A DNA stretch of 64,000 nucleotides, from NCBI GenBank assembly GCA_028864975.1, contig JAGWLG010000006.1, positions 1 through 64,000 of the forward strand, given 5' to 3'. The notes beneath the pieces were generated by a model, which saw only the letters and a list, made by a program, of their open reading frames with translations, was not told the origin of the DNA and ran no database searches. Shown here in pieces: positions 1 to 64,000 of the stretch (position 1 is its first letter; each line of letters starts with the position of its first letter). The stretch comes from Thermoplasmata archaeon (GTDB lineage Archaea; Thermoplasmatota; Thermoplasmata; Lutacidiplasmatales; UBA184). Both the position numbers and the translations under genes were made by a program.

Positions 1-1
1 G

Positions 2-79
2 TACCGGGTCGCGGACCTCCATACCGAACGCGAGGACCTCGAAGCGTACTTCTTCCGGCTTATCGAGGAGGCACGATGA
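2..79 (+). CDS. ABC transporter ATP-binding protein, C-terminal end only
   Basis: Only the last 25 codons are inside the window, and they end in the tail '...LEAYFFRLIEEAR' before TGA. ABC exporter ATPases commonly end in an acidic/hydrophobic helix of this kind. The stop overlaps the ATG of the next gene by four bases (ATGA), so the two are translationally coupled. The identification rests on this tail and on the membrane partner downstream, because no Walker or signature motif is in view. Confidence 0.6.
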   Translation, partial: YRVADLHTEREDLEAYFFRLIEEAR

Positions 80-921
80 ACCCCTTCTTCTACGACGTGC
101 TCCGCGTGCTCCGCAACCGCGGGGTTCTGGTCCTTGTCGTGCTGACGAGTCTCCTAGCGCTTGTGGCGCTGACCATCTACGACGTGCTGAGCGCCCCTGG
201 CTCCCCTGCCCAGGCGAGCGAAGACACGGTCGTGGTGGTCCTGATCATGGGAATGATCTACGCGTTCTTCGTCCCCATCCTGGGCATTCAAACCGGATAT
301 GCCACCTATGCCCGGGACCACGCGACCGGCGTGCTGGAGTCCATCCTCGTCCGTCCGATCTCTCGGTCGAGGCTCATCCTCTCCCGGTATCTTGCGGTGG
401 TCGTTGCTTCAGCGGCCGCCATCGCGTGCGCCCTCCTCTTCCTGGACGCCTTGAACCTGCTCGAGACCGGCTACGCCCTCCCCGCCGACCAGCTCGTCGG
501 GCTCTACGGGGCCCTTCTCGCGGAGGCCGTGTCGTTCGCGGGTGTCCTCTTTCTCATCGCCCACCTGTTGCGCTCCCCAGGGGCCATCCTGGGTTCGGCC
601 GTCGTGGTCTTCGTCCTGATCGATGTCGTGTGGTTCTTTCTGCTCTTCTTCTTGGGGATCATTCCGCTCTTCACCGCGGGTTCTTCGGGGGTAAAGACCG
701 AAGCGATGACCCGCATCGTCGAACTGGAGTACTCGGACCCCGCCGGGTTGCCGTTCCTCGCGCTGGTGGAGGTGCAGGGAGGGTTCTTTGGCGGTTTCAT
801 CCGTCCCCCGGGTGGGCTGGCCAGCGTGGGCTTGACCCCGGCGGGCTTGATCCTCGCGGGGTTGTTCTGGTCGCTGCTCCCGTTCCTTCTGGCCTTCGTC
901 CTCGCCCGCAAGCGGGATTGA
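76..921 (+). CDS. ABC-2 type transporter permease
   Basis: A 281-residue integral membrane protein with about six hydrophobic segments (near residues 15-35, 55-75, 105-130, 145-165, 175-205 and 255-278). The region 'YARDHATGVLESILVRPISRSR' (about residues 77-98) resembles the coupling region between TM2 and TM3 of ABC-2 permeases. It would form the membrane channel of an exporter with the ATPase whose end lies just upstream (ATGA overlap). The substrate cannot be read from the sequence. The gene is convergent with the VKOR gene, 11 bp between stops. Confidence 0.85.
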   Translation: MNPFFYDVLRVLRNRGVLVLVVLTSLLALVALTIYDVLSAPGSPAQASEDTVVVVLIMGMIYAFFVPILGIQTGYATYARDHATGVLESILVRPISRSRLILSRYLAVVVASAAAIACALLFLDALNLLETGYALPADQLVGLYGALLAEAVSFAGVLFLIAHLLRSPGAILGSAVVVFVLIDVVWFFLLFFLGIIPLFTAGSSGVKTEAMTRIVELEYSDPAGLPFLALVEVQGGFFGGFIRPPGGLASVGLTPAGLILAGLFWSLLPFLLAFVLARKRD

Positions 922-932
922 TCCCGCTGCCT

Positions 933-1514
933 CTACGCGTCGACCACGTTCTCGGAGTGGGGCTCTGACTCCTTCTCTTCCGCTAGAGGGGAGGTTTCGG
1001 GCTCGCTCTCCGAGCTCTGCCCGGGCTTCCTGGACTTCGCGCGTTCTTCGCGGAGCTCCTCCTTCTCATCCCGCAGGGCCTTGGTCCGGACCATCGTGAG
1101 CTTCAGGGCCACGAGGAAGACCGCCAGCCCGCTCAGGTGGGCGCCGGTGCAGATGATGCACACGGCATGGAGGCTCGCCTCGACCGAGACGAAGTAGGCC
1201 GCGAAGATGAGCCCGACCCCAGACAAGAGCAGGATCATTTGGAGAAAGCGCGGGTCGGAGGAGCGCATCAAGAGGACCGTGAGCGCCAGGAGGACCACGA
1301 ATCCCGCAAGCCCGATGGACCAGTCCTGTACCCCGAAGACCGTGGTATGCCCGCTGGTCAGGACCTGCGTGCACGAAAGCCATGGGAGGACGGGCGGAGA
1401 GCAGTACTGGGCGAGGGTCGCGTCCAGGACCTCCCCCATCGCATAGAGGCTGAAGATCACGCCAAGGGTGGCGAAGGCCAGCATGGCACGTTCGAGGACG
1501 TCCGCGTCGGCCAC
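933..1514 (-). CDS. vitamin K epoxide reductase (VKOR) family protein
   Basis: A 193-residue, four-helix membrane protein. It has the VKOR cysteine layout: a loop pair at Cys38 and Cys48 and a membrane CxxC ('CIIC', Cys119/Cys122), with Ser/Trp-containing loops between. VKOR enzymes re-oxidise thioredoxin-like proteins at the expense of quinones and so drive disulfide formation outside the cytoplasm. The C-terminal 45 residues are a highly charged cytoplasmic tail. The start is GTG, preceded by a strong Shine-Dalgarno run (GGAGGGAAGGAG). It lies 68 bp downstream of the DUF929 thioredoxin-like gene on the same strand, its probable redox partner. Confidence 0.88.
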   Translation of the reverse strand: MADADVLERAMLAFATLGVIFSLYAMGEVLDATLAQYCSPPVLPWLSCTQVLTSGHTTVFGVQDWSIGLAGFVVLLALTVLLMRSSDPRFLQMILLLSGVGLIFAAYFVSVEASLHAVCIICTGAHLSGLAVFLVALKLTMVRTKALRDEKEELREERAKSRKPGQSSESEPETSPLAEEKESEPHSENVVDA

Positions 1515-1582
1515 TTGCTCCTTCCCTCCGAACAGTGTCCCTAGCTTCGGTCCGTCGAGGAGAAGATCGCGGAAGGTCTGCG

Positions 1583-2803
1583 TTACGTGATCTGGATGTA
1601 GTCGTTACCCACGACGGTTCCCGGCGTCGTGTACTGCGAGGGTGGGGTCTGACCATTGTCCACGAGGACCTTCGCGATGTACGCTTCGAGCCAGAACTGC
1701 GCCGGAAGGATCGCCTGGCAGTCGGACCCCCCGCTGCTGGGATTGTTGCCGCACGTCACCAGGTCCTGGGCCACCGTCTGTGGGGAGAGGGGTGTGCTCG
1801 AAGACTGGGTAGGATCGCTCCGAAGCTGACCCGGGGACACGAGCGAGCCCGTGTGGACGTAGATGCCACCGACCACGATGAACGGGATGCCGGCCTGGGG
1901 CCCGGTGTTGTAGGCGCTCACGTAGGCTGACTCCGGACAGCTCACCGCGGGAAGGGTGATCTGGGAATCGTCGGAGGTTTCGTGGGGGTCCCAGCTTAGG
2001 TACTGGCTGTTGGTGCTCGAACTCACAAAGTTCACTTCTGGGGTGTTGGGATAAACATCCCCGGGATCGGACGTTCCGAAGCTGACCCCCAAGAGGGCAC
2101 TGGAGTAGTTGACGAGGGCTCCTTTGAAGGCCCAGCTCGAAGCGGAGCAGTACGGGCACGCGATCGAACCGTAGTAGAAGAAGACCGGAAGGCCTCCTCG
2201 GGTCCACATCGGATTGTTGACCTTGAACCAGCCGCTGTCCCCCGTGGGTCCGAGTTCCCCGGTGTGAGCGCTGGTCAAACTGGGGCATCCCGCGGCTCCT
2301 GCCAGAAGGACGAGCACTCCCGTAAGAACGAGTCCAATGATGACCCCGGAGATCAGGCCCTTCTTCCAGACCCGCAGGACCTTCTGGCCGCCGGAGATGA
2401 AGGCGAAGGCCAGGAGCGCGATGCCGACGATGGCGATCGCGAGCAAGACCGTGGGGATGAGCTGGGAGGCCGCGCTGACCACCGGGAACTCGAAGTTGAC
2501 CAGGTACGGGAGCGCGCCCACGAGGGCGATGAGGATTCCGAGTACCGCCAGCAGCCGGTAGAGCTTCTTCCGGGTGAACCCCCCGGTCCCTCCCGCCGCT
2601 TGGCCTCCGCCCTCCGCAGAGGGGACACCGGACTTGGCCTGGCGCTTGGTCCGCGATCTTCGCTGGAAGTAGAGCGCCTTGAGGGCGAGCCCGGGCTTCT
2701 CCGTGCCCTCCGGTGCGGCGAACTCCACCTTGTCGTCGGTGGCGATCTCCTCCCAGCTCAGCCCCTTGGCGCGGAGCTTCTCCACCCGCTCCCAGTCGGT
2801 CAT
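1583..2803 (-). CDS. membrane-anchored thioredoxin-like protein, DUF929 family
   Basis: 406 residues. Residues 1-60 form a small charged domain with a helix-turn-helix-like look ('KLRAKGLSWEEIA'). Three membrane segments follow at about 83-103, 112-137 and 150-172. The extracytoplasmic domain (190-406) carries a CPYC motif (Cys216-Cys219) after a beta strand ('PVFFYYGSIACPYC') and more cysteines near the C-terminus. This is the DUF929 thioredoxin-like arrangement. Together with VKOR it would make an archaeal DsbA/DsbB-like oxidation pair, which is inference from family and context. The same frame is open 53 codons further upstream, but the conserved N-terminus starts at this ATG. Confidence 0.82.
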   Translation of the reverse strand: MTDWERVEKLRAKGLSWEEIATDDKVEFAAPEGTEKPGLALKALYFQRRSRTKRQAKSGVPSAEGGGQAAGGTGGFTRKKLYRLLAVLGILIALVGALPYLVNFEFPVVSAASQLIPTVLLAIAIVGIALLAFAFISGGQKVLRVWKKGLISGVIIGLVLTGVLVLLAGAAGCPSLTSAHTGELGPTGDSGWFKVNNPMWTRGGLPVFFYYGSIACPYCSASSWAFKGALVNYSSALLGVSFGTSDPGDVYPNTPEVNFVSSSTNSQYLSWDPHETSDDSQITLPAVSCPESAYVSAYNTGPQAGIPFIVVGGIYVHTGSLVSPGQLRSDPTQSSSTPLSPQTVAQDLVTCGNNPSSGGSDCQAILPAQFWLEAYIAKVLVDNGQTPPSQYTTPGTVVGNDYIQIT

Positions 2804-2963
2804 CGAGGATCCTAGCTCTCCCGTGCCCTGAGGAGGACGGCCGCGGCCGGTCGACCGAAGGGCGAAGTGGCGAACCGGGGGGTGTTCATCTCCTTTTCCG
2901 GCTCGCAGAAGGGGGCACTCTTCTTCCTCCCTTGCTGCCGGGTCGGCCTGGTCGTTGAGCAAG

Positions 2964-2977
2964 AGAAGATAAGCTCA
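2964..2977 (+). promoter_or_regulatory. TATA-like box upstream of cobT
   Basis: An A-rich element (agaagataagct) is centred about 26 nt before the cobT ATG, the archaeal spacing for a leaderless transcript. The match is moderate. I saw no cobalamin-riboswitch-like fold in the 193 bp between the divergent genes. Confidence 0.4.
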
Positions 2978-2996
2978 CGGGGCTCTCTCCCCTGCG

Positions 2997-4151
2997 ATGG
3001 CGAAGGACCTCATCGAGGAGACCATCGGCTCGCTGGGGCTTCCGGACGAGGAGGCGCGTGCGGCCGCGCATGCTCGCTGGGCGATCCTGGCCACGGCGGA
3101 GGGGTCCCTGGGGAGGCTCCAGACCCTCGCCGAGCACCTGGCCGCTATCCGTGGTAACGAGCAACCGACCTTCCACCACAAAGCGGTCGTGGTGTTCGTC
3201 GCCGACCACGGGGTGACGGAGGAGGGCGTCTCCTCCCATCCTCGTGAGCTCACGGCGGGCATGCTGCACAACCTCTTGGACGGCGGGGCCGCGATCACGG
3301 TCTTCTCCCGCTTCCTGCGGGCAGAGCTCCACGTGGTGGACGTGGGGGTCGACGCTCCGCCCATACCTCCTCGCCCGGGGTTCTTCTCCCGGAAGATCGC
3401 GCGCGGGACGAGGAACTTCGCCCGTGAGCCCGCCATGACCCCATCCCAGGCGCGGGAGTCGGTCCGCATCGGGATCGAGGTCGCCCTGAACCTCATCGCT
3501 GCAGGGGCGGACCTCATGGCGATCGGGGACCTCGGGATCGGGAACACCACCTCCGCTTCGGCCATGCTGGCCGGCCTGACCGGGATGTCGGTCGAGAAGC
3601 TCGTCGGGCCGGGGACCGGGACGCGAGAGGAGCAGGTCCGCCGCAAGGTCATGGTCATTTCGAGCGCCCTGGAGCGGCACGTGCCACGCCGCGAGGACCC
3701 CTGGGAGGTGCTGGAGCGGGTCGGAGGCTTCGAGATCGGGGCGATGGCCGGGGCCTTCCTCGGCGCAGCGTCGCAGAGGGTCCCCGCGATCGTCGACGGG
3801 CTCACCTCCTCCGCGGCGGCGCTCTTCGCCCTCACCCTGGCACCTCGCCTCGGCCCCTTCCTCGTACCCTCCCACGCGTCGGAGGAGCCCGGTCACCGGG
3901 TCGCGCTCGACGCTCTGGGCCTCCAGCCCTACTTTGATTTCGCAACGCGGATGGGCGAAGGCACCAGCGCCGCCCTCCAGATGGGCCTTTGCGACCTCGC
4001 CAGCAGGCTCCTGCGGGAGATGGCCACGGTCGAGGAGGTCGCAGCCGCCAAGGAGGAGGCGTTCAACAGCTCTCCCCGCAATGGAACTTCTCCATCCCCG
4101 GTATCCCCGCGTCCTCCTGGAGCCCGGGACTCCGCCCCCCCAGCCCGCTAG
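2997..4151 (+). CDS. cobT: nicotinate-nucleotide--dimethylbenzimidazole phosphoribosyltransferase
   Basis: 384 residues. CobT transfers the phosphoribosyl group of nicotinate mononucleotide to the lower-ligand base during cobalamin nucleotide-loop assembly. Family features are clear: 'GSLGRLQTLAEHLAAI' (36-51), the 'VVFVADHGVTEEGVS' strand-loop (about 64-78), 'GDLGIGNTTSASAMLAGLTG' (180-199) and 'GGFEIGAMAGAFLGAA' (about 242-257). Length is near the family norm (about 350), with a short Pro/Ser-rich C-terminal tail. A B12 requirement fits the B12-binding-type radical SAM enzyme encoded at 43.9 kb. No other cobalamin gene lies nearby. Confidence 0.92.
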   Translation: MAKDLIEETIGSLGLPDEEARAAAHARWAILATAEGSLGRLQTLAEHLAAIRGNEQPTFHHKAVVVFVADHGVTEEGVSSHPRELTAGMLHNLLDGGAAITVFSRFLRAELHVVDVGVDAPPIPPRPGFFSRKIARGTRNFAREPAMTPSQARESVRIGIEVALNLIAAGADLMAIGDLGIGNTTSASAMLAGLTGMSVEKLVGPGTGTREEQVRRKVMVISSALERHVPRREDPWEVLERVGGFEIGAMAGAFLGAASQRVPAIVDGLTSSAAALFALTLAPRLGPFLVPSHASEEPGHRVALDALGLQPYFDFATRMGEGTSAALQMGLCDLASRLLREMATVEEVAAAKEEAFNSSPRNGTSPSPVSPRPPGARDSAPPAR

Positions 4152-4160
4152 GGCTCTGCG

Positions 4161-4820
4161 ATGGCCCCCCGTCCCCCCGCCCCGACGCGGACGGAACGGA
4201 ACCCCACGAAGGGCGAGGCGCGGTCCTCGCGCGAGCTCTATCATCGACTGGCTTCTGCGCCCCAGGGATTCGAGAAGGGAACCTCCTCGCATCGGCCTCT
4301 CGGCCCCCCGAAGGGGGAGGCGGCCGTGCTCGTGCTCTTCCGGTTGCAGCACGCCCGCTCCGAGCTCCTGCTGATCCGAAGGTCCGACCGGGAGGGTGAC
4401 CCCTGGTCCGGCCACGTGGCGTTCCCGGGGGGTCGACGCGAGGACAGCGACGGCGCTCTCGCCGCGACCGCGGTGCGCGAAACGAAGGAGGAGGTGGGGA
4501 TCTCGTTGGAACAGCTGGAAGGGCCTCCCATTCCGGTGGGGAAGCGTGTGCCGGCGAACCGGCCGTGGCTCCACGTCGGGGTCTTCCTGAGCGTCCTGAA
4601 GGATGGTGAGGCCGCCCCCCTATCCTTGAGCCCAGAGGTCGCCGAGGCCTTCTGGACACCGCTCCATGAACTTCGGCCCTCGCAAGGCCCCGTCGAGGTC
4701 CTCGGCTCGGAGGGCCATCTCCGAGCGGAAGCCCTCCGGTTCGGCGACCAGGTCATATGGGGGTTCACCCGGCGGGTTCTGCTGGACGTGCTGGGGGCCT
4801 ACGGCCCCCTCTTACCCTGA
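4161..4820 (+). CDS. Nudix hydrolase, CoA pyrophosphatase-like
   Basis: 219 residues. The Nudix core runs from about residue 50. It contains 'GHVAFPGGRRE..D' followed by 'TAVRETKEEVGI', with the FPGG spacing and the conserved RExxEEVG helix seen in the CoA/acyl-CoA diphosphatase branch (YeaB/NUDT7-like), where the acidic residue of the classical Nudix box is shifted. Expected reaction: hydrolysis of CoA species to phosphopantetheine derivatives and 3',5'-ADP. It begins 9 bp after cobT, so the two are probably co-transcribed. Its 3' end overlaps the convergent membrane-protein gene by 9 bp. Confidence 0.8.
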   Translation: MAPRPPAPTRTERNPTKGEARSSRELYHRLASAPQGFEKGTSSHRPLGPPKGEAAVLVLFRLQHARSELLLIRRSDREGDPWSGHVAFPGGRREDSDGALAATAVRETKEEVGISLEQLEGPPIPVGKRVPANRPWLHVGVFLSVLKDGEAAPLSLSPEVAEAFWTPLHELRPSQGPVEVLGSEGHLRAEALRFGDQVIWGFTRRVLLDVLGAYGPLLP

Positions 4821-5447
4821 GACCCCGCTGGGAAGTGGACGGTCGAACGGGGTACGGGTGGAAGCGCCGCTGACCAGGGCGTTCGCGCGCTTGACCCCGT
4901 GACGGTAGGCGGCGTAGGTGATGAAGAACGCCACCGCGATCGCCATGAGTGCCACGGCGACCAGGTTCGCTTCGTCCCTGCTTCCTCCTCCCTTCAGGGT
5001 GCCGTAGGCGCTGCGGAAGCCTTCCGCGTAGACCGCGATGTCCATCACCTCGGCGAAGACGTTCCATATCGAGATCGCGACGGTGCCGAAGGAGCGCTGT
5101 CGGTACGCCACCGCGACGGACTGGGCGGTCACCACCAGACCGAAGCCGATGATCATGGCCCCGAAGACCAGGAAGTCGAAGGCGAGGATCAGGGAGAACG
5201 AGGCCCCGTCCAAGAACCCGAGCTGGAGCGCCGCGAATCCGAGGACGATCATCATCACGTACGACATGCCCGCGAAGGCGAGCCCCAGACCGGCGTAGGC
5301 CGCGGCCCGGGCCAGGAGGGGGGGCTTCTCCCCAGGCGTCTTGGCGATGAGCGTCAGGGAGAAGCCCGACATGTAAGCATTCCAGATCGAGATCGCAAAA
5401 TCGATCACGAGGAAGACCACGAGGAGGGCGAGGCCCAGGTCGACCAC
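4812..5447 (-). CDS. multi-spanning membrane protein of unknown function
   Basis: 211 residues with about five hydrophobic segments (residues 3-25, 42-65, 75-103, 115-140 and 170-190). I do not recognise the family. The frame stays open far upstream, but hydrophobic protein only begins at this GTG, which is preceded by GAGAGGGGTGG at Shine-Dalgarno distance, so I take GTG as the start. The loop 'LTLIAKTPGEKPPLLARAAAYAGLG' suggests a cytoplasmic segment. It is divergent from the GvpD-like ATPase gene across a 172-bp promoter region. Confidence 0.7.
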   Translation of the reverse strand: MVDLGLALLVVFLVIDFAISIWNAYMSGFSLTLIAKTPGEKPPLLARAAAYAGLGLAFAGMSYVMMIVLGFAALQLGFLDGASFSLILAFDFLVFGAMIIGFGLVVTAQSVAVAYRQRSFGTVAISIWNVFAEVMDIAVYAEGFRSAYGTLKGGGSRDEANLVAVALMAIAVAFFITYAAYRHGVKRANALVSGASTRTPFDRPLPSGVSG

Positions 5448-5619
5448 GGTCGTACCACCCCTCTCGATACATGAAGAATGACTTCCTCGACGGTCCGTCA
5501 CAGAAAGACTCCTCTCTTTGGCTCGGTCCCCCACCTTGGACCATTCTGTTGCCCCAAGGCGGTCCTCGGTTCCAAAGCGGAACCTCACATTCATCCCCTC
5601 CCCCTCCGAGACGCTCCCC

Positions 5620-7182
5620 ATGAGCGGTGTCCTGAGCCCGACGGCGCCCACCCATGCCGAGCCCCTGACCGTAAGCGAGAGCTCCGATGGGGTTCCCCCG
5701 GAGCTACTGGCCTTCCTGACCGAGGGGGGAGGCCGGTCGCTCTCCATTCGCGGAAGGCCAGGGACGGGCAAGACCTCTCTTGCCCTAGAGATGCTGGCCA
5801 GGGTGCCCGGTCGTCGCTTCTTCCTGTCCACGCGTGTGGACCAGATGCGGCTGTTCAAGCAGTTCCCGTTCCTGACCTCCAGGTACGAGCGGATCGAGGT
5901 CGTCGACCTGGCCTCGATGCGGGCGGAACGCCTTCTGATGAAGTCGGACGTCTCGCGGGTGACCTCGTTGGTGGTGGGGAACCCAGGTCCGTCGTCCAAG
6001 GTCGATCTCGGACGCTTCCTGACCCTGCCTCCCCCCGTCCAAGAGCTCTACAGTCGCACGCCGGAAGGGCCGGGCCGCGCGACCGTGGTGATCGACAGTT
6101 GGGAGGCCCTCTTGGCGGACTACGCGTCCCGCCTGACGTCGCGGTCCGAGGAGGCGCTCTCCGAGCCCGAGCTCGCCGAAGCCCTGATCTCGATGTTCGT
6201 GGGGCAAGGGACCAACGTGATCCTGGTCCGCGAGACCGCGGATCCGAACGCGGCCGACTACCTCGTCGACGGCGTGCTGGAGGCCCGCCGCGAGGTCTTC
6301 CAGGACCACGTCTTCCGGGCGCTCTCCCCTCTCAAACTTCGCGGGGTCGGGGTGGGTGTCGCGGACTTTCCCTTCACCCTCCACGGGGGTCGGTTCCAGT
6401 TCCTCGGGCCCACTCCCTCCTGGCGGGCCGTGCCTCACTCGGTCCACCGGTCCCCGGAACCCGTGACCGGGGGTCCCGTCGAGTTCACCTGGGGTCACCG
6501 GCAGATGGACGAACGCCTCGCCCCCCTCTACCCTGGCGCCCTGGTCTTCCTGGAGACCGTAGCCAACGCCTCGGGAGACACGATGGGCCGCATCGACACG
6601 CACATCGGCTCGACGAACGGGCACCGCGGGCTCATGGTGACCGTGGTCCTGCCGCAGGGGCTCACGCCGAGCGTGATCCGCCCCGAGGTCGAGCCGGACG
6701 GGAAGTTCCCTCAGAAGTTCAGGATCATCTGGTCGGTCCCTTCCCGCGGGCCCTCGCCTCGGACACAATTCCAGGTCCCCGCGGAGAGCCTCGTCCCCTA
6801 TGCGCTCGACGGCATGCCCCCCAAGGAGCCGGAGGAGCTCGCTACGATCGTTGCGGGCGAGGGGGCCGGGCCGGCCGTCGTCATCGCATCCACCTCGATG
6901 CTGGCGGCTATGGCCGGGAGGGACGAGAAGAAGTTCGAGCCCTTCCTGTCGGCGCTCATCCAGACGGTGCGGGCCCGCGGCGGGCTCCTCGTGCTCTACG
7001 GCTACGACTACAACGCGGGGTCGCGCTTCCTCACGGGCGAAGCAAGCCATCACCTGAGGATCTTCGAACGGGATGGGCTTCCGTTGCTCGAGGAGGTCCA
7101 CCACGGGAAGCCGCTCTACGCGATCCGAGCGCCGCGCGACCCCCGGAGCTTCCCCATCTTCGAACTGGTGCCGGTGCTCTGA
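5620..7182 (+). CDS. KaiC/GvpD-like P-loop ATPase
   Basis: 520 residues. A RecA/KaiC-type P-loop is at about residues 46-54 ('GRPGTGKTS'), with a Walker B strand 'ATVVIDSWEALL' at about 152-163. The arrangement '(P)ELLAFL...G..G.GKTSLALEML' resembles archaeal GvpD, a regulator of gas-vesicle genes. No gas-vesicle gene is in the window, so gas-vesicle control is not implied. The C-terminal half (from about 290) is an unassigned alpha/beta region. The next gene starts 18 bp downstream. A truncated paralogue sits at the right end of the window (63285 on). An upstream in-frame start would add 34 residues. I chose the ATG nearer the conserved region. Confidence 0.75.
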   Translation: MSGVLSPTAPTHAEPLTVSESSDGVPPELLAFLTEGGGRSLSIRGRPGTGKTSLALEMLARVPGRRFFLSTRVDQMRLFKQFPFLTSRYERIEVVDLASMRAERLLMKSDVSRVTSLVVGNPGPSSKVDLGRFLTLPPPVQELYSRTPEGPGRATVVIDSWEALLADYASRLTSRSEEALSEPELAEALISMFVGQGTNVILVRETADPNAADYLVDGVLEARREVFQDHVFRALSPLKLRGVGVGVADFPFTLHGGRFQFLGPTPSWRAVPHSVHRSPEPVTGGPVEFTWGHRQMDERLAPLYPGALVFLETVANASGDTMGRIDTHIGSTNGHRGLMVTVVLPQGLTPSVIRPEVEPDGKFPQKFRIIWSVPSRGPSPRTQFQVPAESLVPYALDGMPPKEPEELATIVAGEGAGPAVVIASTSMLAAMAGRDEKKFEPFLSALIQTVRARGGLLVLYGYDYNAGSRFLTGEASHHLRIFERDGLPLLEEVHHGKPLYAIRAPRDPRSFPIFELVPVL

Positions 7183-7200
7183 AGCTGGGAGGGGACATCC

Positions 7201-8082
7201 ATGTCGAGTAGGGTCCTTGCCTCCGCCCCTTCACCCGAGATCAACGTCATCGCGAACGACGAGGCGGTTCGCCGAGCTCTGCTGGGCATCGTCCGTTCAA
7301 CGAAGTTCCGCGCCCGTATCGCAGAACCGCGTCCCATCGGCGGCGACGTCCCCGAGGATCACCGGCCGAGCGTGTTCCTGGGCTACGCGCGGGATGTGCA
7401 AGAGGCCCGCTTGTTCTTCACCCAGCTGACCCGAGACGACCAGGGTCAGAAGCCCTGGGTGCTGCTTCTCGCCCCCTCCGCACCCCCAGCCGCCATGCAG
7501 GAGGCCCGCCGGATGGGTGGTCCTGTTCACCGACTCCCGCTCCCGCCTTTGCTTCTCCGTGAGGCGCTGGAGGAGGCCGTTCGAGACTGCCCCGAGGCGG
7601 CCACGACGGCACGGGCGGAGCCGGGGAGGGAGGGCGCAGGGGGTCCTCCTGAGGAGACGTTCTTGCCTCGCGCACCGGTTGGGGGCTCCCTGACCGCACC
7701 CAGCGACCCCAAGAGCACTTTCCGCCTGAGCGGACGAGCGGGGCATTCCCGTGGGAGAGAGCTTTCCGTCCTGCTCCTGTGTTCGCAGGATCCCGCGGCA
7801 GCCGGAGTGCGCAGGACGTTCATGGCGTACGCGAAGGCGAGATCTGCACCGGTCGACGGCTCACGCGCGACCGCTCCTCCCGCGCAAGAACTCACGATGG
7901 TCCCGAGTCAGGTATCGTTGGACGCTCCTTCGCGGGTTGCGCTACCCGGGAGTGGCAGGTTGCGGGAGATGGTCCGCTCAGGAGTTCGGGAGCTCGTCTC
8001 GGGGAGAGATAGGGTCCTCCCGGCAAGCGCGCTGTCGCGTTCTCGGATCATCGGGACCCATAAGTTTAAAAACCACACTTAA
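7201..8082 (+). CDS. unknown protein, possible degenerate receiver domain
   Basis: 293 residues, co-directional with and 18 bp after the GvpD-like gene, with a good Shine-Dalgarno (GGGAGGGGACATCC before ATG). Residues 12-130 alternate strands and helices in the order of a CheY-type receiver ('INVIANDEAVRRALLGIV', then 'PVHRLPLPPLLLREALEEAV'), but the acidic pocket and phospho-acceptor Asp are not evident. Residues 135-293 are low-complexity Pro/Ser/Arg-rich sequence. The last codons run through the TATA elements of the tbp promoter. Receiver homology is tentative, and the far C-terminal part could be open frame of little functional meaning. Confidence 0.5.
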   Translation: MSSRVLASAPSPEINVIANDEAVRRALLGIVRSTKFRARIAEPRPIGGDVPEDHRPSVFLGYARDVQEARLFFTQLTRDDQGQKPWVLLLAPSAPPAAMQEARRMGGPVHRLPLPPLLLREALEEAVRDCPEAATTARAEPGREGAGGPPEETFLPRAPVGGSLTAPSDPKSTFRLSGRAGHSRGRELSVLLLCSQDPAAAGVRRTFMAYAKARSAPVDGSRATAPPAQELTMVPSQVSLDAPSRVALPGSGRLREMVRSGVRELVSGRDRVLPASALSRSRIIGTHKFKNHT

Positions 8083-8086
8083 ATAC
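8063..8086 (+). promoter_or_regulatory. tbp promoter with two TATA-like boxes
   Basis: Two candidate TATA boxes lie in tandem: tttaaaaacc (about 8065-8074) and acttaaatact (about 8076-8086). The downstream one is centred about 25 nt before the tbp ATG and would give a leaderless message. The upstream one would give a short leader. Both lie inside the end of the preceding reading frame. Confidence 0.65.
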
Positions 8087-8105
8087 TCGGGCGGGGCCGT
8101 TCCAG

Positions 8106-8654
8106 ATGGCAAAGATCCGGATCGAGAACGTCGTCGCGTCAACTTCGCTCGGAGACGAACTCGACCTACAGGCCATCGCGCTCGCCTTGGACGGCGCGGA
8201 GTACGAGCCGGAACAGTTCCCAGGGCTCATCTACCGCCTGAAAGAGCCGAAGACGGCGATCCTGCTCTTCCGCAGTGGGAAGGTCGTGTGCACCGGGGCC
8301 AAGAGCATGGCCGAGGTGGAGGAGTCCATCCACAAGGTCGCTCAGCAGATCCGCAAGGCGGGCCAGAAGGTCAACACGCGGCCCAAGATCGAGGTCCAGA
8401 ACATCGTCGCTTCCTCCGACCTCGAGTCCGAGATCAACCTGAACGCCATCGCCGTGACCCTGGGGCTCGAGCGTGTCGAGTACGAGCCCGAGCAGTTCCC
8501 AGGGCTCGTCTGCCGCATCGACGAGCCGCGGGTCGTGGTCCTGCTCTTCGGCAGCGGCAAGCTCGTCTGTACAGGGGCCCGCAAGCCCTCGGACGTCGAA
8601 GTGGCGGTCCAGAAGATCACGAAGGAGCTCCAGGGCGCGGGTCTGCTCCGCTGA
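8106..8654 (+). CDS. tbp: TATA-box-binding protein
   Basis: 182 residues, the standard archaeal size. It consists of two direct repeats (about 4-88 and 94-180) sharing the signature 'EYEPEQFPGLIYRL.EP..A.LLF.SGK.VCTGAK' in each half. TBP binds TATA boxes and recruits TFB and RNA polymerase. The short acidic tail often seen in archaeal TBPs is absent, and the protein ends 'GAGLLR'. It is expressed from its own strong-looking promoter and stands at the head of a run of information-processing genes (tmk, orc1/cdc6). Confidence 0.97.
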   Translation: MAKIRIENVVASTSLGDELDLQAIALALDGAEYEPEQFPGLIYRLKEPKTAILLFRSGKVVCTGAKSMAEVEESIHKVAQQIRKAGQKVNTRPKIEVQNIVASSDLESEINLNAIAVTLGLERVEYEPEQFPGLVCRIDEPRVVVLLFGSGKLVCTGARKPSDVEVAVQKITKELQGAGLLR

Positions 8655-8711
8655 ACCGGGGCCGGTCCTGAGCGACCGGGCTCGAGCACGGCAGACGGGG
8701 GCGTGAGAGCG

Positions 8712-9602
8712 ATGGCCGTCACGTTCGACCTTCCCATCGTGGACCACCATGCCCACCTTCGCCCCGGGGAGAGCGCGCTCCTCGCCGCTCGGAACTTCGC
8801 GAAGGCGGGCGGGTCCCACCTCTTCCTCGCCACCCAGAACTACCTCGCCCATGCCCCAAGGAGCCTTGAGGAGTACCGGAGGCAGTTCGAAACGACCGAG
8901 TCCATCGCCGCCCGGGTGCGCAAGGAGACGGGCATCGAGGTTCTCTCGGTCCTGGCCCCTTACCCGATCGACCTCGTCCACGTGGCCTCCGAGACCGGGC
9001 TCGTCGCTGCAGAACACCTGCAGCTCGATGCCCTCGAGCTTGCCGCGAAGGAAGTACGCGAAGGCCGGGCGGTGGCCCTGGGTGAGGTCGGACGTGCCCA
9101 CTTCCCTGTGGACCCCGAGGTCAAGCAAGCGCTCGACCGGGTCATGGGGACCGCGCTACGGATCGCCCACGAAACCGGATGTCCGGCCGTGCTCCACACC
9201 GAGGACCTCGATGAGCGGGGATACGCGGAGGTCTCGGAGATGACCCGGAAGAGCGGACTTCCCCCGGAACGCGCGATCAAGCACTACGCACGCACGGTGG
9301 TCCCCTCGGCCCAGCGGCACGGGGTCACCCCCTCCTTCCTGGCCAAGCGGGAGCTCGTCCGGGAGGTGGTGCGCGAGCCCGGACCGTGGTTCTTCGAGAC
9401 CGACTTCCTGGACGACCCGGCTCGACCTGGGGTCGCCCTCCCGCTCGAGACCGTGCCCCGGAGAGTGCGGCAGCTTCTCGGCTCGCCCGCTCTACCGCGG
9501 GGCGACGTCGTCGAAAAGCTCTCGATCCCGTTCGTCGAAGCCCCACGCCGGCTCTATGGGCTGGAACTGATGCGGAGGTCGCCGCTGACGATCGAAGTCT
9601 GA
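8712..9602 (+). CDS. TatD-related metal-dependent hydrolase
   Basis: 296 residues. An amidohydrolase-type TIM barrel is indicated by 'IVDHHAHLRPGES' (HxH metal motif near the N-terminus), 'ALGEVGRAHFPVDPEV' (metal-binding Glu), 'GCPAVLHTEDL' and 'WFFETDFLDDP' (late Asp). This is the TatD-like layout found in archaea. TatD enzymes are metal-dependent nucleases or phosphoesterases. The substrate here is unknown. A GTG nine bases upstream is an alternative start. The gene ends 14 bp before thymidylate kinase, and spacing indicates co-transcription. Confidence 0.8.
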   Translation: MAVTFDLPIVDHHAHLRPGESALLAARNFAKAGGSHLFLATQNYLAHAPRSLEEYRRQFETTESIAARVRKETGIEVLSVLAPYPIDLVHVASETGLVAAEHLQLDALELAAKEVREGRAVALGEVGRAHFPVDPEVKQALDRVMGTALRIAHETGCPAVLHTEDLDERGYAEVSEMTRKSGLPPERAIKHYARTVVPSAQRHGVTPSFLAKRELVREVVREPGPWFFETDFLDDPARPGVALPLETVPRRVRQLLGSPALPRGDVVEKLSIPFVEAPRRLYGLELMRRSPLTIEV

Positions 9603-9616
9603 GGGAGGGCGCTGAC

Positions 9617-10270
9617 GTGAAGGGTGAGCGGCAACGCGGGGTCCTCGTGGCCATCGAGGGCATCGATGGGACCGGGAAGAGCACGCTGTTGAACGGACTG
9701 GCGAGGGTCCTGCGCTCTCGAGGGTGGAGCGTCGGGCGGTGGAAGGAGCCCTCCAATTCGGTGCTCGGGAAGGCCGCGAGAGGCTACGGAGGAAAGGACC
9801 CCGGCCAGGCCGCCCTGCTCTTCACGCTCGACCGAGGTGGGGAATGGGCGAACCTGGAGGCCCTCCGCCGCGGCCATGATGTGGTGCTTTCGGACCGTTC
9901 CTACTTTTCCACCCTGGCCTACCAGGGGAGTGCGCTCAAGCCTCGGGAGCGGCGAACTTTGGAGCTCCTCCAACGTTCCGTGGCCCATGTCCCCGACCTG
10001 GTGCTCTGGCTCCAACTGGACGCCCGGGTGGCCCTGGAACGCGTGGGACAGCGAGGAGCTGCTCGCTCGCGGTGGGAGCGCTTGGAGGTCCTGGCGCGGA
10101 CGGCTCGAGCCTACGGAGGGTATGCCCGGCGCGAGCCGCGTCGGTTCGTGCGGCTGGACGCCCGGTTGCCCCCTGCCGAGGTTCGGGCCGCCGCCTTGGC
10201 CGCCGTAGAGCGGCGGCTGGGACCGCGCTCGAAAGCGGGCGCAGCCCGATCGCGGCGAGCGACCTTTTAG
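9617..10270 (+). CDS. tmk: thymidylate kinase
   Basis: 217 residues. The P-loop 'IEGIDGTGKSTLLNGLA' (about 12-28), the 'SDRSYFSTLAYQGSA' DR(S/Y) motif with the downstream aromatic/Gln (about 94-108) and 'PDLVLWLQLDARVALERV' (about 127-144) are typical of TMPK, which phosphorylates dTMP to dTDP. The LID region is Arg-rich ('GQRGAARSRWERLEVL'). The start is GTG at 9617, just after the preceding stop, with GAGGGAGG upstream. The frame is open earlier but is then antisense or overlapping sequence without family similarity. Confidence 0.88.
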   Translation: MKGERQRGVLVAIEGIDGTGKSTLLNGLARVLRSRGWSVGRWKEPSNSVLGKAARGYGGKDPGQAALLFTLDRGGEWANLEALRRGHDVVLSDRSYFSTLAYQGSALKPRERRTLELLQRSVAHVPDLVLWLQLDARVALERVGQRGAARSRWERLEVLARTARAYGGYARREPRRFVRLDARLPPAEVRAAALAAVERRLGPRSKAGAARSRRATF

Positions 10271-10303
10271 GGCGAGACGCTGCTCCCCCTCCTTCTCCAC
10301 GAC

Positions 10304-11467
10304 ATGACGGACGGGATCATTCTCCGCGAGGAGACTCTGGACGCCTCCTACCTCCCCCCTTCGCTGCCCCACCGTGAGAAGGAGCTCGCCCTGTTGCGTG
10401 AGCGGTTCTCCCGGTCGATGGATGCGGGCCAAGGGTGGAGCCAGCTCTTGACCGGGGGAATCGGCAGCGGGAAGACCGCCCTCTCCCGGGCGCTCGCCCA
10501 CGAGCTTGCCGCGCGCCGTCGCCCCAAGGACAAGGCCTCCGGTCCCGGGCTCAAGGAGATCTACGTCAACTGCTGGCGACGCAACAGCGACCGGGCGGTC
10601 GTCCTCGAGCTGCTGAACGCCGTGGACCGTCCGGTCCCGGACCGCGGGTTCTCGGTCTCGGAGATGATGGACACCTTCGAGAGGGGCTTGAGGGAGGTCC
10701 GGGGACCGACCCTCATTATCCTGGACGAGGTGAGCGTCCTGCTCAAGGGCGGAAGCAAGCTCATCTACATGCTGACCCGGGGCCGCGAGGTCGGTCTCGG
10801 ACCGCTCTCCCTGCTGCTCATCGCACCCCAGGACGTGCTCCCGTACCTCGACGCCGCCTCCCGCAGCGGGTTCGGGGTCACGCACCGGCTGCACCTCTCC
10901 AGGTACTCCCGGGAGGCGCTCGCGGACATCGTCCAGGCGAGGGCGGGATTGGCGCTCCGTCCGGGGACGCTGGGTCGGGAGGTCGCCGAACAGATCGCCC
11001 GGGTCGCGGAGGCGCAGGGCGATGCGCGGCTCGCCCTCGAGCTCCTTGCGGGCTCGGCTCGTCGGGCCGAGGAACAGGGCGCTCGCGAGGTCGGTGCCGA
11101 GGACGTCCGATGGGCCAAGGCCTCGCTCTACCCCACGATCACGGAGGAGAAGTTGGACGGGCTCCCCCCCTCCTCGCTCCTCGTGCTGCTCGCCCTCGCC
11201 CGGACCCTTCGGGCCCCCGGGTCGTGGGTCAAGATGGAGCGCGTGCGGAGGGCCTACGCCCTGGCCTCCGAGGAGTTCGGCATCAAGGCGGGCGGCAAGG
11301 TCACCTTCTGGCGGACGGTCAAGGCCCTCGAGATGGAAGGGCTCCTGGAGATGGAGGCCCCTCGTCCCGGAGCTCCCGGGCGCCTGACGCAGGACGAGAT
11401 CCCCGCCAGCATGCTGGAGCTGGTCCTGAACGAGCGCCTGGGACGTCCGTCCTCGGCCCAAAGTTAA
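10304..11467 (+). CDS. Orc1/Cdc6-family replication initiator
   Basis: 387 residues. AAA+ core: the N-terminal 'LPHREKELALLRERF', Walker A 'GGIGSGKTALS' (about 50-60), Walker B 'TLIILDEVSVLL' (about 134-145), a sensor-1 strand 'LSLLLIAPQD', and the Cdc6 lid 'LHLSRYSREALADIVQARA'. A C-terminal winged-helix domain (about 285-385) follows, with the pattern '...KVTFWRTVKALEMEGLLEME'. The family binds origin repeats and loads MCM. The usual Walker B acidic pair is D-E, as here. I see no clustered origin-recognition-box repeats next to the gene. Confidence 0.9.
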   Translation: MTDGIILREETLDASYLPPSLPHREKELALLRERFSRSMDAGQGWSQLLTGGIGSGKTALSRALAHELAARRRPKDKASGPGLKEIYVNCWRRNSDRAVVLELLNAVDRPVPDRGFSVSEMMDTFERGLREVRGPTLIILDEVSVLLKGGSKLIYMLTRGREVGLGPLSLLLIAPQDVLPYLDAASRSGFGVTHRLHLSRYSREALADIVQARAGLALRPGTLGREVAEQIARVAEAQGDARLALELLAGSARRAEEQGAREVGAEDVRWAKASLYPTITEEKLDGLPPSSLLVLLALARTLRAPGSWVKMERVRRAYALASEEFGIKAGGKVTFWRTVKALEMEGLLEMEAPRPGAPGRLTQDEIPASMLELVLNERLGRPSSAQS

Positions 11468-11470
11468 ATG
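11459..11470 (+). promoter_or_regulatory. TATA-like box for the TPR protein gene
   Basis: caaagttaaatg overlaps the orc1/cdc6 stop codon. It is centred about 29 nt before the ATG at 11494, close to the spacing for a leaderless transcript. Confidence 0.5.
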
Positions 11471-11493
11471 CCGATGAACTCTGGCCACGCGGG

Positions 11494-13941
11494 ATGACCA
11501 CAGGGAGCCGACGCGGGTTCGCGACCCACTCGGGGTCGCACAGCAGCCACGCGCGCCGCACCGCCACTCCCGCCGCCGTCGCTCCGCCCGCACCTCCGCC
11601 TGCCCCCCCTCCTCCGGCCGAGACTTCCCCCCAGGAGCCCCTTCAGACCGCCCGGGAGCTCCGGGCAGAAGGGAAGTTCGAGGAGGCGCTCGCCCAGGTC
11701 GACCTGGCGCTCCGTTCCTCCCCCCACGACGCCGAGGCGCGAGAACAGCGTGGCCTCACCCTGCTGGACCTCCACCGGGCGAGCGAGGCCCTGAGCGAGC
11801 TCGACCAGGCCCTCGCGCTCCGATCCGACCTTCCGTCCGCCCACGCGGGACGCGGTGAAGCGCTGAGGGTGCTGGGGGACAAGGAGCGCTCGCTCTGGGC
11901 CTACACGAAGGCGCTCCAGCTCTCCCCCTCCTCCGACCCCTGGAGGAAGGCGCGACGAGAGACCGCGGCGGAGTTCCTGGGGGTCGAGCCGGGGACGGAC
12001 GCGCACGCGCTCGCGATGGAGGCGATGCGGCAAGGTCACCGGGCCCTGGCGGTCGACCTGTCGGATGAGGCACTGTCGACCGCCGACACGGACCCTGAGA
12101 GCTGGCGGGAGGACGCCCGCCATCTCCGGGAGGAGAAGGAATACGACGAGCTCCTGATGCGCGCTCGGGCCCGCCTCTCCCGCTTTTCGGGCGACCCGGT
12201 CGCCCAGGCCTACCTGGGCTACGCCCTCTACGGCAAGGAGGACTGGAAGGGCTGCCTGGAACCTCTCGCGGGCGCGGAGAGAGAGCCGAAGGAAGGTCGT
12301 GAAGCGACCCTACTGCGGGCACGAGCGCTCTATCGTCTGAAACGCGAAGAGGAGGCCACGCCCTTGCTGGACCGACTGCTCGCAGCCGCTCCGGACGATG
12401 CGGAGCTCCTGAAGATCGCGCTCGCTTCCCCTTGGGCACGACAGCGTCCGTTCCCGGCCCTTCGCGGGGCGCACCGTCTCGTCCAGAAGGCCCCGAAAGA
12501 CCCCGAGGCCTGGAGGACGCTCGTGGTCGCCTCCTTCCGTCTGGGCCATTACGCCGAGACCGCCGAGGCCGCCGGGAAGGTGAGGGCCCTCGACCCGAAG
12601 CAGATCGGGGTCGCGCTCCCCCAGGCCATCGCGTTGGGAAGGCTGGGCCACCCCGCCGAGGCCGCTCAGCTCCTGGAGGAGTACCTCAAGGAGGACCCGG
12701 GGAACCCCGAGGCTTGGAGGGAGCTCGGACTGCTCCGCCACCGCGAAGGGAAGCTCGGTGATGCCGAGGCCGCCCTGCGGAAGGCGGTCGAGCTCGACCC
12801 GGACCACGTCGCCGCCAGGATGGCGCTCGCGACGTTGCTCTCCAAGGGCTCGAAGGACGCCGAGGCCGAGACGAACTTCCTCGCCGCCACGAGGATCGAC
12901 CCGAAGAACGTCGAATCCTTCTACAACCTGGGCGTCGTCCGGCAGAAGCTCGGGAAGGACGCCCCCGCGGCGGATGCGTTCCGCGCGGCGCTCGCGATCG
13001 ACCGTACCCACGTGGATTCGGCGGCGAACCTCGCCGTTGTCCTCGCCAAAGGCAAGCGGTACGACGAGGCGGCGAAGGAACTGGAGGCGACGCTCGCCTT
13101 CCGTCCCGACGCGAAGGACCTCAACTTCAACCTGGGGCAGATCTACCTGCTCCAAGGTCGTGCGGACGGGGCCTATCTCCAGTTCAAGCGGGCCCACCGT
13201 CTGGACCCCTTCGACTACGAGAGCTGGAACCACCGGGGCGCCGCCCTTTCGAAGACCCACCGCATCGACGAGCGGAGCGCCGAGGGATGGATGGCGCTCG
13301 GCCGGGGGTTCCTCCGGCGGCAGGGCTACTCCGAAGCGCACGAGTGCTTCCGCCGGGCCCTCGAGCTCGACCCCAAGAACGAGGAGGCCAAGCGCCTGCG
13401 GGCCGAGAGCCTCTCCTCGGTCTACGGCGTTCCCCCGAACGCGGCGGCAGAGTGGCTCTCGACCTCCCGGATGCTGCTCGAGATGCACCAGTTCGCGGAT
13501 GCCATGGACGCCCTCTCGGTGGTGCTCATGCTCGATCCCGAGAACGCTTCCGCTCGGGTGCTCACGGGGAGAGCGCTGCTATCCCTGGGTAAGGCGCAGG
13601 TCGCGCTCCATCAGGCGGACCTCGCCCTGCGCGTGGAGAAGGAGAGCGCGGCCGCCTGGGCGCTGAAGGGCGAGGCGCTCCTCCAGCTCGAACGATACTC
13701 GGAGGCCCTCGATTGCTTCGACTGGCTGGTCGAGCATGCGCCGAAGGACGCTGCCGCCTTCACCTTCCGAGGCGTCGCGCTCGCGGCCCTGGGACGCGGC
13801 CGCGAGGCGGTCAAGGCGTTCGACGAAGCCCTGGAGGTGGACCCCAACTTCCGCGAAGCGTGGCATCACAAGGGCGTGGAGCTCGAGAAAGAGGGCCACT
13901 ACGAGAAGGCCGCGGAGGCCTTCGCCAACGGGTTCCGGTAG
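11494..13941 (+). CDS. large tetratricopeptide-repeat protein
   Basis: 815 residues. A Pro/Ala-rich linker (about residues 15-50) leads into at least fifteen TPR-like helix pairs. Clear units include 'AEAALRKAVELDPDHVAARMALA', 'YDEAAKELEATLAFRPDAKDLNFNLG', 'YSEAHECFRRALELDPKNEEA' and the last 'REAVKAFDEALEVDPNFREAWHHKGVELEKEGHYEKA'. There is no signal peptide and no enzymatic motif, so it is probably a cytoplasmic scaffold. The central part (about 180-330) is less regular. The start is the first ATG after a TATA-like element. It follows orc1/cdc6 by 26 bp, but nothing ties it specifically to replication. Confidence 0.85.
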   Translation: MTTGSRRGFATHSGSHSSHARRTATPAAVAPPAPPPAPPPPAETSPQEPLQTARELRAEGKFEEALAQVDLALRSSPHDAEAREQRGLTLLDLHRASEALSELDQALALRSDLPSAHAGRGEALRVLGDKERSLWAYTKALQLSPSSDPWRKARRETAAEFLGVEPGTDAHALAMEAMRQGHRALAVDLSDEALSTADTDPESWREDARHLREEKEYDELLMRARARLSRFSGDPVAQAYLGYALYGKEDWKGCLEPLAGAEREPKEGREATLLRARALYRLKREEEATPLLDRLLAAAPDDAELLKIALASPWARQRPFPALRGAHRLVQKAPKDPEAWRTLVVASFRLGHYAETAEAAGKVRALDPKQIGVALPQAIALGRLGHPAEAAQLLEEYLKEDPGNPEAWRELGLLRHREGKLGDAEAALRKAVELDPDHVAARMALATLLSKGSKDAEAETNFLAATRIDPKNVESFYNLGVVRQKLGKDAPAADAFRAALAIDRTHVDSAANLAVVLAKGKRYDEAAKELEATLAFRPDAKDLNFNLGQIYLLQGRADGAYLQFKRAHRLDPFDYESWNHRGAALSKTHRIDERSAEGWMALGRGFLRRQGYSEAHECFRRALELDPKNEEAKRLRAESLSSVYGVPPNAAAEWLSTSRMLLEMHQFADAMDALSVVLMLDPENASARVLTGRALLSLGKAQVALHQADLALRVEKESAAAWALKGEALLQLERYSEALDCFDWLVEHAPKDAAAFTFRGVALAALGRGREAVKAFDEALEVDPNFREAWHHKGVELEKEGHYEKAAEAFANGFR

Positions 13942-14004
13942 GGCCGTCTCCTCCCCCGCGGACGGCCCACGAGTTCAAGCCTCCGCCGTCCCATACGTCA
14001 GGAC

Positions 14005-16575
14005 ATGGTCACGGCGCCGCGGGTCGGAGCGTGGCGACAAGGCTCCCCGCGGCGCTCGAGCTTGGCGGTCCAGCTCCTGGTGATCGGTGTGCTTTGGGTG
14101 GTCCTGCTCCCCCCAGTACCGGCGAATGCCCCTCCCCTTCCCGCGCAGCTCGAGCCGAGGAGCAGCCATTCTGGTCTCTCGAGTTCGACCCCTTCATCTT
14201 CGGACTGTGGGAGGGCAGGCTCCCCAACCGGGTGCCCATCTCACACCCTGACGTCCGTCAGCGGGTCCGCCTGGTACCTGAGCCAGGCCCCCTACCCGTG
14301 GCCATCCTCCAACTGGGGCATGTCCGCCGACTTCGACGAGCGCTTCCACGCCTTCGTGGAGTTCGGGGGATTCGGCACGGGGTTCCTGGGGCTGAACCAG
14401 ACGTGGGTCTATGCCAATGAGACCTGGAGCAAATTCACCAACGGGGCCGAGCCCCCTGGAGCGGTCTTCCCGTCGATGGCGTACGACCCCACGTGCAACG
14501 CGCCGTGGGGAGGGAAGGGCTGCACGATCCTCTTCGGGGGTTGCACGGAGCTCAGCTGCTCCTATCCTCAAGCGACGACCTGGTTGCTCTCTCCTTTGGG
14601 ATGGACCAATGTCACTTCGAGCTCGGTCCTGACCCCTCCGGCCCGAGGGATGACCTCGATGATCTACGACGCTGAGGCCGGGGGCGACCTGCTCTTCGGG
14701 GGAAGAGGGGCGGGGGGCCGCGCGCTCAACGACTCCTGGCTCTGGAAGAATGGCCAGTGGCAGAACCTGACGGCAGGGCTGTCGACCGCTCCTTCACCGC
14801 GCTCCTCCGCCTCCATGGCCTATGACCCGACCGCGAGGGCCGCCATCCTCTTTGGCGGGGAGTCGAGCACGTTCGGAGCTTGCGGCTTCGCCTGCGCTGA
14901 CACCTGGAGCTTCTCCTCGGGGAAGTGGCACAACCTGACGCAGCCCTCGGGTCCCGAAGGCCGGTTCAACGCCGCGATGGCCACGGACCCCATGGACCAG
15001 GGCGTCGTGCTCTTCGGGGGTGACGAGGCCGTCCCCGGGACCGCGGGGGCGCTGCTCTCGAACAACTCGTGGGTGTACGATGGGACTTGGCGGAACGTCT
15101 CGGGGACCCTGGGCGCGTCGCCGCCGATGCAGGAGTACCCCGTCGCGGCCCTGGACAACAGCACCTCCTACGTCATCCTGTTCGACGGATGCGCCAGCTT
15201 AGGGGGAGGACGGAACGGCTGCGGACATTCGAACCAGGTATGGACCTACCCCCTTCCCGAAGTGGTCCTCACGGGTCCGTGGCTTTCCACCAGCGCCATA
15301 GGGCTCGGCCAATCGGTCCAGGTCGGCGCGAGCGCACTGCAGGGGACCGCCGGCTTGCCCATCTCCTGGAGCGGACTTCCCCCCGGTTGTAGCGAGGTCA
15401 GTTTCGGGATCGAGAACTTCAGCTGCACGCCCTCGTCGCCCGGAACCTATCCCCTCTCCTTCCAGGTCTCCGTGAACCTTGGGGCCGCAGGTTGGATGAA
15501 CCTGAGCTCACGGACGTCGATCCTGACGGTCCAAGACCTCCTCGCGGTGTCAGCCCCCACCGCGTATCCGAACCCTGTCACGGTGGGGTACCTGCTCCGG
15601 CTCTCGGCCCTGGCCTCCGGGGGTCTTTTCCCGGTCTCCCTCCATTGGTACGGCCTCCCTGCGGGATGCGTCTCGCCCGTGGGGGGGTTGGGGTTCGAGG
15701 AGTTCCTCAACTGCACCCCCGTCGTCCTAGGGGACTACATCGTTTGGGCGAACGCGACCGACGCCTACGGTGTCTCGGCGGTCGGAGCGTCCCTCGCGAT
15801 CATCGTGCAGAACGTTCCCCTGGTCGTTGGGGCCCCCTGGGCGGTGCCCAACCCGGTGAACGTGGGGTCCTTCCTCGAGCTCTCGGTGGCGGTCTCCGGC
15901 GGGGTGCGTCCCTACTATGTCCTGTGGCACGGGTTGCCCTCGGGGTGCGCCAGCTCCCCGAACGGGACGGCGCAGGGGGCGTCCCTCAACTGCACACCGG
16001 TGGGCACCGGGGACTACGCGGTCGACGTGACGGCGAGGGACCCTGCGGGTCAGGTCTCGACGAGCTCAACCCTATTCGTGAACGTCATCTCCACGCCCTT
16101 GTCGGTCAATGCTCCCCAGGCGTATCCTGACCCGGCGACGGTAGGGTCCCCGCTCGCCCTCTCGGCCTCGAGCACGGGAGGGACCTACCCGATCTACTAC
16201 CGGTGGTACGGAGTGCCGAGCGGCTGCTCGCAGCTGACGAACACCTCGTGGAACGGACAGTTCATGAACTGCACTCCGAACGCCGCGGGTACCTTCTCGG
16301 TCTCCTTCGAAGCTCAGGACAATCTCGGAAGGTCCGCCTACAGCGTGACCCTGCGGTTGCAGGTCCAGGCGAGACCCCCCCCGCCGCCGGGACCGGTGCA
16401 GCCGGGCGGCGGTCTTGACCTCGCGGTCGCGTTGAGCTTGGGCATCGGAGGCTCCCTCGCCCCGCTGCTCGGCTGGGCGGTGCTGTTGCGACGTAACAGA
16501 GACCCACGGGAAAGGCCGCCACCGTTCCCGCCGCCCGCCCCAGGGCCCTCGGTGGCGTGGCGCCCCGAGCCTTGA
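14005..16575 (+). CDS. secreted, membrane-anchored kelch-repeat surface protein
   Basis: 856 residues. A twin-Arg-like basic N-terminus and a hydrophobic segment (about 19-41) form a signal. Residues about 95-415 are kelch-type repeats with recurrent 'MAYDP......ILFGG' and 'TW.W...W.NLT' blades. Four Ig-like modules follow (about 418-510, 512-603, 604-696 and 697-795), each with the pattern 'WxGLPxGC ... NCTP', so each has one conserved Cys pair. The last portion has a Pro-rich hinge, one membrane helix (about 803-826) and a short basic tail. There are many N-glycosylation sequons. The likely role is an extracellular binding or adhesion protein. Confidence 0.85.
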   Translation: MVTAPRVGAWRQGSPRRSSLAVQLLVIGVLWVVLLPPVPANAPPLPAQLEPRSSHSGLSSSTPSSSDCGRAGSPTGCPSHTLTSVSGSAWYLSQAPYPWPSSNWGMSADFDERFHAFVEFGGFGTGFLGLNQTWVYANETWSKFTNGAEPPGAVFPSMAYDPTCNAPWGGKGCTILFGGCTELSCSYPQATTWLLSPLGWTNVTSSSVLTPPARGMTSMIYDAEAGGDLLFGGRGAGGRALNDSWLWKNGQWQNLTAGLSTAPSPRSSASMAYDPTARAAILFGGESSTFGACGFACADTWSFSSGKWHNLTQPSGPEGRFNAAMATDPMDQGVVLFGGDEAVPGTAGALLSNNSWVYDGTWRNVSGTLGASPPMQEYPVAALDNSTSYVILFDGCASLGGGRNGCGHSNQVWTYPLPEVVLTGPWLSTSAIGLGQSVQVGASALQGTAGLPISWSGLPPGCSEVSFGIENFSCTPSSPGTYPLSFQVSVNLGAAGWMNLSSRTSILTVQDLLAVSAPTAYPNPVTVGYLLRLSALASGGLFPVSLHWYGLPAGCVSPVGGLGFEEFLNCTPVVLGDYIVWANATDAYGVSAVGASLAIIVQNVPLVVGAPWAVPNPVNVGSFLELSVAVSGGVRPYYVLWHGLPSGCASSPNGTAQGASLNCTPVGTGDYAVDVTARDPAGQVSTSSTLFVNVISTPLSVNAPQAYPDPATVGSPLALSASSTGGTYPIYYRWYGVPSGCSQLTNTSWNGQFMNCTPNAAGTFSVSFEAQDNLGRSAYSVTLRLQVQARPPPPPGPVQPGGGLDLAVALSLGIGGSLAPLLGWAVLLRRNRDPRERPPPFPPPAPGPSVAWRPEP

Positions 16576-16609
16576 AGACGGTCGGCGGGTGGCTCCTGGC
16601 GGAGTCCCC

Positions 16610-17518
16610 GTGACCGAGTCGTTGGTGCAGATCGAGGGCACCTCCCGCCTTCCCCCCTGGATCCGCATGGGCCTTCCGAACGAACTGTATCCTCAGGTGC
16701 GGGACCTCCTTCAGGGCCACCACCTCGCGACAGTGTGTCGGGAGGCCCGCTGCCCGAACTTGACGGAGTGCTGGTCCGCGGGGACGGCCACCCTGATGCT
16801 CCTCGGGGACACCTGCACTCGACGCTGTTCCTTCTGCGCGGTCACCACACGGTCGCCGCACGGGGTCGTGGACGAGACGGAGCCCGAGCGGGTCGCGGAT
16901 GCCGTCTCCCAGTGGGGACTCCGGTACGTGGTGCTCACCCAGGTCTGTCGCGATGACCTCGCCGACCACGGGGCTCGGGTCCTCGCCGCTACGGTCCGCG
17001 CGATCCATGCGCGGAGCCGCGGGACGAGGGTCGAGGTCCTCGCGGGGGACCTGGGGGGCGACCCGACCGCGATCGGCGAACTGCTCCGCTCGGGGCCCGA
17101 GGTCTTCGCTCATAATCTCGAGACAGTGCGGAGGCTCTCCCCTTCCGTGCGCGACCGTCGGGCGGACTACGAGCTCTCCCTCCGAACGCTCAAGGAGGCC
17201 AAGCGCCTCGAGCCTCGGGCCCGGGTCACCAAGTCTTCGCTCATGCTCGGCCTTGGCGAGACCCGAGAGGAGGTCGTAGAGACGATGCGCGACCTTCGGG
17301 AGGCGGGGGTCGACCTCCTGACCTTAGGGCAGTATCTTCGTCCGGGAGGCAGGGGGTTCCACGCCGTCGAGCGCTATGTGCCCCCGGAGGAGTTCACGGA
17401 GCTGGGCCGAGAGGCCGAAGAGCTCGGGTTCGCCGGGGTCGCGTCGGGGCCGATGGTGCGCTCCTCCTACCACGCCGACGAGCTTTTTGTACGCGCCCTA
17501 GCGAGGGGGTCCGTCTGA
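16610..17518 (+). CDS. lipA: lipoyl synthase (radical SAM)
   Basis: 302 residues. Both LipA iron-sulfur motifs are present: the auxiliary cluster CX4CX5C at Cys43/Cys48/Cys54 ('CREARCPNLTEC') and the radical-SAM CX3CX2C at Cys69/Cys73/Cys76 ('CTRRCSFC'). The C-terminal serine ligand region is 'RSSYHADE'. The enzyme inserts two sulfurs into protein-bound octanoyl groups. The lipoyl acceptor is probably GcvH, because the glycine decarboxylase genes are in this window, although gcvH itself is not. The GTG at 16610 has GGCGGAG six bases upstream. A GTG seven codons earlier is possible. Confidence 0.95.
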   Translation: MTESLVQIEGTSRLPPWIRMGLPNELYPQVRDLLQGHHLATVCREARCPNLTECWSAGTATLMLLGDTCTRRCSFCAVTTRSPHGVVDETEPERVADAVSQWGLRYVVLTQVCRDDLADHGARVLAATVRAIHARSRGTRVEVLAGDLGGDPTAIGELLRSGPEVFAHNLETVRRLSPSVRDRRADYELSLRTLKEAKRLEPRARVTKSSLMLGLGETREEVVETMRDLREAGVDLLTLGQYLRPGGRGFHAVERYVPPEEFTELGREAEELGFAGVASGPMVRSSYHADELFVRALARGSV

Positions 17519-17520
17519 CC

Positions 17521-17907
17521 ATGGCGAAGAAGGTCAAGAAGCGGGTCGAAGAGGACCAGCACGTCAAGGAGTTCAAGTTCCCGCACTTCGACGCTCGGGC
17601 CTTCATCCTTCACGAGCTCGAGCAGTCCTATGCGACGGCGATTGCCCTCAGCCTGGCGCTCCTCCTGGCGGTCGTGTCCTGGCAGGTCACGGTCGCCGGA
17701 CTGGGGAGTGGTTCGACCGGGGTGCTCCCCTTCGCGCTAGGCGCCCTCGCGATGGGGGTCGCCGGGGCCGTCGCGATGGTCTTCCTCATCCAGAAGGTCC
17801 GTCCGAAGGCCGAGGAATACAAGCGCGGGGACTGGGCGAGCCTCGTCATGACCTACCTCTTCCTGTGGGCCGGGATCTGGGCCCTCCTGGTCGACGTCTG
17901 GGCCTGA
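17521..17907 (+). CDS. small conserved-looking membrane protein
   Basis: 128 residues. A charged N-terminus ('MAKKVKKRVEEDQHVKEF') is followed by an amphipathic stretch and three hydrophobic helices (about 40-58, 65-88 and 102-126). The ATG is two bases after the lipA stop, so it is in the same operon. I do not recognise a family or function. Confidence 0.75.
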   Translation: MAKKVKKRVEEDQHVKEFKFPHFDARAFILHELEQSYATAIALSLALLLAVVSWQVTVAGLGSGSTGVLPFALGALAMGVAGAVAMVFLIQKVRPKAEEYKRGDWASLVMTYLFLWAGIWALLVDVWA

Positions 17908-18026
17908 GCCCGGCCTGCGAGTGCAGGCATGGGACGATGCGGGGACGTGGCCTCCGGGCTCGTGGGGAGGGAAGGACATGGCTCCTCCCGAGCTCTACGG
18001 TCGGTCACTCTGCTTGAGTGGTGCGG
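17908..18026. other. convergent intergenic region with a GC stem-loop
   Basis: 119 bp between the convergent ends of the membrane-protein gene and cca. It contains an inverted repeat GGGAGG...CCTCCC with a 13-nt loop (about 17963-17987) that could serve as a transcription-end structure. I see no RNA gene here. Confidence 0.35.
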
Positions 18027-19514
18027 CTACGGTACGGCGGGGGGCCAACCGTCCCACGGGAATCCCTTGGTCCAGAGCGCTCGCAACGCCTCCAAGAGCG
18101 CGGGCGACGAGGGCGCCTCTGGCCAGTAAGCGAGGTCGGCCCCCTGCACGACCGCCTTCTGCAAGCTCTTGCCGAACCCAAGATTGGGGAGCTCTCGCTG
18201 CAACAGCTTGACGGCGTCTCGCGTCGCCCGCCGGACATCGACCTGGAGTCGGCCCTCCGGGGTCACGTAGGGGCCGGCGACCCGCGCCTCGGAGGGGCGG
18301 CCCCATTTGGCGTAGAAGTTCGCAGCTTCGTGTGCACCGACGGGAGGTCCGGGGTGCGGCGTCGTGGGCCCGAGCTCCCGCCGATCGATCTCGACCACGA
18401 TGGCCGCCTCGTGGTCCACGCGGGCGGAAGCTGTGCCGAGCACCTGATATCCCCAGCGCTCGAGCGGTGCGGCGAGAGCCCTCTCACATTTGCGAAGCTG
18501 GGGGTAGATGATGTCGTCCACCAGGTCCGGGGAGGAGAACCGAAGCGCCACCACCTCGGTTCCCCGGGCCTTGAGCTGGGACCTGAGCTCCTCCTCGGAA
18601 GGGACCGGGACCTTCGGGGGGAGGAAGAACTCCCGTCGAGGCTTCTCTCCGTACACCTGGGCGGCCGTGATCAAGAGCCCAAGGTTGCGACGCGAGAGGG
18701 CCGAGGCGACGTTCCGGTGGGCATCCACAGGGTCGGGGAGCACCAACGCGACCTCTTCCGAGACTGAGGGCTCCGGACCGGGCGGGCAGAGGCGTTGAGG
18801 GATCCTCCACCCTCGCGCGTCCCGGAGGCATGCCCCCAGGGAGCCGTACCGCACGATCAGGAGCTCGACCAGGTAGCCTGAGCATCCCTCGGTCCTCGCG
18901 TCGGCCCCGTAGATCCCGAGCGTCTTGAGGAACCTCTTCAACAGACGGATGTGGTCCCGAAGTTCTGGTGTAAGTCGGGGAGAAAGGAAGGCGTGGTGGA
19001 AGGGGGTGCGGTCCACCGCGGTCTGGGGCCGATCGGAGCGCTCGACCTGGTAGCCTGGGACCGCATCCACGGCGAAGCCTGCGTACGTGCCCCGAAGGTA
19101 CGGATGCTCGGCGTACCTCTTTTCGGGCGACTGCAGAAGCGCCCCCGCAAGTTCGAGCCCCTGCCGGGCTAGCTGTTCCCGCGGGATGGAGGGGTCGAAG
19201 AGCATGAAGAGGTCCATGTCGAGCCGTCCCCCCGCCTCGATGGGCAGGTAGGTCTCTCGGGCGGCGCTCCCGGCGACCAGCGCCCGCTTGAGCGGCAGAC
19301 CCCGACGAGCGGCCTCCGCCTGGGCTGCCGCCACCAGGCCCTCGCGAGCCTTGGCGAGCGCCGCTAGCTCCTCGCCCCGCGGTCGGAGGGTCCGTGCGAC
19401 CGCCTCCTCCAGGGGGGTCAGGGGGACGGGGGTCGGGGACAGGGTTGGGGAGGCGTTCCTTCCCGGGGGCCTGCCGTCGCCCTTCTCCACTGCTGACACG
19501 GTCCGAGCGACCAT
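18027..19514 (-). CDS. cca: archaeal CCA-adding tRNA nucleotidyltransferase (class I)
   Basis: 495 residues. The class I nucleotidyltransferase signature is near residues 75-105: 'VAGSAARETYLP' followed by 'RLDMDLFMLFDPSIP', with the two metal-binding aspartates in DxD spacing. Later blocks 'KRYAEHPYLRGTYAGFAVDAVPGY' (third carboxylate), 'RLLKRFLKTLGIYGADARTEGCSGYLVELLIVRYG' and 'DPVDAHRNVASALS' are characteristic of archaeal CCA enzymes, which build or repair the 3' CCA of tRNA. The ATG at 19514 is preceded by AAGAGGGAGGACG. The gene is divergent from amrS. Confidence 0.93.
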   Translation of the reverse strand: MVARTVSAVEKGDGRPPGRNASPTLSPTPVPLTPLEEAVARTLRPRGEELAALAKAREGLVAAAQAEAARRGLPLKRALVAGSAARETYLPIEAGGRLDMDLFMLFDPSIPREQLARQGLELAGALLQSPEKRYAEHPYLRGTYAGFAVDAVPGYQVERSDRPQTAVDRTPFHHAFLSPRLTPELRDHIRLLKRFLKTLGIYGADARTEGCSGYLVELLIVRYGSLGACLRDARGWRIPQRLCPPGPEPSVSEEVALVLPDPVDAHRNVASALSRRNLGLLITAAQVYGEKPRREFFLPPKVPVPSEEELRSQLKARGTEVVALRFSSPDLVDDIIYPQLRKCERALAAPLERWGYQVLGTASARVDHEAAIVVEIDRRELGPTTPHPGPPVGAHEAANFYAKWGRPSEARVAGPYVTPEGRLQVDVRRATRDAVKLLQRELPNLGFGKSLQKAVVQGADLAYWPEAPSSPALLEALRALWTKGFPWDGWPPAVP

Positions 19515-19556
19515 CGTCCTCCCTCTTGAGCCCTCGTGTCGACCGGGACGGTCCGC

Positions 19557-19572
19557 GTTCAATCATTATGCG
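19557..19572. promoter_or_regulatory. shared AT-rich promoter element between cca and amrS
   Basis: The element tcaatcattatgcg lies 31 bp before the amrS ATG (rightward) and reads cgcataatgattga leftward, about 50 bp before the cca ATG. A single TATA-like site may serve both divergent genes, with amrS leaderless and cca carrying a short leader that contains its Shine-Dalgarno. Confidence 0.5.
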
Positions 19573-19596
19573 CGGCGCTACCGTGGTACTCATGGC

Positions 19597-20685
19597 ATGG
19601 TCGCCGCTCGGACCGCCCCGGCCCTCCCCCCGGGACACCCCACGCTGCTCTACGAGGCGTTGCCCCAGCGGAAGGTCCGCTGTACCGCCTGTGCGCGCTA
19701 CTGCACGATCCCTGAGGGTTCGCACGGGTTCTGTTTCGTTCGTGCCAATCATGCCGGGAAGCTCGAGCTTCTGACCTACGGGATCGTGGCCGCCGTCCAG
19801 GTCGACCCGGTCGAGAAGAAGCCGCTCTCCCACTATCGCCCGGGGACCCGAGTCTTCGGCATCGGAACGCACGGCTGCAACTGGCGCTGCCAGTACTGTC
19901 AGAACTTCGAGATCAGCCAGGACCACGGGATCGAGGGCCGCAAGCTCTCCCCCCAGGAAGCCGTGGAGTGGGCCCTGCGACGCGAGTGCCAGGGGATCAC
20001 GTTCACCTACAACGAGCCGACGATCTTCATCGAGTACGCGGTTGACGTCATCGACGAGGCGCACCGTCACGGCCTCTTCGCGAACTTTGTCACGAACGGT
20101 TACATGACCCCAGAGGCCACGGACCTTCTGCGGGGCAAGCTCGACGCGGTCTCGGTGGACTTCAAGGGGAGCGGCGAGCCGGGCTTCATGCGCAAGTACA
20201 TCCAGGCGAAAGGGCCCGAGCCCATCCTCTCCTCCCTCGAGGCCCTAGCGAAGAACGGAACGCACGTCGAGGTCACGAACCTGATCGTCCCGAAAGTGGG
20301 GGACGACCCTGCAGCGCTGAGGAAGCTCGCGGCCTGGGTGCGCGACCACCTTGGCAGGGAGGTGCCGTTCCATCTCCTTCGCTGGCACCCTGACTACAAG
20401 ATGATGGACCTCCCGGAGACCCCGATCCCGACGCTGGAGAAGCTCCACGCGATCGCGAAGGAGGAGGGACTCGATTACGTCTATCTCGGGAACGTTTGGG
20501 GGCACCCGCTCGAGCACACCTACTGCCCCAAGTGTGGTTCCATCGCCGTGGATCGCTACGGGTTCTACATCCGCTCCTGGAACCTGGACGAACAAAACCG
20601 GTGCAAGGAGTGCCTGCACCCAATCCCCATCGTGGGGCATCTCCCCGGGGAGTACGAGCCCACCTACGTGACCCCGCTCATGTGA
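19597..20685 (+). CDS. amrS: AmmeMemoRadiSam-system radical SAM enzyme
   Basis: 362 residues. The radical-SAM motif is 'CNWRCQYCQN' (Cys94/98/101), preceded by the family's N-terminal Cys cluster 'CTACARYCTIPEG' (Cys29/32/36) and followed by 'GITFTYNEPTIFIEYAVDV', as in AmrS/PflA-like proteins. A C-terminal zinc-ribbon-like part has 'CPKCGS...RCKECL'. The reaction of AmrS is not established. The usual partners AmrA (AMMECR1) and AmrB (MEMO) are not in this window. The chosen ATG lies about 31 bp after the TATA-like element, and the upstream open frame has no similarity. Confidence 0.9.
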   Translation: MVAARTAPALPPGHPTLLYEALPQRKVRCTACARYCTIPEGSHGFCFVRANHAGKLELLTYGIVAAVQVDPVEKKPLSHYRPGTRVFGIGTHGCNWRCQYCQNFEISQDHGIEGRKLSPQEAVEWALRRECQGITFTYNEPTIFIEYAVDVIDEAHRHGLFANFVTNGYMTPEATDLLRGKLDAVSVDFKGSGEPGFMRKYIQAKGPEPILSSLEALAKNGTHVEVTNLIVPKVGDDPAALRKLAAWVRDHLGREVPFHLLRWHPDYKMMDLPETPIPTLEKLHAIAKEEGLDYVYLGNVWGHPLEHTYCPKCGSIAVDRYGFYIRSWNLDEQNRCKECLHPIPIVGHLPGEYEPTYVTPLM

Positions 20686-20737
20686 AGGCGAAGATCTGGT
20701 ACGAGGTCAGCCGCGGGCGAGGCGTTCCGACCTCCTG

Positions 20738-21841
20738 CTACTTCGTCCCCCAGACCAGGACGTGGATAGGGGCCAGCTCGGCGGAGGTCACTTCGCGCAA
20801 TCCGGCCTTCCGAAGGAAGCTCTCGAACTGGATCGAGGGTAGGAGCTGGTCCCCCAGCACCCCCTCCAGGTACTGGACTCCCGCCATGACGCGACCGGCC
20901 GGGGTACGAAGTTTCTCGATCTCGCCCCAGTCGGGGAACGGGAACTCGCTCACCAAGAGGGTGCCCTTGGGACGCAGGGCCTTCGCCGCGTTGCGGACGA
21001 CCGCCTCCTTGTCCTGGGCCTCATGAAGGGCGATGTTCAGCAGGACGATGTCCGCGGCGGGGACCGGACCTCTCTCGAGCACCGCTTGACCCAGCGTGAC
21101 GCGCGAGGAGAGTCCCGCTCGCTCGACCGCCTCCTTCGCGGCCTTGAGGCTCTTCTCGTCCCCCTCGATCCCCTGGAACTTGACGTTCGGGAAGGCTTGG
21201 GCCATTCGGACAAGCCCGCTCCCTCGGCCACAGGCCAGCTCGACGAACGTGACGGGGGTCGTTCCCGAGAGACGCTCGAGCAGACCTGGGACCCGAGCGA
21301 ACCCTTTGCGGAGGAGGCGGGTGTAGAAGGTCCGAGAGCTGTCCGCTTGGGCCGCGGGGAGCTCCGGAGGGAATTGGTCCCACCAAGAGTTCTCGCCGTC
21401 GGACAGGTGCTCGTGGAGGAAGCTCCAGGTCGAGCGCAGGGCCCCGAGGAAGACCGCGGTGCCCCCGAAGTAGACCGGGCTGTCCGGTTCGAGGAGCGGG
21501 GCTTTGAGGCCCTCGGCAAGGTAGAACTTCCCTTCCTTGTATTCCACGTACTCCGCGCTGTAGGCCGCGTTGCACCAGACCGTCACGTAGAGGCGGTCAA
21601 GGTCGAGCTCTCGCGCCAGGAACTCGGCCGAGAGCCCTTCAGGATGCTTCGACAACACCTCGAAGAGCCGGTGGCGGAGACCGAGGTCGAGCGTCCAGAC
21701 CGCGAAGAACCCTGCCGCGTGGTCCTGGAGTCGCAGCAGCTGTCGGCTGGTGGCTTCCTTCTCTTGAGGGGTCGGGCCGGCACCGGAGGTTTCGTTGGTG
21801 GAGACTGGGGTCACGGAGGACGGGGGAGCGGCCATCGACAT
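20738..21841 (-). CDS. SAM-dependent methyltransferase, O-methyltransferase-like
   Basis: 367 residues. A helical N-terminal winged-helix/dimerisation region (about 30-130, 'LFEVLSKHPEGLSAEFLARELDL') precedes a Rossmann methyltransferase core with motif I 'VTFVELACGRGSGLVRMA' (about 195-212), 'GIEGDEKSLKAAKEAVERAGL', 'ADIVLLNIALHEAQDKEAVVRNAAKALRPKGTLLVSEF'. This order matches two-domain class I O-/C-methyltransferases acting on small molecules. The substrate is unknown. Two ATGs (21841 and 21835) are compatible with the promoter position, and the second would be exactly leaderless. The neighbouring amrS gene is convergent. Confidence 0.8.
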   Translation of the reverse strand: MSMAAPPSSVTPVSTNETSGAGPTPQEKEATSRQLLRLQDHAAGFFAVWTLDLGLRHRLFEVLSKHPEGLSAEFLARELDLDRLYVTVWCNAAYSAEYVEYKEGKFYLAEGLKAPLLEPDSPVYFGGTAVFLGALRSTWSFLHEHLSDGENSWWDQFPPELPAAQADSSRTFYTRLLRKGFARVPGLLERLSGTTPVTFVELACGRGSGLVRMAQAFPNVKFQGIEGDEKSLKAAKEAVERAGLSSRVTLGQAVLERGPVPAADIVLLNIALHEAQDKEAVVRNAAKALRPKGTLLVSEFPFPDWGEIEKLRTPAGRVMAGVQYLEGVLGDQLLPSIQFESFLRKAGLREVTSAELAPIHVLVWGTK

Positions 21842-21855
21842 CGGGAGCTGATGCC

Positions 21856-21865
21856 CTCTATAAGG
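21856..21865 (-). promoter_or_regulatory. TATA box for the methyltransferase gene
   Basis: Read leftward the element is ccttatagag, centred 20-26 nt before the candidate ATGs, so a leaderless transcript is likely. Confidence 0.6.
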
Positions 21866-22035
21866 TGGGGAGGAGAAATGAGGCTCCACGAGCGAGGATG
21901 CGACGAGCGATCCACGAGGCCAACATCTCGACGGTGCGGCATGGCCATGCTTACGGAAAGGTGACGACCTGCCGAAGGGAACCCTCCCAGGTCACGAGCT
22001 ATCCAATAGCACGGTCTCTCCGTCGCCCGGGACCA
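21866..22035. other. divergent intergenic region with a nested stem-loop
   Basis: About 170 bp between two outward-facing promoters. It holds an inverted repeat GACCTG (21966-21971) / CAGGTC (21988-21993) that encloses AGGG/CCCT, giving a compact interrupted hairpin. It lies upstream of the mapped TATA box for the rightward gene, so it is not part of that leader. Function is unknown, and I see no open frame with coding character. Confidence 0.3.
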
Positions 22036-22047
22036 CGTTTATATTCC
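22036..22047 (+). promoter_or_regulatory. TATA box for the DUF6015-like gene
   Basis: cgtttatattcc is a strong archaeal TATA match centred about 30 nt before the ATG at 22072. The predicted leader is only a few nucleotides. Confidence 0.7.
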
Positions 22048-22071
22048 GACGCCGGCCATGATATCTTAGAG

Positions 22072-22743
22072 ATGGGGCAGAAGGTCCCCGTGAGCATCTC
22101 GGGTGCTCGTCGGGTATCCCTCAAAGGCCCACTGGCGCTGGAAAACGTGGGGCTCAAGACGACTCCCAAGGCCAAGGTCCCCGAGACCCGGGCCGAGCTT
22201 CCCCCGATGAGCGCCAGTGCAGCGGCCGTCGACCTGCCGTCGCTCTCTCGGGCCATCCGACGGGCGGTCGGCCACGACGGGATGCGAAGGGAGGACGCGG
22301 ACGCGATCGCCGGGCACATCCTCAACTTCTTCGGGTTCAACGAGCGGATCATCGACAACGTTCTGGAACCCGATGACCGGGACACGTTCTACATGCTCGA
22401 GGACTCGGGCATCCTGGAGACCGAGAGGGACGAGACGACCCTGTACGACGGCCGCGAGTGGCGGATCCACTACTGGATGTTCCGGAAGGAACGGATCCTC
22501 CAGCTGGCCAAGGAGGAGGCCGAGGCGAGTCCCGCCGAGGCCGAGGAGGAGAAGCTCGTGAGGGCCCCCCGTATGCCTCAGCTGCCTCCGGTCATCGTTC
22601 CCACGGCCGATTCGTCGGTCTACCACCACCTCTCGGACGAGGCGTGGGGGAAGCACCCGAACGAGGGCGAGGAAGAGGCCGAGGCGCCTCCGCTCGCCCT
22701 ACCGAACTCGCGGTTCCAGCGCGGTCCCAGCAGTCCGACCTGA
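22072..22743 (+). CDS. DUF6015-like conserved archaeal protein
   Basis: 223 residues. The centre (about 50-145) carries a conserved-looking block 'AIAGHILNFFGFNERIIDNVLEPDDRDTFYMLEDSGIL', then 'ETTLYDGREWRIHYW'. I recall this block from a Thermoplasmatota family of unknown function (DUF6015). The family name is from memory and should be treated as tentative. The last part of the block looks winged-helix-like. Flanking N- and C-terminal tails are low-complexity Pro/Glu-rich sequence. There is no catalytic motif. It has its own strong TATA box. Confidence 0.65.
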   Translation: MGQKVPVSISGARRVSLKGPLALENVGLKTTPKAKVPETRAELPPMSASAAAVDLPSLSRAIRRAVGHDGMRREDADAIAGHILNFFGFNERIIDNVLEPDDRDTFYMLEDSGILETERDETTLYDGREWRIHYWMFRKERILQLAKEEAEASPAEAEEEKLVRAPRMPQLPPVIVPTADSSVYHHLSDEAWGKHPNEGEEEAEAPPLALPNSRFQRGPSSPT

Positions 22744-22796
22744 GAACTCCCCCTGCGGGGGCATGGTCGGGGCCACGATCTGCTCCTCGCGGGCAC

Positions 22797-23513
22797 ATGT
22801 CCCGACGGCCCCGCCCGACCCCCCCCGGAGCTCAAGTAGCGGCCCGTACTCGTCAGACCGTGCGCAGGGTCCTTCTCCTGGTCCACCGGGTCCCGGTCGA
22901 CGGGGCGTTCACGTTGAACGACCTCGCGGGCACGGGAGGGCGGCTGGACGAGGTCGCCTCGGTCGTGGCCGCGACCTTCCTCGTCTCGAACGGGCTTCGA
23001 CGCGACTGCGAGCTCACGCTCCTTCTCTCGCAGGACCCCGCCCGGGCGCGGAAGGTGCGGATGGAGGGTCGACGGCTCAAGTTCCTGAACCCCGACGAGC
23101 GTTCGACCGCTGCGCTCCTCAAGAACGCGCTGGTCCGCAGCTGGACCCGTCCCACCGACGAGATGGAGACCACCCCAGGGATCTTCGTGGGGCCCTGCCG
23201 GCCGGAGGAGGACCTGAAGGCATTCCTGGGCCGACCGGGTACCTTCTGGGCGACGGAGTCGGGCGAGCCCTTGCGGGCCGCCTCCCTCGAGCCGGGGGAG
23301 ACGGGTTTCGTCCTCAGCGACCCTTGGGACCCGACCGACCAGGAACGGGGGCTTCTCGAGGCGTCCGGGGTCCCCCGTATCGCGGTCGGACCGCGCTCTC
23401 TCCGCTCCTCCCAGTGTGTGGTGCTCTTCCAGAACGAGCTCGATCTTCGAGAGGCTGCTCAGAAGGCGAGCGGACCGTCCGCCGCCGGGGCTTCCACGCC
23501 CTTAGGCGGATAG
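22797..23513 (+). CDS. trmY: tRNA (pseudouridine54-N1)-methyltransferase
   Basis: 238 residues. The DUF358/SPOUT pattern of TrmY is visible: 'FTLNDLAGTGGRLDEVASVVAATFLVSNGLRRD' (about 39-72), 'LKFLNPDERSTAALLKNAL' and a C-terminal 'RIAVGPRSLRSSQCVVLFQNELD' that matches the SAM-binding knot region. TrmY makes N1-methylpseudouridine at position 54 of archaeal tRNAs. This is of interest beside the tRNA-Asp interrupted in its T-loop. Compared with the family the ATG start gives about 20 extra residues, and a GTG at 22860 is an alternative. The 3' end overlaps the convergent FtsZ-like gene by 12 bp. Confidence 0.85.
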   Translation: MSRRPRPTPPGAQVAARTRQTVRRVLLLVHRVPVDGAFTLNDLAGTGGRLDEVASVVAATFLVSNGLRRDCELTLLLSQDPARARKVRMEGRRLKFLNPDERSTAALLKNALVRSWTRPTDEMETTPGIFVGPCRPEEDLKAFLGRPGTFWATESGEPLRAASLEPGETGFVLSDPWDPTDQERGLLEASGVPRIAVGPRSLRSSQCVVLFQNELDLREAAQKASGPSAAGASTPLGG

Positions 23514-24530
23514 CGCCTTTTCCAGCGTCCTTCGCTCGAGCCCGCCGACAACGGCGGTCAGGCGGACACGGTCCCAACGCTCCGGGTGGGTCCGGAACCC
23601 CGGGGTGAGCTCGAGAGGCTCATGGAGCTCGCTCCGGAACCTTTCGACGATGCGGTGATACGCTCCAAAGGTGAGGTCGCTGCCCCCTTCGACAAAGAGG
23701 ATTGTCGGCCCGGCCCGCCCGGAGAGCTCGAAGTCGAGCAGCCCCTCGGTCAGGGCCTGTTGGACCAGGGCATCAGGGTCGGCGGGATGCCCTTCGGCAA
23801 AGAGCAGGGTGGAGAGGCCCCCCCCTTCGAAGAGCCTGCGGACGTGGGCCAGGTCCACGTTCATCTCCGAGGGGTGCCGGACCATGTCGACCAGTCCGGA
23901 GACGAGGGCACGAAGGTAGGAGTTCCGGTAGTGGAAGACCTGCTTGATTGGCAGACGATCGAACCGGCGGAGCCGCTCGTTCGCGAAGACGAGAAGGGCG
24001 CCCCCGTTCGCCTGCAGCTCCTCGAGCGCCTTGGCCGTGTTCTCGCGGATCCGAGCGCTGGTCGCGAGCTCGGCGTGGAACGGGAGGAAGACCCCCGTTA
24101 CCGGCAACGCCCCCACCTGTCGGGTGAGGGACAGGCACAACGGAGCGAGAGCGCTTCCCGTTCCTCCCCCAAGCCCCGCCAGCAGGAAGATGAGGTCGTA
24201 CTGTCGGAACCGAGCCAGGAGGTCCTCTCGGAACTCCCCGATGCCCGCGAGCACCGCCTCGCGGTTCCCCCCACTGCCCCTCCCTGCCAGGGAGGGTTGG
24301 GCCACGAGCACCCGGCGATGGGCCCGGGCGCTCATGAGATGATGCCCATCCGTGTTCACGGCGAGGGTCTCGACCCCCGGGATCTGTTGGTCGAAGAGGT
24401 CCGTGACCGCTTCCGAGCCGGCCCCCCCGAGGCCGGCAACGAGGGCACGCGGGGCCCTGGCCAGTTCGTTCCACGGGAACTTGAGGTCCAGCGCAGAGCT
24501 GGGAAGCGGGCGGCTCGTCTCCTCCCCCAT
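23502..24530 (-). CDS. divergent FtsZ/tubulin-family GTPase
   Basis: 342 residues. Nucleotide-binding elements of the tubulin/FtsZ fold appear in order: 'VAGLGGAGSEAV' (31-42), 'TLAVNTDGHHL' (about 55-65), a 'GRGSGGN' loop (83-89) and the signature 'GGGTGSALAP' (121-130). The T7 (synergy) loop is 'NVDLAHVRRLF' (224-234), where FtsZ normally has NxDxAD. The second catalytic Asp is His229 here, so GTP turnover on polymerisation may be altered. It sits 46 bp downstream of a tandem ribbon-helix-helix gene, an arrangement reminiscent of haloarchaeal cdrS-ftsZ2. A cell-division or cytoskeletal role is inferred. Confidence 0.82.
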   Translation of the reverse strand: MGEETSRPLPSSALDLKFPWNELARAPRALVAGLGGAGSEAVTDLFDQQIPGVETLAVNTDGHHLMSARAHRRVLVAQPSLAGRGSGGNREAVLAGIGEFREDLLARFRQYDLIFLLAGLGGGTGSALAPLCLSLTRQVGALPVTGVFLPFHAELATSARIRENTAKALEELQANGGALLVFANERLRRFDRLPIKQVFHYRNSYLRALVSGLVDMVRHPSEMNVDLAHVRRLFEGGGLSTLLFAEGHPADPDALVQQALTEGLLDFELSGRAGPTILFVEGGSDLTFGAYHRIVERFRSELHEPLELTPGFRTHPERWDRVRLTAVVGGLERRTLEKALSA

Positions 24531-24576
24531 GGTCTTCCCTCCGTGGAACCCCCGGTCCGGCGGGTCCCGATCCGAC

Positions 24577-24987
24577 CTACCCGCCCTCGGTCACGAGCCC
24601 GTCCCCTTCAGGAGAGGCTCCTCGGTGCGAGCTGCCTCCACCTGGGCCGGAGTGGCGGCCGAGCTGTTCCAGCTTGCTTCGAACGTACTCCCGGACGGCG
24701 GTCCGGATGGCATCTTCCATGTCGACGTTCACGCCCTCGTCGGCGAGCTCCTTCAACTGGAGGTAGTCATGATGCGGGATGGAAACGACGGTCTTTCGCG
24801 CGCGAGTCGTGGGAAGTTGCACTTGGATGTACTCCTCGAGCGCCGCCCTGATCGTGTCCGAAATGGTCTGGTGACCCAGGTTCTCTTGGATCCGCTTGAG
24901 GCCGTCCACAAGCTCCTGGGGGATGCGGACCGTTACCCGCTCCGACGTATCGGGCATGGTCGTCTGACACTCGTCGGACAGATACAT
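24577..24987 (-). CDS. tandem ribbon-helix-helix transcription regulator
   Basis: 136 residues with two RHH (MetJ/Arc/CopG-type) units in one chain: residues about 17-56 ('ERVTVRIPQELVDGLKRI' plus two helices) and about 64-108 ('KTVVSIPHHDYLQLKELA' plus helices). The C-terminus is a Gly/Ser-rich tail. A chain with two units could form an intramolecular RHH pair that recognises an operator half-site. Its position directly upstream of the FtsZ-like gene parallels CdrS of haloarchaea, a single-RHH regulator of ftsZ2 and division genes. Orthology is inference. ATG 24987 fits a leaderless start. ATG 24957 would drop ten residues. Confidence 0.82.
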   Translation of the reverse strand: MYLSDECQTTMPDTSERVTVRIPQELVDGLKRIQENLGHQTISDTIRAALEEYIQVQLPTTRARKTVVSIPHHDYLQLKELADEGVNVDMEDAIRTAVREYVRSKLEQLGRHSGPGGGSSHRGASPEGDGLVTEGG

Positions 24988-25002
24988 GTGGGTTCGAGGT
25001 GA

Positions 25003-25017
25003 TAAGGATTTTCTTTG
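25003..25017 (-). promoter_or_regulatory. TATA-like promoter of the RHH-ftsZ-like operon
   Basis: Read leftward the element is gcaaagaaaatcctta. The AAAGAAAAT part is centred about 26 nt before the ATG at 24987. This stretch is clearly AT-richer than its surroundings. Confidence 0.5.
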
Positions 25018-25075
25018 CGCGGTCGCGCACCACGCACGCTCGAAAGCGCAGCCGCCCCCGGGGGTTGCCCCCCGA

Positions 25076-25101
25076 GGGGGGAAAAAAGAGCGAAAAAGGG
25101 G
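25076..25101 (-). terminator. oligo-T terminator after the 25.1-kb membrane gene
   Basis: Read leftward, the sequence about 29 nt after the stop holds two T tracts (five and six Ts separated by CGCTC), then a CCCCCC-TC-GGGGGG hairpin. Oligo-T runs are the usual archaeal termination signal. Confidence 0.65.
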
Positions 25102-25129
25102 TTGCGACGGCCCGTCCCAGGGGCTCCGC

Positions 25130-25714
25130 TTACGCGGAGTCCTGGGTCGAGTGGACCATCTGCGGCAGCGCGGCGAAGCCGGTCACCACCAACGCCGACA
25201 TGGCGTGGGTGGTTGCTCCGGCGGTCCAGAACAGCGCTGCGAGGATGATGCCAACGAAGGCGGTCATCCAAGCCGCGCGCGTCGCCGGGAACTCGCCGGT
25301 CTTGGTCTCATGAGCCACGGTCATGAGGTAACCGAAGACCAGCACGATCCAGGTGACGACCGCCGAGGCCCCGATCAGCGACGCGTTGGCCGTGGACAGG
25401 GTCATCAGCGACCCGAGGAAGTAGTACACGGCCGAGGCGCCCGTCAGGGCGGCGACGGTCGTATACCGGGGAAGCCCCTTCAAGCGGTGCGGGGCCTCCT
25501 GGTCGTGGACGATGTACCCAAGGATCGCGGTCAACCCGGTGGCCAGCGCGATGATCCCGAACGCCGGCGGCAGCAGGTTCGGAAGGGACGCCAAGAGCCC
25601 GATCCCCGCGAGGAGGGTCAGGAGGGTGGCATACTTCGTGAGACCTGCGAGCCGCAGCGTGGCGACCTCGGCATGCGCCGGTGGGAAGGCCGATGATACA
25701 ACTGGAGTCTGCAT
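25130..25714 (-). CDS. six-helix membrane protein, unknown
   Basis: 194 residues, most of them hydrophobic: about six membrane helices (near 28-42, 48-68, 85-103, 110-132, 145-163 and 168-188) with a short loop 'HDQEAPHRLKGLPRYTTV' between helices 2 and 3. The ATG is preceded by GGGGGTGATTGC as a ribosome-binding region. A TTG three codons upstream is open but less likely. I do not recognise the family. It has its own downstream T-tract terminator and a structured 190-bp upstream gap. Confidence 0.7.
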   Translation of the reverse strand: MQTPVVSSAFPPAHAEVATLRLAGLTKYATLLTLLAGIGLLASLPNLLPPAFGIIALATGLTAILGYIVHDQEAPHRLKGLPRYTTVAALTGASAVYYFLGSLMTLSTANASLIGASAVVTWIVLVFGYLMTVAHETKTGEFPATRAAWMTAFVGIILAALFWTAGATTHAMSALVVTGFAALPQMVHSTQDSA

Positions 25715-25904
25715 AACTTGCAATCACCCCCTCTCCCCGAGGGGAGTCTTCACGGGCCTCCCAGAGGAAGGACCTCCAGGAGGGCCCGGAAAGCGGTAAC
25801 TTCCCACTTCACCTCGCGGGGGGGTTAACGTCTCCCGTATCGACGGGGGTAGGTGCTACCCCGCCGTCCGAACGCCGCTCGAGGGACCCCGCCCCGGGCC
25901 CATC
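25715..25904 (-). other. structured gap upstream of the membrane gene
   Basis: 190 bp between two same-strand genes. The inverted repeat CGGGCCTCCC / GGAGGGCCCG (about 25754-25790) encloses GAGG/CCTC. A second one, CTCCCC-TC-GGGGAG, lies at 25731-25744, immediately before the gene's ribosome-binding site. They could be terminator and leader structures. No named riboswitch class fits what I see. Confidence 0.3.
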
Positions 25905-26765
25905 TTAGGCCGATAGGGGGGGCGGTGCTTGCGCGTGGAGTTGTTCGCTTCCCCGCTCCAGAAGGGTGAGGTCCGCCGCAGAGAGGGAGCCCGGGTCGAC
26001 CGAGAATAGGACCGCCCCGCGCGACTCCAGTGCCAGGTCCCGGACCAGGTCGAGGAGACGACGTACGTTCCGGGCGTTCGTCGATTCGACCACGGTCTCC
26101 AGCCCGGGCAGCACGACCGCCCTTCCCTTGCCCTTCGAGAAGTGGATCGAGATCATGTCGCCTAGCTTGTCGACGTCCGCGGGGGAGACGATGTGTTCTC
26201 CCTCCATGCGCGAGACCTTGTAGATGGTCGCGCCCGCGAGCCGCGGGTCGCGAAGGAGGGCGTCGCGGCTCCCCTGGGTGAAGAGGAGCAAGCGCGTCGG
26301 GTCGATCGAGGTCTTCCGGACCAGCCCCCAGACGTCCTCTTCCTGGTAGGTCTCCAGGGAGGAAAGGGGCACAGAGAGCGACCATGTCCACGGCGTCTTC
26401 GATCGCATGCGACTCGCGGCTTCAGGGGAGGGCGAGACGGTCCCGCTTCGCGGCGCCGGAGCTTCGGACTTTGTGGCCGACGCCGGGCGGGAAGTTCCGA
26501 CCTTGGGTGGAGCGGCTCGAGGTGACGGGATCGCCCCGGGGCCCGAGTGAACGGGAGCGTTTTCGTCGGACCGCCTGGTCAGGGCGATCACGGAGGCGAT
26601 CCCCGCGACCGCCCCAACCCCGATGGCCAGCAGCCCTCCCTCGAGGTCGAGCGATCCCAAGCCCCAGAGCACGACCATGAAGCCCCCCGCGACCACTGCG
26701 AATGAGGAGGCTCCGAGCACCGCTCGTCGAGGAGAGGAGGGTGCATCGTCCCCGCGGGGGGTCAT
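25905..26765 (-). CDS. membrane-anchored DUF835 protein
   Basis: 286 residues. Two N-terminal membrane helices (about 17-35 and 40-58), a Pro/Ser/Ala-rich linker (60-120) and a C-terminal DUF835-type domain (about 125-285) are visible. The domain has 'LLFTQGSRDALLRDPRLAGATIYKVSRMEGEHIVSPADVDKLGDMI' and 'GRAVVLPGLETVVESTNARNVRRLLDLVRDLALESRGAVLFSVDPGSLSAADLTLLERG', the degenerate RecA/KaiC-like pattern found in archaeal signalling proteins that lacks a P-loop. It is probably a membrane-tethered sensor or scaffold. The ATG sits about 27 nt from a TATA box. Confidence 0.75.
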   Translation of the reverse strand: MTPRGDDAPSSPRRAVLGASSFAVVAGGFMVVLWGLGSLDLEGGLLAIGVGAVAGIASVIALTRRSDENAPVHSGPGAIPSPRAAPPKVGTSRPASATKSEAPAPRSGTVSPSPEAASRMRSKTPWTWSLSVPLSSLETYQEEDVWGLVRKTSIDPTRLLLFTQGSRDALLRDPRLAGATIYKVSRMEGEHIVSPADVDKLGDMISIHFSKGKGRAVVLPGLETVVESTNARNVRRLLDLVRDLALESRGAVLFSVDPGSLSAADLTLLERGSEQLHAQAPPPLSA

Positions 26766-26786
26766 CGAGGCTTCCACGAACTTCAC

Positions 26787-26797
26787 GGAGATAAGCA
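26787..26797 (-). promoter_or_regulatory. TATA box for the DUF835 gene
   Basis: Read leftward the element is tgcttatctcc, centred 26-27 nt before the ATG at 26765. A leaderless transcript is predicted. Confidence 0.6.
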
Positions 26798-26906
26798 CGC
26801 CGGCCCGCCGGCGGGAAAGGGAAGGGGGTCGTCGGAGGAAGGTGAGTGGGCCTGCTGAGTGCGACCGGGCTGGCGCGGCACGTCCTCCCCCTACCTGCGT
26901 GGAGGG

Positions 26907-26964
26907 GGGGACCATCCCCGAGGTAAGGTGCAGGTCCCCGGCCTCACCCACGTCGTTGGGTGAG
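26907..26964 (-). terminator. two stem-loops after the carboxypeptidase gene
   Basis: Four bases past the stop lies a perfect 8-bp hairpin, CTCACCCA / TGGGTGAG with a six-base loop (26943-26964). A second 7-bp repeat, GGGGACC / GGTCCCC (26907-26913 and 26933-26939), follows. There is no T tract, so this is better described as a 3'-end structure than as a proven terminator. Confidence 0.45.
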
Positions 26965-26967
26965 AGC

Positions 26968-28329
26968 TCACGCCAGGTACCGGAGCGCGTGGAGCCCTGC
27001 CGCCATCTGAGCGCGCACCAGGTCGACGAGCGGGGCGCGTCGTCCCTTCAGATTCCCCTCTAGGCCCTGGGCGACGTGCTCGATCTGGTCCTCGGTGGAG
27101 CGAAGCAGTCCCTCGCGGGCGAAGGTCCCCGGCGCGGCCTGTTCTCCGATGAAACGGTACAAGGTCCCCAGGAGCCTCAGGTCGGTGAACCGTGCCGTGA
27201 TCTGGTTCCGGAACACCTCGGAGACGGTCACCGGACCCTCCGGGGAGGGGATCGGGGCGAGCCCCTCGCGGCGGCTCTGGAACTCGAGGGAGCTCTCGAG
27301 GCAGTCCCGGAAGGTACCGGGCCGAAGGACCCCCTCGCGCTGCAACGTGTGGTGGGCCGAGCGTAGGAGGTTGACCACACGCTCCCGACGCTGGTGCCGC
27401 TCGGCCTCCAGCGACGTGCGGTCCACGGGAGCCTCGGTGCTGTCCCCCGAACGAGGGTCGGGGAAGAGCGGGACCTCGGCCATCATCCCCAGCACATTCG
27501 GGTTGACGCTCTCCCCGTACTCGATGCTGCCGGCCCCGTGCGTCAGGACCCGCCTCGGGTCCAGATTGTGCTCCAGGAGGTACTGGACCGCTTCGTGCGT
27601 CGAGAGGCTCTTGAGGATGAACGGGGAGAGGATCGACCCCCAGGGCTCCTCCGGCACGGCGGGCTCGAGGGGGAGCCCGAGCTGGCGTGGGTGATCGACG
27701 AGGAGCTCCTGCAACCTCTCGATCGGTCGGTTGAGGTAGTAGAACACCCCTCCCGTGGTCGAGTTGTGCAGCGAGAAGATCAGCGAAGGTCGCAGCGTGT
27801 CGATCAGGTGGGCGAGCGCTTCGGTCTCCGGCGGCACGCTCGAGAAGTCGTAGGCGTCCGCGTAGTACGGGAAGCCCCACTCCACCTGCTGTCGGGCCGG
27901 AGGGCGGTAGTAGTGGTGCGCGAAGCGGGAGAGCGAGAACCCGGGATGGGTCATCCACCCTTCGTTCAGACGCAGGCCGTCACGGTCGATCGCGGGGATC
28001 AGGAAGAATCGTGCCCCGAGACGCCGGGTGAGAGACTCCTTCCGGGCCAAAGCGCGCGCGAGGTGGAGCGCGGTGAGCGTGCCCAACGGCTCGTTCGGGT
28101 GGGGGGCCCCGACCAGGAGGGCGACCTTCTCGCCGTCCCCCACCTCCAGCCCGATCAATGCGTCGCCGTGCGCGGTATGGCCGAAACGACGGACCCGGAC
28201 GTCCCCCGGATGTTCCCGGGCCAGCGCGAGCGACGCCTCGTCCAGCTCTGCGGCGGAGAGGAACCTCGGAAGGGTCGGGACCTCGGCGAGGAGCTCTTCG
28301 ACAGCTCCCTCCTCGACCGCGAGCGCCAT
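26968..28329 (-). CDS. M14-family zinc carboxypeptidase-like protein
   Basis: 453 residues. The zinc-binding pair HxxE appears as 'GAPHPNEPLG' (about 75-84), the third ligand as 'SLIFSLHNSTTGG' (about 182-194), and 'FFLIPAIDRDGLRLNEGW' matches the substrate-pocket block of M14 peptidases. 'NPNVLGMMAEVPLF' is placed like the region before the catalytic Glu of the succinylglutamate-desuccinylase/AstE-like and M14 groups. There is no signal peptide, so it is cytoplasmic. The C-terminal 150 residues are helical. Substrate unknown. queC lies upstream on the same strand. Confidence 0.82.
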   Translation of the reverse strand: MALAVEEGAVEELLAEVPTLPRFLSAAELDEASLALAREHPGDVRVRRFGHTAHGDALIGLEVGDGEKVALLVGAPHPNEPLGTLTALHLARALARKESLTRRLGARFFLIPAIDRDGLRLNEGWMTHPGFSLSRFAHHYYRPPARQQVEWGFPYYADAYDFSSVPPETEALAHLIDTLRPSLIFSLHNSTTGGVFYYLNRPIERLQELLVDHPRQLGLPLEPAVPEEPWGSILSPFILKSLSTHEAVQYLLEHNLDPRRVLTHGAGSIEYGESVNPNVLGMMAEVPLFPDPRSGDSTEAPVDRTSLEAERHQRRERVVNLLRSAHHTLQREGVLRPGTFRDCLESSLEFQSRREGLAPIPSPEGPVTVSEVFRNQITARFTDLRLLGTLYRFIGEQAAPGTFAREGLLRSTEDQIEHVAQGLEGNLKGRRAPLVDLVRAQMAAGLHALRYLA

Positions 28330-28360
28330 GGCTCAAGAGAAGCACGGGAGAGCCAAGTAC

Positions 28361-29095
28361 CTACCGTCGAGCTCGCTTGGGGGGGTCGACCAGGGGGTCG
28401 GCGACGCCCGCTTCCCGGAACCCCTTCTCCCGCAGACGGCAGGAGTCGCAATGGCCGCACGGTCGTCGTCCTCCCTCGTAGCAGCTCCAGGTGAGCTTCC
28501 AAGGGACGCGAAGCCTCTCGCCCCAACGCACGATCTCGGTCTTCGTCCGGTGCAGGAGCGGTGCCTCGATCGTGGGGCTTCCACGGCCCTCGACCCCTCG
28601 TGCCGTCGCGAGCCTTGCCAACCGCCCGAAGGCCGAGAGGAACGCCGGTCGGCAGTCGGGGTATCCGGAGTAGTCCACCGCGTTGACCCCCAAGTAGATC
28701 GCCTCCGCGCGCCGGGTCTCGGCCACGGCCAGGGCGAGCCCCAGGAGGATCGTGTTCCGGGCGGGCACATAGGTGGAGGGGATGGTGGACGCTGCCCTGG
28801 AGAGGCTCCGTCGGTCCTTGGGGACGCGAGCACCGGGCGTGGTGAGGGCCGACGGGGAGATCTTCCCGAGGGGAACGACGACCTCCAGGGCCTCGCGGGC
28901 CCCGAAATGCCGTGAGAGGGCGCGGGCAGAGCGGAGCTCGCGTTGGTGCCGCTGGCCGTACTGGACGCTCAGCGTCACGACCGGATGCCCCCTCGAACGC
29001 GCGATGGCCAGCGTCGTGGCGGAGTCCATGCCACCTGAGAGGAGGACCACGGCGGGGCCTCGCTCCCGCGCCGTGCGACCTGCTTGTCCCTTCAC
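28361..29095 (-). CDS. queC: 7-cyano-7-deazaguanine synthase
   Basis: 244 residues. The PP-loop 'VVLLSGGMDSATTLAIA' (about 16-32), 'VPARNTILLGLALAVAE' (about 110-126) and the C-terminal zinc site 'CYEGG...CGHCDSC' (about 207-222) identify QueC, which converts 7-carboxy-7-deazaguanine to preQ0. In archaea preQ0 feeds archaeosine at tRNA position 15. It is 12 bp downstream of the DUF92 gene and 31 bp upstream of the carboxypeptidase, all on one strand. No other queuosine/archaeosine gene is in the window. Confidence 0.93.
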   Translation of the reverse strand: MKGQAGRTARERGPAVVLLSGGMDSATTLAIARSRGHPVVTLSVQYGQRHQRELRSARALSRHFGAREALEVVVPLGKISPSALTTPGARVPKDRRSLSRAASTIPSTYVPARNTILLGLALAVAETRRAEAIYLGVNAVDYSGYPDCRPAFLSAFGRLARLATARGVEGRGSPTIEAPLLHRTKTEIVRWGERLRVPWKLTWSCYEGGRRPCGHCDSCRLREKGFREAGVADPLVDPPKRARR

Positions 29096-29107
29096 CTCGC
29101 CGTCCTC

Positions 29108-29893
29108 TCACGCGTAGTAGATGCCGGCCGCCAGCAGACCTGTCGCGAGCATGGCGAGGAAGTTCACGGCCCCCTTCCCGATGAGGCCACGGTTCTCGAG
29201 CGTCGCGCCCAGGACGCTGTCGATCTGGCAGCCGAGGAAACCGAGGAACGTCCCGCCCGCGAACCACAGCGGCACGGAGGTCGTGAGGGCGCCGAGCCCC
29301 CCGAAGGCGAAGAAGATCCCCGCTCCCGCGGCGATGGTGACCAGGCTTCCCACCAGGGCCCATAGCTCCCCGGGGACGCTCACGCCCCCGTTGGTCCCGG
29401 CCTTGACGGGCCCGCCCCCGAGGATGTTCACCGCCTTCCCGGAGAGGACGCCGAACTCGCTCGCGAAGGTATCCGCGGTCCCGCAGGCGAGCGCGGCGAC
29501 GTAGACGAAGGAGATGAGGCCCTGGGAGCCGCCGGCCAGTCTCAAGGGAAGCAGGAGCACCAGGGCCATGGGCACGACGATGTGCGAGAGGACGTTCCGC
29601 ACGCCCCGCTCCCCGGCCTTCCCCTCGGCGACCTTTCGAGCCTTCTTCTCCTCCCACCCGTAGCGCGTGGCCAAGGTTCCCCCGAGGACGAAGAGGATGA
29701 GCATCGCGAGGTAGGGAGGGCCCCCCACGAGCACGATCACGATGCCGAAGACCCCCGCCACCGCCGCCGCCGCAGGAGTGAGGACCTTCGCCCGGATCGC
29801 GGAGACCGAGAGCGCCAGGGTGACGACGACCCCGACCAAGGCCCCTAGGAGACCCCCGGGAGAAAGGACGGCCAGGGGCACGGCTAAGCTCAC
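29108..29893 (-). CDS. DUF92 (TMEM19/VTE6-like) membrane protein
   Basis: 261 residues, about seven membrane helices. The family's conserved loops are present: 'KKARKVAEGKAGERGVRNVLSH' (about 83-104), 'ACGTADTFASEFGVLSGK' (about 136-153), 'GTNGGVSVPGELWALVGS' (about 166-183) and 'GCQIDSVLGATLE' (about 220-232). Plant VTE6 of this family is a phytyl-phosphate kinase, so a polyprenyl-phosphate role in archaeal lipid metabolism is plausible but unproven. The start is GTG. An ATG five bases upstream is out of frame and closes immediately. Confidence 0.87.
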   Translation of the reverse strand: MSLAVPLAVLSPGGLLGALVGVVVTLALSVSAIRAKVLTPAAAAVAGVFGIVIVLVGGPPYLAMLILFVLGGTLATRYGWEEKKARKVAEGKAGERGVRNVLSHIVVPMALVLLLPLRLAGGSQGLISFVYVAALACGTADTFASEFGVLSGKAVNILGGGPVKAGTNGGVSVPGELWALVGSLVTIAAGAGIFFAFGGLGALTTSVPLWFAGGTFLGFLGCQIDSVLGATLENRGLIGKGAVNFLAMLATGLLAAGIYYA

Positions 29894-29925
29894 AGCATCC
29901 CCCGAAGGGGGCCGCTCGTGGCCGT

Positions 29926-29938
29926 GGTATAAAAGGGC
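29926..29938. promoter_or_regulatory. shared TATA box between DUF92 and methyltransferase genes
   Basis: The element tggtataaaaggg reads as a near-consensus TATA box rightward and as cccttttatacca leftward. Its centre is about 39 bp from the DUF92 GTG and 51 bp from the methyltransferase GTG, so one element may fire both ways. A CCCCC-TTCG-GGGGG hairpin lies in the leftward leader (29899-29912). Confidence 0.6.
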
Positions 29939-29982
29939 CTCGGCGCGGCTCCCGGAACGCTCAAGCTTGAGGTAGAAGGAGC

Positions 29983-30960
29983 GTGCTCGTCCTCCCCGCG
30001 ATGCGACGGGGTGCGGGTCCTAGGCGCGGAATGGGACCCGAGGCGGCGGAGGCGCTCCTCCAGCAGCTTCGACCGAAGGGGATCTTCGGCACTTCCCGTG
30101 GGGTGTCCCTCGTGGGCGACGCGCTCGAAACCCTCCGCACCCTTCCGCCGAACACCTTCGACCTGGTCGTGACCTCCCCTCCGTACGACGGCCAGCCGCG
30201 GTACGGGGATGGGGAGCGGTACGACCGCGACTGGTACGAAGGGTACTTCCTCGACGTGACCCGAGAGGTCCATCGACTGCTCCGACCTCGGGGGAGCTTC
30301 GTCCTCAACTACCGCTCGAAGCGGGGGGGCTCCGAGCGCGGGACCCTGCAGTACGAGCTGGTGTTCGCCTTGCGCCGCCAGGGCTTTCTCTTCTGCGAGG
30401 ACTTCGTCTGGGGGAAGCCCTCCCCTCCCCCGGGTCGGTTCCGTCGGTTCTTGAAGGACGCCGTCGAGTACTGCTACCAGTTCGCGAAGACCGAGGACTG
30501 GCAGTTCTTTCCCGAGCAGTGCCTCCTCCCCGCGAGGTGGGATGCAAAGGACCGCGCCCGAAGGAGGGCCCTGCCTCAGAACTACGTGCGCGTGTCCGAG
30601 CCGTCGGGGCAGGGAAGGCGAAGGGCGCTCGCCGGCCCGGACCTGGTCCGGCCGTCGACGCTGCTGCTGTTCGAGCCCGAGTTCGCGAAGAACCCTACGG
30701 AGCATCCGGCACGGTTCCCGGTGGAGCTTCCGGAGTTCTTCGTGCGCCTCCTCACCCGCCCGGGGGACCTCGTGCTCGACCCGTTCGCGGGAACCGGGAC
30801 GACGGCGGTGGCCGCGGAGCGATGGGGCCGCCGATGGGTGCTTTGCGAGGCGGATGCGCGCTACGCGAGGGGGCTACCTGCCCGCCTGGAGACGCCTCGG
30901 CTCCGACCTCCCCTGGCGACCGCGGGGAGAAGAGCTGGCCCCAGGACCCGCCACCCCTAG
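29983..30960 (+). CDS. DNA methyltransferase, TSPPY (N4-cytosine) type
   Basis: 325 residues. Catalytic motif IV is 'LVVTSPPYDG' (about 62-71), typical of N4-cytosine beta-class enzymes. Motif I comes late, 'LVLDPFAGTGTTAVAAERWGRRWV' (about 260-283), so the domain order is circularly permuted as in that class. 'FLKDAVEYCYQFAKTE' precedes the target-recognition stretch. No restriction endonuclease gene is adjacent, so this is an orphan methyltransferase. GTG 29983 has GGTAGAAGGAGC directly upstream. ATG 30001 is an alternative. The last 25 residues are basic and low in complexity. Confidence 0.87.
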   Translation: MLVLPAMRRGAGPRRGMGPEAAEALLQQLRPKGIFGTSRGVSLVGDALETLRTLPPNTFDLVVTSPPYDGQPRYGDGERYDRDWYEGYFLDVTREVHRLLRPRGSFVLNYRSKRGGSERGTLQYELVFALRRQGFLFCEDFVWGKPSPPPGRFRRFLKDAVEYCYQFAKTEDWQFFPEQCLLPARWDAKDRARRRALPQNYVRVSEPSGQGRRRALAGPDLVRPSTLLLFEPEFAKNPTEHPARFPVELPEFFVRLLTRPGDLVLDPFAGTGTTAVAAERWGRRWVLCEADARYARGLPARLETPRLRPPLATAGRRAGPRTRHP

Positions 30961-31568
30961 CCCCGGGCCAGGAGCAAGTGGACGGCGGAGAGGAAGTTGG
31001 GAGCCAGCAGGTCGGCGGCTTCGTTCGCCTTCTCCCTCTCCTGAGGGTAGTTCGACTCGGCCCCGGGCTCGGGGACATAGACGGTGGTCATTCCGAGCCG
31101 AGCGCCGGCTTCCACGTCGAGGATCCGGTCACCGATGATGGCGCACCCCCCCAGGTCCAGGTGGTGGTCGCGGGCGGCCTGTTCGAAGAGGGCGGTCCCA
31201 GGCTTGCGGCAGGCGCATCCCTCGGAAGGGGCGTGGGGGCAGTAGTAGAAGGCGTCGACCCGCGTGCCGACCGCTCCGAGCAGCTCCTGGATCCGAGCGT
31301 GGATGGCCTCGACAGCCTCCCTGGTGTAGAGCCCCCGAGAGATCCCGGACTGGTTCGTGACCACGAGGACCAGGAACCCGTGGGAACGGAGGAGCACGAC
31401 CCCCTCGCGCACCCCGCGGTGCAGTTCCACCTTCTCGGGCCCCGTCAGGTAGTGGGTGTCGACGTTGAGGGTCCCGTCCCGGTCGACGAAGACGGCCCGT
31501 CGGAGCCGCGACGGGGCCGAGGGGGCCCGGAACTCCGAGCCCACCTCCCGCTCAGGTGCTGATGACAC
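30957..31568 (-). CDS. HAD phosphatase, heptose-bisphosphate phosphatase-like (GmhB)
   Basis: 203 residues. HAD motif I is 'AVFVDRDGTLNVD' (about 25-37), motif II 'LVLVVTNQSGISRGLY', the zinc clip 'CPHAPSEGCACRKPGTAL' (about 110-127) and motif IV 'CAIIGDRILDVEAGARLGM'. This combination defines the GmhB/HisB-N histidinol-phosphate branch. Physiological substrates may be sugar bisphosphates for surface glycans. The start lies 17 bp inside the upstream KaiC-like gene, which suggests translational coupling. It overlaps the convergent methyltransferase gene by 4 bp. Confidence 0.85.
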   Translation of the reverse strand: MSSAPEREVGSEFRAPSAPSRLRRAVFVDRDGTLNVDTHYLTGPEKVELHRGVREGVVLLRSHGFLVLVVTNQSGISRGLYTREAVEAIHARIQELLGAVGTRVDAFYYCPHAPSEGCACRKPGTALFEQAARDHHLDLGGCAIIGDRILDVEAGARLGMTTVYVPEPGAESNYPQEREKANEAADLLAPNFLSAVHLLLARG

Positions 31569-32283
31569 GGGCGATGCGGAAGTTGCCCTTCTCCAAGAGG
31601 AGCGAGTAGAGGTTCGACGAGTGGTTGGTCGAACGCATCTTCACCACCCGGATGCGCCGTTGGATCGTCTCCTCGTTGACCTTCGCCATCATCAGGTGGA
31701 CGATGCCGTCCGAAAGGTAGTCCTCGCCGTTCGGGCCGTAGCTCTCCACGTCGCGGCGTACCTCCGAGATGAGCAGGCTGGTCACGCCCAGGTCGCGGAT
31801 CCACTCGAAGAAATGGAAGAGGTCGTTGCGCGGGTTCTGGAAGTCCGAAAGGGTCTCCAGCACCGGGAGCGAGTCCAGGATCAGGAGCTCGTACCCCTGG
31901 CTGTCCTTCATGTTCCGGGAGTACATCTTGAGGACCTCGATCCAGGACTTGTTCCCGAGGACGTTCAGGTTCTTCCGGATGAGACCGATGTCGACGATCG
32001 AGAGCTTGTCGCCGACCGCGTCGAGCTTCATCCCGACGCTCTCCATGTTCTGGATCAAGCTCTCGCGCGACTGCTCCATCGTGATGTAGAGCCCCTTCTT
32101 GCCCTCCTTCAGGGCGTTCTCGTAGGCCATGTGGTAGGCCACGGTGGACTTCATCGTACCGGGTTCACCGGCGAGGAGCACGACGTGCCCCGAGGGGATC
32201 CCTCCCTCCATCTTCTCGTCAAGTCCTTCGACGTAGGTCCGGATGCGCGGGATCTTCGGTCCAGCAGCGGGTCCTGGGCTCAT
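31552..32283 (-). CDS. single-domain KaiC-like ATPase
   Basis: 243 residues, one RecA/KaiC domain. 'VEGLDEKMEGGIPSGHVVLLAGEPGTMKSTVAYHMA' contains Walker A (about 39-47). 'YELLILDSLPVLETL' is Walker B. 'VVKMRSTNHSSNLYSLLLEKGNF' is the KaiC-type MR(x)T.HS closing motif. Archaeal single-domain KaiC proteins are signalling ATPases of mostly unknown output. The gene has its own promoter and a long enough leader for a Shine-Dalgarno (GAGAGGGGAAGC). Compared with the GvpD-like proteins in this window, all KaiC residues look intact. Confidence 0.85.
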   Translation of the reverse strand: MSPGPAAGPKIPRIRTYVEGLDEKMEGGIPSGHVVLLAGEPGTMKSTVAYHMAYENALKEGKKGLYITMEQSRESLIQNMESVGMKLDAVGDKLSIVDIGLIRKNLNVLGNKSWIEVLKMYSRNMKDSQGYELLILDSLPVLETLSDFQNPRNDLFHFFEWIRDLGVTSLLISEVRRDVESYGPNGEDYLSDGIVHLMMAKVNEETIQRRIRVVKMRSTNHSSNLYSLLLEKGNFRIARVIST

Positions 32284-32311
32284 GATCGGTGCTTCCCCTC
32301 TCGTAGCTGAG

Positions 32312-32356
32312 GTGAGAAATCCTCACGCTCCCCATCGACTTCTCAGTTTAAAGGTG
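32312..32356 (-). promoter_or_regulatory. KaiC-like gene promoter with a dyad at the predicted start
   Basis: Read leftward, the TATA-like element is acctttaaactg (about 32344-32355). A perfect dyad GTGAG-AAATC-CTCAC (32312-32326) falls where transcription would start, about 26 nt downstream. It could be an operator or a leader hairpin. Confidence 0.5.
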
Positions 32357-32386
32357 TCGCTCGCGATCCGGACCCGGTGAAGGGCG

Positions 32387-32929
32387 TCAGACCCGTCGCC
32401 CCCTCGGTGCGCGCGGGGTCAAAGTTCGGCGGCGCACTGCGGTCCTCGTGCCCTGCCGCAGTGCGTCGCGGATGATCCGTGCATGGTCCGCGGCCAGGGG
32501 GGGAAGGTGGGCCAGGGAGAACCACCTGGCCTCCGCGGCGTCGTCCCCCCCCAGCGGGGTTCCACCGACCCGCGCGACCCTGAAGGCCACGGTCACAATG
32601 TGCCCGCGGGGGTCACGACGGGGGTCAGAGTAGACCCCCACCAGACCCGCCGGACGCACGTGAACCGAGGTCTCCTCCCGGAACTCGCGAGCCACCGCTC
32701 GCTCGCAGGTCTCGCCGATCTCGACGAACCCCCCTGGGAGGGCCCACCTCCCCTTCCACGGGGGCCTTCCGCGCTGCACCAGCAGGATGCGCCCTCGAGC
32801 GAACAAGAGGCCGTCCACCGTCAGCGCGGGGGTCTCGAGCGGGGGTCGATCGGCGTACGGCGAGAGAGGATAGGGCTTCAAGAGGCCGCGCGGGGTCCGC
32901 GAGCCTCGGGGGCTACGGGTTGAGGGCAA
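32387..32929 (-). CDS. Nudix hydrolase, ADP-ribose pyrophosphatase-like
   Basis: 180 residues. A canonical Nudix box is present in full, 'GGFVEIGETCERAVAREFREETSV' in spacing (about 64-87; quoted in part: GGFVEIGETCERAV and REFREETSV), after 'RGRPPWKGRWALP'. The upstream 'TPALTVDGLLFARGRILLVQRG' is typical of small NUDT/ADPRase-like enzymes. The substrate is not predictable. The start is TTG (32929), 11 bases inside the 3' end of the small upstream membrane-protein gene, with GGGGG before it. A later internal start is possible. Confidence 0.8.
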   Translation of the reverse strand: MPSTRSPRGSRTPRGLLKPYPLSPYADRPPLETPALTVDGLLFARGRILLVQRGRPPWKGRWALPGGFVEIGETCERAVAREFREETSVHVRPAGLVGVYSDPRRDPRGHIVTVAFRVARVGGTPLGGDDAAEARWFSLAHLPPLAADHARIIRDALRQGTRTAVRRRTLTPRAPRGRRV

Positions 32930-33092
32930 GGAACCCCCATGCGACCGACAGCAGAAGTAGCCCTCCGACCAGCCACGGGACCCATCGGACCCACCGCGGT
33001 GGGCCGCGCGGAGGACCGCGACCCGCCGTCGTCCCTGGAGATGGCCCCAGGACCTCCTCGTCCGATACTAAGGGTATCCTTCCCCCGGCCAT
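32913..33092 (-). CDS. 59-residue single-pass membrane protein
   Basis: A short gene of 59 codons with ATG at 33092 and TAG at 32913. Residues 1-15 are 'MAGGRIPLVSDEEVL'. A Gly/Pro/Arg-rich linker follows, then one strongly hydrophobic helix, 'WVPWLVGGLLLLSVAWGFLA' (about 37-56), and a three-residue tail 'LNP'. The stop overlaps the Nudix start by 17 bp, an overlap style used elsewhere in this window. It lies opposite the region upstream of the AsnB-like gene. I do not recognise the family. The helix and the overlap are the evidence that it is real. Confidence 0.6.
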   Translation of the reverse strand: MAGGRIPLVSDEEVLGPSPGTTAGRGPPRGPPRWVRWVPWLVGGLLLLSVAWGFLALNP

Positions 33093-33210
33093 CGCGAAGG
33101 ATCAGGACACGACCCCACCTCAAGGTTCGGGAGTCCCCCCGCGATCCCTCGAGCCTCTTCGGTCCGGGCTCGGATCCTCCGTCGATCGAGCGATCGAAGG
33201 GTCCTCGGAG

Positions 33211-33906
33211 GTGGCCTTGCTCTTCTCCGGCGGCCTCGACTCTGCGCTGCTAGCGCTCCTGCTTCGCGAACGCGCTCGTTCTCGGGGGCTCGCGGTCCAT
33301 CTCACCACGATCGGGCTCGAGGGCTCGGCCGACCTCCAGCAGTCCGAGGACGCTGCTCGGAGCTTGGAGATGGCTTGGAGCGGTTCCCAGGTCTCCCGGG
33401 AGGAGGTCGTCGAGGCCGCACGCAAGGTCCGCGCTACGGAGCGTGGCGTGGCACCGAACGCTGGAACCGGAGGGCCGGAGGGGGTCGCGCTCGAGGTGCA
33501 GACCGGGATCTACCTCGCCTTGGCCCACGCGCCTTGCTCGAGGGTCCTTTGCGGTCAAGGGGCCGATGAGCTCTTCCTCGGGTATGCTCACTTTCGGCCG
33601 CTTTCCGGGGAGCGTCTGAGGGTCCGGTACCAGGAGGACGTGCGGCGGCTCCGCGAGGTCGACTGGCCGATGAGCCAGCGGCTAGCGGCGTCCCTCGCGC
33701 GCGATCTTCGCGCGCCGTACTTGGACCCATCCTGGTGCGCGCAAGTCGAGTCATACGCACTCGAAGCTCGACGTCCCTCGGGAGTGCCTAAGGGCCTGCT
33801 CCGACAGCTCGCGGCCTTGATGGGATTGCCCGAGACCCTCGTGCAGAGGCCCAAGAAGGCGCTCCAATACGGGAGTGGGATCCACTCGGTGCTCTCCCGA
33901 GCGTGA
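33211..33906 (+). CDS. asparagine synthase-like PP-loop protein without glutaminase domain
   Basis: 231 residues from GTG 33211. The PP-loop is 'VALLFSGGLDSALLALLL', then 'RVLCGQGADELFLGYAHFRPL' (the AsnB motif GxGADExxxGY) and a C-terminal helical domain. It corresponds only to the ATP-pyrophosphatase half of AsnB, as in archaeal AsnB-like proteins that use another nitrogen source or substrate. The reading frame continues upstream to 32920, and about 20 residues before the GTG look like the family's leading helix ('LEPLRSGLGSSVDRAIEG'), but no ATG, GTG or TTG lies in frame between 33091 and 33211. The true start is therefore uncertain. Confidence 0.7.
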   Translation: MALLFSGGLDSALLALLLRERARSRGLAVHLTTIGLEGSADLQQSEDAARSLEMAWSGSQVSREEVVEAARKVRATERGVAPNAGTGGPEGVALEVQTGIYLALAHAPCSRVLCGQGADELFLGYAHFRPLSGERLRVRYQEDVRRLREVDWPMSQRLAASLARDLRAPYLDPSWCAQVESYALEARRPSGVPKGLLRQLAALMGLPETLVQRPKKALQYGSGIHSVLSRA

Positions 33907-33921
33907 GTTCGGGGAGGACCC

Positions 33922-33939
33922 GAGGGAGGCGGATCCCTC
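33922..33939 (+). terminator. hairpin after the AsnB-like gene
   Basis: GAGGGA-GGCGGA-TCCCTC, a perfect 6-bp stem with a six-base loop, lies 16 bp after the stop and is followed by a pyrimidine-rich stretch (ctcatctctct). Confidence 0.45.
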
Positions 33940-34211
33940 CTCATCTCTCTGGGCTTCCCGGCGAGGGCTCGGCCCAAGTTGGAGGGGCCCCCGACCCGCC
34001 CGCGCCAAGCTCCCTTCGCGTGGGTGCTCGTCTCCGCGACCTCGAGAATTCTGGGTCCACACGGGCCGCCATGCACCGTGGCGGACGAGCTTCGGCATCC
34101 TGAAATAGAGGACCGCGTAACAATAGGTAGTGGCCCCTGCCTCGAGGGGAGGACGGCTCCGCCCCGGTAAGCGATCGTTGCAGTTCCTGACGCACCGGGT
34201 GGGCTAGCTCG
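33940..34211 (+). other. 270-bp gap before the vWA operon
   Basis: No convincing reading frame or structural RNA is visible. AT-rich elements ctgaaatagag (about 34100-34110) and gtaacaatag (about 34117-34126) are candidate TATA boxes for the operon and would give a leader of some 70-85 nt. A GGGTGGGC run sits just before the ATG. The first half (33940-34090) is unexplained. Confidence 0.4.
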
Positions 34212-35801
34212 ATGGCCGGACCTCCACCACCTCCCCCTCCAGCCTCCCCTGCTTCGGGCCCGGGAGCTCCTGCGGCCATGCAGGGTTCCTGGGGGGCCTC
34301 CCCTACCACCCCCCAGCGACCGCGCCACGTCCTCGTGCTGGACATCTCGAAGAGCATGCTGGCCCCCCTCCCCGACCCGAGCGACCCCACCAAGATCCGC
34401 AGGAAGATCGAGGTGGCGAGGGCTGCGACGTACCGCATCTTCGAGGCGGTCCAGTCGCAAGGCGCGGTCTTCGGGCTGGTCATCTTCAACAATGTCGCCC
34501 ACGTGGCCATCCCGCTAACCGAGATCCGCCCCGAGATCCGGCCCGCGCTCGACAACCTGGTCGCGCTCCTTCCCCCCAAGGGCCGTTCCGCCATCTGGGA
34601 CGCGCTCGCCCTGGGGGCCGACCTGCTACGCGTCGAAGGGGGTTCCACGGTCGGCAACCTCGTGCTCGTCACGGACGGGTGGGACAACATGTCCCAGCGC
34701 TTCGGGGCCCCCGGTGTCGACCTCCCTCCCCCTCCTCCGCCTGGGGCTCCTCCGGGAACCTATCCCCCTCCTCGGTCCGACATCCTGGCCTACCTGCTCA
34801 CCCAGGGCAGCCGGCTCGGGCTACGGATCATCGGCATCGGCAGCGGGGTCGAACGCGACAAGGGGGTCGACTCGCAGCGGATGCAGGCTTTCGCCTCCAT
34901 CTACCAACAGCGTTCGCAGCAGTGGCGCCTCCCCTGCACTGTGAGCTACGAGGAAGTGACGACGAGCGAGGAGCTCTTCTCCCGCATGGTCCAGGCCTTT
35001 GTCGACGTCCCGTTCGAGGACGCCCTGGCGGTGGAGAACCTCCATCCGGACGAGCTTGCCGAGGCGGCCGCCTCCGCGGCGCGGGCCCTCCGCGACACCG
35101 AGGGCAAGCGGAGCGTCGTGGGACACCTCGCCTCGGGTCCTGCGGGGGCCGCTCGGGGCGGGACGCGAACTGCCGAGGGCACGTCGAGCCCCGGCATGGA
35201 GGTCGACATCCTGAGCCCCCAGGTCGGTCCGTCGGCCGTGAACCTGCGGGACCGCTACGGCCCGCTGGGGGAGGTCGCAGAGGCCTACATGGCCCGAGAC
35301 TGGGCCCGGGCGCAGGCGATCCTCTACCAGAAGGGGGGACTCATCGCCCCCGTCACGAGATTCTACTGGCAGGCCCGCGTCTACTACGCGCAGGGGGAAA
35401 AGACCGAGGCAGGACGCTACCTTGCTCAAGCCTGGTCCGAGGCCGAGACGCTCGCCCCCCAGGAGCGAGGGCGGGTCGTGCGCCGCCTCGCGCTCCTGCA
35501 GGCGAAGGTCGCAGGGGACAAGGAGACCGAGAGCCTGGTGACCTTCTACGACGCCGCCGAGACGAAGGCGAGGTCCCTCGGCGGGGGGCTGGACAAGAAG
35601 CTCGAGCAGATGTTCGACAAGATCCTCTCGCTACGGGGGACCTATGCGGGCGTCAAGGGGGGAGGGGCCGCAGCGCACGAGGCTCTGGTCGAGGAGATCT
35701 TTGGGCTCCTGCAGGATGCCCGGCTCGCGAACACCGGACGCGAGCCCTCGGTCGATGCTTTCCTCGACTTTGTGGAGATCGCCTTGGCGGAGATGAGGTA
35801 G
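34212..35801 (+). CDS. von Willebrand factor A domain protein, first gene of a three-gene unit
   Basis: 529 residues. A Pro/Ala/Gly-rich leader (1-38) precedes a vWA domain (about 39-270) with a MIDAS motif 'LDISKSM' (DxSxS, Asp44/Ser46/Ser48) and 'LVLVTDGWDN' (about 150-159). A Pro-rich insertion follows the second motif. The C-terminal half (about 350-529) is helical and TPR-like ('EVAEAYMARDWARAQAILYQKGG', '...YYAQGEKTEAGRYLAQAWSEAE'). There is no signal peptide, so it is cytoplasmic. vWA proteins bind a partner through a metal ion. The GTPase-like protein encoded 55 bp downstream is the natural candidate. Confidence 0.82.
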   Translation: MAGPPPPPPPASPASGPGAPAAMQGSWGASPTTPQRPRHVLVLDISKSMLAPLPDPSDPTKIRRKIEVARAATYRIFEAVQSQGAVFGLVIFNNVAHVAIPLTEIRPEIRPALDNLVALLPPKGRSAIWDALALGADLLRVEGGSTVGNLVLVTDGWDNMSQRFGAPGVDLPPPPPPGAPPGTYPPPRSDILAYLLTQGSRLGLRIIGIGSGVERDKGVDSQRMQAFASIYQQRSQQWRLPCTVSYEEVTTSEELFSRMVQAFVDVPFEDALAVENLHPDELAEAAASAARALRDTEGKRSVVGHLASGPAGAARGGTRTAEGTSSPGMEVDILSPQVGPSAVNLRDRYGPLGEVAEAYMARDWARAQAILYQKGGLIAPVTRFYWQARVYYAQGEKTEAGRYLAQAWSEAETLAPQERGRVVRRLALLQAKVAGDKETESLVTFYDAAETKARSLGGGLDKKLEQMFDKILSLRGTYAGVKGGGAAAHEALVEEIFGLLQDARLANTGREPSVDAFLDFVEIALAEMR

Positions 35802-35856
35802 CCTTGGGAGTCCGAAAGCATAAGACGGAGGGTCGTCATACGAAGGAGAGTTCGGA

Positions 35857-37206
35857 ATGAGCCCGCCCACACCCGCGAAGACCGCATCGAAGAAGAGGGC
35901 CCCGGCCGAACCTTCCGCCACCGCACCCGCCGTTCCGCAGGCTCCTGTCGTGCCTTCCACCCCGGTCGCGCCGTCGGCGGAGGTGATCGCGCCCGTGGTG
36001 AAGCGGGTCGCTCCTGGCTCGATCCCCGCTCCCGCGCGCAAGGTGGCCCTGGCGCCTCCTACCCCGCGCCCGCTCCCACCCCCTCCCGAGCCCGAGCCGC
36101 CCGCCGCGCCGGCGCTCGCCGCGAAGATCGCGGTGGTGGGGATTCCGGCCTCCGGTAAGACCACCTACTTCCGCTACCTCTCCGGCCACTTCGGCCTGAA
36201 CCTGCCGCTGGTCTACGTGCCGAGCCGCTCCGGCACCGTCGTCCCGCTCTTCGGGGACATCGGGAACGAAGTGGTCATGGAAGAGACGACGTACGAGTCG
36301 GACCCGAACCACCCCGACGCCGCGATGGACACGACGACCCGTCTCTACGTGAACCGCCCGATGGAGGACCCGACGCGGCTTTTCGTCGAGCTGGCCCAAG
36401 GACAGGAAGAGCAGGGGATCCTTACGAAGTACCCCCTGCCGACGAAGTACAACCAGTTCGTCGAGATGAAGCTCAACTTCCGCTTCGGGGTCACGGGGAA
36501 CATCGGGGGAGCGAAGCCGATGGTGCTCCGCACCGTCGACGAGGCGGGAGGGATCATCTCGGACTACTTCACCTACGACCGGCTCTGGATCGGCCACCCT
36601 CAGGAGGAGGTCCCTATGGAGAAGTGCCGGGTCATCCCGCGCTTCGACACGTGGAAGCCGGACCGGCAGGAGCTCTGGCGACGGGGGCTGACCTTGATGG
36701 GAAGGTTCACCGTGGACGCCGACGGGATCATCCTGCTCCTGACGCCCCAGCTCGGTTCGCTGCGCGACAGCGCGCAGCAGGTGAACCTGGCCCGCGGGGT
36801 CTTCCGCTACGCCCGTCAGCGAGGGATCCCGGTGGTCATCGCGATCTCGAAGGCGGACCTTCTGAAGGAGTTCTACCTCGAGGTCGAGCAGGTCCTCACC
36901 AACCGGGGGTACCTCTCCCCCTTCGACGCAAACCGTTTCCTGACCGAGCGGGACGGGAGCGGGCTCGGCAGCATCCTGGCAGCCCAGGAGGGCCGAGGGT
37001 TCTCGACGAAGCAGGACGCCTTCCTGGTCGCCTCGGCGATCTCCACGGGGGAAGGCCGACCCCTGCTCTACGGCGACACGGCGGACGTGGACCTCAACAA
37101 CGGGGCCACCGCCGGGGTCCCGGTCATGGTCAACACCACCCTGCCGCTGGCCAGGATCTGCGAACGCGTCCTGACCCAACGAGGAGAGGCCCCCGCGGGC
37201 GCCTGA
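35857..37206 (+). CDS. P-loop GTPase-like protein with disordered N-terminus
   Basis: 449 residues. The first 88 residues are Pro/Ala/Val/Lys-rich. Then 'KIAVVGIPASGKTTYFRYL' contains Walker A (95-103), 'VLRTVDEAGGIISD' is placed like a DxxG switch region (about 225-238), 'ADGIILLLTPQLGSLRDSAQQV' like strand 4, and 'VVIAISKADLLKEF' carries SKxD (331-334) in place of NKxD. This is a TRAFAC-like GTPase order with unusually large spacing between elements, reminiscent of GTPases in vWA-linked conflict systems. GTP specificity is inference. A Shine-Dalgarno GGAGAG precedes the ATG, and a TATA-like aaagcataagac lies at about 35815. Confidence 0.75.
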   Translation: MSPPTPAKTASKKRAPAEPSATAPAVPQAPVVPSTPVAPSAEVIAPVVKRVAPGSIPAPARKVALAPPTPRPLPPPPEPEPPAAPALAAKIAVVGIPASGKTTYFRYLSGHFGLNLPLVYVPSRSGTVVPLFGDIGNEVVMEETTYESDPNHPDAAMDTTTRLYVNRPMEDPTRLFVELAQGQEEQGILTKYPLPTKYNQFVEMKLNFRFGVTGNIGGAKPMVLRTVDEAGGIISDYFTYDRLWIGHPQEEVPMEKCRVIPRFDTWKPDRQELWRRGLTLMGRFTVDADGIILLLTPQLGSLRDSAQQVNLARGVFRYARQRGIPVVIAISKADLLKEFYLEVEQVLTNRGYLSPFDANRFLTERDGSGLGSILAAQEGRGFSTKQDAFLVASAISTGEGRPLLYGDTADVDLNNGATAGVPVMVNTTLPLARICERVLTQRGEAPAGA

Positions 37207-37213
37207 ACGGGTC

Positions 37214-39775
37214 ATGTCCACGGCGGCGCCGAACCCTGTGGGAGAGGCGCGCCCTGGTGCCCCCCCCGCCTCCCGTACCCTCCCGCCCGGCGTCCCTCCG
37301 TCCGGCAAGGACCGCAGCCTGGTGTCCGTGGTCTGGTGCCGTCAGGTGGACAACGAGGCGGAGAGCCCAGGGTACACGACGGTCCCGACGGAGTTCCCCG
37401 GGCGAAAAGAGACCCTGGACCTGGTGCGGGTCGTGGGCAATCTCGCGATCAACGCAGCTGACACGCACGACTACTGGGACCCGGACCCGTCGACCAAGCT
37501 CGCCTACTACAACAACCTCTTCCTCTATCCCGCCCACGGCGGACGCTACCTCTGCCTGGGTCGGATGTTCCTCTCGACCGAGGACCGCCCGCGATTGGGC
37601 ATGAAGACCCTGGTGCTGGACACGTCGAGCCTTCTCGCCTCGGAGAACCTGGGGCAGGCCCTTCGCCGTTGGTACGCCTCGATGGGGAATCCCGGCCGCG
37701 TCGCCCCGCCGTCCGGGAAGGTCGACCCGCAGCTCGTGGAAGTGCTCTCGGAGGGCTTCACCTACCTGCGAGGGGACCCGACCACTCCGCTCCTGGGGTT
37801 CGTCTCGGACATCTTCGAGAGCGCCGTCGAGGCCGTGTTCTCGCTCCTCGAGCGGGTGCCGATGTCCGTGGCCGGCCGCTCCGGGATCCTGATCTTCCCG
37901 TACTTCCTCCCCGTGGGCCGCGTCAACTTCCCCGAGTTCGCGGAGAAGTTCCCGCTGACCCTGGGTCTCGCGCGGATCCCCCGCAACGAGGCGGGAGGCG
38001 ACCGGCATCAGAAGCGGCTCGCGGGATGGGCCGGCCAACCTGTTCGCATGATCGATCTGACACAGGGGGTCCCCTCGGACCCTGCAGGAGCCTTGACCCC
38101 TCCCGCGCCCGTCGCCTGGTGGTGCAGCGGAGAGAAGAGCGAGCTCGCTTCCGACCTTCGAAAGGGGGTGGACGCGGTCGAGCTCCCTCGACTCCGAGAG
38201 CCGGCGAAGAGCGACGAGGAGACCTCCGGAAGTGCGCACAGGAGAGAGCTCGCACGCCTCGGAGAGGTGATGGTCACTCTCGCGGGGGCGCTGGAGCGTC
38301 CTGCGGAGGAGCGAAGGGAGCTGGATGCCGAGACCTCCTCCAAGGTCGGAGCGTATCTCACGGCCATCGGCCCGGTCGCTCCCGTACCCGAGACCGGTGT
38401 GCTCTCGTCGAGCTTCGCCCCTGCGGCCAAGGCCTCGGGGGCCCTCGCCTCGGGTCCCGTCGCGGGATCCACCGAGACCGCCGAACCTCCCTGGCGACGG
38501 ACCCCGCGGCTCCGATCGGAGCGTTCCGAGGTGGTGCCCGGCCCTCGGGTCGGCCCGGGGGGCGCCGTACCTCCCGGGGTCGAAAGCCCGCCCGCCGCGG
38601 CCCCCGTCGCTCCGGTCGGGACCAGCCCCGCCGCCGGAAGCGCCCTGGTGTCGCAGGCGTCCGCCGCACCCCCGCAGTTCGCCGACGTGCTCCGGCTCTC
38701 CCCCACCCTGCTCGAAGAGCTTCGCGCGTACATCGACGGTCGCATCGGAGAGGTCAAGACCCGCACCGGAGATCTCGATCCCGACGTCGTCGGTAGGCTC
38801 GAGCGGGACCTGGAGCGTCGGCTCGAGGCGAAGGCCAACCTCCTGGTCTCGCCCGAGGCCCTGGAGGCTCGTGTCGTCGAGGTCCTCTCCCGTCGACCCC
38901 CGCCCCCTCCACCGGACCCTCGCTCCCTCCTGACCGACGAAGTGAAGGCCTCGCTGGCTGACGTGGTGAACTCGCTCGTCGCGCAGCGGCTCACCGAATC
39001 GTCGGCCCAGAAGGTCCCGAAAGCGCCTCCCGAAGTGACCTTGGCCAAGGTGGACGACCGCGTGCTGGAGCTCCTTTCAGGCCAGACGGGGGAGAGGCGG
39101 GCGGCCGTGCTGATGGAACAGAAGATCCAGCGCTACGTCTCGGCCTCCGTCGAGGCCGACCGGAGGTCCACCGACGATCGTCTCGACAAGCTACTCAAGG
39201 AGCTGCAGAGCCGGGCCAAGGCGCAGACCGAGCTGGAGGCCACCATCCGCGCGGAAGTGCGTTTCCTCGATGAAAAGCTCCAGACGCTGATGGGTCGGAT
39301 GATCCCGCTGCTCAAACGGACCTGGCTCAAGATCGACGAGCTCGACAAGCGACCCGCGGGGAGCGGCGGAGCGTCGGAGGCGAAGATGAAGCGCCTGCGG
39401 GACGAGCTTTGGTCCGAAATGAAGCGCCTGGAGCTCGACCTGTCGGAAAGGACGCGCCTTATCCTCGACCGGGTGGAGGGGAACATCCAGAACCAGGGCC
39501 GGCTCTGGCTGACCCTCGTGACCCAGCTCTCGAGCCTCACGGAGCAGCGCCGGGAGCTGGAACGGATCGTTCAGGAGTCCAAGGAGGACATCGAGAGCTC
39601 CTCTTCGCCGGAGGCTTCCCCCGAGGTCGAGGTCGAGGGGGGAGAGACCTCTACGAAGGGGGCCCGGGAGGAGGAACCCCCCCGCAAGGGCCCCCGCGGG
39701 CTCCCAGCGTCCGAATCACGGCACTCGACACGAGCGACACGAACCGACGGCCCGTCCGCCGGTACAGAGGGTTAA
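37214..39775 (+). CDS. 853-residue coiled-coil protein, third gene of the vWA-GTPase unit
   Basis: 853 residues, starting 7 bp after the GTPase gene. The N-terminal part (about 35-290) is an ordered alpha/beta region I cannot assign ('SLVSVVWCRQVDNEAESPGY', '...RYLCLGRMFLS', 'GILIFPYFLPVGRVNFPEFA'). Residues about 290-490 are Pro/Ala/Glu-rich and probably flexible. Residues about 495-800 are charged heptad-rich helices, which makes a long coiled coil likely ('LDPDVVGRLERDLERRLEA', 'DEKLQTLMGRMIPLLKRTWL', 'LERIVQESKEDIE'). There is no signal or membrane segment. It could be the scaffold or effector of the system. The stop is in the TATA box of the next gene. Confidence 0.8.
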   Translation: MSTAAPNPVGEARPGAPPASRTLPPGVPPSGKDRSLVSVVWCRQVDNEAESPGYTTVPTEFPGRKETLDLVRVVGNLAINAADTHDYWDPDPSTKLAYYNNLFLYPAHGGRYLCLGRMFLSTEDRPRLGMKTLVLDTSSLLASENLGQALRRWYASMGNPGRVAPPSGKVDPQLVEVLSEGFTYLRGDPTTPLLGFVSDIFESAVEAVFSLLERVPMSVAGRSGILIFPYFLPVGRVNFPEFAEKFPLTLGLARIPRNEAGGDRHQKRLAGWAGQPVRMIDLTQGVPSDPAGALTPPAPVAWWCSGEKSELASDLRKGVDAVELPRLREPAKSDEETSGSAHRRELARLGEVMVTLAGALERPAEERRELDAETSSKVGAYLTAIGPVAPVPETGVLSSSFAPAAKASGALASGPVAGSTETAEPPWRRTPRLRSERSEVVPGPRVGPGGAVPPGVESPPAAAPVAPVGTSPAAGSALVSQASAAPPQFADVLRLSPTLLEELRAYIDGRIGEVKTRTGDLDPDVVGRLERDLERRLEAKANLLVSPEALEARVVEVLSRRPPPPPPDPRSLLTDEVKASLADVVNSLVAQRLTESSAQKVPKAPPEVTLAKVDDRVLELLSGQTGERRAAVLMEQKIQRYVSASVEADRRSTDDRLDKLLKELQSRAKAQTELEATIRAEVRFLDEKLQTLMGRMIPLLKRTWLKIDELDKRPAGSGGASEAKMKRLRDELWSEMKRLELDLSERTRLILDRVEGNIQNQGRLWLTLVTQLSSLTEQRRELERIVQESKEDIESSSSPEASPEVEVEGGETSTKGAREEEPPRKGPRGLPASESRHSTRATRTDGPSAGTEG

Positions 39776-39780
39776 TACCC
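39769..39780 (+). promoter_or_regulatory. TATA box for the 1001-residue surface protein
   Basis: agggttaatacc is centred 25-26 nt before GTG 39800 and overlaps the preceding stop codon. A leaderless GTG-start transcript is predicted. Confidence 0.6.
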
Positions 39781-39799
39781 AGGGGAAGGTCGGAAGGAC

Positions 39800-42700
39800 G
39801 TGTCCACGTCAGGGGGCACGCCCCCCGGCAGGTCCGCCCCCAGCGTTAGGGTCGGCCTAGTCCTTCTCGGGATGCTCGCGCTCGTCCTGGGTGGCTCGAT
39901 GGTCCTCCCGGTTCAGGGCACCCACGCTCTCGCCGCGGTCCCCTCCAACACGTCAGGCATGGGCGCGGCGAGCACGAACCCGATGCCTTTGCAGCATGGC
40001 GCCGCCGCCTCCGCCTCCCCGTTGCCTCTTCTTACACGTTCGACGATCGACCCGGTCCTTCCGTACCTCAGCCCCCGACCGCACGTTCCAGCTCCCGGGG
40101 GACCAGGACTTCCGAACCTCACGGGGAACATCACGGGATTCACCCTGGCGCCCCTCTCTTTCTCGCTCACGGGGAATACGGGCCAGCGGTTCAACGCGAC
40201 GATCGGAGCGATGCCGACGGGGGGCAATTCCTCGACCTACGTCTTCGTCCTGCTGGGCGAGACGGTCTCCACGAACTCCACCGCCCTGGTGGGGTACATC
40301 GAAGGTACGTTCGGCCCATTCACCGCCGCGCTTCCCCTCTACCTTGTGCTGAACGGGACCACGCTCTCGACCTGTGGGTTCGGCGGACAGATCATGATGC
40401 CGGGGCCGACGGTCCACACCTTCGCGATGGAGCAGGCCCACCAGGACTGGTGGAACTTCCTCTTGGACGGGAGCCTCATCACGGGAGGGAGCGGGCTCGG
40501 CGGGGGCGGCTTCTGCTCGGGGACCGGGAACGGGACCGCCGACCTCTACGCGGCGAGCACCAGCCCGTTCGTCCTCCCGCTGTTCGCATGGCTCGTCTCC
40601 GCGAACGTCTCGGGCCTGCCCACGTTCCAGATCCCCATCGTCAGCGAGTACCGCACGGGGTCCACGTGGTCCCAGTCGACGGCCGGGACCGTGATCCTGG
40701 ATTCCGTCCTGGGGGTCGAGGGGTACCTGCAGGACTCCACGATCCCCCCGGACTCGGTCGTGGGCGGACCTGCCGTTCCGGTGCAGACCCCGGCCACGTT
40801 CCTGTGGAACACGGGCCCCTTGCCCGCGTTGACGCTCGACCAGAAGGGACTCCCCGGGGAGCTCACTTCAGGAGAGAGCGCCTCGTTCACGGTTTGGATC
40901 AACTCGAGCTCGACCCATAGGGGAGTGAGCAGCGCGAACCTCGCGACGAACTCCTCGCTCGGCGGAGCCTTCGTGCCGAACGGGGGGGGAACCGTTGCGG
41001 GCGAGGACCAACTCGTGTTCACCGCCCCGAATACGATCCAACACGGGAACGACACCATCACCCTCCTCGCCACCGGCACCGGATATGTCGGAGTGAGGTC
41101 GACCTATGCCCTCGGGATCAACGCCGCGCTCCTGGTCCTCCACGCCCGTCCACCTTCTTCCCCCGTCCCGTCCGGGTCGACCACGTCCATCCCGTTCTGG
41201 GTCAACACGTCGCTGGGCGTGCCTGCCGTCCCGACGCAGTTGGTCCCTTCGGTCAAGGGTGGCGGAACCGTGGTGCTTGCTCCGGAGGGAGGGACGACCC
41301 CGGGACTCTACTTCGTGGACTTCACCGCCCCGCTCTTCTCGCGTCCCACCAATTCGACAGTGTTCCTCACCGCCTCTGGCCCCGGGCTCATCACGCAGTC
41401 CGGGTCGGCGACCGTTCCGGTGGGGCTTCGGCCCCTGCTCGTGCTGGGCCCTCCCCCGGGTAACGTGTGGGTCGGAAGCACCGTCTCCTTCGGCCTGTCG
41501 CTCTCGACCCCGGCCGGGAACCTCCCTGTCGCAGGGGGGAGCCTGTGGAACGCAACGGTGCTCGGGGATGACGGGGGAGCCCCGATCCCCTTCGCAGACA
41601 CGGTAGCGGCCGCAGGGGCGACCGCCGTCCTGCGGGTGTCGATGGACCCGACCTACCTCGGTCCGGTTTGGTTCTGGATGAACGTTTCAGCCCCGGGTTT
41701 CGTCCTGTCCGGGGCGACCTGGTGGGAGAACTCGACGGGCAACGCCACGCTCCAGCTCTCCGGACTGCCGGCCGACGTTACCGAAGGACAATCGGTGACG
41801 CTGACGCTGGAGGTGCTCGGCCTCCAGGGTTACCCTCTGGACGGGGCGACCGTCGAGTGGAGCTCTTCCTCGGGAGGGTTCGGTCCGAACGGTGACGCGA
41901 GCGCGCTCGGGTACACCGATTCCACCGGGAGGACGACGGTTCAGTTCGACCCCGCTAGTGTCAGCAACGACACCCCCCTGCTGGTGAGCGCCTCGGTGAC
42001 GTATCCCTACTATGCCCCCGCCTCCGTTACAGGGACCTCCACCGACACGGTCGCGACCGGCCTTCTTGGGACGGCGGACCACGGTATCGCGCTGATCGAC
42101 CTCATCCTCGCTCTTCTGCTCCTCTCGCTCCTTCTCGCCCTCTACGCGGAGTCTAGGTCGCGACAGTCTCGGCGCTCCCCCGGGGCCGGCGGCGTGCGGG
42201 GCGCGGGGTCGGGGTCCTGGGCCCCTCGCGACGCAGGGGAGGGCGAAGGCCGGGCACCTTGGCCGGGGGCCATCACAGCCCGCTACGAAGAGGAAGAACT
42301 AGGCGCTTCCGACCATCCTCCAGAGAGAGAAGCGCGCCCGCCCCAAGTGCCCCCGGTGCGAGGGCAACTTCCACCTCCCGCTTCGGACGCCTCGGGTCCC
42401 GCGGGGAAAGAGGGGATGGATGACGCCGACGACGAACCTCTGCCCCCTGAAACCTCTGCAGCCCCCAGCCCACTCGCGTCGACGGCCCCCGTACCTCCCG
42501 CTGACGAAGGCTCGAGGACCGCTCGGGACGAGCCTTCGGCCGCCTCAGCGCCGAGTGGGTCGATGTCGGGCGCGGCGGAGGTCAAGCCTCAGCCTGTCTC
42601 GGAGCCTGCCGGGGCGCCAGCGCCCGCGCTCCGTCCAAACCTCGCTGACCCACCGTCCGGGGGTGAGGTCGAACCATCGTCCCCAAGCACCCCGCCGGGG

Positions 42701-42805
42701 GGGACCCCAGGGAAGGATGCGCGAGCTGGGAGACAGCGCGATGAACGGAACCCCCCGCCGCGCCGCCAGACGCGCAAGCGAACGGGTACCGACCTTGTGG
42801 AGTAG
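39800..42805 (+). CDS. large secreted surface protein with a single membrane anchor
   Basis: 1001 residues from GTG. A basic N-terminus and hydrophobic signal (about 17-42) are followed by about 700 residues of Ser/Thr/Gly/Asn-rich beta-type sequence with many NxS/T sequons. Segments such as 'GLQGYPLDGATVEWSSSSGGFGPNGDASALGYTDSTGRTTVQFDP' resemble Ig-like (big-1/invasin-type) domains. One membrane helix lies at about 760-780 ('IALIDLILALLLLSLLLALY'). An unusually long 220-residue Pro/Glu/Ser-rich cytoplasmic tail follows. The last 261 bp lie antisense to the 3' end of the eIF2B-family gene. Confidence 0.82.
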   Translation: MSTSGGTPPGRSAPSVRVGLVLLGMLALVLGGSMVLPVQGTHALAAVPSNTSGMGAASTNPMPLQHGAAASASPLPLLTRSTIDPVLPYLSPRPHVPAPGGPGLPNLTGNITGFTLAPLSFSLTGNTGQRFNATIGAMPTGGNSSTYVFVLLGETVSTNSTALVGYIEGTFGPFTAALPLYLVLNGTTLSTCGFGGQIMMPGPTVHTFAMEQAHQDWWNFLLDGSLITGGSGLGGGGFCSGTGNGTADLYAASTSPFVLPLFAWLVSANVSGLPTFQIPIVSEYRTGSTWSQSTAGTVILDSVLGVEGYLQDSTIPPDSVVGGPAVPVQTPATFLWNTGPLPALTLDQKGLPGELTSGESASFTVWINSSSTHRGVSSANLATNSSLGGAFVPNGGGTVAGEDQLVFTAPNTIQHGNDTITLLATGTGYVGVRSTYALGINAALLVLHARPPSSPVPSGSTTSIPFWVNTSLGVPAVPTQLVPSVKGGGTVVLAPEGGTTPGLYFVDFTAPLFSRPTNSTVFLTASGPGLITQSGSATVPVGLRPLLVLGPPPGNVWVGSTVSFGLSLSTPAGNLPVAGGSLWNATVLGDDGGAPIPFADTVAAAGATAVLRVSMDPTYLGPVWFWMNVSAPGFVLSGATWWENSTGNATLQLSGLPADVTEGQSVTLTLEVLGLQGYPLDGATVEWSSSSGGFGPNGDASALGYTDSTGRTTVQFDPASVSNDTPLLVSASVTYPYYAPASVTGTSTDTVATGLLGTADHGIALIDLILALLLLSLLLALYAESRSRQSRRSPGAGGVRGAGSGSWAPRDAGEGEGRAPWPGAITARYEEEELGASDHPPEREARPPQVPPVRGQLPPPASDASGPAGKEGMDDADDEPLPPETSAAPSPLASTAPVPPADEGSRTARDEPSAASAPSGSMSGAAEVKPQPVSEPAGAPAPALRPNLADPPSGGEVEPSSPSTPPGGTPGKDARAGRQRDERNPPPRRQTRKRTGTDLVE

Positions 42806-43438
42806 GGTGCCGTCCGAGTAGATGGTGTCCGCCCCGACCAGCACGCAGGCGGATGGACCCCGGAGATGGGTGGGGATCTCTTCGTCGTCGATCAGTCGCA
42901 CCCGGGCGCCGTAGGTCCGTCGAAGCTCCGTGTAGAGGCTCCTTCCCTCACCTCCAGGTGTGCTCCGGGGTACAACGAGCTTCTGGGGCCGTCGCGCGGG
43001 TGGGAGATCCCGAAGGAGATCTAGGACCGCTTGCGACCTGCTGAACGTCATGACGAGGGCCTTTGGTGGGAAACGTCCGACGGCCGTGCGTCGAAGGAGC
43101 GCGACCTCGTGGGCGAGAGCTCGCTCGTGACGCTGGACCAGCCTTCGAAGCGGCCCGCGAGGACAGGGGCTCGGCGCGTTCTCGGTCCATTCTGAGAAGG
43201 ACCTCGCGAGCTGGACCAGTCCGCCCATCGCAGGCTGGACCCGGCCCATCTCCCTGCACCACCGGCGAAGCCATCGCAACTCGGCCTCCGAGAGGTACTT
43301 GGTCCCCGGTGTTCCGAGGCGATGCAGGGAACGCAGCGCTCGGCGTTGGACCTCGGTCGCGCCGTGCCGCCGGTCGCGGGTGAGCTTCCTCCAGGGTTCC
43401 GAAAGGGAGGAGCGAACGGGTTCGACGCGTCGGCTCAT
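42545..43438 (-). CDS. eIF2B alpha/beta/delta-family protein (possible sugar-phosphate isomerase)
   Basis: 297 residues. The C-terminal half has the family's signature: 'KLVVPRSTPGGEGRSLYTELRRTYGARVRLIDDEE', 'ACVLVGADTIYSDGTLLHKVGTRSLARLAARRGVPFIALSPSSRIL' and 'FDLTPGRWVSEVWTERG'. The N-terminal half is helical. Archaeal members include translation-factor-like proteins, MtnA and ribose-1,5-bisphosphate isomerase, and I cannot separate these from sequence alone. The mtnA gene proper is at 59.6 kb, so this is not the only family member. GAGGGAAGG precedes ATG 43438. The basic tail after the family's usual end (about 42590) overlaps the convergent surface-protein gene. Confidence 0.78.
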   Translation of the reverse strand: MSRRVEPVRSSLSEPWRKLTRDRRHGATEVQRRALRSLHRLGTPGTKYLSEAELRWLRRWCREMGRVQPAMGGLVQLARSFSEWTENAPSPCPRGPLRRLVQRHERALAHEVALLRRTAVGRFPPKALVMTFSRSQAVLDLLRDLPPARRPQKLVVPRSTPGGEGRSLYTELRRTYGARVRLIDDEEIPTHLRGPSACVLVGADTIYSDGTLLHKVGTRSLARLAARRGVPFIALSPSSRILPWGPPRRGAWGRWFDLTPGRWVSEVWTERGRWRPGRLRDRLRLDLRRARHRPTRR

Positions 43439-43467
43439 GCCTTCCCTCGCGTGCACGCCCCGAGAAC

Positions 43468-43481
43468 CTTCAATTGCGCTT
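43468..43481. promoter_or_regulatory. shared promoter element in a 66-bp divergent gap
   Basis: ccttcaattgcgct, nearly palindromic around CAATTG, is centred about 30 bp before the ATG at 43505 rightward and about 37 bp before the ATG at 43438 leftward. It may serve as a bidirectional TATA-like element. Confidence 0.4.
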
Positions 43482-43504
43482 CCGCCTCCCTGGAACCGCG
43501 TGAC

Positions 43505-43771
43505 ATGACGACCACGCAGGCTCCTCGGCGGACCGCATGGATCGTCGAGCCTCCGAAGCTCTGTGCGCTCTGCAAGAACCCGTTGGGTACGGATGCGGGG
43601 ACCAGCGCTTGGAACGGGCAACCGGCCCACCGCGACTGCGTCAGGGTCCACCTCCTGCAGCGAGATCCTGCCTTCCGCGATTGGGGAGGCGAGCCCGCTT
43701 CGGAGGACCTGCCGGAGGACCCTGCCTCGGAACTCGGGACCCGCGAGGACGAAGAGGAGGGGGGCGAGTAG
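43505..43771 (+). CDS. small zinc-binding protein, DUF2175-like
   Basis: 88 residues. A C-x2-C pair 'KLCALCKNPLG' (Cys20/Cys23) is followed about 20 residues later by 'QPAHRDCVRVHL' (His/Cys), giving a compact treble-clef or zinc-ribbon site. The C-terminal third is very acidic (ends 'TREDEEEGGE'). The layout resembles the archaeal DUF2175 family, though I am not certain. The ATG is about 30 nt from a TATA-like element. Confidence 0.65.
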   Translation: MTTTQAPRRTAWIVEPPKLCALCKNPLGTDAGTSAWNGQPAHRDCVRVHLLQRDPAFRDWGGEPASEDLPEDPASELGTREDEEEGGE

Positions 43772-43805
43772 CCGAGGACAGGGCTGGGCCGCACCCCGAA
43801 CACAA

Positions 43806-43819
43806 CGAAGTTTCTTAAT
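43806..43819 (+). promoter_or_regulatory. TATA box for the radical SAM gene
   Basis: aagtttcttaatcc lies about 45 nt before ATG 43858. The predicted leader of about 18 nt has room for the AGGGGCC ribosome-binding run. Confidence 0.55.
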
Positions 43820-43857
43820 CCTTCAACCGTCTCGTACTCTCCCACAGGGGCCGAGCC

Positions 43858-45453
43858 ATGCCGGAAGTGGTCATCACGTGCGATTGGACGATGATGAGCA
43901 ACCACCACGGGAAGGAATTCCTGGGGTTCGGGACGACCAGCCCTCCGTTCCTGCTCCCCGAACGGGTCTACCAGGGGATGTTCTTCCCTCGGATGAAGTG
44001 CGATGAGGAGGGCCACCCTCAACAGGCCCCCTACGGGATGAGGAAGGTCGAGGCCGCGCTCCTCGACGGAGGGTTCGACGCGCGGATCATCCACCCTAGC
44101 TACCTCGACCGCTACATGCCGGGGAAGGCCAAGGTGATGATGATCTCGGGCCACGACTACTTCGGCCTGAACCCGCCGTCCACCACGTTCAGCGGCATCA
44201 TGGGCGGCCGGGCACCGATGAACCGCCTCAATTTCATGCGGATGCTCCGGATGCCCCACGTCCTGGAAGCCCGCCGTCAAGGCATGAAGCTCATCGCCGG
44301 GGGCCCTTGCGCCTGGCAGCTTTCGCCCGCCACCCAAGCGAAGCTCCCGTGGGTCGGGGACTTCGTGAAGGAGATCGGCGGGATCGACGCCATCGTGGAA
44401 GGCGAGGCGGACATCTTCGTCACGGACCTCGTGAAGAAGGCGCTGAAAGGCGAGCCGTTGCCGCCCCACACCTTCCTGCCCCCGAAGGTGGCTCCGAAGG
44501 TGGAAGAGATCCACTCGATCCGCTATCCTTCGGTCAATGGCCTGATCGAGATCGGACGAGGGTGCTGCCGAGGCTGCTCGTTCTGTTCGGTCACCACACG
44601 GCCGACGCGCTGGTACCCCTACGAGAAGATCGAGGAGGAGCTCAAGATCAACGCCGCGATCGGGATCAAGAAGGGGTTGCTTCATTCCGACGACGTCCTC
44701 TTCTACGGCTCGCCGAACATCATGCCCAAGGAAGAGAAGCTGGTCAAGCTCATGCAGCTGGCCAAGCGCTACTACACCCATGTGGGGTGGAGCCACTGCG
44801 CGATCGCCTCCATCATGACCAAACCGCGCCTGCTCCCGAAGCTACGGGATGTCCTTCTCACGAACGGACAGACCTGGTGGGGCGTCGAGGTCGGGGTCGA
44901 GACCGGGAGCCCCCGGATCATCACCACCGCCATGCCCGGCAAGGTCGCCCCGTTCAAGGCGAGCCAATGGCCCGAGCTCGTCGTTCAAGCCGCGGGGCTC
45001 ATGAACGACAACTCCGTGATGCCGGCCTGCACCTTCATCGTCGGGCTCCCGCAGGAGACGGAGGACGATGTCCTCAAGACCATCGACCTGATCGACGACC
45101 TTTGGGACTTCAAGGCCATCCTTGTCCCGATGTTCTTCGTTCCGTTGGGCCACCTCAACAAGCAGAACTGGTTCACGAAGGACCGTATCACTCGGGCCCA
45201 GAGGGAGCTCCTCTCTCGCGCCATGACGCACGGCCTTCGCCAATCGACCCAGATGTTGCGTGATTTCTTCGAGGAGAAGGACGCGTATCGCAGCGCCTAC
45301 ATCGGAGCGTACCGGGGGTTCATCGCGTTCTTGCTCGCGATCGCGAAGATGAAAGGGATCTACAGCCCACCGAAGGCGGACACGCCCCGCTTGGAGAGCC
45401 CGCTCGCCCACCCCGAGCGGCTCCCCCTACCCACCATCCCGGTTCGCGACTGA
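43858..45453 (+). CDS. B12-binding-domain radical SAM enzyme
   Basis: 531 residues. The N-terminal half is a cobalamin-binding-like Rossmann region with 'TMMSNHHGKEFLGFGTTSPP' (about 11-30) and 'APYGMRKVEAALLDGGFDARII'. The radical-SAM motif is 'GRGCCRGCSFCSVT' (CxxxCxxC, about 234-247). 'GVEVGVETGSPRIIT' and 'CTFIVGLPQETEDDVLKTIDLID' follow, as in class B radical SAM proteins. The N-terminal pattern resembles, from memory, archaeal enzymes that modify membrane lipids (Grs/Tes-type). That assignment is a hypothesis. cobT in the same window supports cobalamin use. The UbiD-family gene begins 18 bp downstream. Confidence 0.85.
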   Translation: MPEVVITCDWTMMSNHHGKEFLGFGTTSPPFLLPERVYQGMFFPRMKCDEEGHPQQAPYGMRKVEAALLDGGFDARIIHPSYLDRYMPGKAKVMMISGHDYFGLNPPSTTFSGIMGGRAPMNRLNFMRMLRMPHVLEARRQGMKLIAGGPCAWQLSPATQAKLPWVGDFVKEIGGIDAIVEGEADIFVTDLVKKALKGEPLPPHTFLPPKVAPKVEEIHSIRYPSVNGLIEIGRGCCRGCSFCSVTTRPTRWYPYEKIEEELKINAAIGIKKGLLHSDDVLFYGSPNIMPKEEKLVKLMQLAKRYYTHVGWSHCAIASIMTKPRLLPKLRDVLLTNGQTWWGVEVGVETGSPRIITTAMPGKVAPFKASQWPELVVQAAGLMNDNSVMPACTFIVGLPQETEDDVLKTIDLIDDLWDFKAILVPMFFVPLGHLNKQNWFTKDRITRAQRELLSRAMTHGLRQSTQMLRDFFEEKDAYRSAYIGAYRGFIAFLLAIAKMKGIYSPPKADTPRLESPLAHPERLPLPTIPVRD

Positions 45454-45471
45454 GCTCGACGAGAGAAGGCC

Positions 45472-46830
45472 TTGGACTCCCCAGCCCCCTCGGCGCTTCC
45501 TTCTCCCGTCCGGTCGCTTCCCCCCGAGGGCCTCCGAGCGCTGCGGTCCATCCCGCTCAAGGACTTCCTGCGGGCGGACCGCGAGGTCCGAGTCTTTGAG
45601 GGTCCCATCGAGCTCAAGCTGGGGGTCACCCGCGAGCTCCTGCGAGGCTCTCAGGGTCCGGTGTGGTTCCAAGGGACGGGCAAGGGTTCGCTCGTCGGGA
45701 ACCTCTGGGCCACGCGGGAGAGGGTCGCTCACTACTTCGGGATCGCCCCCTCCGGTCTCCCAGACCTGCTCCTGGAAGCGTTGGAGCATCCGATCGCCCC
45801 TGAACTGGTGCCTCGATCCCAGGCGACCTGGGCCGCCCACGAGGCCCCAGCCGACCTCACGAAGTTCCCGGTCCCGTGGTTCTACCCCGAGGATGCGGGG
45901 TCCTACTTGAGCGCGGCGGTGTTCTCGGCCCGCTGGCAGGGGAAACGGAACCTCTCCTACCACCGGGTCTGGGTACAGGGCCCCAGCGGCGGCCCAGTGC
46001 GCCTCGTTCCCCGACATCTCGACCGCATGGTCCGGGAGGCGCGGAAGGAGGGGATCGAGCTCCCGGTGGCGACCGTCCTCGGAGCCCCGCTGGAGTTCCT
46101 CCTGGCGGGCGCGGTCTCGACGGACTACGCGGTCGACGAGATGGAGATCGCCTCCGCACTTTGCCGCAAACGGACGGGGCGACCCTTGAGGGTCGTCGAG
46201 CTCGAGAGCGGAGCGCGGGTCCCCGCGGAGGCGGAGATCGTGCTCGAGGGGAAGTTCCTGAAGAAGGATGTCCCGGAGGGTCCCTTCCTCGACATCCTCG
46301 GGACCTACGACGCCGTCCGCGACCAGCCGGTGGTCGAGTTCCACCGGATGTACCACGTCGAAGACCCGGTCCTCCCGGTCATCGTCGCCGGCTCACGCGA
46401 GCACTTCATCCTCATGGGTCTCCCGCGGGAGCCCATGATCCTTCGCGCGGTGCGGGCTGTGGTGCCCGGGACCAAGGCGGTGCGGCTGACCGAAGGCGGC
46501 GCGGCGTGGTTGCACGGCGTGGTCTCGATCGACAAGCGCCGGGACGGCGACGGCCGCAACGCGATCCTGGCGGCGCTATCGGGCCACGCGTCGATGAAGC
46601 GGGTCGTGGTGGTGGACCAGGACATCAACATCTTCGATGACCAGGAGGTCGAGTGGGCCATCGCGACCCGGTTCCAGGCGGACCGCGGTTTGCTCACCAT
46701 TCCGCATGCCGTGGGGTCATCGCTCGACCCGAGCGCCAGCACGGACGGACTCACGTGCAAGTGGGGGCTGGACGCCACGCTGCCCGTCAAGCTCGACCGG
46801 CGGCCCTTCACGAAGGGCCGTCTGCCCTAG
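45472..46830 (+). CDS. UbiD-family decarboxylase, candidate anhydromevalonate phosphate decarboxylase
   Basis: 452 residues. UbiD fold blocks: 'PVWFQGTGKGSLVGNLWATRERVAHYFG', 'EIASALCRKRTGRPLRVVELESG', 'EAEIVLEGKFLKKDVPEGPF' (conserved Glu), 'HRMYHVEDPVLPVIVAG' and 'VVVVDQDINIFDDQEVEWAIATRFQADRGL', 'SSLDPSA'. UbiD enzymes need prenylated FMN. In most archaea the family member acting in isoprenoid synthesis is anhydromevalonate phosphate decarboxylase of the modified mevalonate pathway. This is the most likely role for a stand-alone copy and is inference. The start is TTG 45472, chosen because GAGAGAAGG lies at ribosome-binding distance. Confidence 0.8.
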   Translation: MDSPAPSALPSPVRSLPPEGLRALRSIPLKDFLRADREVRVFEGPIELKLGVTRELLRGSQGPVWFQGTGKGSLVGNLWATRERVAHYFGIAPSGLPDLLLEALEHPIAPELVPRSQATWAAHEAPADLTKFPVPWFYPEDAGSYLSAAVFSARWQGKRNLSYHRVWVQGPSGGPVRLVPRHLDRMVREARKEGIELPVATVLGAPLEFLLAGAVSTDYAVDEMEIASALCRKRTGRPLRVVELESGARVPAEAEIVLEGKFLKKDVPEGPFLDILGTYDAVRDQPVVEFHRMYHVEDPVLPVIVAGSREHFILMGLPREPMILRAVRAVVPGTKAVRLTEGGAAWLHGVVSIDKRRDGDGRNAILAALSGHASMKRVVVVDQDINIFDDQEVEWAIATRFQADRGLLTIPHAVGSSLDPSASTDGLTCKWGLDATLPVKLDRRPFTKGRLP

Positions 46831-46845
46831 GTCCCCTCGAAGTGC

Positions 46846-47361
46846 TCAGGTCTTCTCGGTGAGCTTGGGGGGCACCGCGGTGTCCATGTCGGACGCGCAG
46901 TACTTGCACCGGGTGGCCTTGAGAGGGATCTCGGAGATGCAGTACGGGCACTCCTTGGTGGTGACCTCGGGCTTGGGCTTCTTGGCCTCTTGTCGCGCTT
47001 TCATCGTCGCCATAGGCTTGACGATGAGGAGAAAGACCACGAGGGCGATGAGGACGAACGAAATGACCACGTTGACGAGCGCTCCGAGGGCGAAGTGGAT
47101 CTGCTCCGGCACCCCCGTCGCGTTGTGGGCGTAGGTGACGTTGACATACCACGAACCGAAGTTGGCCGCTCCGGTGGCGGGAGCGATCATCGGGGTGACG
47201 ACATCGCCGACCATGCCGTTGACCACGGCCCCGAAGGCTAGGCCGATGACAATCCCCACGGCCATGTCGATGACGTTGCCCTTCGTGATGAACGAACGGA
47301 ACTCGTCCAGAAGTTTGACCTTCGGAATGGGGACCTTGGGGACCTTCGGCATTCGCGTCAT
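46846..47361 (-). CDS. mscL: large-conductance mechanosensitive channel with C-terminal zinc ribbon
   Basis: 171 residues. MscL core: 'DEFRSFITKGNVIDMAVGIVIGLAFGAVVNGMVGDVVTPMI' (TM1, about 19-59), a periplasmic-type loop, and TM2 'NVVISFVLIALVVFLLIVKPM' (about 97-117). The cytoplasmic C-terminus, normally a short helical bundle, continues into a zinc-ribbon with Cys138/Cys141 and Cys152/Cys155 ('CPYCISEIPLKATRCKYC'). MscL relieves osmotic downshock. The ribbon could mediate multimer contacts or partner binding. Leader of about 8 nt from the TATA-like box at 47391. Confidence 0.92.
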   Translation of the reverse strand: MTRMPKVPKVPIPKVKLLDEFRSFITKGNVIDMAVGIVIGLAFGAVVNGMVGDVVTPMIAPATGAANFGSWYVNVTYAHNATGVPEQIHFALGALVNVVISFVLIALVVFLLIVKPMATMKARQEAKKPKPEVTTKECPYCISEIPLKATRCKYCASDMDTAVPPKLTEKT

Positions 47362-47389
47362 GGTTCGTGCCCGCGGGGCGGACCGTCCT

Positions 47390-47400
47390 CAGCTAAAATG
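47390..47400 (-). promoter_or_regulatory. TATA-like box for mscL
   Basis: Read leftward the element is cattttagct, centred about 34 nt before the ATG at 47361. Confidence 0.5.
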
Positions 47401-47433
47401 CTTGTGGACCCCCCGCTGAGAAGGGCGCACCGG

Positions 47434-47988
47434 TCAGGCCTCGTCGAGGTCCGGCGGCGGGGCCCCGCCGCCCCTTGCTCGTCCCTGAGGTCCGTGAACG
47501 GTTCGAGGTCGCGTGAAGGTCGGGGGCTCGGAGTCGTCCTCCGGTCCGCCATCCTCGAGGACATCGAGGTGGACCTCTTCTCCACGGCCATCGTACGCTC
47601 GCCAGCAACCCCGGGTGAAGGGGTTCCCGAGGATCAAGTGGCGAAGCCCCCAGTGATGGAAGAGCTGCAAGTCCGCGTCCGAGGGATGGAGGGCGCCGGA
47701 AGGGTGCGAGTGAACGGTACCGATGACCGTGAAATCCGCGGGCAGCATCCAGAGCTGCAGGTTCGCGTGCTTGTGTCCCGCTGTGGTCCCCGGGAGGAAG
47801 AGGAGCTCGGTGATCACCCCTGGTTCGTCCGAGCGCAGCATGCCGCCGAACTCGTTCGGCAGGGACGATCGGCCGCAGGCGAGCGCGCTCTGAAGCACGC
47901 TGCGCCGGATCGAGTTCAGGGGGACCTTCGCGAGGCTCCCCGCCGAGGCGCGCTGGGCCTCCTTACGTCGGGGGCGGAAGATCGGCAC
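47434..47988 (-). CDS. JAMM/MPN-family metalloprotease-like protein
   Basis: 184 residues. The JAMM zinc motif is complete: an upstream Glu in 'LPNEFGGMLRS' (about 44-54), then 'IGTVHSHPSGALHPSDADLQLF' in spacing (HxHPSG...PSxxD, about 89-109). Archaeal JAMM proteins include desampylases that remove ubiquitin-like SAMP modifiers. The Pro/Gly-rich C-terminus (from about 145) is probably disordered. The ATG lies 26 bp inside the nadK gene, so the two are coupled. The substrate is inference only. Confidence 0.83.
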   Translation of the reverse strand: MPIFRPRRKEAQRASAGSLAKVPLNSIRRSVLQSALACGRSSLPNEFGGMLRSDEPGVITELLFLPGTTAGHKHANLQLWMLPADFTVIGTVHSHPSGALHPSDADLQLFHHWGLRHLILGNPFTRGCWRAYDGRGEEVHLDVLEDGGPEDDSEPPTFTRPRTVHGPQGRARGGGAPPPDLDEA

Positions 47989-48826
47989 GGTTCCCCGTCA
48001 GCGCCCAGGGGATGAGCGCCTTGGCCTGCAGTCGCTGGAAGAAGTGGGAGCTGAAGCGGATCAGGCGCGCCCGCCGGGCCGACCGATAGCACTTCACGTC
48101 CATCCCTCGAGGCAGTCGTTCCTCGCGGTGTCCGTCGACCACGACGACAGTTTCCCGGTCCTCTTCGACCGGTCGGACCGAGATCTCCCGCAGCGGAGCG
48201 ACGACCAAGGGCCGGGCAAAGGCGGAGTAGGGCGCGATCGCGGTGAGGACCGTAGCGTCGATCGCGGGGTCGACGACCGGACCCCCCGTGCTCAGCGAGT
48301 AGGAAGTGGACCCCGTGGGCGTGGCCAGGATAACCCCGTCCGCTCGAAGCCGCCCTAGGGGTTTCCCGTCGATGGCGACCTCAAAGGTCCGCATCCTCGC
48401 CACCTGGGCGGTGTGGATGACCACCTCGTTGACCGCGTCCGGGAGATTGCGGTCCCCGACCCGGGTGGCGAGCTTCATCCGGTCCTCACAGATGTAGGCC
48501 CCACGCACCACCCGCTCCAGGGCGCCGTCCAAGGTGTCGTAGTCCGGGTCCACCTCGGTGAGGAAACCTACGGTGCCGGTGTTGATGCCGAGCACGGGGC
48601 ACTCGGTCCGGTGCAGGACGTAGAGCAGGCTCCCGTCCCCTCCGAGGGCGAGCAGGACGTCGACGCGCATGTCCTCGATCGGCTCCCCGGGGAGCCCCAA
48701 AGCGCTCGCGGTGTCGCGCGCGACCGAGAGCTCGACCCGGTCCTTCAGGCGGTCGTGGATGATCCGGGCGAGGTTGAGCGCTTTCTCGTTGAACGGATTG
48801 GCGGTGACGCCCACCGAGATCATCAC
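47963..48826 (-). CDS. nadK: NAD kinase
   Basis: 287 residues. 'LLALGGDGSLLYVL' (GGDGS, 62-66), 'LGINTGTVGFLTEVDP' (about 78-93), the 'NEVVIH' strand and 'DGVILATPTGSTSYSLSTGGPVVDP' (about 164-188) are diagnostic. The enzyme makes NADP from NAD and ATP or polyphosphate. The ATG overlaps the stop of the inositol-phosphatase-like gene (ATGA). In Methanocaldococcus a NAD kinase and an inositol-phosphatase-type NADP phosphatase are fused (MJ0917). Here they are separate, tightly coupled genes. Confidence 0.94.
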   Translation of the reverse strand: MMISVGVTANPFNEKALNLARIIHDRLKDRVELSVARDTASALGLPGEPIEDMRVDVLLALGGDGSLLYVLHRTECPVLGINTGTVGFLTEVDPDYDTLDGALERVVRGAYICEDRMKLATRVGDRNLPDAVNEVVIHTAQVARMRTFEVAIDGKPLGRLRADGVILATPTGSTSYSLSTGGPVVDPAIDATVLTAIAPYSAFARPLVVAPLREISVRPVEEDRETVVVVDGHREERLPRGMDVKCYRSARRARLIRFSSHFFQRLQAKALIPWALTGNRADLPPPT

Positions 48827-49665
48827 CAGTACCCCTCACGGTGGCCTTCTTGGAGGAGGCGCTTGTCGCCCCAGGCGAGCAGGGAGGTACGGTTCTCCAG
48901 GTTGAGCAGGACGTCCAACGGCCTTCCGTGGGAATCGGCGATGCCACCTCCCGCCTCCTTGAGGATGAGCACGGCCGCCGCGATGTCCGTGACTCGGAGG
49001 TTCAGCGACTGCGGCGAGTTGTCGGAGTAGTATCCGTCCGCGCCCCCTTGGGCCACCATCGCGATCTCGAAGGAAGCACACCCTAGCGAGCGGATCCGGC
49101 GGCTCCTTTGGGCGAGCGCATGGGCGCGCGTCGAGGCGTTGGTCCCGAGGTTGACGAAGAAGAGCTCCTCATGGGACACCCAAGGACGCGTTGCGAGCCG
49201 TCGCCCGTCCATCCAAGCTCCTCCCCCATCGGTCGCCCAGAACGTGATACCGGTATCGATGTCGTGCACCACGCCCACCCGCAGGTCGGAGAGCTTCTCC
49301 TTGCCGAGCGCCAGGGAGACCGTTGCAAAGGGCAGCCCACGCAACGCGTTGTGGCTCCCGTCCACGGGGTCCAGGACGAGCAGGTCATGGCCCCCGCGGT
49401 CGATGAAACCCAGTTCCTCCGAGAGCACGTTCCAAGGGATCCGTTCCTGCTCGAGGAAGGAGAGGACCTGGGCCTCCGCGACCCGGTCGAGTTGGGCGGT
49501 GGGGGAGCCGCTCGCCCCCATGGCGACCTCCCGCTCTTTGTGGGGGGAGGAGAGGACCTGGCGTACCGCGTTGTGCACCGCGTAGGAGAGGCGGACGAGG
49601 ATCTCCAGGTCCGACGCATTATCGACAGCGGTGGGCACGCCCTCGCGAGCCCTCCCCTCCACCAT
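48823..49665 (-). CDS. inositol monophosphatase / FBPase IV-like phosphatase
   Basis: 280 residues from ATG 49665 (a TTG at 49683 adds six). Metal-binding motifs of the IMPase fold are present: 'NVLSEELGFID' (EE), 'LLVLDPVDGSHNALRGLPFATVSLAL' (DPVDG in place of DPIDGT) and 'ADGYYSDNSPQSLNLRVTDIAAAVLILKEAGG' (late Asp). Known archaeal members hydrolyse inositol phosphate, fructose bisphosphate or NADP. Coupling to nadK makes NADP phosphatase activity the leading hypothesis. Confidence 0.85.
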   Translation of the reverse strand: MVEGRAREGVPTAVDNASDLEILVRLSYAVHNAVRQVLSSPHKEREVAMGASGSPTAQLDRVAEAQVLSFLEQERIPWNVLSEELGFIDRGGHDLLVLDPVDGSHNALRGLPFATVSLALGKEKLSDLRVGVVHDIDTGITFWATDGGGAWMDGRRLATRPWVSHEELFFVNLGTNASTRAHALAQRSRRIRSLGCASFEIAMVAQGGADGYYSDNSPQSLNLRVTDIAAAVLILKEAGGGIADSHGRPLDVLLNLENRTSLLAWGDKRLLQEGHREGYW

Positions 49666-49743
49666 AACCCTTGCCGTGTTCAAGCGCGATGCCGTCGCGC
49701 CGACGGCCTCCCCGCCTCACCTCACGAGGCTCGGCGCCGGGCC

Positions 49744-49755
49744 CAAGCTTAAGAC
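49744..49755 (+). promoter_or_regulatory. TATA-like box for the beta-CASP gene
   Basis: caagcttaagac is centred about 27 nt before GTG 49777, which implies a leaderless GTG-start mRNA. Confidence 0.5.
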
Positions 49756-49776
49756 GGACCCTGTCTGGGCCCCGAC

Positions 49777-51009
49777 GTGGAGATCCAGTTCCTAGGTGGA
49801 GCCGAACAGGTAGGGTCGCTGGGAATGGTCCTGCGCGACGGGACCCAGAAGGTGCTCTTTGACTACGGCATGACCCCGTCCGATCCCCCCGAGTACCCCT
49901 TGCCCGTGCCCTCGGGGGTCTCCCATTGCTTCCTCTCGCACTGCCACCTCGACCACTCCGGGATGGCCCCCGCCGCGACCCGAGGGCCCCACACCCAGAT
50001 GGTCACGACGGACCTCACTCGAACCGTGGCGGAGCTCCTGCTCATGGACTCGCTCAAGATCGCTCGAGCGGAGCGATACCCCGAGCCGTTCTCGTACAAG
50101 GAGCTCAAGAGCTGGACGTCCAAGACCGTCGGCATGCGCCGGAAGGAGTCCTTTAAGGTCAACGACGTGGAGGTCGACCTCACCTCGGCAGGTCATGTCC
50201 CCGGCGCCGCCATGTTCCGATGGCGTGGCTCGAAGGACCTCATCTTCACCGGGGACGTCCACACGCGCCCGACCCACTTGGTGCAAGGGGCGGAGCCGCT
50301 CGAGGCGGACATCCTCGTGATGGAAAGCACCTACGCCGGGCGGGAGCACCCCGACCGAGCGGAGGAGGACGACCGCTTCCGCAAGGAGGTGGAGACCATC
50401 GTCGGCGGAGGAGGGCAGGTGATCGTCCCCGCCTTCGCGGTCGGGCGCACCCAGGAGATCCTCATGACGCTCGCCGAGTGCAACTACGACATCTGGGTCG
50501 ACGGGATGGGACGCGCGGTCAACGAGATCTATCTTGACAACCCGAGCTACTTGCGGGACCCCAGGGCCCTACGGCGGGCGATCGAGTCGGCCTACATCGT
50601 CGAGGCGCCCTACGAGCGGGAGACCGCACTCTCCGAGGCGGAGGTCATCGTCACCACCGGAGGGATGCTGGACGGTGGGCCGGTCCTCCACTATCTGAAA
50701 GCGCTCCATCGGAATCCCAAGAACGCCCTTTTCCTCGTGGGTTTCCAGGTGGACGGCTCGAACGGTCGTCAGCTCCTGGATTCGGGAGCCATCACGTTCG
50801 ACGAGCGGACCCTCCGCCCGAAGCTTCAGATCAAGACGTTCGACTTCTCCTCCCACGCCGGGCACTCGGACCTCGTCGGTCTCGCGAAGGCCGTCCGACC
50901 GAAGACGATCGTGCTCATGCACGGCGACCATCGGGAGGCCCTTGCCGAGGAGCTTCGGAAGGAGTTCCAGGTCCTCATGCCCATGAACGGGGAGACGCTG
51001 ACGGTCTGA
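49777..51009 (+). CDS. beta-CASP metallo-beta-lactamase RNase (aCPSF2-like)
   Basis: 410 residues. MBL motif 2 is 'FLSHCHLDHSG' (HxHxDH, about 49-59). A downstream 'TSAGHVPGAAMFRWRG' (motif 3 His), 'LIFTGDVHTRP' (motif 4 Asp) and the beta-CASP motifs 'GQVIVPAFAVGRTQEI' and 'KTFDFSSHAGHSDL' with a final 'VLMHGD' follow. There is no KH domain at the N-terminus, which separates it from aCPSF1 and fits aCPSF2/RNase J-like enzymes in archaeal mRNA processing and decay. Confidence 0.9.
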   Translation: MEIQFLGGAEQVGSLGMVLRDGTQKVLFDYGMTPSDPPEYPLPVPSGVSHCFLSHCHLDHSGMAPAATRGPHTQMVTTDLTRTVAELLLMDSLKIARAERYPEPFSYKELKSWTSKTVGMRRKESFKVNDVEVDLTSAGHVPGAAMFRWRGSKDLIFTGDVHTRPTHLVQGAEPLEADILVMESTYAGREHPDRAEEDDRFRKEVETIVGGGGQVIVPAFAVGRTQEILMTLAECNYDIWVDGMGRAVNEIYLDNPSYLRDPRALRRAIESAYIVEAPYERETALSEAEVIVTTGGMLDGGPVLHYLKALHRNPKNALFLVGFQVDGSNGRQLLDSGAITFDERTLRPKLQIKTFDFSSHAGHSDLVGLAKAVRPKTIVLMHGDHREALAEELRKEFQVLMPMNGETLTV

Positions 51010-51045
51010 CCTCGGAACTCGGTGGGCCGACGGCCCTCCCCTGGT

Positions 51046-52116
51046 TCACTCGCGGATGGGTGGCAAGGGCGGAAGCTCGGTCCCTTCGCCCTTGAGCAGC
51101 CCCCCGACCCGACCCAGGAGCTCCTCGATGCCTTCCCCTGTGGTGCAGGAGATCTTGAGGCGTGTGGAAGGGGTGCGCTCGAGGTCGGCCTTGTTCTCCA
51201 CCTCGACAAAGGTCCGGTCGGGGAAGGCGTCTCGTAGGCGGAGAAGGAGTGCTTCCTGCTCCGAGAGCGGCCATCCGCAGGACCCCGAGGGGTCCAACAG
51301 GAAGACGACCACCTGTCCACTCTCCCGGATCGCAAGAAAGGCCTCGCGCTCGATTGGGTTACGCTCCTCCTCCGAGCGTTCCAGCATGCCCGGAGTGTCG
51401 ACGAACTGGGTCCGTCCGACCCGGCCGAGCTTGGCATGGCCCACCGCGACCGCGACGGTCGTGAAGGGATACGACGCGATCTTCGGGCGCGCGCGGGTCA
51501 GGCGCGCCAGCAGCGACGACTTCCCCACGTTCGGGTACCCCACCACGGCCACGGTCGACGCCTGGTCCTCAAGAGACGGGCGGTCGCGGAGCAAGCGCTC
51601 GCCTTCCTTCAGTCGAAGAAGGTCGGGGGCGACCTCGCGAATGAGGCTCGCCGATCGGCCGTAGTACCTCCGCACCGCTTGCGCGATCTCCTCCCGCTCG
51701 GCAAGCCGGGGCACTCGGCGTTCCTCTTCCGTGCGCAGACGAATGAGGCGCTCCTGAGCACGTCGGACCCGAAGCAGGGAGCGGTCGAGCGCGCCCGGCC
51801 CCCAACGGGCATCGAGGAGCGCCCTTCGGAACGCGCCCACCGACTCGGCGTCGCTCAGCGTCCGTGAACGGATGCGCAGCTGCCGGAGAAGGTTTCCCGA
51901 GGTACGTCCGATCTTCCGCAAGGCGAGCCGCCGCTGCCGTTCCAGAGCCGAGTCCCCTGAGGTGGCGACCTTCGCGGCCCGATGGAAGGCGAGCTCCAGC
52001 ATCTCCTGGACCAGCCGCTCCTCGGCCGTGGTCTCTCGAACTCCTCCCGAAGGATTCCCCCGAGTCGGGGTGGGGCGGGCTACCCTTCGCGGGCGGCCCC
52101 GAACGGTCGTACCCAT
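51046..52116 (-). CDS. Obg/Nog1-like GTPase
   Basis: 356 residues. A helical N-terminal domain (about 30-190) precedes a G domain with G1 'VAVVGYPNVGKSSLLARLT' (about 192-210), G2 'SYPFTTVAVAVGH', G3 'FVDTPGMLERSEEERNPIE' and G4 'VEVENKADL'. This is the architecture of archaeal Nog1-like proteins, related to eukaryotic nucleolar G protein 1, which acts in large-subunit ribosome assembly. The C-terminus ends soon after the G domain, without the eukaryotic extension. Confidence 0.87.
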   Translation of the reverse strand: MGTTVRGRPRRVARPTPTRGNPSGGVRETTAEERLVQEMLELAFHRAAKVATSGDSALERQRRLALRKIGRTSGNLLRQLRIRSRTLSDAESVGAFRRALLDARWGPGALDRSLLRVRRAQERLIRLRTEEERRVPRLAEREEIAQAVRRYYGRSASLIREVAPDLLRLKEGERLLRDRPSLEDQASTVAVVGYPNVGKSSLLARLTRARPKIASYPFTTVAVAVGHAKLGRVGRTQFVDTPGMLERSEEERNPIEREAFLAIRESGQVVVFLLDPSGSCGWPLSEQEALLLRLRDAFPDRTFVEVENKADLERTPSTRLKISCTTGEGIEELLGRVGGLLKGEGTELPPLPPIRE

Positions 52117-52139
52117 GGCCCCTCGGGCAGGGTCCGCCG

Positions 52140-52151
52140 CTCGATAAAGCG
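52140..52151 (-). promoter_or_regulatory. TATA box for the Nog1-like GTPase gene
   Basis: Read leftward the element is cgctttatcgag, centred about 30 nt before ATG 52116. Confidence 0.5.
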
Positions 52152-52172
52152 GCTCCGGCTCGGGCGAGCGCC

Positions 52173-52979
52173 CTAGGGCAGGCGTTGCTGGAAGGTCCCG
52201 GGGCCGTAGTTCAGGGGTTCCAGCCCCATCTCCCTGCGGAACAGGTTCACGGACTCGGGTGCGAAGCCCGCGAAGTGATTGTTGAAGAAGACGAAGGCCC
52301 GTTCGACCCGCTGAGCTTCGGCGCGGAGCCTGTCCGACCAGAGACGGACCACGGGGGTACGGTCGACCCGCACCTCGCCATGGACCTCTTCAGGAACGGT
52401 GGTGTGGTCCCCGATGAACCGGAGATAAAGAAAGTCGGTCGTCACCTTGGGAGGGACTTCGACGTACGTCAGGTAGGACCAGACGAGCGCGATCTGGCGC
52501 CGGGAGAGCTCGCCAAGGAGCCAGGCCAGTTGGTCCCCTTCGAACCAGGCCCGGTCACGCAGCTCCAGAGCGTAACGGAGGTCGCCATCCAGGGCATCCA
52601 TGAGGGCGACCACGTGGTCTCGCGCCTTTCCAGGCCTGACCCATGGAGTGAACTGGAGCAAGATGGGTCCAAGTTTCTCTCCCAGGACCCGCGCCGTCCC
52701 GAGGAAGGCGCCCAATCGGTCGCGGTCGAGCGGGACCTTGGGGTCGAGGAAATCCCTCGTCAGTTTCAGGGTGAAGCGGAACGCTGGAGGGGTTCGAGAC
52801 CTCCAGCCCTCGATCATGCCCCTCGGCGGGGGTCGATAGTAGCTCGAGTCGACCTCGACGCTGTCGAACGACCGCGCGTACCACGCGAGGCGTTCGCTGT
52901 CCTTGAGGGTCTTCGGATAGACCCGACCCCACCATGCTTCGGAGGTCCAGGATGAGCAACCGATCCTGAGGTCGGCCAC
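52173..52979 (-). CDS. DUF72 family protein
   Basis: 268 residues. The DUF72 (YecE-like) TIM-barrel pattern is clear: 'IGCSSWTSEAWWGRVYPK' at the N-terminus, 'WYARSFDSVEVDSSYYRPP', 'FRFTLKLTRDFLDP', 'LGPILLQFTPWVRPG', 'YALELRDRAWF' and the late 'FVFFNNHFAGFAPES'. The biochemical function is not established. The start is GTG. It ends 21 bp before the TATA box of the GTPase gene, so the two are separate transcription units. Confidence 0.9.
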   Translation of the reverse strand: MADLRIGCSSWTSEAWWGRVYPKTLKDSERLAWYARSFDSVEVDSSYYRPPPRGMIEGWRSRTPPAFRFTLKLTRDFLDPKVPLDRDRLGAFLGTARVLGEKLGPILLQFTPWVRPGKARDHVVALMDALDGDLRYALELRDRAWFEGDQLAWLLGELSRRQIALVWSYLTYVEVPPKVTTDFLYLRFIGDHTTVPEEVHGEVRVDRTPVVRLWSDRLRAEAQRVERAFVFFNNHFAGFAPESVNLFRREMGLEPLNYGPGTFQQRLP

Positions 52980-53165
52980 GAGATGGGAGGGCGCCTCGAC
53001 TACGTGCCGTTTGCGCTGTCAGGTCGCTGACGGACGAACCGCTCGTGGGGAACCTGGAAGTTACCCCACGTTAGTGGCGTGAAGGGAAGGCCAGCGGCGC
53101 CCTCGGAGCTCCGGACGAAGGCGAGGGGCCGAGGTCCCGGGCGCACACCGAGAGGGACCGCCCAC

Positions 53166-53879
53166 CTACGCCAGCGGAGAAGATCCACCGCGCAGAAGCG
53201 TGGGGACCTCGCTGGCCTCGAGGGGGCGACGGTCCTCGATCCTCTCACAAAGGCGGAACACATCCCTTTGGAGGCTTCGGGTCTGTTCCCGCAGAGGATC
53301 GAGCCGGGTCTCGACGAGGTTGGTCAAGTGCCAGTCCGCCGCGGCCCACTCCGCTCCGCTCTTCGCTCCCTCCTCGGCCAGGGGGTCCGCCCGAAGGAGA
53401 CGGTCGGCGAGGTCGGTCGGGAAGTTCCCAGAGAACACTCCCCGGAGCTCAAAGGCCAGTCGAATGACCGAAGCTCGAGGGCTCGAGCGCGGGGCGGAGA
53501 GAAGCTCGCGCGCGAAGGCCAAGCTTTCCTGCGAGGTCGTCTGAAGCGCGGTGGCGATCGCCCCCAGCTCCTCCGAGACCGGTACGAGCGGGGCCAAGCA
53601 CCTCCCGGCTTGTAGGTCCCTCGAGAAGTCCTTCATGAGGTTCGCGACGCCCTCGAGCTTCGTTCCCAAGTCGACCTTCTCCCAGACGCGTAGGTCGCGG
53701 ACTCCGTCGTTCCCCATGAGCTCGAGGTCGGAGGCCAAGAGGTGGAGCGAGGTCGAGAGGGGCGGATTCTTGTCTCCCAGGTCCTGGAGCTCCGGCGACG
53801 GGCCGCTCACCGGCAGCGCCCGGACGCCCGAGACCAACCCCCGAAGGAGTCTCAGGGCCGGGTCCGCGCCCAAGGACAT
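53166..53879 (-). CDS. helical protein of unknown function
   Basis: 237 residues, predicted mostly alpha-helical and soluble. Leucine-rich amphipathic stretches are at about 65-90 ('WEKVDLGTKLEGVANLMKDF'), 95-125 and 185-220. No motif, signal or membrane segment is visible. It has its own TATA-like box that places the transcript start within a few bases of the ATG, which supports the gene and its start. It is followed by about 185 bp without an evident gene before the DUF72 start. Confidence 0.6.
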   Translation of the reverse strand: MSLGADPALRLLRGLVSGVRALPVSGPSPELQDLGDKNPPLSTSLHLLASDLELMGNDGVRDLRVWEKVDLGTKLEGVANLMKDFSRDLQAGRCLAPLVPVSEELGAIATALQTTSQESLAFARELLSAPRSSPRASVIRLAFELRGVFSGNFPTDLADRLLRADPLAEEGAKSGAEWAAADWHLTNLVETRLDPLREQTRSLQRDVFRLCERIEDRRPLEASEVPTLLRGGSSPLA

Positions 53880-53903
53880 GACAGAAGGGCATTCGGCCTT
53901 CGA

Positions 53904-53915
53904 GTAGTTAATCGG
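53904..53915 (-). promoter_or_regulatory. TATA-like box for the 53.2-kb unknown gene
   Basis: Read leftward the element is ccgattaactac, centred about 30 nt before ATG 53879. Confidence 0.5.
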
Positions 53916-54024
53916 TGGCTATCCGAGCGGAAATGCGACGAATCGTTGGCCCGTCCGTCCGAGGATTCGGGACGTGCGCGGGGACCTCCGGGGCTCGGTC
54001 GAGCCGACCGCGAGGACGAGGCGT

Positions 54025-54037
54025 ACTTTCATAAGAG
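54025..54037 (+). promoter_or_regulatory. TATA box for the OB-fold gene
   Basis: actttcataagag is centred 25 nt before ATG 54056. This favours that ATG over an out-of-frame one at 54045 and predicts a leaderless mRNA. Confidence 0.6.
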
Positions 54038-54055
54038 GACCCGCATGGCGGAAGC

Positions 54056-54346
54056 ATGGCCGGCATCGGTACCCTGCGCGCCAACTCGAACGCGAACATT
54101 GAGGCCACGATCACGGCCGTCTCCGCCCCCCGCCACGTGGTGACGTCCCGAGGACCCTCGGACGTCGCGGACGCCACGCTCCAAGACGAGACGGGAACGA
54201 TCACTTTCACGCTCTGGGGAGCCGACGTCAACAAGTACAAGGTGGGTCAGAAGGTCAAGATCAGCGACGGCTGGGTAAAGGAGTACCGAGGGAAGCTCCA
54301 GCTTTCGCTCGGGCGCAGCGGCTCGGTCACTATCCTCGGACCTTAG
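54056..54346 (+). CDS. small single-OB-fold nucleic-acid-binding protein (RPA/SSB-like)
   Basis: 96 residues. One OB fold covers nearly the whole protein: 'NIEATITAVSAPRHVVTSRG', 'VADATLQDETGTITFTLWGADVNKYKVGQKVKISDGWVKEYRGKLQLSLG'. The 'LxDETGxIxxTLWG' strand pair is typical of archaeal RPA and SOSS-B-like single-stranded DNA-binding proteins. There is no zinc finger or acidic tail. It would bind ssDNA, or possibly RNA, in replication and repair. Confidence 0.87.
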   Translation: MAGIGTLRANSNANIEATITAVSAPRHVVTSRGPSDVADATLQDETGTITFTLWGADVNKYKVGQKVKISDGWVKEYRGKLQLSLGRSGSVTILGP

Positions 54347-54429
54347 GACGCCGACGTGGCCCGCCGCCGGGCGGGCGGTACGCATCTAGGGCCCTCCGGC
54401 GGACGCTCAGCGCAACGCCCCATCCCAAG

Positions 54430-54441
54430 ACGATATACCCC
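54430..54441 (+). promoter_or_regulatory. TATA box for gcvPA
   Basis: acgatatacccc is centred about 39 nt before GTG 54474, leaving a leader of about 13 nt. The rest of the 127-bp gap (54347-54473) shows GC-rich dyads but no gene. Confidence 0.5.
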
Positions 54442-54473
54442 CCTTCGGCTGCGAGGCCAACCGGGGCTCGAAC

Positions 54474-55862
54474 GTGGTCCGCTGGATTCCCGGTGACGGC
54501 GAAGAGGAGAAGGCGCTGCTCGCCGAGCTCGGGCTCTCCTCGATCGAGGAGCTGTTCCGGGACGTTCCGGCTGCGGCCCGAATGAGCAGGATGGGGCTCG
54601 GGGCCCCCCTCGAGGAGCCCGCGCTGGTCGCCGCGGTCGACCGTATTCTATCGAAGAACCAGACCCTGGGGTCCTTCGACGCGTTCCTGGGCTGCGGCCT
54701 CTACGACCGCTACGTTCCCGCGGTCGTGGACGGTATCCTCCAGCGCTCGGAGTTCTACACGGCCTACACGCCCTACCAGCCGGAGGCGAGCCAGGGCGTG
54801 CTCCAGACCCTCTTCGAGTTCCAATCCCTCTGGGTCGAGCTCACGGACATGGAAGTGGCGAACGCCTCGCTCTACGACGGCGCGACGGCCTTGGGCGAAG
54901 CGATGCTCATGGCCCGCCGCCTCGCTCCCGGCCACCGGTTCCTCGTTCCCTCGAACCTCTTCTGGGAGCGACGGAGCGTCCTGGAGAACTACACTCCACC
55001 GGGAGACTGCCAGCTCGTCGAGGTCCCGGTCGACTCCGGGACCGGTCGGCTGGACCTTGAGTTCATCGCGCGTGAGGCCCGCAACGACTGCTTCGGAGTG
55101 CTGGTCGAATACCCGGACTCCTACGGGATCGTTGAGGAAGGGCTCCTCGACCTGCGGCGCGCAATCGGCGATACCCCTCTCGTGGTTTCCACCGACCCGC
55201 TCGCGCTCACTCTGCTCGAGCCCCCCGGGGCGTGGGGAGCCGACATCGTGGTCGGCGAGGGACAGGGATTCGGGATCTCCCCCTCGTTCGGGGGCCCCCT
55301 TCTCGGCCTGATCGCGTCCCGCCACCGGTCGCTCCGCATGCTCCCCGGGCGCATCGTGGGGGCGACGACCGACGTGGAAGGTCGACGGGCGTTCACCCTC
55401 ACGCTTCAGGCCCGCGAACAGCACATCCGCCGCTCTCGTGCCACCTCGAACATCTGCACGAACCAGACGCTGATGTCGCTCGCCTTCCTGGCCTATGCGA
55501 CCGCCCTTGGTCCGAAGGGACTTGCCCGACTGGCAGGCGATCTGACCGAGAAGGCTCACCGACTCGCCTCTGCCCTCGCGCGTGTGCCCGGACTGGCTGC
55601 CCCGCTGTACGACGCTCCCTTCCTATGGGAGTTCGTGCTCGGCACGGGACGCTGGGACCCACGCGAGTTCCTCGAGGCCATGGAGCGGAGGGGGGTCCTC
55701 GCCGGGGTCTGGCCGGAAGACCCTCGCGCGGGCCGGCCCTCGCTCGCCTACAACGGGGTCCTGGTCGCCGCTGGGGAGCGAACGGACGATGAGGCCATCG
55801 AACGCTATCGGAAGGCCGCGGAGGCCGTGGTCAATCCCGCGCCGCCACCGGAGGAGCCATGA
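54474..55862 (+). CDS. gcvPA: glycine dehydrogenase (decarboxylating) subunit 1
   Basis: 462 residues. It matches the N-terminal half of P-protein, split as in archaea and many bacteria: 'SFDAFLGCGLYDRYVPAVVDGILQRSEFYTAYTPYQPEASQGVLQ', 'NASLYDGATALGEAMLMARRL' and 'QAREQHIRRSRATSNICTNQTLMSLA'. It forms the heterodimeric PLP enzyme with GcvPB that decarboxylates glycine and transfers aminomethyl to lipoyl-GcvH. It overlaps gcvPB by four bases (ATGA). gcvH and gcvT are not in the window; lipA, which makes the cofactor, is at 16.6 kb. Confidence 0.95.
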   Translation: MVRWIPGDGEEEKALLAELGLSSIEELFRDVPAAARMSRMGLGAPLEEPALVAAVDRILSKNQTLGSFDAFLGCGLYDRYVPAVVDGILQRSEFYTAYTPYQPEASQGVLQTLFEFQSLWVELTDMEVANASLYDGATALGEAMLMARRLAPGHRFLVPSNLFWERRSVLENYTPPGDCQLVEVPVDSGTGRLDLEFIAREARNDCFGVLVEYPDSYGIVEEGLLDLRRAIGDTPLVVSTDPLALTLLEPPGAWGADIVVGEGQGFGISPSFGGPLLGLIASRHRSLRMLPGRIVGATTDVEGRRAFTLTLQAREQHIRRSRATSNICTNQTLMSLAFLAYATALGPKGLARLAGDLTEKAHRLASALARVPGLAAPLYDAPFLWEFVLGTGRWDPREFLEAMERRGVLAGVWPEDPRAGRPSLAYNGVLVAAGERTDDEAIERYRKAAEAVVNPAPPPEEP

Positions 55863-57379
55863 GCTTCCGCCAGGCTCGCTGGGAGGAGCCTCTCCTCTGG
55901 GAGGTCCGAGAGCCCAAAGCCGGGACCCCTTCCTCGGAAGCGACCGCACGGCTTCCGGAGGCGGTCCGGCGCAGGAAGGGCTTCCGGTGGCCGGAGCTGA
56001 GCGAGCTTGAGGTAGCGCGCCACTTCACACGGCTCTCCCAGATGAACTTCGGGATCGAGACCTCCTTCTATCCTCTGGGCTCGTGCACGATGAAGTACAA
56101 TCCCCGCGTGAGCGAGGTCCTGGCCCGCCGTCCCGAGATCGCGGACGTCCACCCCTACCAGCCGGAAGGGACCGCTCAAGGTCTCCTGGCGATGCTTTGG
56201 GAGCTCGAACAAGGGCTTGGCCGGATCACCGGTCTGCCGAACGTTTCCCTGCAGATCGCGGCGGGCGCCCACGGCGAGTATGTCGCCTTGCGCATGACGG
56301 CGGCCTACCACCGGGACCACGGAGGCGGGGCCCGCGACCAGGTCCTTCTTCCGGACACCGCCCACGGGACGAACCCCGCCTCCGCTGCGATGGCGGGGTT
56401 CACGACGCGCGAGATACCATCCAAGAACGGCTGCGTGGACCTGGCCGCCCTGGAAGCAGCCTTGAGCGAGCGCACCGCGGCCTTCATGCTGACGAACCCG
56501 AACACGGCCGGGCTCTTCGAGGAACAGATCCTCGAGATCGCGGACCGGGTCCACAAGGCCGGCGCCATCCTGTACTACGACGGCGCGAACCTGAACGCTG
56601 TCCTGGGGAAGACCGGCCCTGGCAAGATGGGCTTCGATGTGGCCCACCTCAACCTGCACAAGACCTTCGCCACGCCCCACGGAGGTGGGGGCCCCGGCGA
56701 CGGAGCGCTCTGCGTGGGGGAGCGACTGAAGGACTACCTCCCCGTTCCTCGGATCGTCAAGAACGGGCGCAAGTTCCACCTTTCCTACGACTTCCCCAGG
56801 TCGATTGGGAAGGTCAAGACGGCATACGGGAACGTCGGGCTCGACCTTCGTGCGTTCGTTTTCATGAAGGCCCACGGTGAGGAGGGCCTGCGCAGGGTCT
56901 CCGAGCGAGCGGTGCTGAACTCGAACTACCTTGCGCACCGATTGGGGAAGCACCTCCCTCGGCCGTTCAAGCCCCTCGTGAAGCACGAGTTCCTTCTCTC
57001 GGGGGCCCCGCTCAGGGAACGGGGGGTGCGCACGCTGGACCTGGCCAAGCGGCTCTTGGACGAGGGGGTCCACGCGCCGACGATCTACTTCCCGTCGCTC
57101 GTCGAGGAGTCGCTCATGATCGAACCCCCCGAGACCGAGTCGAAGCGGGACCTCGACCAGTTCTTCGAGGCGTTCCTTCGCGCCCTCCAGGACTCTCCGG
57201 AACGGCTCCATGCAGCACCCATGAACCTGGCCGTCCGCCGCGTCGATGAGGTCAAGGCCGCTCGCGACCTCTTGCTCTCATGGAGGGACCTCGAGCGAGT
57301 CGGCAAGTTGGCAGGATCCCCCGACCCGTCGCCCTCGGTCAGCGGGACCGCAAAGCCCTCGCCTCTGCCGGCGAAGTAG
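55859..57379 (+). CDS. gcvPB: glycine dehydrogenase (decarboxylating) subunit 2
   Basis: 506 residues, the catalytic half of P-protein. The PLP lysine is in 'HLNLHKTFATPHGGGGPGDG' (about 261-280). 'SQMNFGIETSFYPLGSCTMKYNPR', 'LLPDTAHGTNPASAAMAGF' and 'LTNPNTAGLFEE' are further family blocks. Length is near normal (about 490-510). It is translationally coupled to gcvPA. The final 25 residues are a Pro/Ser-rich tail. Confidence 0.95.
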   Translation: MSFRQARWEEPLLWEVREPKAGTPSSEATARLPEAVRRRKGFRWPELSELEVARHFTRLSQMNFGIETSFYPLGSCTMKYNPRVSEVLARRPEIADVHPYQPEGTAQGLLAMLWELEQGLGRITGLPNVSLQIAAGAHGEYVALRMTAAYHRDHGGGARDQVLLPDTAHGTNPASAAMAGFTTREIPSKNGCVDLAALEAALSERTAAFMLTNPNTAGLFEEQILEIADRVHKAGAILYYDGANLNAVLGKTGPGKMGFDVAHLNLHKTFATPHGGGGPGDGALCVGERLKDYLPVPRIVKNGRKFHLSYDFPRSIGKVKTAYGNVGLDLRAFVFMKAHGEEGLRRVSERAVLNSNYLAHRLGKHLPRPFKPLVKHEFLLSGAPLRERGVRTLDLAKRLLDEGVHAPTIYFPSLVEESLMIEPPETESKRDLDQFFEAFLRALQDSPERLHAAPMNLAVRRVDEVKAARDLLLSWRDLERVGKLAGSPDPSPSVSGTAKPSPLPAK

Positions 57380-57434
57380 ATGAGAACCGGCCGGTTCGGG
57401 CCCAGCGAGCCGAGGGCGGGGGCGCCCACACCAA

Positions 57435-57446
57435 ACCTTTAACGAA
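57435..57446 (+). promoter_or_regulatory. TATA box for the prolidase operon
   Basis: acctttaacgaa is centred about 28 nt before ATG 57468. A nearly leaderless transcript covering prolidase and phosphofructokinase is likely. Confidence 0.6.
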
Positions 57447-57467
57447 GCCTCCCACCTCGGGGCGCCT

Positions 57468-58565
57468 ATGCGCGACCGCGTGAAGCGGATGTTCGGCAAG
57501 GCCGGCAAGCCCCTCGATGCGATGGTCTTCGTGAACTCCGTCGAGCCCCACCTTGACCAGACGTTCTTCTACGTCACGGACGTACCGAGCGGGCTCTTCG
57601 AGGGGTGCACCGCCGTGGCGTTCCCCGACGGCCGTGTCGAGATGTTCACCAGCGAGCTCGAGGCGGAGAGCGCACGGGCGGCCCCCGACGTCAACGTGAA
57701 CGTCTTCACGACCCGGGACGATCAGGCGAAGCAGCTCCAGAAACTGCTCGGCTCTTCCGGCAAGATCGGGCTCAACTTCCACGAGATCACCTACGAGAGC
57801 TTCCTCGGGCTCAAGAAGGAGGTTCCTCAGGGCGAGTGGTCGGATGTCTCGGAAGCGATCCGGAGGACCCGGGTGGTCAAGGACGCGAAGGAGATCGAGC
57901 GGCTTCGCGCGGCAGGACGCATCGGAACGAAGGTCGCCGAGGAGATCCCGAAGATGCTCAAGGTCGGGATGACCGAACTGGAGCTCGCGGCCGAGATGGA
58001 GCATCGCATGAACCTCCATGGCGCCGCCGGACGTTCCTTTGGCACCATCGTGGCCTTCGGAGCCCATGGCGCCGAGCCCCACTTCTCGCCCACGGACACG
58101 AAGCTCGCGAAGGGGACGACCATGGTGTGCGACTTCGGAGCGCTCTACCAGCGCTACTGCTCCGATATCACGCGCTCCTACGCTTTCGGTCGCCCCCCCG
58201 CCGACCGCAAAGCGATCCACGACAAGGTGGAGGAGGCCCAACGGGCCGCCTTTGACGCGATCCGCGCGGGAGTGCCAGCGAAGGAGCCGCACCTCGCCGC
58301 CGCGAAGGTCATCGACTCCTCCCCCTGGAAGGGTCGCTTCATCCACGGTCTGGGCCACTCCATCGGGCTTGCGGTCCACGATGGCTTTGGCATGAACGGC
58401 CGCAACGAGGAGCTGCTCGAGGAGGGGATGTGCCTCACGGTCGAGCCGGGGATCTATGTTCCCGGGGTCGGCGGCGTCCGCATCGAGGACGACATCCTCG
58501 TGACCAAGAAGGGCTACGAGCCCCTGACCACCGCCCCCCGAGGGTATCTCGAGGTGGGGCGGTGA
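57468..58565 (+). CDS. M24-family Xaa-Pro peptidase (prolidase-like)
   Basis: 365 residues. A creatinase-type N-terminal domain (1-120) precedes a pita-bread M24 domain carrying the five metal ligands: 'CDFGALYQRYCSDITRSY' (two Asp), 'FIHGLGHSIGLAVHD' (His), 'LTVEPGIYVPG' (Glu) and 'GVRIEDDILV' (Glu). It would cleave X-Pro dipeptides or N-terminal residues before proline, in the cytoplasm. The last four bases are shared with the next start codon (GTGA). Confidence 0.92.
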   Translation: MRDRVKRMFGKAGKPLDAMVFVNSVEPHLDQTFFYVTDVPSGLFEGCTAVAFPDGRVEMFTSELEAESARAAPDVNVNVFTTRDDQAKQLQKLLGSSGKIGLNFHEITYESFLGLKKEVPQGEWSDVSEAIRRTRVVKDAKEIERLRAAGRIGTKVAEEIPKMLKVGMTELELAAEMEHRMNLHGAAGRSFGTIVAFGAHGAEPHFSPTDTKLAKGTTMVCDFGALYQRYCSDITRSYAFGRPPADRKAIHDKVEEAQRAAFDAIRAGVPAKEPHLAAAKVIDSSPWKGRFIHGLGHSIGLAVHDGFGMNGRNEELLEEGMCLTVEPGIYVPGVGGVRIEDDILVTKKGYEPLTTAPRGYLEVGR

Positions 58566-59587
58566 AGATCGGGGTCCTGACGGGGGGCGGGGACTGCCCC
58601 GGGCTGAATCCCGCCGTGCGGGGAGTGGTCTTCCGGGCCACTGCCCGAGGGCACACGGTCGAAGGGTTCTTGGACGGCTGGAAAGGCCTGATGGAAGGGA
58701 AGAGCGTGCCGTTGGACCGCGCTCGCGTTCGAAACTCCATCGGGAAGGGCGGGACCCTTCTTGGCACCTCGAGGACGAACCCCTTCAAGACCGAGGACGG
58801 TGCGAAGAAGGTCCTGGCTACGCTCGCCTCGAAGGGGATCGATGCCCTGGTGGCGATCGGAGGGGACGATACCTTGACCGCGGGGCGAGAGCTCCTGCGT
58901 CGTGGAGGAAAGGTCGTCGGGGTCCCCAAGACCATGGACAACGACGTGAACGGGACCGACTGGACGTTCGGTTTCGATTCCGCGAGTTCGGTCGCGGTGG
59001 ACGCCCTTGAACGCTTGCGAGACACCGCCGAGAGCCACCACCGGGTGATCGTGCTCGAGGTGATGGGCCGCCACGCGGGATGGGTCGCGCTCGCCACGGG
59101 GCTCGCGGGCGGAGCGGACTACACGCTGCTCCCTGAGGAGCCTTTCAACGAGACCGCATTGGTCCAAGCCGTCCAACGTGCGGTGCGAGAGCGCGGGTAC
59201 GCCCTGGTCGTGGCCTCGGAGGGGACCTCCGTCTCACCCAAGCTCAAGTCGGGGGAGGCCGAGAAGGACGATTTCGGCCACGAGATCCTTCGAGAGAAAG
59301 GGGTGGGACCCTACCTTGCCGGGCTGCTCGAGAAGCGGGCCGGTGTCGAGTGCCGTAGCGCGGTCATAGGGCACATCCAACGGGGAGGGCCGCCCACCCT
59401 GTTCGACCGGTTGCTGGCGACCCGGCTCGGGGTAAAGGCGGTGGACCTGATCGACGCCCAGCAGTTCGGGAAGGTCGCCGTCCTACGCGGAGAAGAGGTG
59501 GTGGGGGTGTCGTTCGACGAGGCGGTGGGGACCTCCAAGCGCGTCGGTGCGTCGTGGCTCGACCTGCTGCATACCTTTGACGGTTGA
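58562..59587 (+). CDS. phosphofructokinase, PFKA family with PPi-type residues
   Basis: 341 residues from GTG 58562. Family blocks: 'IGVLTGGGDCPGLNPAVRGV', 'VAIGGDDTLTAG' (100-107), 'GVPKTMDNDVNGTDWTFGFDSA' (about 120-141), 'VIVLEVMGRHAGWVAL' and 'GHIQRGGPP'. Asp103 after GGD and Lys123 before TMDND are the residues that mark pyrophosphate-dependent or PPi-like enzymes; ATP-PFK of E. coli has Gly at both. I therefore predict PPi rather than ATP as phosphoryl donor. Many other archaea use ADP-dependent PFK, so a PFKA-type enzyme here is notable. It is coupled to the prolidase gene by GTGA. Confidence 0.88.
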   Translation: MKIGVLTGGGDCPGLNPAVRGVVFRATARGHTVEGFLDGWKGLMEGKSVPLDRARVRNSIGKGGTLLGTSRTNPFKTEDGAKKVLATLASKGIDALVAIGGDDTLTAGRELLRRGGKVVGVPKTMDNDVNGTDWTFGFDSASSVAVDALERLRDTAESHHRVIVLEVMGRHAGWVALATGLAGGADYTLLPEEPFNETALVQAVQRAVRERGYALVVASEGTSVSPKLKSGEAEKDDFGHEILREKGVGPYLAGLLEKRAGVECRSAVIGHIQRGGPPTLFDRLLATRLGVKAVDLIDAQQFGKVAVLRGEEVVGVSFDEAVGTSKRVGASWLDLLHTFDG

Positions 59588-59623
59588 CGGCACATCCGAA
59601 GGTGGCCAGGGGACGGGGTCGCG

Positions 59624-60781
59624 ATGAGCCCAAGCACCAAGGAGATCCGCGGCCCTCGGCCCGGTGCCCGTCAAGAGATGGGGAAGAAGTCTGCCGGCGA
59701 GCGGGTTCGCGCCCTGTGGTGGGAGCGGGGCGCGCTACGTGCGATCGACCAACGACGACTTCCGCGCGAGCTCAAGGTCCTGCGGCTCACCAAGGTCGGT
59801 GAGGTCGCCGACGCGATCCGAACGCTCGCCGTCCGGGGAGCACCGACCATCGGGGTCGCCGCTGCGTACGGTATGGTCCTCGCCTCGCACGACCCGCGAT
59901 GGTCCGCCACGACCGCCGCGCGCCTGTTGGGGTCGACCCGGCCGACCGCGCACGACCTGTTCGTCGGCATTGGGGTGGTGCGTCGGGCCTGGGACGAGGG
60001 AGAGGACCTTCTCGGAGCCGCCGAGGGCTATCGCGACGCGGTGGTAGAGGAGTGCAGGGCGATCGGGAGTGCCGGCGCTCCCCTGGTCGCCCCCCATGCT
60101 CGCGTGCTCACGCACTGCAACGCGGGCGCGCTCGCGACGGTCGAATGGGGGACCGCGCTGGCCCCCGTGCGACTGGCGTACCGCGAGGGGCGCGACCCCT
60201 TTGTCTGGGTGGACGAGACGCGCCCTCTGCTGCAGGGGGCGAGGTTGACCGCATGGGAGCTTGAACAGGAGGGCATTCGACATGCCGTGATCGCGGACAA
60301 CGCCGCCGGCCACTTTCTTCATCGACGCGAGGTGGACCTGGTCATCGTGGGTGCCGACCGGATCACCCGTTCCGGCGACTTCGCGAACAAGGTCGGAACG
60401 TACGAGAAGGCCGTGCTCGCCCATGAGAACGGGGTTCCCTTCTACGTGGCGGCCCCTTGGAGCACCTTCGACCCTCGGTTGGAGAAGGGGGAGGACATCC
60501 CCGTGGAGGAGCGCGCCCGCGAGGAGGTCACCACGTGGGGGCAGGTCGTGACCGCCCCCGAAGGCTCTCCGGCCCGGAACCCCGCCTTCGACGTGACCCC
60601 CTCGAGGTACGTGACCGCCTTCGTCACTCCTGCGGGGCTTGTGTCACCGGGGAGGATCTCGTCCCTGCTTCGGGCGCACCGTCCTGAACGCCCGGTCCAT
60701 GAGCACGGGACCCACTTGGACAGCGTGCGGCTGGACCCGAAGGGCGCCGTGCGACCCCGCCGTGCACGCCTTCGGAGCTGA
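59624..60781 (+). CDS. mtnA: S-methyl-5-thioribose-1-phosphate isomerase
   Basis: 385 residues. MtnA blocks are 'LAVRGAPTIGVAAAYG' (about 67-82), 'RVLTHCNAGALATVEWG' (about 158-174), 'VWVDETRPLLQGARLTAWEL', 'DLVIVGADRITRSGDFANKVGTYEKAVLA' (about 240-268) and 'FDVTPSRYVTAFVT'. It isomerises MTR-1-P to MTRu-1-P in methionine salvage. Some archaeal homologues act on related pentose phosphates. The C-terminus is about 45 residues longer than usual and basic. The gene begins 37 bp after phosphofructokinase. Confidence 0.9.
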   Translation: MSPSTKEIRGPRPGARQEMGKKSAGERVRALWWERGALRAIDQRRLPRELKVLRLTKVGEVADAIRTLAVRGAPTIGVAAAYGMVLASHDPRWSATTAARLLGSTRPTAHDLFVGIGVVRRAWDEGEDLLGAAEGYRDAVVEECRAIGSAGAPLVAPHARVLTHCNAGALATVEWGTALAPVRLAYREGRDPFVWVDETRPLLQGARLTAWELEQEGIRHAVIADNAAGHFLHRREVDLVIVGADRITRSGDFANKVGTYEKAVLAHENGVPFYVAAPWSTFDPRLEKGEDIPVEERAREEVTTWGQVVTAPEGSPARNPAFDVTPSRYVTAFVTPAGLVSPGRISSLLRAHRPERPVHEHGTHLDSVRLDPKGAVRPRRARLRS

Positions 60782-60786
60782 GCGCG

Positions 60787-61518
60787 ATGCCGACCGACGA
60801 GGACTTAGGGGCCCCGCCGAACGCGACGGAGACCTCTGCGGACGGGCTCGACGCGGCGCCCGGACGCCGGCGCTCCGTCCTGGACCCCGTCGTGGAATAC
60901 TACTCCGCCCGGACCGAGGGGGACCTCCCATGGGAGAGCGGTGACGCGTACCTCCTGGGACAGCTGGGTCGTGCCGCGATCGTCGTCCTTGCCTCGTTCG
61001 GGCTCCTCTACCTTCTGTCCCCTGTCGCGATCCTCGGCACAGGGGCGGCGCTCCGGGTCGGCGTCTCGCTCTGGGGCACCGCCGTCTTCGTCGTGCTTTC
61101 TGTGGTGGCCGCCGTGCTCCTGATCGCGACCGCCCTGTTCGTGGCAAGGTGCCGAAGTCTCCTCTCCCACGCCATGATCCTTCAGACGGACGTCCCGTGG
61201 AGGGAGATGGTGCTGGAAACGGGGAAACGGCTCAAGGCCCTTGGGGTGAAGGCCAAGCGGACACGTCTGCGGGAGCGGGGCCTCGTCGTGGGCTACCGGT
61301 TTCCGGTCCGTTCCGACCTCGCCCCGCTCAAGGTTCTGGGCTCGCCCCTCGGATACATCACGTGGGGTGGCGCGAAGAGCCTCCTCGTCGTTCCCCTCCC
61401 CCTCTTTCGGAACGCTCGCTGGGGCCAGGACATCGACCGCATGGTGCGGGATGTTCTGGCGTGGGAGAGGCCGGACCGGGTCCGGACGCCAGCCACCGCC
61501 TCCTTGGATGAGGAATAG
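60787..61518 (+). CDS. membrane protein of unknown function
   Basis: 243 residues. An acidic N-terminal stretch (1-55), two adjacent membrane helices (about 63-85 and 93-117) and a cytoplasmic basic domain of about 120 residues ('RLKALGVKAKRTRLRERGLVVGYRF...') are visible. I do not recognise it. The ATG is five bases after the mtnA stop, so it is in the same operon. Confidence 0.72.
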   Translation: MPTDEDLGAPPNATETSADGLDAAPGRRRSVLDPVVEYYSARTEGDLPWESGDAYLLGQLGRAAIVVLASFGLLYLLSPVAILGTGAALRVGVSLWGTAVFVVLSVVAAVLLIATALFVARCRSLLSHAMILQTDVPWREMVLETGKRLKALGVKAKRTRLRERGLVVGYRFPVRSDLAPLKVLGSPLGYITWGGAKSLLVVPLPLFRNARWGQDIDRMVRDVLAWERPDRVRTPATASLDEE

Positions 61519-61570
61519 CCAAGGTCTCGGTGCCCCTGTGGCTCCTGGCGGCCCTCAAGAAGAGGGGAGC

Positions 61571-61674
61571 GCCCCGATCGGGAGTCTCCGAAGGCGGTTA
61601 GGACCGCCGCCCTCCTTTGAACCCGAGCCCACGGCTCGACAGACCGTGATCCTAGACCACTAGACTATCGGGGC
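61571..61674 (-). tRNA. tRNA-Asp(GTC) interrupted within the T-loop
   Basis: Read leftward from 61674: acceptor GCCCCGA pairs perfectly with the 3' strand TCGGGGC. A D-arm 'GTCTAGTGGTCTAGGAT' follows, then the anticodon stem ACGGT/GCCGT with a seven-base loop CTGTCGA (anticodon GTC). The T-stem TCGGG pairs with CCCGA, but TTCAAA and the 3' strand are separated by about 32 extra bases (about 61584-61615) that hold an internal GGCGG/CCGCC dyad. Removal of this insert restores a seven-base T-loop (TTCAAAT, or TTCAACT/TTCGACT with shifted ends) and a 72-nt tRNA. No CCA is encoded, and cca is in the window. A TATA box precedes it. Confidence 0.85.
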
Positions 61675-61697
61675 GCGAGGCCGCGCAGCCTCACGGA

Positions 61698-61710
61698 CCA
61701 TAATAAGGCC
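61698..61710 (-). promoter_or_regulatory. TATA box for the tRNA-Asp gene
   Basis: Read leftward the element is ggccttattatgg, centred about 30 nt before the first tRNA base. This is the usual distance for a tRNA transcript with a few extra 5' bases. Confidence 0.65.
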
Positions 61711-61896
61711 TACGAAGGACATCGATGCGCTCCGCCGACGGTAGGACCCCGAGACGTCGCACGGACCCGTCTCGGACCGCGGCGACGGAGCCGGGGGTTG
61801 AACGGTGGGACGGCCGCGGAGGAGTCCTGCGAGGTCTCGGTTGCCGGTCGAGAAGCCCAGAACCCGGGCCGGAGGAGGATGCAGAGGGGCGGCGTC

Positions 61897-62313
61897 CTAC
61901 GGGAACGAGGGGCTTGCATCCACCTTGAGCGCGTCCTCAGGGTTCTCCAAGGTCTTCTGCGGAGCGACCTTGCGGGGAGCGAGCAGGGAAGGGCTCGCGT
62001 ACCCCGCAGAACGAGCAAGGTCGGGGTGCTTGAGCATGAGTTCGGCCCAGCTCCCGTAGGTTTGCAGGCGGGCGAGCAGCGGGGCGTGGCCGCGGCGTTG
62101 CTCGATCACCGAGTGCACGACCAAGGGGCTAGCCCCCTCCGTCCGGTAGAGCGTGCGGTGGACCGTCAGGGATGCCCCCGTGGGTGGTGGAGAAAGCTCC
62201 GGTCCCGGGTCCACCGGGTCGCTCGCCAGCTGCTCGCCGTCAAGCTCGACGCTGCGGAACGCTTGGCCGTCCGACGTGAAGAACCCGACGGGAAGTCGGT
62301 GGTGTTCGCTCAT
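61897..62313 (-). CDS. unknown small protein, second gene of a pair
   Basis: 138 residues, soluble, with no recognised motif. 'LPVGFFTSDGQAFRSVELDGEQL' looks like a short beta-rich domain, followed by 'LVVHSVIEQRRGHAPLLARLQTYGSWAELML'. The start overlaps the stop of the upstream zinc-ribbon gene by four bases (ATGA), which is the main evidence that it is real. The function cannot be inferred. Confidence 0.55.
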   Translation of the reverse strand: MSEHHRLPVGFFTSDGQAFRSVELDGEQLASDPVDPGPELSPPPTGASLTVHRTLYRTEGASPLVVHSVIEQRRGHAPLLARLQTYGSWAELMLKHPDLARSAGYASPSLLAPRKVAPQKTLENPEDALKVDASPSFP

Positions 62314-62858
62314 GGTTGTTCCTCTTCCTCGCCCTGGACCTCCTCGATCACGCAGGAAGCGCCGCGTGGACGCCAGGAGGCAGGGCCTCCTGGACTGTCG
62401 GGGACGGCCACCACCTTGATCGGCGGGGTCCGAGGGAGATGCTCAGGGATGGGTGGAGGTCGAAGGAGCTCTCGATGCGAGCTCGCTCGTCGTGAGGCTC
62501 GGGAGGGGAGGGCGCGGCCACCCGCGGCGAAGAGGTCCTGCATCCGCTCGATCGGCAGAGGAGAAGGCGCGGTACGCTCGGTCCGACGGGCCGAAGAACG
62601 GGTGTATGGCTCGATGCCAGACGGCCACGATGGGACGAGGGACCAACCTCCCATGACCGGCATCAGAGCGGGCAGGCGGACCGAGGGCGTGGAAGCTCGC
62701 AGCATGCAGAGCGATCCGTGCGCGAGCGGCTCTTCCGGAAGAGGAGCGGCCACCACGCTTTCGCAGTAGAAGCAGTAGAGGTTCTCGAAGCTCTCGCGCC
62801 GAGTCTGCTCCCCACCGCACTGTGGACACACCCTGGATCCTGGTTCGGTTCTCGACAT
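62310..62858 (-). CDS. zinc-ribbon protein of unknown function
   Basis: 182 residues. An N-terminal zinc ribbon is formed by Cys11/Cys14 ('CPQCGG') and Cys29/Cys32 ('CFYC'). The rest is Pro/Arg/Ser-rich, and the C-terminus is acidic ('EVQGEEEEQP'). It is coupled to the next gene by ATGA. A TATA-like box (read leftward, cctttaatcg, about 62955-62964) would leave a leader of about 75 nt. A nucleic-acid or protein-binding role is possible but unsupported. Confidence 0.55.
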   Translation of the reverse strand: MSRTEPGSRVCPQCGGEQTRRESFENLYCFYCESVVAAPLPEEPLAHGSLCMLRASTPSVRLPALMPVMGGWSLVPSWPSGIEPYTRSSARRTERTAPSPLPIERMQDLFAAGGRALPSRASRRASSHRELLRPPPIPEHLPRTPPIKVVAVPDSPGGPASWRPRGASCVIEEVQGEEEEQP

Positions 62859-62939
62859 TCCTACGCTCCCTGGGCCAGGGGACGTGCAAACCTCCGCGAG
62901 GAGGCGGAGGGGAGCACGTGTTCCCGCGTGTGCTCATGG

Positions 62940-63284
62940 AAATAGGGGAGACCCTTCGATTAAAGGTTGCTAGTTTGTAACAAAGTGAAGTGGATTGCCG
63001 TCAAAATGTGGCATTGCGAACGAATTACATCGTATCCATCGTGATAGCGCTGCCTTGGTGAGCCTGCGCCCCGGAGGAGCGCACGGCCATCTCTCCGAAT
63101 GGGTACGGGAGACCTTTCCCGACGCTCTGCCATCGCCGGTGACGGCTATCCGATTGGTAAGCGGCCCGTTTTCAACCTGCGAATACGTAGAAGTTGCGGA
63201 GCGAGGATCCGACCTCGAAGGCTGCACGGGCGGTCCGCCGCACGCAGGGCTGACGAGGCCTCGCTCCTATTGGAGGAATCTTTG
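62940..63284. other. AT-richer gap without a recognisable gene
   Basis: About 345 bp, noticeably less GC-rich than the rest, especially 62955-63045 (gattaaagg, agtttgtaacaaagtg, cgaattacatcg). A leftward TATA-like element at 62955 and the Shine-Dalgarno (GGAGGA) of the next gene at the right edge are the only signals I can name. Short frames exist on both strands but none has coding character. Confidence 0.4.
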
Positions 63285-64000
63285 GTGTTCCTAGAGCATC
63301 TGCCCCTCGAGCTCCGAGAATTCCTCTCCATGCCCTCGACTCGGACCTTGCTTGTCCACGGAGGTCCTGGCAGTGGCCGGACCAGCCTCGGTCTGGCCCT
63401 GGCGGTGGCCTCTCCAGGTCGGAAGGTATTCTTCTCCGGACGCAACCCCGCCCAGGAGGTCCGTCGACAGTTCGGATGGCTGGCGGGGCCGGCGGGCCGG
63501 GACGTGGAGTTCCTGGACGAGAGCGAAGCCTTGCTGTCGCGGCCCCAGCATCTGCGCCTGGGTCCCACCCTTCCACGACCCGCCGGTCCGGGACGCCGCC
63601 CTTCCACGCCTCCCCCCCTACCCACGAAGGTCCAGGAGGCGCTGCCCCAGGGGCTTCGTGAGCTCCTCCTTCGCACGAACGAGGCCACGCCCACCATCGT
63701 GGTGCTGGACAGTCTGGAGGCTCTGCTCGAACACGTGCAGCGAGGCTTGAGCCGGGGCCTAAGCCGACCGTTGGGACGGGAGGACATCGCGGCGATGCTC
63801 CTGCAGGGGCTCTCGCGAACCCCGGCGCACTTCGTGCTGCTCTCCGAATCCACGGCGCCCGACCAGACCGACTACCTCGTGGACGGGCTGGTCACGCTGG
63901 ACGAGCGATCGGTCGAGGGCCTGCCGTTGCGACTGCTCACCGTCCAGAAGATGCGGGGCGCCCAGCGCAGCCACTTCCGGTACCCTTTCACGCTCGACGG
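63285..64000 (+). CDS. GvpD/KaiC-like ATPase, truncated by the window end
   Basis: The first 238 residues of a protein that continues beyond the window. GTG 63285 is preceded by GGAGGAATCTTT. 'LPLELREFLS' and the P-loop 'LLVHGGPGSGRTSLGLALAV' parallel the GvpD-like protein at 5620 ('ELLAFLTEG...RGRPGTGKTSLALEML'), as do 'TIVVLDSLEALLEHV' (Walker B) and 'HFVLLSEST..DQTDYLVDGLVTL'. The Walker A lysine is replaced by Arg (codon CGG), so nucleotide hydrolysis may be weak or lost. The two genes are paralogues about 57 kb apart. Confidence 0.75.
   Translation, partial: MFLEHLPLELREFLSMPSTRTLLVHGGPGSGRTSLGLALAVASPGRKVFFSGRNPAQEVRRQFGWLAGPAGRDVEFLDESEALLSRPQHLRLGPTLPRPAGPGRRPSTPPPLPTKVQEALPQGLRELLLRTNEATPTIVVLDSLEALLEHVQRGLSRGLSRPLGREDIAAMLLQGLSRTPAHFVLLSESTAPDQTDYLVDGLVTLDERSVEGLPLRLLTVQKMRGAQRSHFRYPFTLD

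Follow-up and report, generated by a model that had tools for sequence, protein, structure and literature searches.

The window (the whole stretch of DNA that was analysed, 64,000 nucleotides of a Thermoplasmata contig) carries, on its minus strand, a gene for a tandem ribbon-helix-helix (RHH) regulator of 126 aa, counted from a conserved Met (24577..24957), followed after a gap of 46 nt by a gene for an FtsZ2-type protein of 342 aa (23502..24530) with GTPase and C-terminal domains and without the second aspartate of the T7 loop. The regulator, identified from Pfam and alignment, matches RHH_1 at 42.4 bits over two stretches of its 126 aa: the best stretch defines RHH unit 1 (24826..24939, minus strand), and the second defines RHH unit 2 (24682..24795, minus strand), whose bounds are approximate and were set by us from conserved columns. 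The 342-aa protein, identified from Pfam, alignment and a structure model, matches Pfam Tubulin at 78.7 bits (cut-off 33) and FtsZ_C at 26.9 bits, barely under the cut-off of 27. An earlier reading of this DNA from the sequence alone (the sequence-only reading) had begun the regulator at 24987, in a longer frame of 136 aa (24577..24987, minus strand). We move the start to ATG 24957, which is probably the correct one because M11 of the longer frame is invariant in 32 of 32 aligned sequences, the window's included, and because the ten codons that the longer frame adds at its start run into the operator described below.

A same-strand RHH gene lies upstream in 37/37 loci picked by their match to the FtsZ (34 without duplicates), which argues that the pairing of the two genes is not due to chance. 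The proposal of the sequence-only reading that the gene order follows the logic of haloarchaeal cdrS-ftsZ2 is borne out: the pair fits the archaeal RHH-ftsZ synteny already published (PMC7439475; PMC9871819), and, as in haloarchaeal cdrS-ftsZ2 (PMC7439475; PMC8406309), the RHH gene stands immediately 5' of a same-strand FtsZ2-type gene. We infer that the window pair is a two-gene operon of the cdrS-ftsZ2 kind, with the two genes presumably cotranscribed. Unlike haloarchaeal cdrS-ftsZ2, the window pair has two RHH units in its regulator, lacks the second T7 aspartate in its FtsZ, places its twin operator at the predicted start or beyond it, and has few twin sites per genome searched. In Hbt. 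salinarum, CdrS has a single RHH and 55 aa (PMC7439475; PMC8406309). With the CdrS model NF058555 (cut-off 100 bits), the window regulator scores 32.7 bits and a haloarchaeal single-RHH protein encoded upstream of FtsZ scores 57.9 bits, also below the cut-off.

The sequence-only reading had also singled out the presence of two RHH units in one chain. The two units are there, but they are not special to this locus: a tandem RHH model matched 244/300 genomes of the class and 91/103 genomes of the window family, in the latter nearly always once, and the non-family matches listed span both units, which leads us to reject the tandem RHH as a local novelty. The tandem RHH regulator is older than the change in FtsZ. 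(The structure model of the regulator, with a pLDDT of 59, was too poor for use.)

The twin operator and its sites in the host genome

Directly upstream of the RHH start, alignment of upstream DNA and its conservation point to a twin operator, TGTCCGACGAGTGTCAGAC (24962..24980, minus strand), composed of two GTCNGAC palindromes 11 bp apart; 22-29 bp ahead of its first half lies a TATA-like stretch, TCCTTATC (25001..25008, minus strand), recognised from its sequence and from an AT peak in the family. The search for RHH operator repeats at the 25.0-kb promoter that the sequence-only reading had suggested thus found a twin GTCNGAC, and found it at every family locus that was counted. Counts were made over 76 loci, with L029, L094, L104, L128, L129 and L130 (no expected RHH start motif), three duplicate loci, and loci with an RHH match weaker than 1e-10 excluded. 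At least two GTCNGAC palindromes occur upstream of the RHH gene in 36/36 family loci and in 36/40 loci of other families, the remaining four having one palindrome (three loci) or none (one locus); random windows of the same DNA, operators included, have twin palindromes in 180 of 20,000 cases. The spacing between palindromes in the family is 22 bp in 31 loci, 11 bp in four of the window's genus (the window and L004-L006) and 21 bp in one, and in the 36 loci of other families it is 22 bp in 29, 11 bp in three, and 7, 12, 21 and 33 bp in one each. Because spacings of 11 and 22 bp correspond to roughly one and two turns of the helix, binding on one face would be expected. An AT peak precedes the first palindrome by about 24-30 bp both in the 36 family loci and in the other-family set (one of 36 loci left out, its flank being too short). 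Since this peak is TATA-like, the operator is predicted to lie at the transcription start or beyond it; a protein bound at a promoter or downstream of it usually inhibits (PMC8406309). The twin GTCNGAC operator, as a candidate element defined by sequence conservation, is new here.

The host genome (G000; 3.6 Mb, 89.6% complete) contains the twin pattern three times, and a reversed control pattern zero times. With a pattern of wider spacing, 81/103 family genomes were matched, against a single control match overall, in the host genome; a recurrent GC-rich sequence elsewhere accounts for a good part of these matches, and the window site is absent from them on account of its spacing of 11. Next to proC in the host genome, a second twin site extends over the start codon of a gene for a 203-aa protein. 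The operator is present at the start of the orthologue of this gene in 8/11 genomes, from three genera, when the host is included (7/10 others searched); in L212 and L213 the palindromic site has the gene on its other strand, with the gene start placed from tblastn rows. In the 203-aa protein the N- and C-terminal segments are conserved and the middle varies (six of eight sequences aligned, L212 and L213 left out), and searches against Pfam and NCBIfam gave no match. At the third twin site (C121:60284), no clear target was seen on inspection.

Active-site residues, selection and fold of the linked FtsZ

To place the T7 loop among its relatives we compared 149 FtsZ sequences that extend past T7, comprising 36 from the window family, 42 RHH-linked FtsZ from other families and 71 unlinked FtsZ; 16 FtsZ ending before T7 and four fragments were kept apart from the residue counts. 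In the window protein the T7 loop reads N224-V-D226-L-A-H229 (codons 23844..23861, minus strand), with His at the position of the second catalytic Asp of FtsZ. The second Asp is present in 0/36 members of the window family, 41/42 linked FtsZ of other families and 70/71 unlinked FtsZ. The first Asp (D226) is present in 36/36, 39/42 and 71/71, respectively, and N224 is kept in 35/36 family members. The position of the second Asp is occupied in the family by Ser (21), His (7), Thr (3), Gly (2), Leu (2) or Asn (1), and the seven with His are the window, three close relatives, two members of genus g6 and one of g3. The claim of the sequence-only reading, that the loop is NVDLAH with His229 in place of the second Asp, therefore stands as to the loss of Asp, which marks a separate clade, but not as to His, which only 7/36 members have and than which Ser is commoner. 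Because Ser, Thr, Gly, Leu and Asn also occupy the site, the trait is the loss of Asp and not the gain of His, and we reject His229 as a gained function.

The loops that hold the phosphates have a different record. T1, T3, the GGGTG of T4, the Glu of T5 and the Asn of T6 are kept in 36/36 family members, and the T4 GTP-binding loop (residues 121-126; 24153..24170, minus strand) is invariant in 36/36 as GGGTGS, in place of GGGTGT. The family has two further changes. H7 residue 203 (23922..23924, minus strand), which is Asn in the window protein, is Asn or Ser in 36/36 family members and Asp in 71/71 unlinked and 41/42 other-family linked FtsZ; we take this position to be that of the guanine-contacting Asp187 of E. 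coli, and nucleotide binding may also be altered because of the change. T5 of the family FtsZ contains an insertion of two to three residues. A C-terminal GID-type (xID) motif in the last 25 residues is present in 0/36 family members, a weak test, since the motif is also scarce outside the family (28/71 unlinked, 5/42 other-family linked). Given the T5 insertion and the absence of the C-terminal ID motif, the linked FtsZ may not copolymerise or bind SepF. We conclude that the linked family FtsZ has kept its phosphate-binding loops but has dropped one of its two catalytic aspartates.

Work on bacterial FtsZ bears on whether the protein could be an ordinary, active FtsZ2, able to hydrolyse GTP with the second Asp missing. 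In S. aureus FtsZ (SaFtsZ), the equivalent of the retained Asp, D210, swings to move the catalytic water into place, and the equivalent of the lost Asp helps to hold it (PMC8936486); the residue corresponding to D210 is the one kept in 36/36 family members, a conserved Arg (R162, 35/36) lies in the region of R143, in columns that do not align exactly, and E. coli D212G is reported to be functional in division (PMC4383033). However, the second Asp is found in nearly all linked and unlinked relatives outside the family and in no member within it, E. coli D212A forms filaments that hydrolyse GTP much more slowly (PMC4383033), and D212G is reported not to complement an ftsZ null without a suppressor (PMC5405962). 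We regard an ordinary active FtsZ2 as improbable. The linked FtsZ is like E. coli D212A and D212G in that the equivalent T7 position is changed (PMC4383033; PMC5405962), and unlike these laboratory mutants of a sole FtsZ in that the change is a natural, family-wide state beside intact paralogues. It is also like the FtsZ of Nitrosopumilus maritimus (PMC3684127), a natural archaeal FtsZ without a normal T7 loop; that protein, however, also lacks the GTP-binding motif and formed no filaments in yeast (PMC3684127), whereas the GGGTGS of the window protein is intact.

A sample of 150 genomes from the class included 18 of the window family. Of these, 15, the window's included, have a strong match to the linked FtsZ (E at most 4.2e-84, identity at least 46%), and the best match in the 132 genomes outside the family is no better than 8.6e-50. 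The other three family genomes gave no strong match: in G121 and G142 the RHH gene stands close to the end of a contig, and in G021 neither the RHH gene nor the linked FtsZ was found. One of the 15 strong matches, that of G147, has a stop within its matched stretch. The long branch and the loss of several FtsZ residues would be expected of a decaying gene whose function is gone. Against decay stand the dN/dS of 0.12 for the window versus L004 or L006 (0.09 for FtsZ1), 50 invariant columns across 31 sequences, open frames and a conserved operator; in distant comparisons (L007, L008) it is 0.31-0.45, where synonymous sites come close to saturation. Because dN/dS is 0.12 and because the phosphate loops are kept while one catalytic residue is lost, the linked FtsZ does not look like a gene in decay. 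We conclude that it is under purifying selection, which extends to the phosphate loops, and that decay, largely contradicted by this result, is very improbable.

The structure model of the window FtsZ has modest confidence (pLDDT 69.2, pTM 0.71). In a Foldseek search with this model the best 50 PDB matches were all FtsZ, with a TM of 0.81 to 2vap and with the FtsZ core spanned, and the predicted fold is that of FtsZ, including the C-terminal domain. Membership of another tubulin family, CetZ or FtsZ-like 1, is scarcely credible: the one sign of it is a weak match to Tubulin_2 (17.8 bits) that falls short of the cut-off of 27, and phmmer gives 5e-41 to M. jannaschii FtsZ versus 2e-9, 2.3e-6 and 1.8e-5 to 3zid, 4b45 and 4b46, which we take to be CetZ.

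Descent of the linked FtsZ and its paralogues

Descent was analysed with a main tree of 67 rows, from which T7 columns had been removed, and with a preliminary quick tree of 96 rows; the 29 rows dropped between the two were long branches and near-duplicates, a Halanaeroarchaeum plasmid FtsZ was left out of the 67-row tree, and the haloarchaeal reference rows carry FtsZ1 and FtsZ2 labels that we assigned. The 67-row tree contains an FtsZ1 clade (100/100) of 18/20 unlinked FtsZ with M. jannaschii FtsZ1 and a Natronorubrum FtsZ, a pair of unlinked FtsZ outside that clade (L037 and L098, of families f15 and f27), and a window clade (100/100; stem 1.95) that also lies outside the FtsZ1 clade and has no supported sister. 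The sequence-only reading had set its proposal against a placement inside canonical FtsZ with His widespread at the T7 site; the window protein falls outside the FtsZ1 clade, and His at the second T7 Asp position occurs in none of the 113 full-length FtsZ outside the family.

In the 96-row tree, the Halanaeroarchaeum plasmid FtsZ grouped with the FtsZ2 references. The linked FtsZ of family f17 is 57% identical to a haloarchaeal plasmid FtsZ, and one haloarchaeal FtsZ matched by the f17 copy has a single-RHH CopG gene upstream. The window FtsZ is about 30-33% identical to linked FtsZ of other families (best matches) and 25-28% identical to most unlinked FtsZ. Based on the RHH partner, the common operator, the higher identity to linked FtsZ and the f17 match, the linked FtsZ of the window family appears to descend from FtsZ2, a descent for which synteny, operator and similarity argue rather than the tree, because of the very long stem. 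We reject the linked FtsZ as a diverged FtsZ1, since most unlinked FtsZ grouped with M. jannaschii FtsZ1 and the f17 copy matched a haloarchaeal FtsZ. With archaeal FtsZ2 (PMC8178401; PMC9871819) the window protein shares an RHH_1 neighbour, an FtsZ fold (here predicted) and GTP-binding loops; unlike archaeal FtsZ2, it lacks the second T7 Asp, the H7 Asp and the C-terminal ID motif, and sits on a long stem. Linked FtsZ outside the family are mostly T7-intact, with degenerate copies in families f3, f4 and f8. Both T7 aspartates are still present in family f2 (L102, L148), which belongs to the same order, so the Asp was probably lost after the split between f1 and f2.

The count of ftsZ genes in the host genome that had been proposed gave two intact FtsZ1-type genes besides the window gene. 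A PF00091 search found the window gene and genes on contigs C59 and C15, and a search with the window protein added a fourth, weak FtsZ-like gene on C95. With the FtsZ equivalog model TIGR00065 (cut-off 295.2 bits), the window protein scores 171, below the cut-off, and the C59 and C15 genes score 390 and 410, above it; both keep the two T7 aspartates, and both are intact FtsZ1-type genes. Because SepF is present in 39/41 family genomes, an FtsZ-SepF machine is likely to be present.

The C95 gene belongs to a second RHH-FtsZ pair, in which a gene for a 154-aa RHH-type protein is followed by one for a 317-aa FtsZ-like protein whose T4 is GGEAGT and in which T7 and C-terminal matches are absent. 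Strong homologues (E < 1e-20) are present in 72/103 family genomes, and some relatives keep GGGTG or GGGSG. Judged by its sequence, this gene is more decayed than the window FtsZ. An RHH-type partner lies beside 19/20 of the best loci (the exception has only 145 bases upstream), and each of the 18 loci with enough upstream DNA has one or more copies of TGTTCGACA, which differs by one base from the first operator (GTTCGAC versus GTCNGAC). Copies of TGTTCGACA are 24 bp apart in the host genome and its nearest relatives, and are spaced differently in other loci. PMC2875224 mentions FtsZ paralogues without motifs.

The presence, in much of the family, of a second FtsZ-like gene that is more decayed and is paired with an RHH gene of its own would suit a reading in which the linked FtsZ forms no filaments and, as a monomer or cap with GTP bound, keeps FtsZ1 filaments in check, with the operon setting the dose of this inhibitor. 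The alteration of T7, H7 and T5 together, the absence of the C-terminal ID motif and the report that D213N suppresses assembly of S. aureus FtsZ (PMC8936486) point the same way. However, the Foldseek match covers the FtsZ core, and N224 and D226 are kept in 35/36 and 36/36 family members, residues that an assembly-dead protein would not need. We consider a cap or inhibitor unlikely, though worth keeping in view.

A model for the operon and its bearing on archaeal division

On balance we favour, as somewhat more likely than not, an autorepressed operon that makes a slow-turnover FtsZ2 subunit beside FtsZ1. According to this model, the tandem-RHH protein would bind the two GTCNGAC palindromes on one helix face and, bound at or just after the predicted transcription start, would repress its own operon. 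The linked FtsZ2 would bind GTP, as the conserved phosphate loops suggest, and would offer one of two T7 aspartates to the GTP of its neighbour, for which slow hydrolysis would be expected. It may thus be a long-lived or copolymer-stabilising subunit, with turnover carried by the two intact FtsZ1 paralogues; the slow or regulatory filament proposed by the sequence-only reading may be right, with E. coli D212A speaking for it and S. aureus D213N against it. Against the favoured model stand the long stem of the family clade, the changes in H7 and T5, the absent C-terminal ID motif, the dN/dS of the distant comparisons, the three family genomes without a strong match, the non-assembly of SaFtsZ D213N, and the position of the Haloferax CdrS sites, 15 of 18 of which are 41-110 nt upstream of the start, a place typical of an activator (PMC8406309).

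A wider rearrangement of roles is tentative, and we hold it to be possible rather than probable. In it, the two FtsZ1 would provide turnover, the FtsZ2 would be a non-treadmilling, GTP-loaded scaffold or sensor, and the two RHH-FtsZ pairs, with their graded loss of GTPase motifs and their GTCNGAC and GTTCGAC sites, would form a dedicated division-control circuit, to which the 203-aa gene would belong as a third member under common control.

Among the matches listed by a literature search, with subscription journals mostly outside its range, no title dealt with a T7-altered FtsZ2 or with a tandem RHH of Thermoplasmata. The family FtsZ would be a naturally occurring counterpart of the D212 laboratory mutants, with a catalytic Asp removed by selection and the phosphate loops kept, and the finding bears on why many archaea keep two FtsZ and on what the GTP turnover of each one does. 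The twin GTCNGAC operator, which many families of Thermoplasmata share, offers a candidate DNA target for CdrS-type control outside the haloarchaea; it marks the uncharacterised 203-aa gene as a candidate division factor, and its conservation makes division control in this archaeal branch directly testable.

Twin-operator sites beyond the main pair

In the window's own genome, the twin operator (two GTCNGAC palindromes) is also present on contig C115 (locus L174), where, at 1198-1216, it covers the start of a 203-aa gene at 1208-1816 that adjoins proC. Counting this genome, the twin operator lies across the start of the 203-aa gene in eight of 11 genomes. A third twin site of the same genome lies on contig C121 (L176, 1501-1519); inspection of its surroundings for a target revealed none that was clear, and a long coiled-coil-like ORF is located ~300 bp downstream.

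In other genomes, one match, TGTCCGACACCCCCGGCCGGGGTCAGAC, was found repeatedly, in many genomes of genus g2; in three of these, the match (G009, contig C13; G142, contig C13; G195, contig C14) and the RHH gene are on different contigs. Separately, a single contig, C50 of genome G201 (genome contamination 6%), carries six distinct twin-operator matches, perhaps a mobile element.

A second RHH/FtsZ-like pair

Contig C95 of the window's genome (L173) encodes a second RHH gene (901-1362) and a degenerate FtsZ-like gene (1411-2361), with TGTTCGACA sites. Strong homologues (E below 1e-20) of this FtsZ-like protein are present in 72 of 103 family genomes.

Degeneration of FtsZ in other families

In family f8, the FtsZ proteins of loci L136-L144 and L128-L130 lack the C-terminal domain, ending close to the T7 loop, and the lowest scores among them are those of L128 and L129, both RHH-linked; the f8 FtsZ of L135 is full length and has a broken T7 loop. 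In family f2, an intact RHH-linked FtsZ gene is followed directly by a degenerate FtsZ-like gene (L102, 1300-2217, minus strand; L148, 1512-2396, minus strand). Further RHH-linked FtsZ copies, in families f4 and f3 (L151, L149, and L147), have broken or shortened motifs, which suggests that loss at the RHH-linked FtsZ locus has occurred repeatedly.

Follow-up and report, generated by a model that had tools for sequence, protein, structure and literature searches.

The window analysed here, a 64,000-nucleotide stretch of a contig from a Thermoplasmata archaeon, carries on its minus strand, from position 61674 down to 61570, a gene for tRNA-Asp(GUC), GTC in DNA. Read along that strand, the gene runs GCCCCGA-TA-GUCU...-ACGGU-CUGUCGA-GCCGU-...-UCGGG-UUCAAA-[GGAGGGCGGCGGUCCUAACCGCCUUCGGAGAC]-U-CCCGA-UCGGGGC-G. 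The acceptor stem pairs at 7/7 positions and the T-stem at 5/5, and an insert of exactly 32 nt separates A59 from U60. The sequence-only reading of this DNA had described a tRNA-Asp(GTC) with perfect or near perfect stems and a probable intron of about 32 bases in the T-loop, all of which is borne out by the stems and the insert. The GGCGG/CCGCC hairpin that it noted in the insert is also present, as part of a longer inner helix of 8 bp. The elements of the locus are:

61616..61674, minus strand: exon 1 of tRNA-Asp(GUC), positions 1-59, from the acceptor 5′ strand to A59; acceptor paired 7/7 with 61571-61577
61584..61615, minus strand: predicted 32-nt intron at position 59/60, whose removal would leave the 7-nt T-loop UUCAAAU
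61570..61583, minus strand: exon 2, comprising U60, the T-stem 3′ strand CCCGA, the acceptor 3′ strand UCGGGGC and the discriminator G
61618..61621, minus strand: exon strand of the bulge-helix-bulge (BHB) central helix, U54 U55 C56 A57; partner 61586-61589, with three pairs plus A57.G
61586..61589, minus strand: intron strand of the BHB central helix, GGAG
61607..61614, minus strand: 5′ arm of the intron inner helix (8 bp), GAGGGCGG
61590..61597, minus strand: 3′ arm of the intron inner helix, CCGCCUUC
61700..61706, minus strand: TATA-like promoter element TTATTAT, upstream of the gene, ~26-32 nt from its 5′ end

Exon 1 presents the anticodon GUC in a 7-nt loop and ends with the T-stem 5′ strand UCGGG and the loop bases UUCAAA. 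Standard programs handle this arrangement poorly. ARAGORN detected the tRNA-Asp and turned the intron hairpin into a false T-arm (90 nt). The Rfam tRNA model skipped the T-arm and, at 20.2 bits, stayed under the gathering score. The covariance model R1 (below), built from T-loop-intron tRNAs with this gene among its seven training sequences, gave it 80.8 bits, a match far beyond chance. No Rfam intron family matched anywhere in the window, and a group I or group II self-splicing intron is ruled out by size, the insert being 32 nt long and the catalytic core hundreds of nucleotides.

Misreading by standard programs could be taken as a sign of a decayed pseudogene that has acquired an insertion. 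All of the stems are perfect, however, and a second, intact tRNA-Asp, named beforehand in the sequence-only reading as the mark of a pseudogene, was not found: a whole-genome tRNA-family scan (3.61 Mb, 124 contigs, 89.6% complete) returned 44 matches, none of them another tRNA-Asp, the closest kin being an intact tRNA-Glu(CTC) on contig C121. Because the assembly is ~90% complete, a gap could hold an intact copy; as the sole tRNA-Asp found in the genome, the gene is hardly a pseudogene. In other genera of the family, moreover, the orthologous tRNA-Asp is interrupted in the same way, with near-identical exons and introns of 31-34 nt that diverge strongly in sequence and keep the same fold. An AT-rich element lies at about the same distance upstream in eight relatives, in flanks that are otherwise dissimilar, consistent with a promoter from which the gene would be transcribed. 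Conservation thus already largely refutes the pseudogene reading, to which we attach next to no credence and which we rejected.

A bulge-helix-bulge motif across the T-arm

In each interrupted gene of the genome, seven bases (UUCRA, A or U, N) lie on the 5′ side between the T-stem and the inner helix; on the 3′ side, seven bases (NGRRNN, U60) lie between the inner helix and the T-stem. This spacing is exactly that of a canonical BHB motif, in which U54-U55-C56-R57 pairs with NGRR near the intron 3′ end and two 3-nt bulges flank the 4-bp central helix. The sequence-only reading had failed to find a strict motif and had suggested that a relaxed one might serve; in tRNA-Asp the two bulges and the two flanking helices are all accounted for, with a single A.G mismatch, so that the intron is not of the relaxed hBH or HBh′ kind, in which one bulge or flanking helix is missing. 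The predicted cuts fall after base 59 and before U60, and the predicted product carries the normal loop UUCAAAU. Another pairing, of GGAG at the intron start with CUCC, was discarded, as it gave no consistent inner helix and could not be generalised to other genes. A relaxed motif or a special endonuclease was likewise dropped once the central helix of UUCR with NGRR had been found.

In nine genes of this genome interrupted at the same site, 31/36 central-helix pairs form at the predicted register; no other register gives more than 25, and a count of 31 was never reached in 20,000 random-tail trials. In a wider set of 98 distinct genes, the acceptor stem pairs 7/7 in 98, the T-stem 5/5 in 97, and the spliced loop would read UUCRA(A/U)U in 98. 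Here the central helix forms 367/392 pairs; 74 genes have a complete set of four, whereas no shift gives more than three such genes, and G stands opposite C56 in 97/98. Position 57 covaries with its partner: C lies opposite in 61/67 genes with G57 and in 0/31 with A57 (Fisher p ~7e-20, uncorrected for kinship), the A57 genes always having G or U there, as does the tRNA-Asp of the window with its A57.G. The inner helix forms 362/392 pairs across the 98 genes, compared with 171 +/- 10 if each arm is matched to that of another gene, again uncorrected for kinship. For genes found with the covariance model R1 (below), the search itself partly favoured the motif; the nine genes were found before R1, yet the motif was defined on them.

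One caveat concerns folding. At minimum energy (-51.2 kcal/mol), the isolated 105-nt precursor takes a shape other than the cloverleaf; with the D-stem left out, the BHB cloverleaf comes to -37.6 kcal/mol. The T-arm segment of tRNA-Asp alone forms the T-stem and the inner helix, separated by a 7x7 internal loop, the central helix lying 3.2 kcal/mol above the minimum; among T-arm segments of relatives, the central helix is part of the minimum-energy fold in 55/90.

We propose that in the precursor the intact T-stem would serve as the outer helix, while T-loop bases 54-57 (UUCR) would pair with NGRR near the intron 3′ end as the 4-bp central helix. The 5′ bulge would then consist of A58, A59 and the first intron base, and the 3′ bulge of the last two intron bases and U60. 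A single-chain, two-domain alpha2 endonuclease would cut both bulges, and RtcB would ligate the exons to restore the normal loop UUCAAAU. With high confidence, then, the locus is best read as a working tRNA-Asp(GUC) gene whose archaeal intron at 59/60 is spliced by proteins.

Alternatively, the insert might be retained, and mature tRNA-Asp would then bear an extra hairpin arm projecting from the T-loop at 59/60. In a T-loop, bases 59 and 60 are usually flipped outward, which makes an extruded helix sterically conceivable, and the strong conservation of the inner helix would fit such an arm. The 3′ tail NGRR, however, covaries with position 57 and complements UUC, features needed only for a BHB motif, and insert length ranges from 13 to 47 nt across genes. 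The same tRNAs also occur without an insert in some genera (Glu-CTC and Arg-TCT are intact in this genome and interrupted in relatives), and the genome encodes both an endonuclease and an RtcB ligase. We therefore regard retention as very improbable, and splicing remains the preferred reading.

The genome's tRNA-splicing endonuclease (L047:1447-2571, minus strand) is 374 aa long, and its single chain contains two PF01974 units. In its C-terminal unit, Tyr304, His319 and Lys350, which from knowledge of the family we take to be the catalytic triad, are invariant in 18 sequences. The closest solved structures include 1r0v, the A. fulgidus alpha2 enzyme, and 5x89, from M. kandleri. By its sequence, the protein is of the two-domain alpha2 type and probably forms a homodimer. 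Spacing between the FG and LSL motifs is 8 residues in this enzyme and its relatives, as in 1r0v, and 18 (about ten extra) in 3p1y, by our reading the A. fulgidus enzyme carrying a crenarchaeal loop (construct described in PMC6379350). The wild-type spacing of 8 residues indicates that no specificity loop is present. Compared with the broad-specificity classes, (alpha-beta)2 with the CSL and ARMAN epsilon2 with the ASL, the enzyme has neither a Lys-bearing loop nor a three-unit architecture. Efficient removal of relaxed-motif introns is confined to (alpha-beta)2 and epsilon2 enzymes (PMC6379350), and euryarchaeal alpha2 enzymes cut only canonical BHB motifs (PMC4033280). That the introns retain the canonical motif thus matches the expected need of a loop-less enzyme. 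An alternative endonuclease type, as the sequence-only reading had suggested, is not required, since the genome carries an ordinary euryarchaeal alpha2 enzyme without the crenarchaea-specific loop.

Interrupted tRNA genes in the genome and its relatives

According to the sequence-only reading, T-loop introns are known mainly from Thermoproteota. The one in the window is neither a lone case nor a mark of Thermoproteota: at least nine tRNA genes of this genome, and the whole family to which it belongs, have them. The nine, identified from several truncated matches of the tRNA scan and a BLAST match (tRNA-His) absent from that scan, are Asp(GTC), His(GTG), Asn(GTT), Ala(GGC), Gly(TCC), Ser(GCT), Ser(GGA), Lys(TTT) and Arg(TCG). 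All nine keep a 7/7 acceptor stem and a 5/5 T-stem, with inserts of 28-41 nt. The 59/60 introns thus occupy one dominant site in about a fifth of the genome's tRNA genes. At the canonical 37/38 site, introns interrupt Tyr, Trp, Leu(TAA), Glu(TTC) and a further tRNA whose anticodon is CAT; the Tyr and Glu cases were also checked by eye. Intron-to-intron similarity across different tRNAs is weak (Asp/His, His/Ser-GGA and Gly/Lys at z 2.3-3.8, out of 36 pairs), and for this reason we make no claim of intron transposition within the genome.

Some further observations concern single tRNA genes of the assembly (G000). tRNA-Lys(TTT) (L043, G000:C38:9218-9363) has, besides its 59/60 intron, a second one in the D-loop, read by eye, whose central helix is UCGG/CCGA; a same-genus genome (G001) has a 146-nt gene, equal in length to L043, with a 41-nt 59/60 intron (L227). 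tRNA-Arg(GCG) (L045, G000:C32:210148-210253, minus strand) has a D-loop intron, likewise read by eye, in which the central helix UAGC/GCUA is perfectly paired. An odd Ser-like tRNA (L036, G000:C83:15780-15883), whose acceptor stem is imperfect and whose anticodon region is unusually long, is possibly a pseudogene, foreign or otherwise interrupted. Two tRNA-Ala(GGC) genes (L029 and L040, on G000:C2 and C97), one intact and one with a T-loop intron, have clearly different bodies. Two tRNA-Met(CAT) genes (L008 and L009, on G000:C77 and C100) are identical, each lies near a contig end, and they may be an assembly duplicate.

The covariance model R1 was built from seven T-loop-intron genes of the genome. 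It scored class I T-loop-intron tRNAs at 63-81 bits, vs at most 54.4 bits for the genome's intact or 37/38-intron tRNAs; the interrupted tRNA-Ser genes, at 33-40 bits, were left out of the R1 counts. Across 300 genomes of the class, R1 found 4-10 matches in all 71 genomes of the window's family, Lutacidiplasmatales, and mostly one match or none in other families, where intact tRNAs reach ~61.8 bits, so that counts of one need a length check, which was made for a subset. AcS11-62 is listed in PMC9287336 under Ca. Lutacidiplasmatales, Thermoplasmatota of acid soils. Glu(CTC), Arg(TCT), Gln(CTG) and Arg(CCG), intact in this genome, are interrupted in relatives, and this variation of the interrupted sets between genera indicates that gain or loss has occurred.

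Beyond the family, members of family f8 carry mcrA in 7/7 tested genomes and are therefore methanogens, which by our reading makes this family Methanomassiliicoccales. Their tRNA-Arg(TCT) has a 59/60 intron in all eleven genes read (e.g. L243-L246), 22-24 nt long and conserved, with a perfect UUCG/CGAA central helix; most of the Methanomassiliicoccales methanogens sampled have one T-loop-intron gene. Several families of the class have tRNA-Lys genes interrupted in the T-loop (L184, L186, L187). Outside the class, the Thermoplasmatota family f36 (L266, L268, L272) has several T-loop introns, some of only 16-17 nt, and its endonuclease is shorter at the specificity-loop site, with 4 residues vs 8. 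A search of open-access literature turned up no description of T-loop introns in Thermoplasmatota or Methanomassiliicoccales; tRNAscan-SE 2.0 surveys (PMC8450103) may list single cases.

How the introns spread may follow from the motif itself. Its exon half, T-stem plus UUCRA, is almost universal among tRNAs, which would make the site portable and can explain why many tRNAs of the lineage are interrupted at the same place. The introns might, in addition to being spliced, be kept as a shield of the tRNA 3′ half against integrases. The 3′ half of tRNAs is the usual attachment site of archaeal integrases, with the T-arm as the typical att region, and a 59/60 intron splits the T-arm. Protection against mobile elements has already been proposed for disrupted tRNA genes (PMC4390854). 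Presence and absence between genera, however, are also compatible with neutral gain and loss, and we consider such a role rather unlikely, albeit compatible with the splicing that we favor.

Relation to known tRNA introns

Position 59/60 is among the known non-canonical intron positions (PMC4090602). The introns described here share with the non-canonical BHB introns of Thermoproteales and other Crenarchaeota and of Nanoarchaeota (PMC4090602, PMC6379350) the 59/60 site, BHB recognition, proteinaceous splicing (predicted here) and their occurrence several per genome. They differ in phylum, in the strict BHB geometry at 59/60, and in the enzyme, a loop-less alpha2 here and an (alpha-beta)2 with the crenarchaea-specific loop there. 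Korarchaeum, held to be the only alpha2 archaeon with non-canonical introns (PMC4033280), is alike in combining such an endonuclease with introns at non-canonical positions, but its enzyme is said to have a specificity loop, which is absent here. The Asgard Atabeyarchaeia and Freyarchaeia (PMC11291895), likewise uncultivated wetland-soil archaea with many and often non-canonical tRNA introns, have them in 92-95% of tRNA genes, with several introns in over half, whereas here a single dominant site, 59/60, is used in about a fifth of the tRNA genes. Canonical 37/38 introns of Euryarchaeota, a kind also found in this genome, match in endonuclease class and BHB geometry; their position differs, and the exon strand of the central helix comes from the anticodon loop rather than from the T-loop UUCR.

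Introns at 59/60 were thus already known; what is new is the lineage, the scale, and the combination of a non-canonical position with a canonical motif and a loop-less alpha2 enzyme. Such genes are missed or mis-drawn by ARAGORN and the Rfam tRNA model, so genomes can seem to lack essential tRNAs. In Methanomassiliicoccus luminyensis, tRNA-Lys was not found by Borrel et al. (PMC4153887); given the T-loop introns in tRNA-Lys of several families, it may simply have been overlooked.

Reviews link non-canonical tRNA introns with Crenarchaeota, Nanoarchaeota and broad-specificity endonucleases (PMC4033280). Non-canonical position and relaxed motif, usually merged, come apart here, with one site and a mostly complete canonical BHB. 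We consider it likely that in a large part of Thermoplasmatota, including Methanomassiliicoccales, 59/60 introns are recognised through the portable T-stem and UUCRA by loop-less alpha2 endonucleases. In that case, the formation of a canonical BHB, and not a broadened enzyme, would set the limits on where introns can lie, and the published rule tying non-canonical introns to specificity-loop endonucleases would need restating. The coevolution hypothesis would thereby become directly testable, in principle also in cultured Methanomassiliicoccales.
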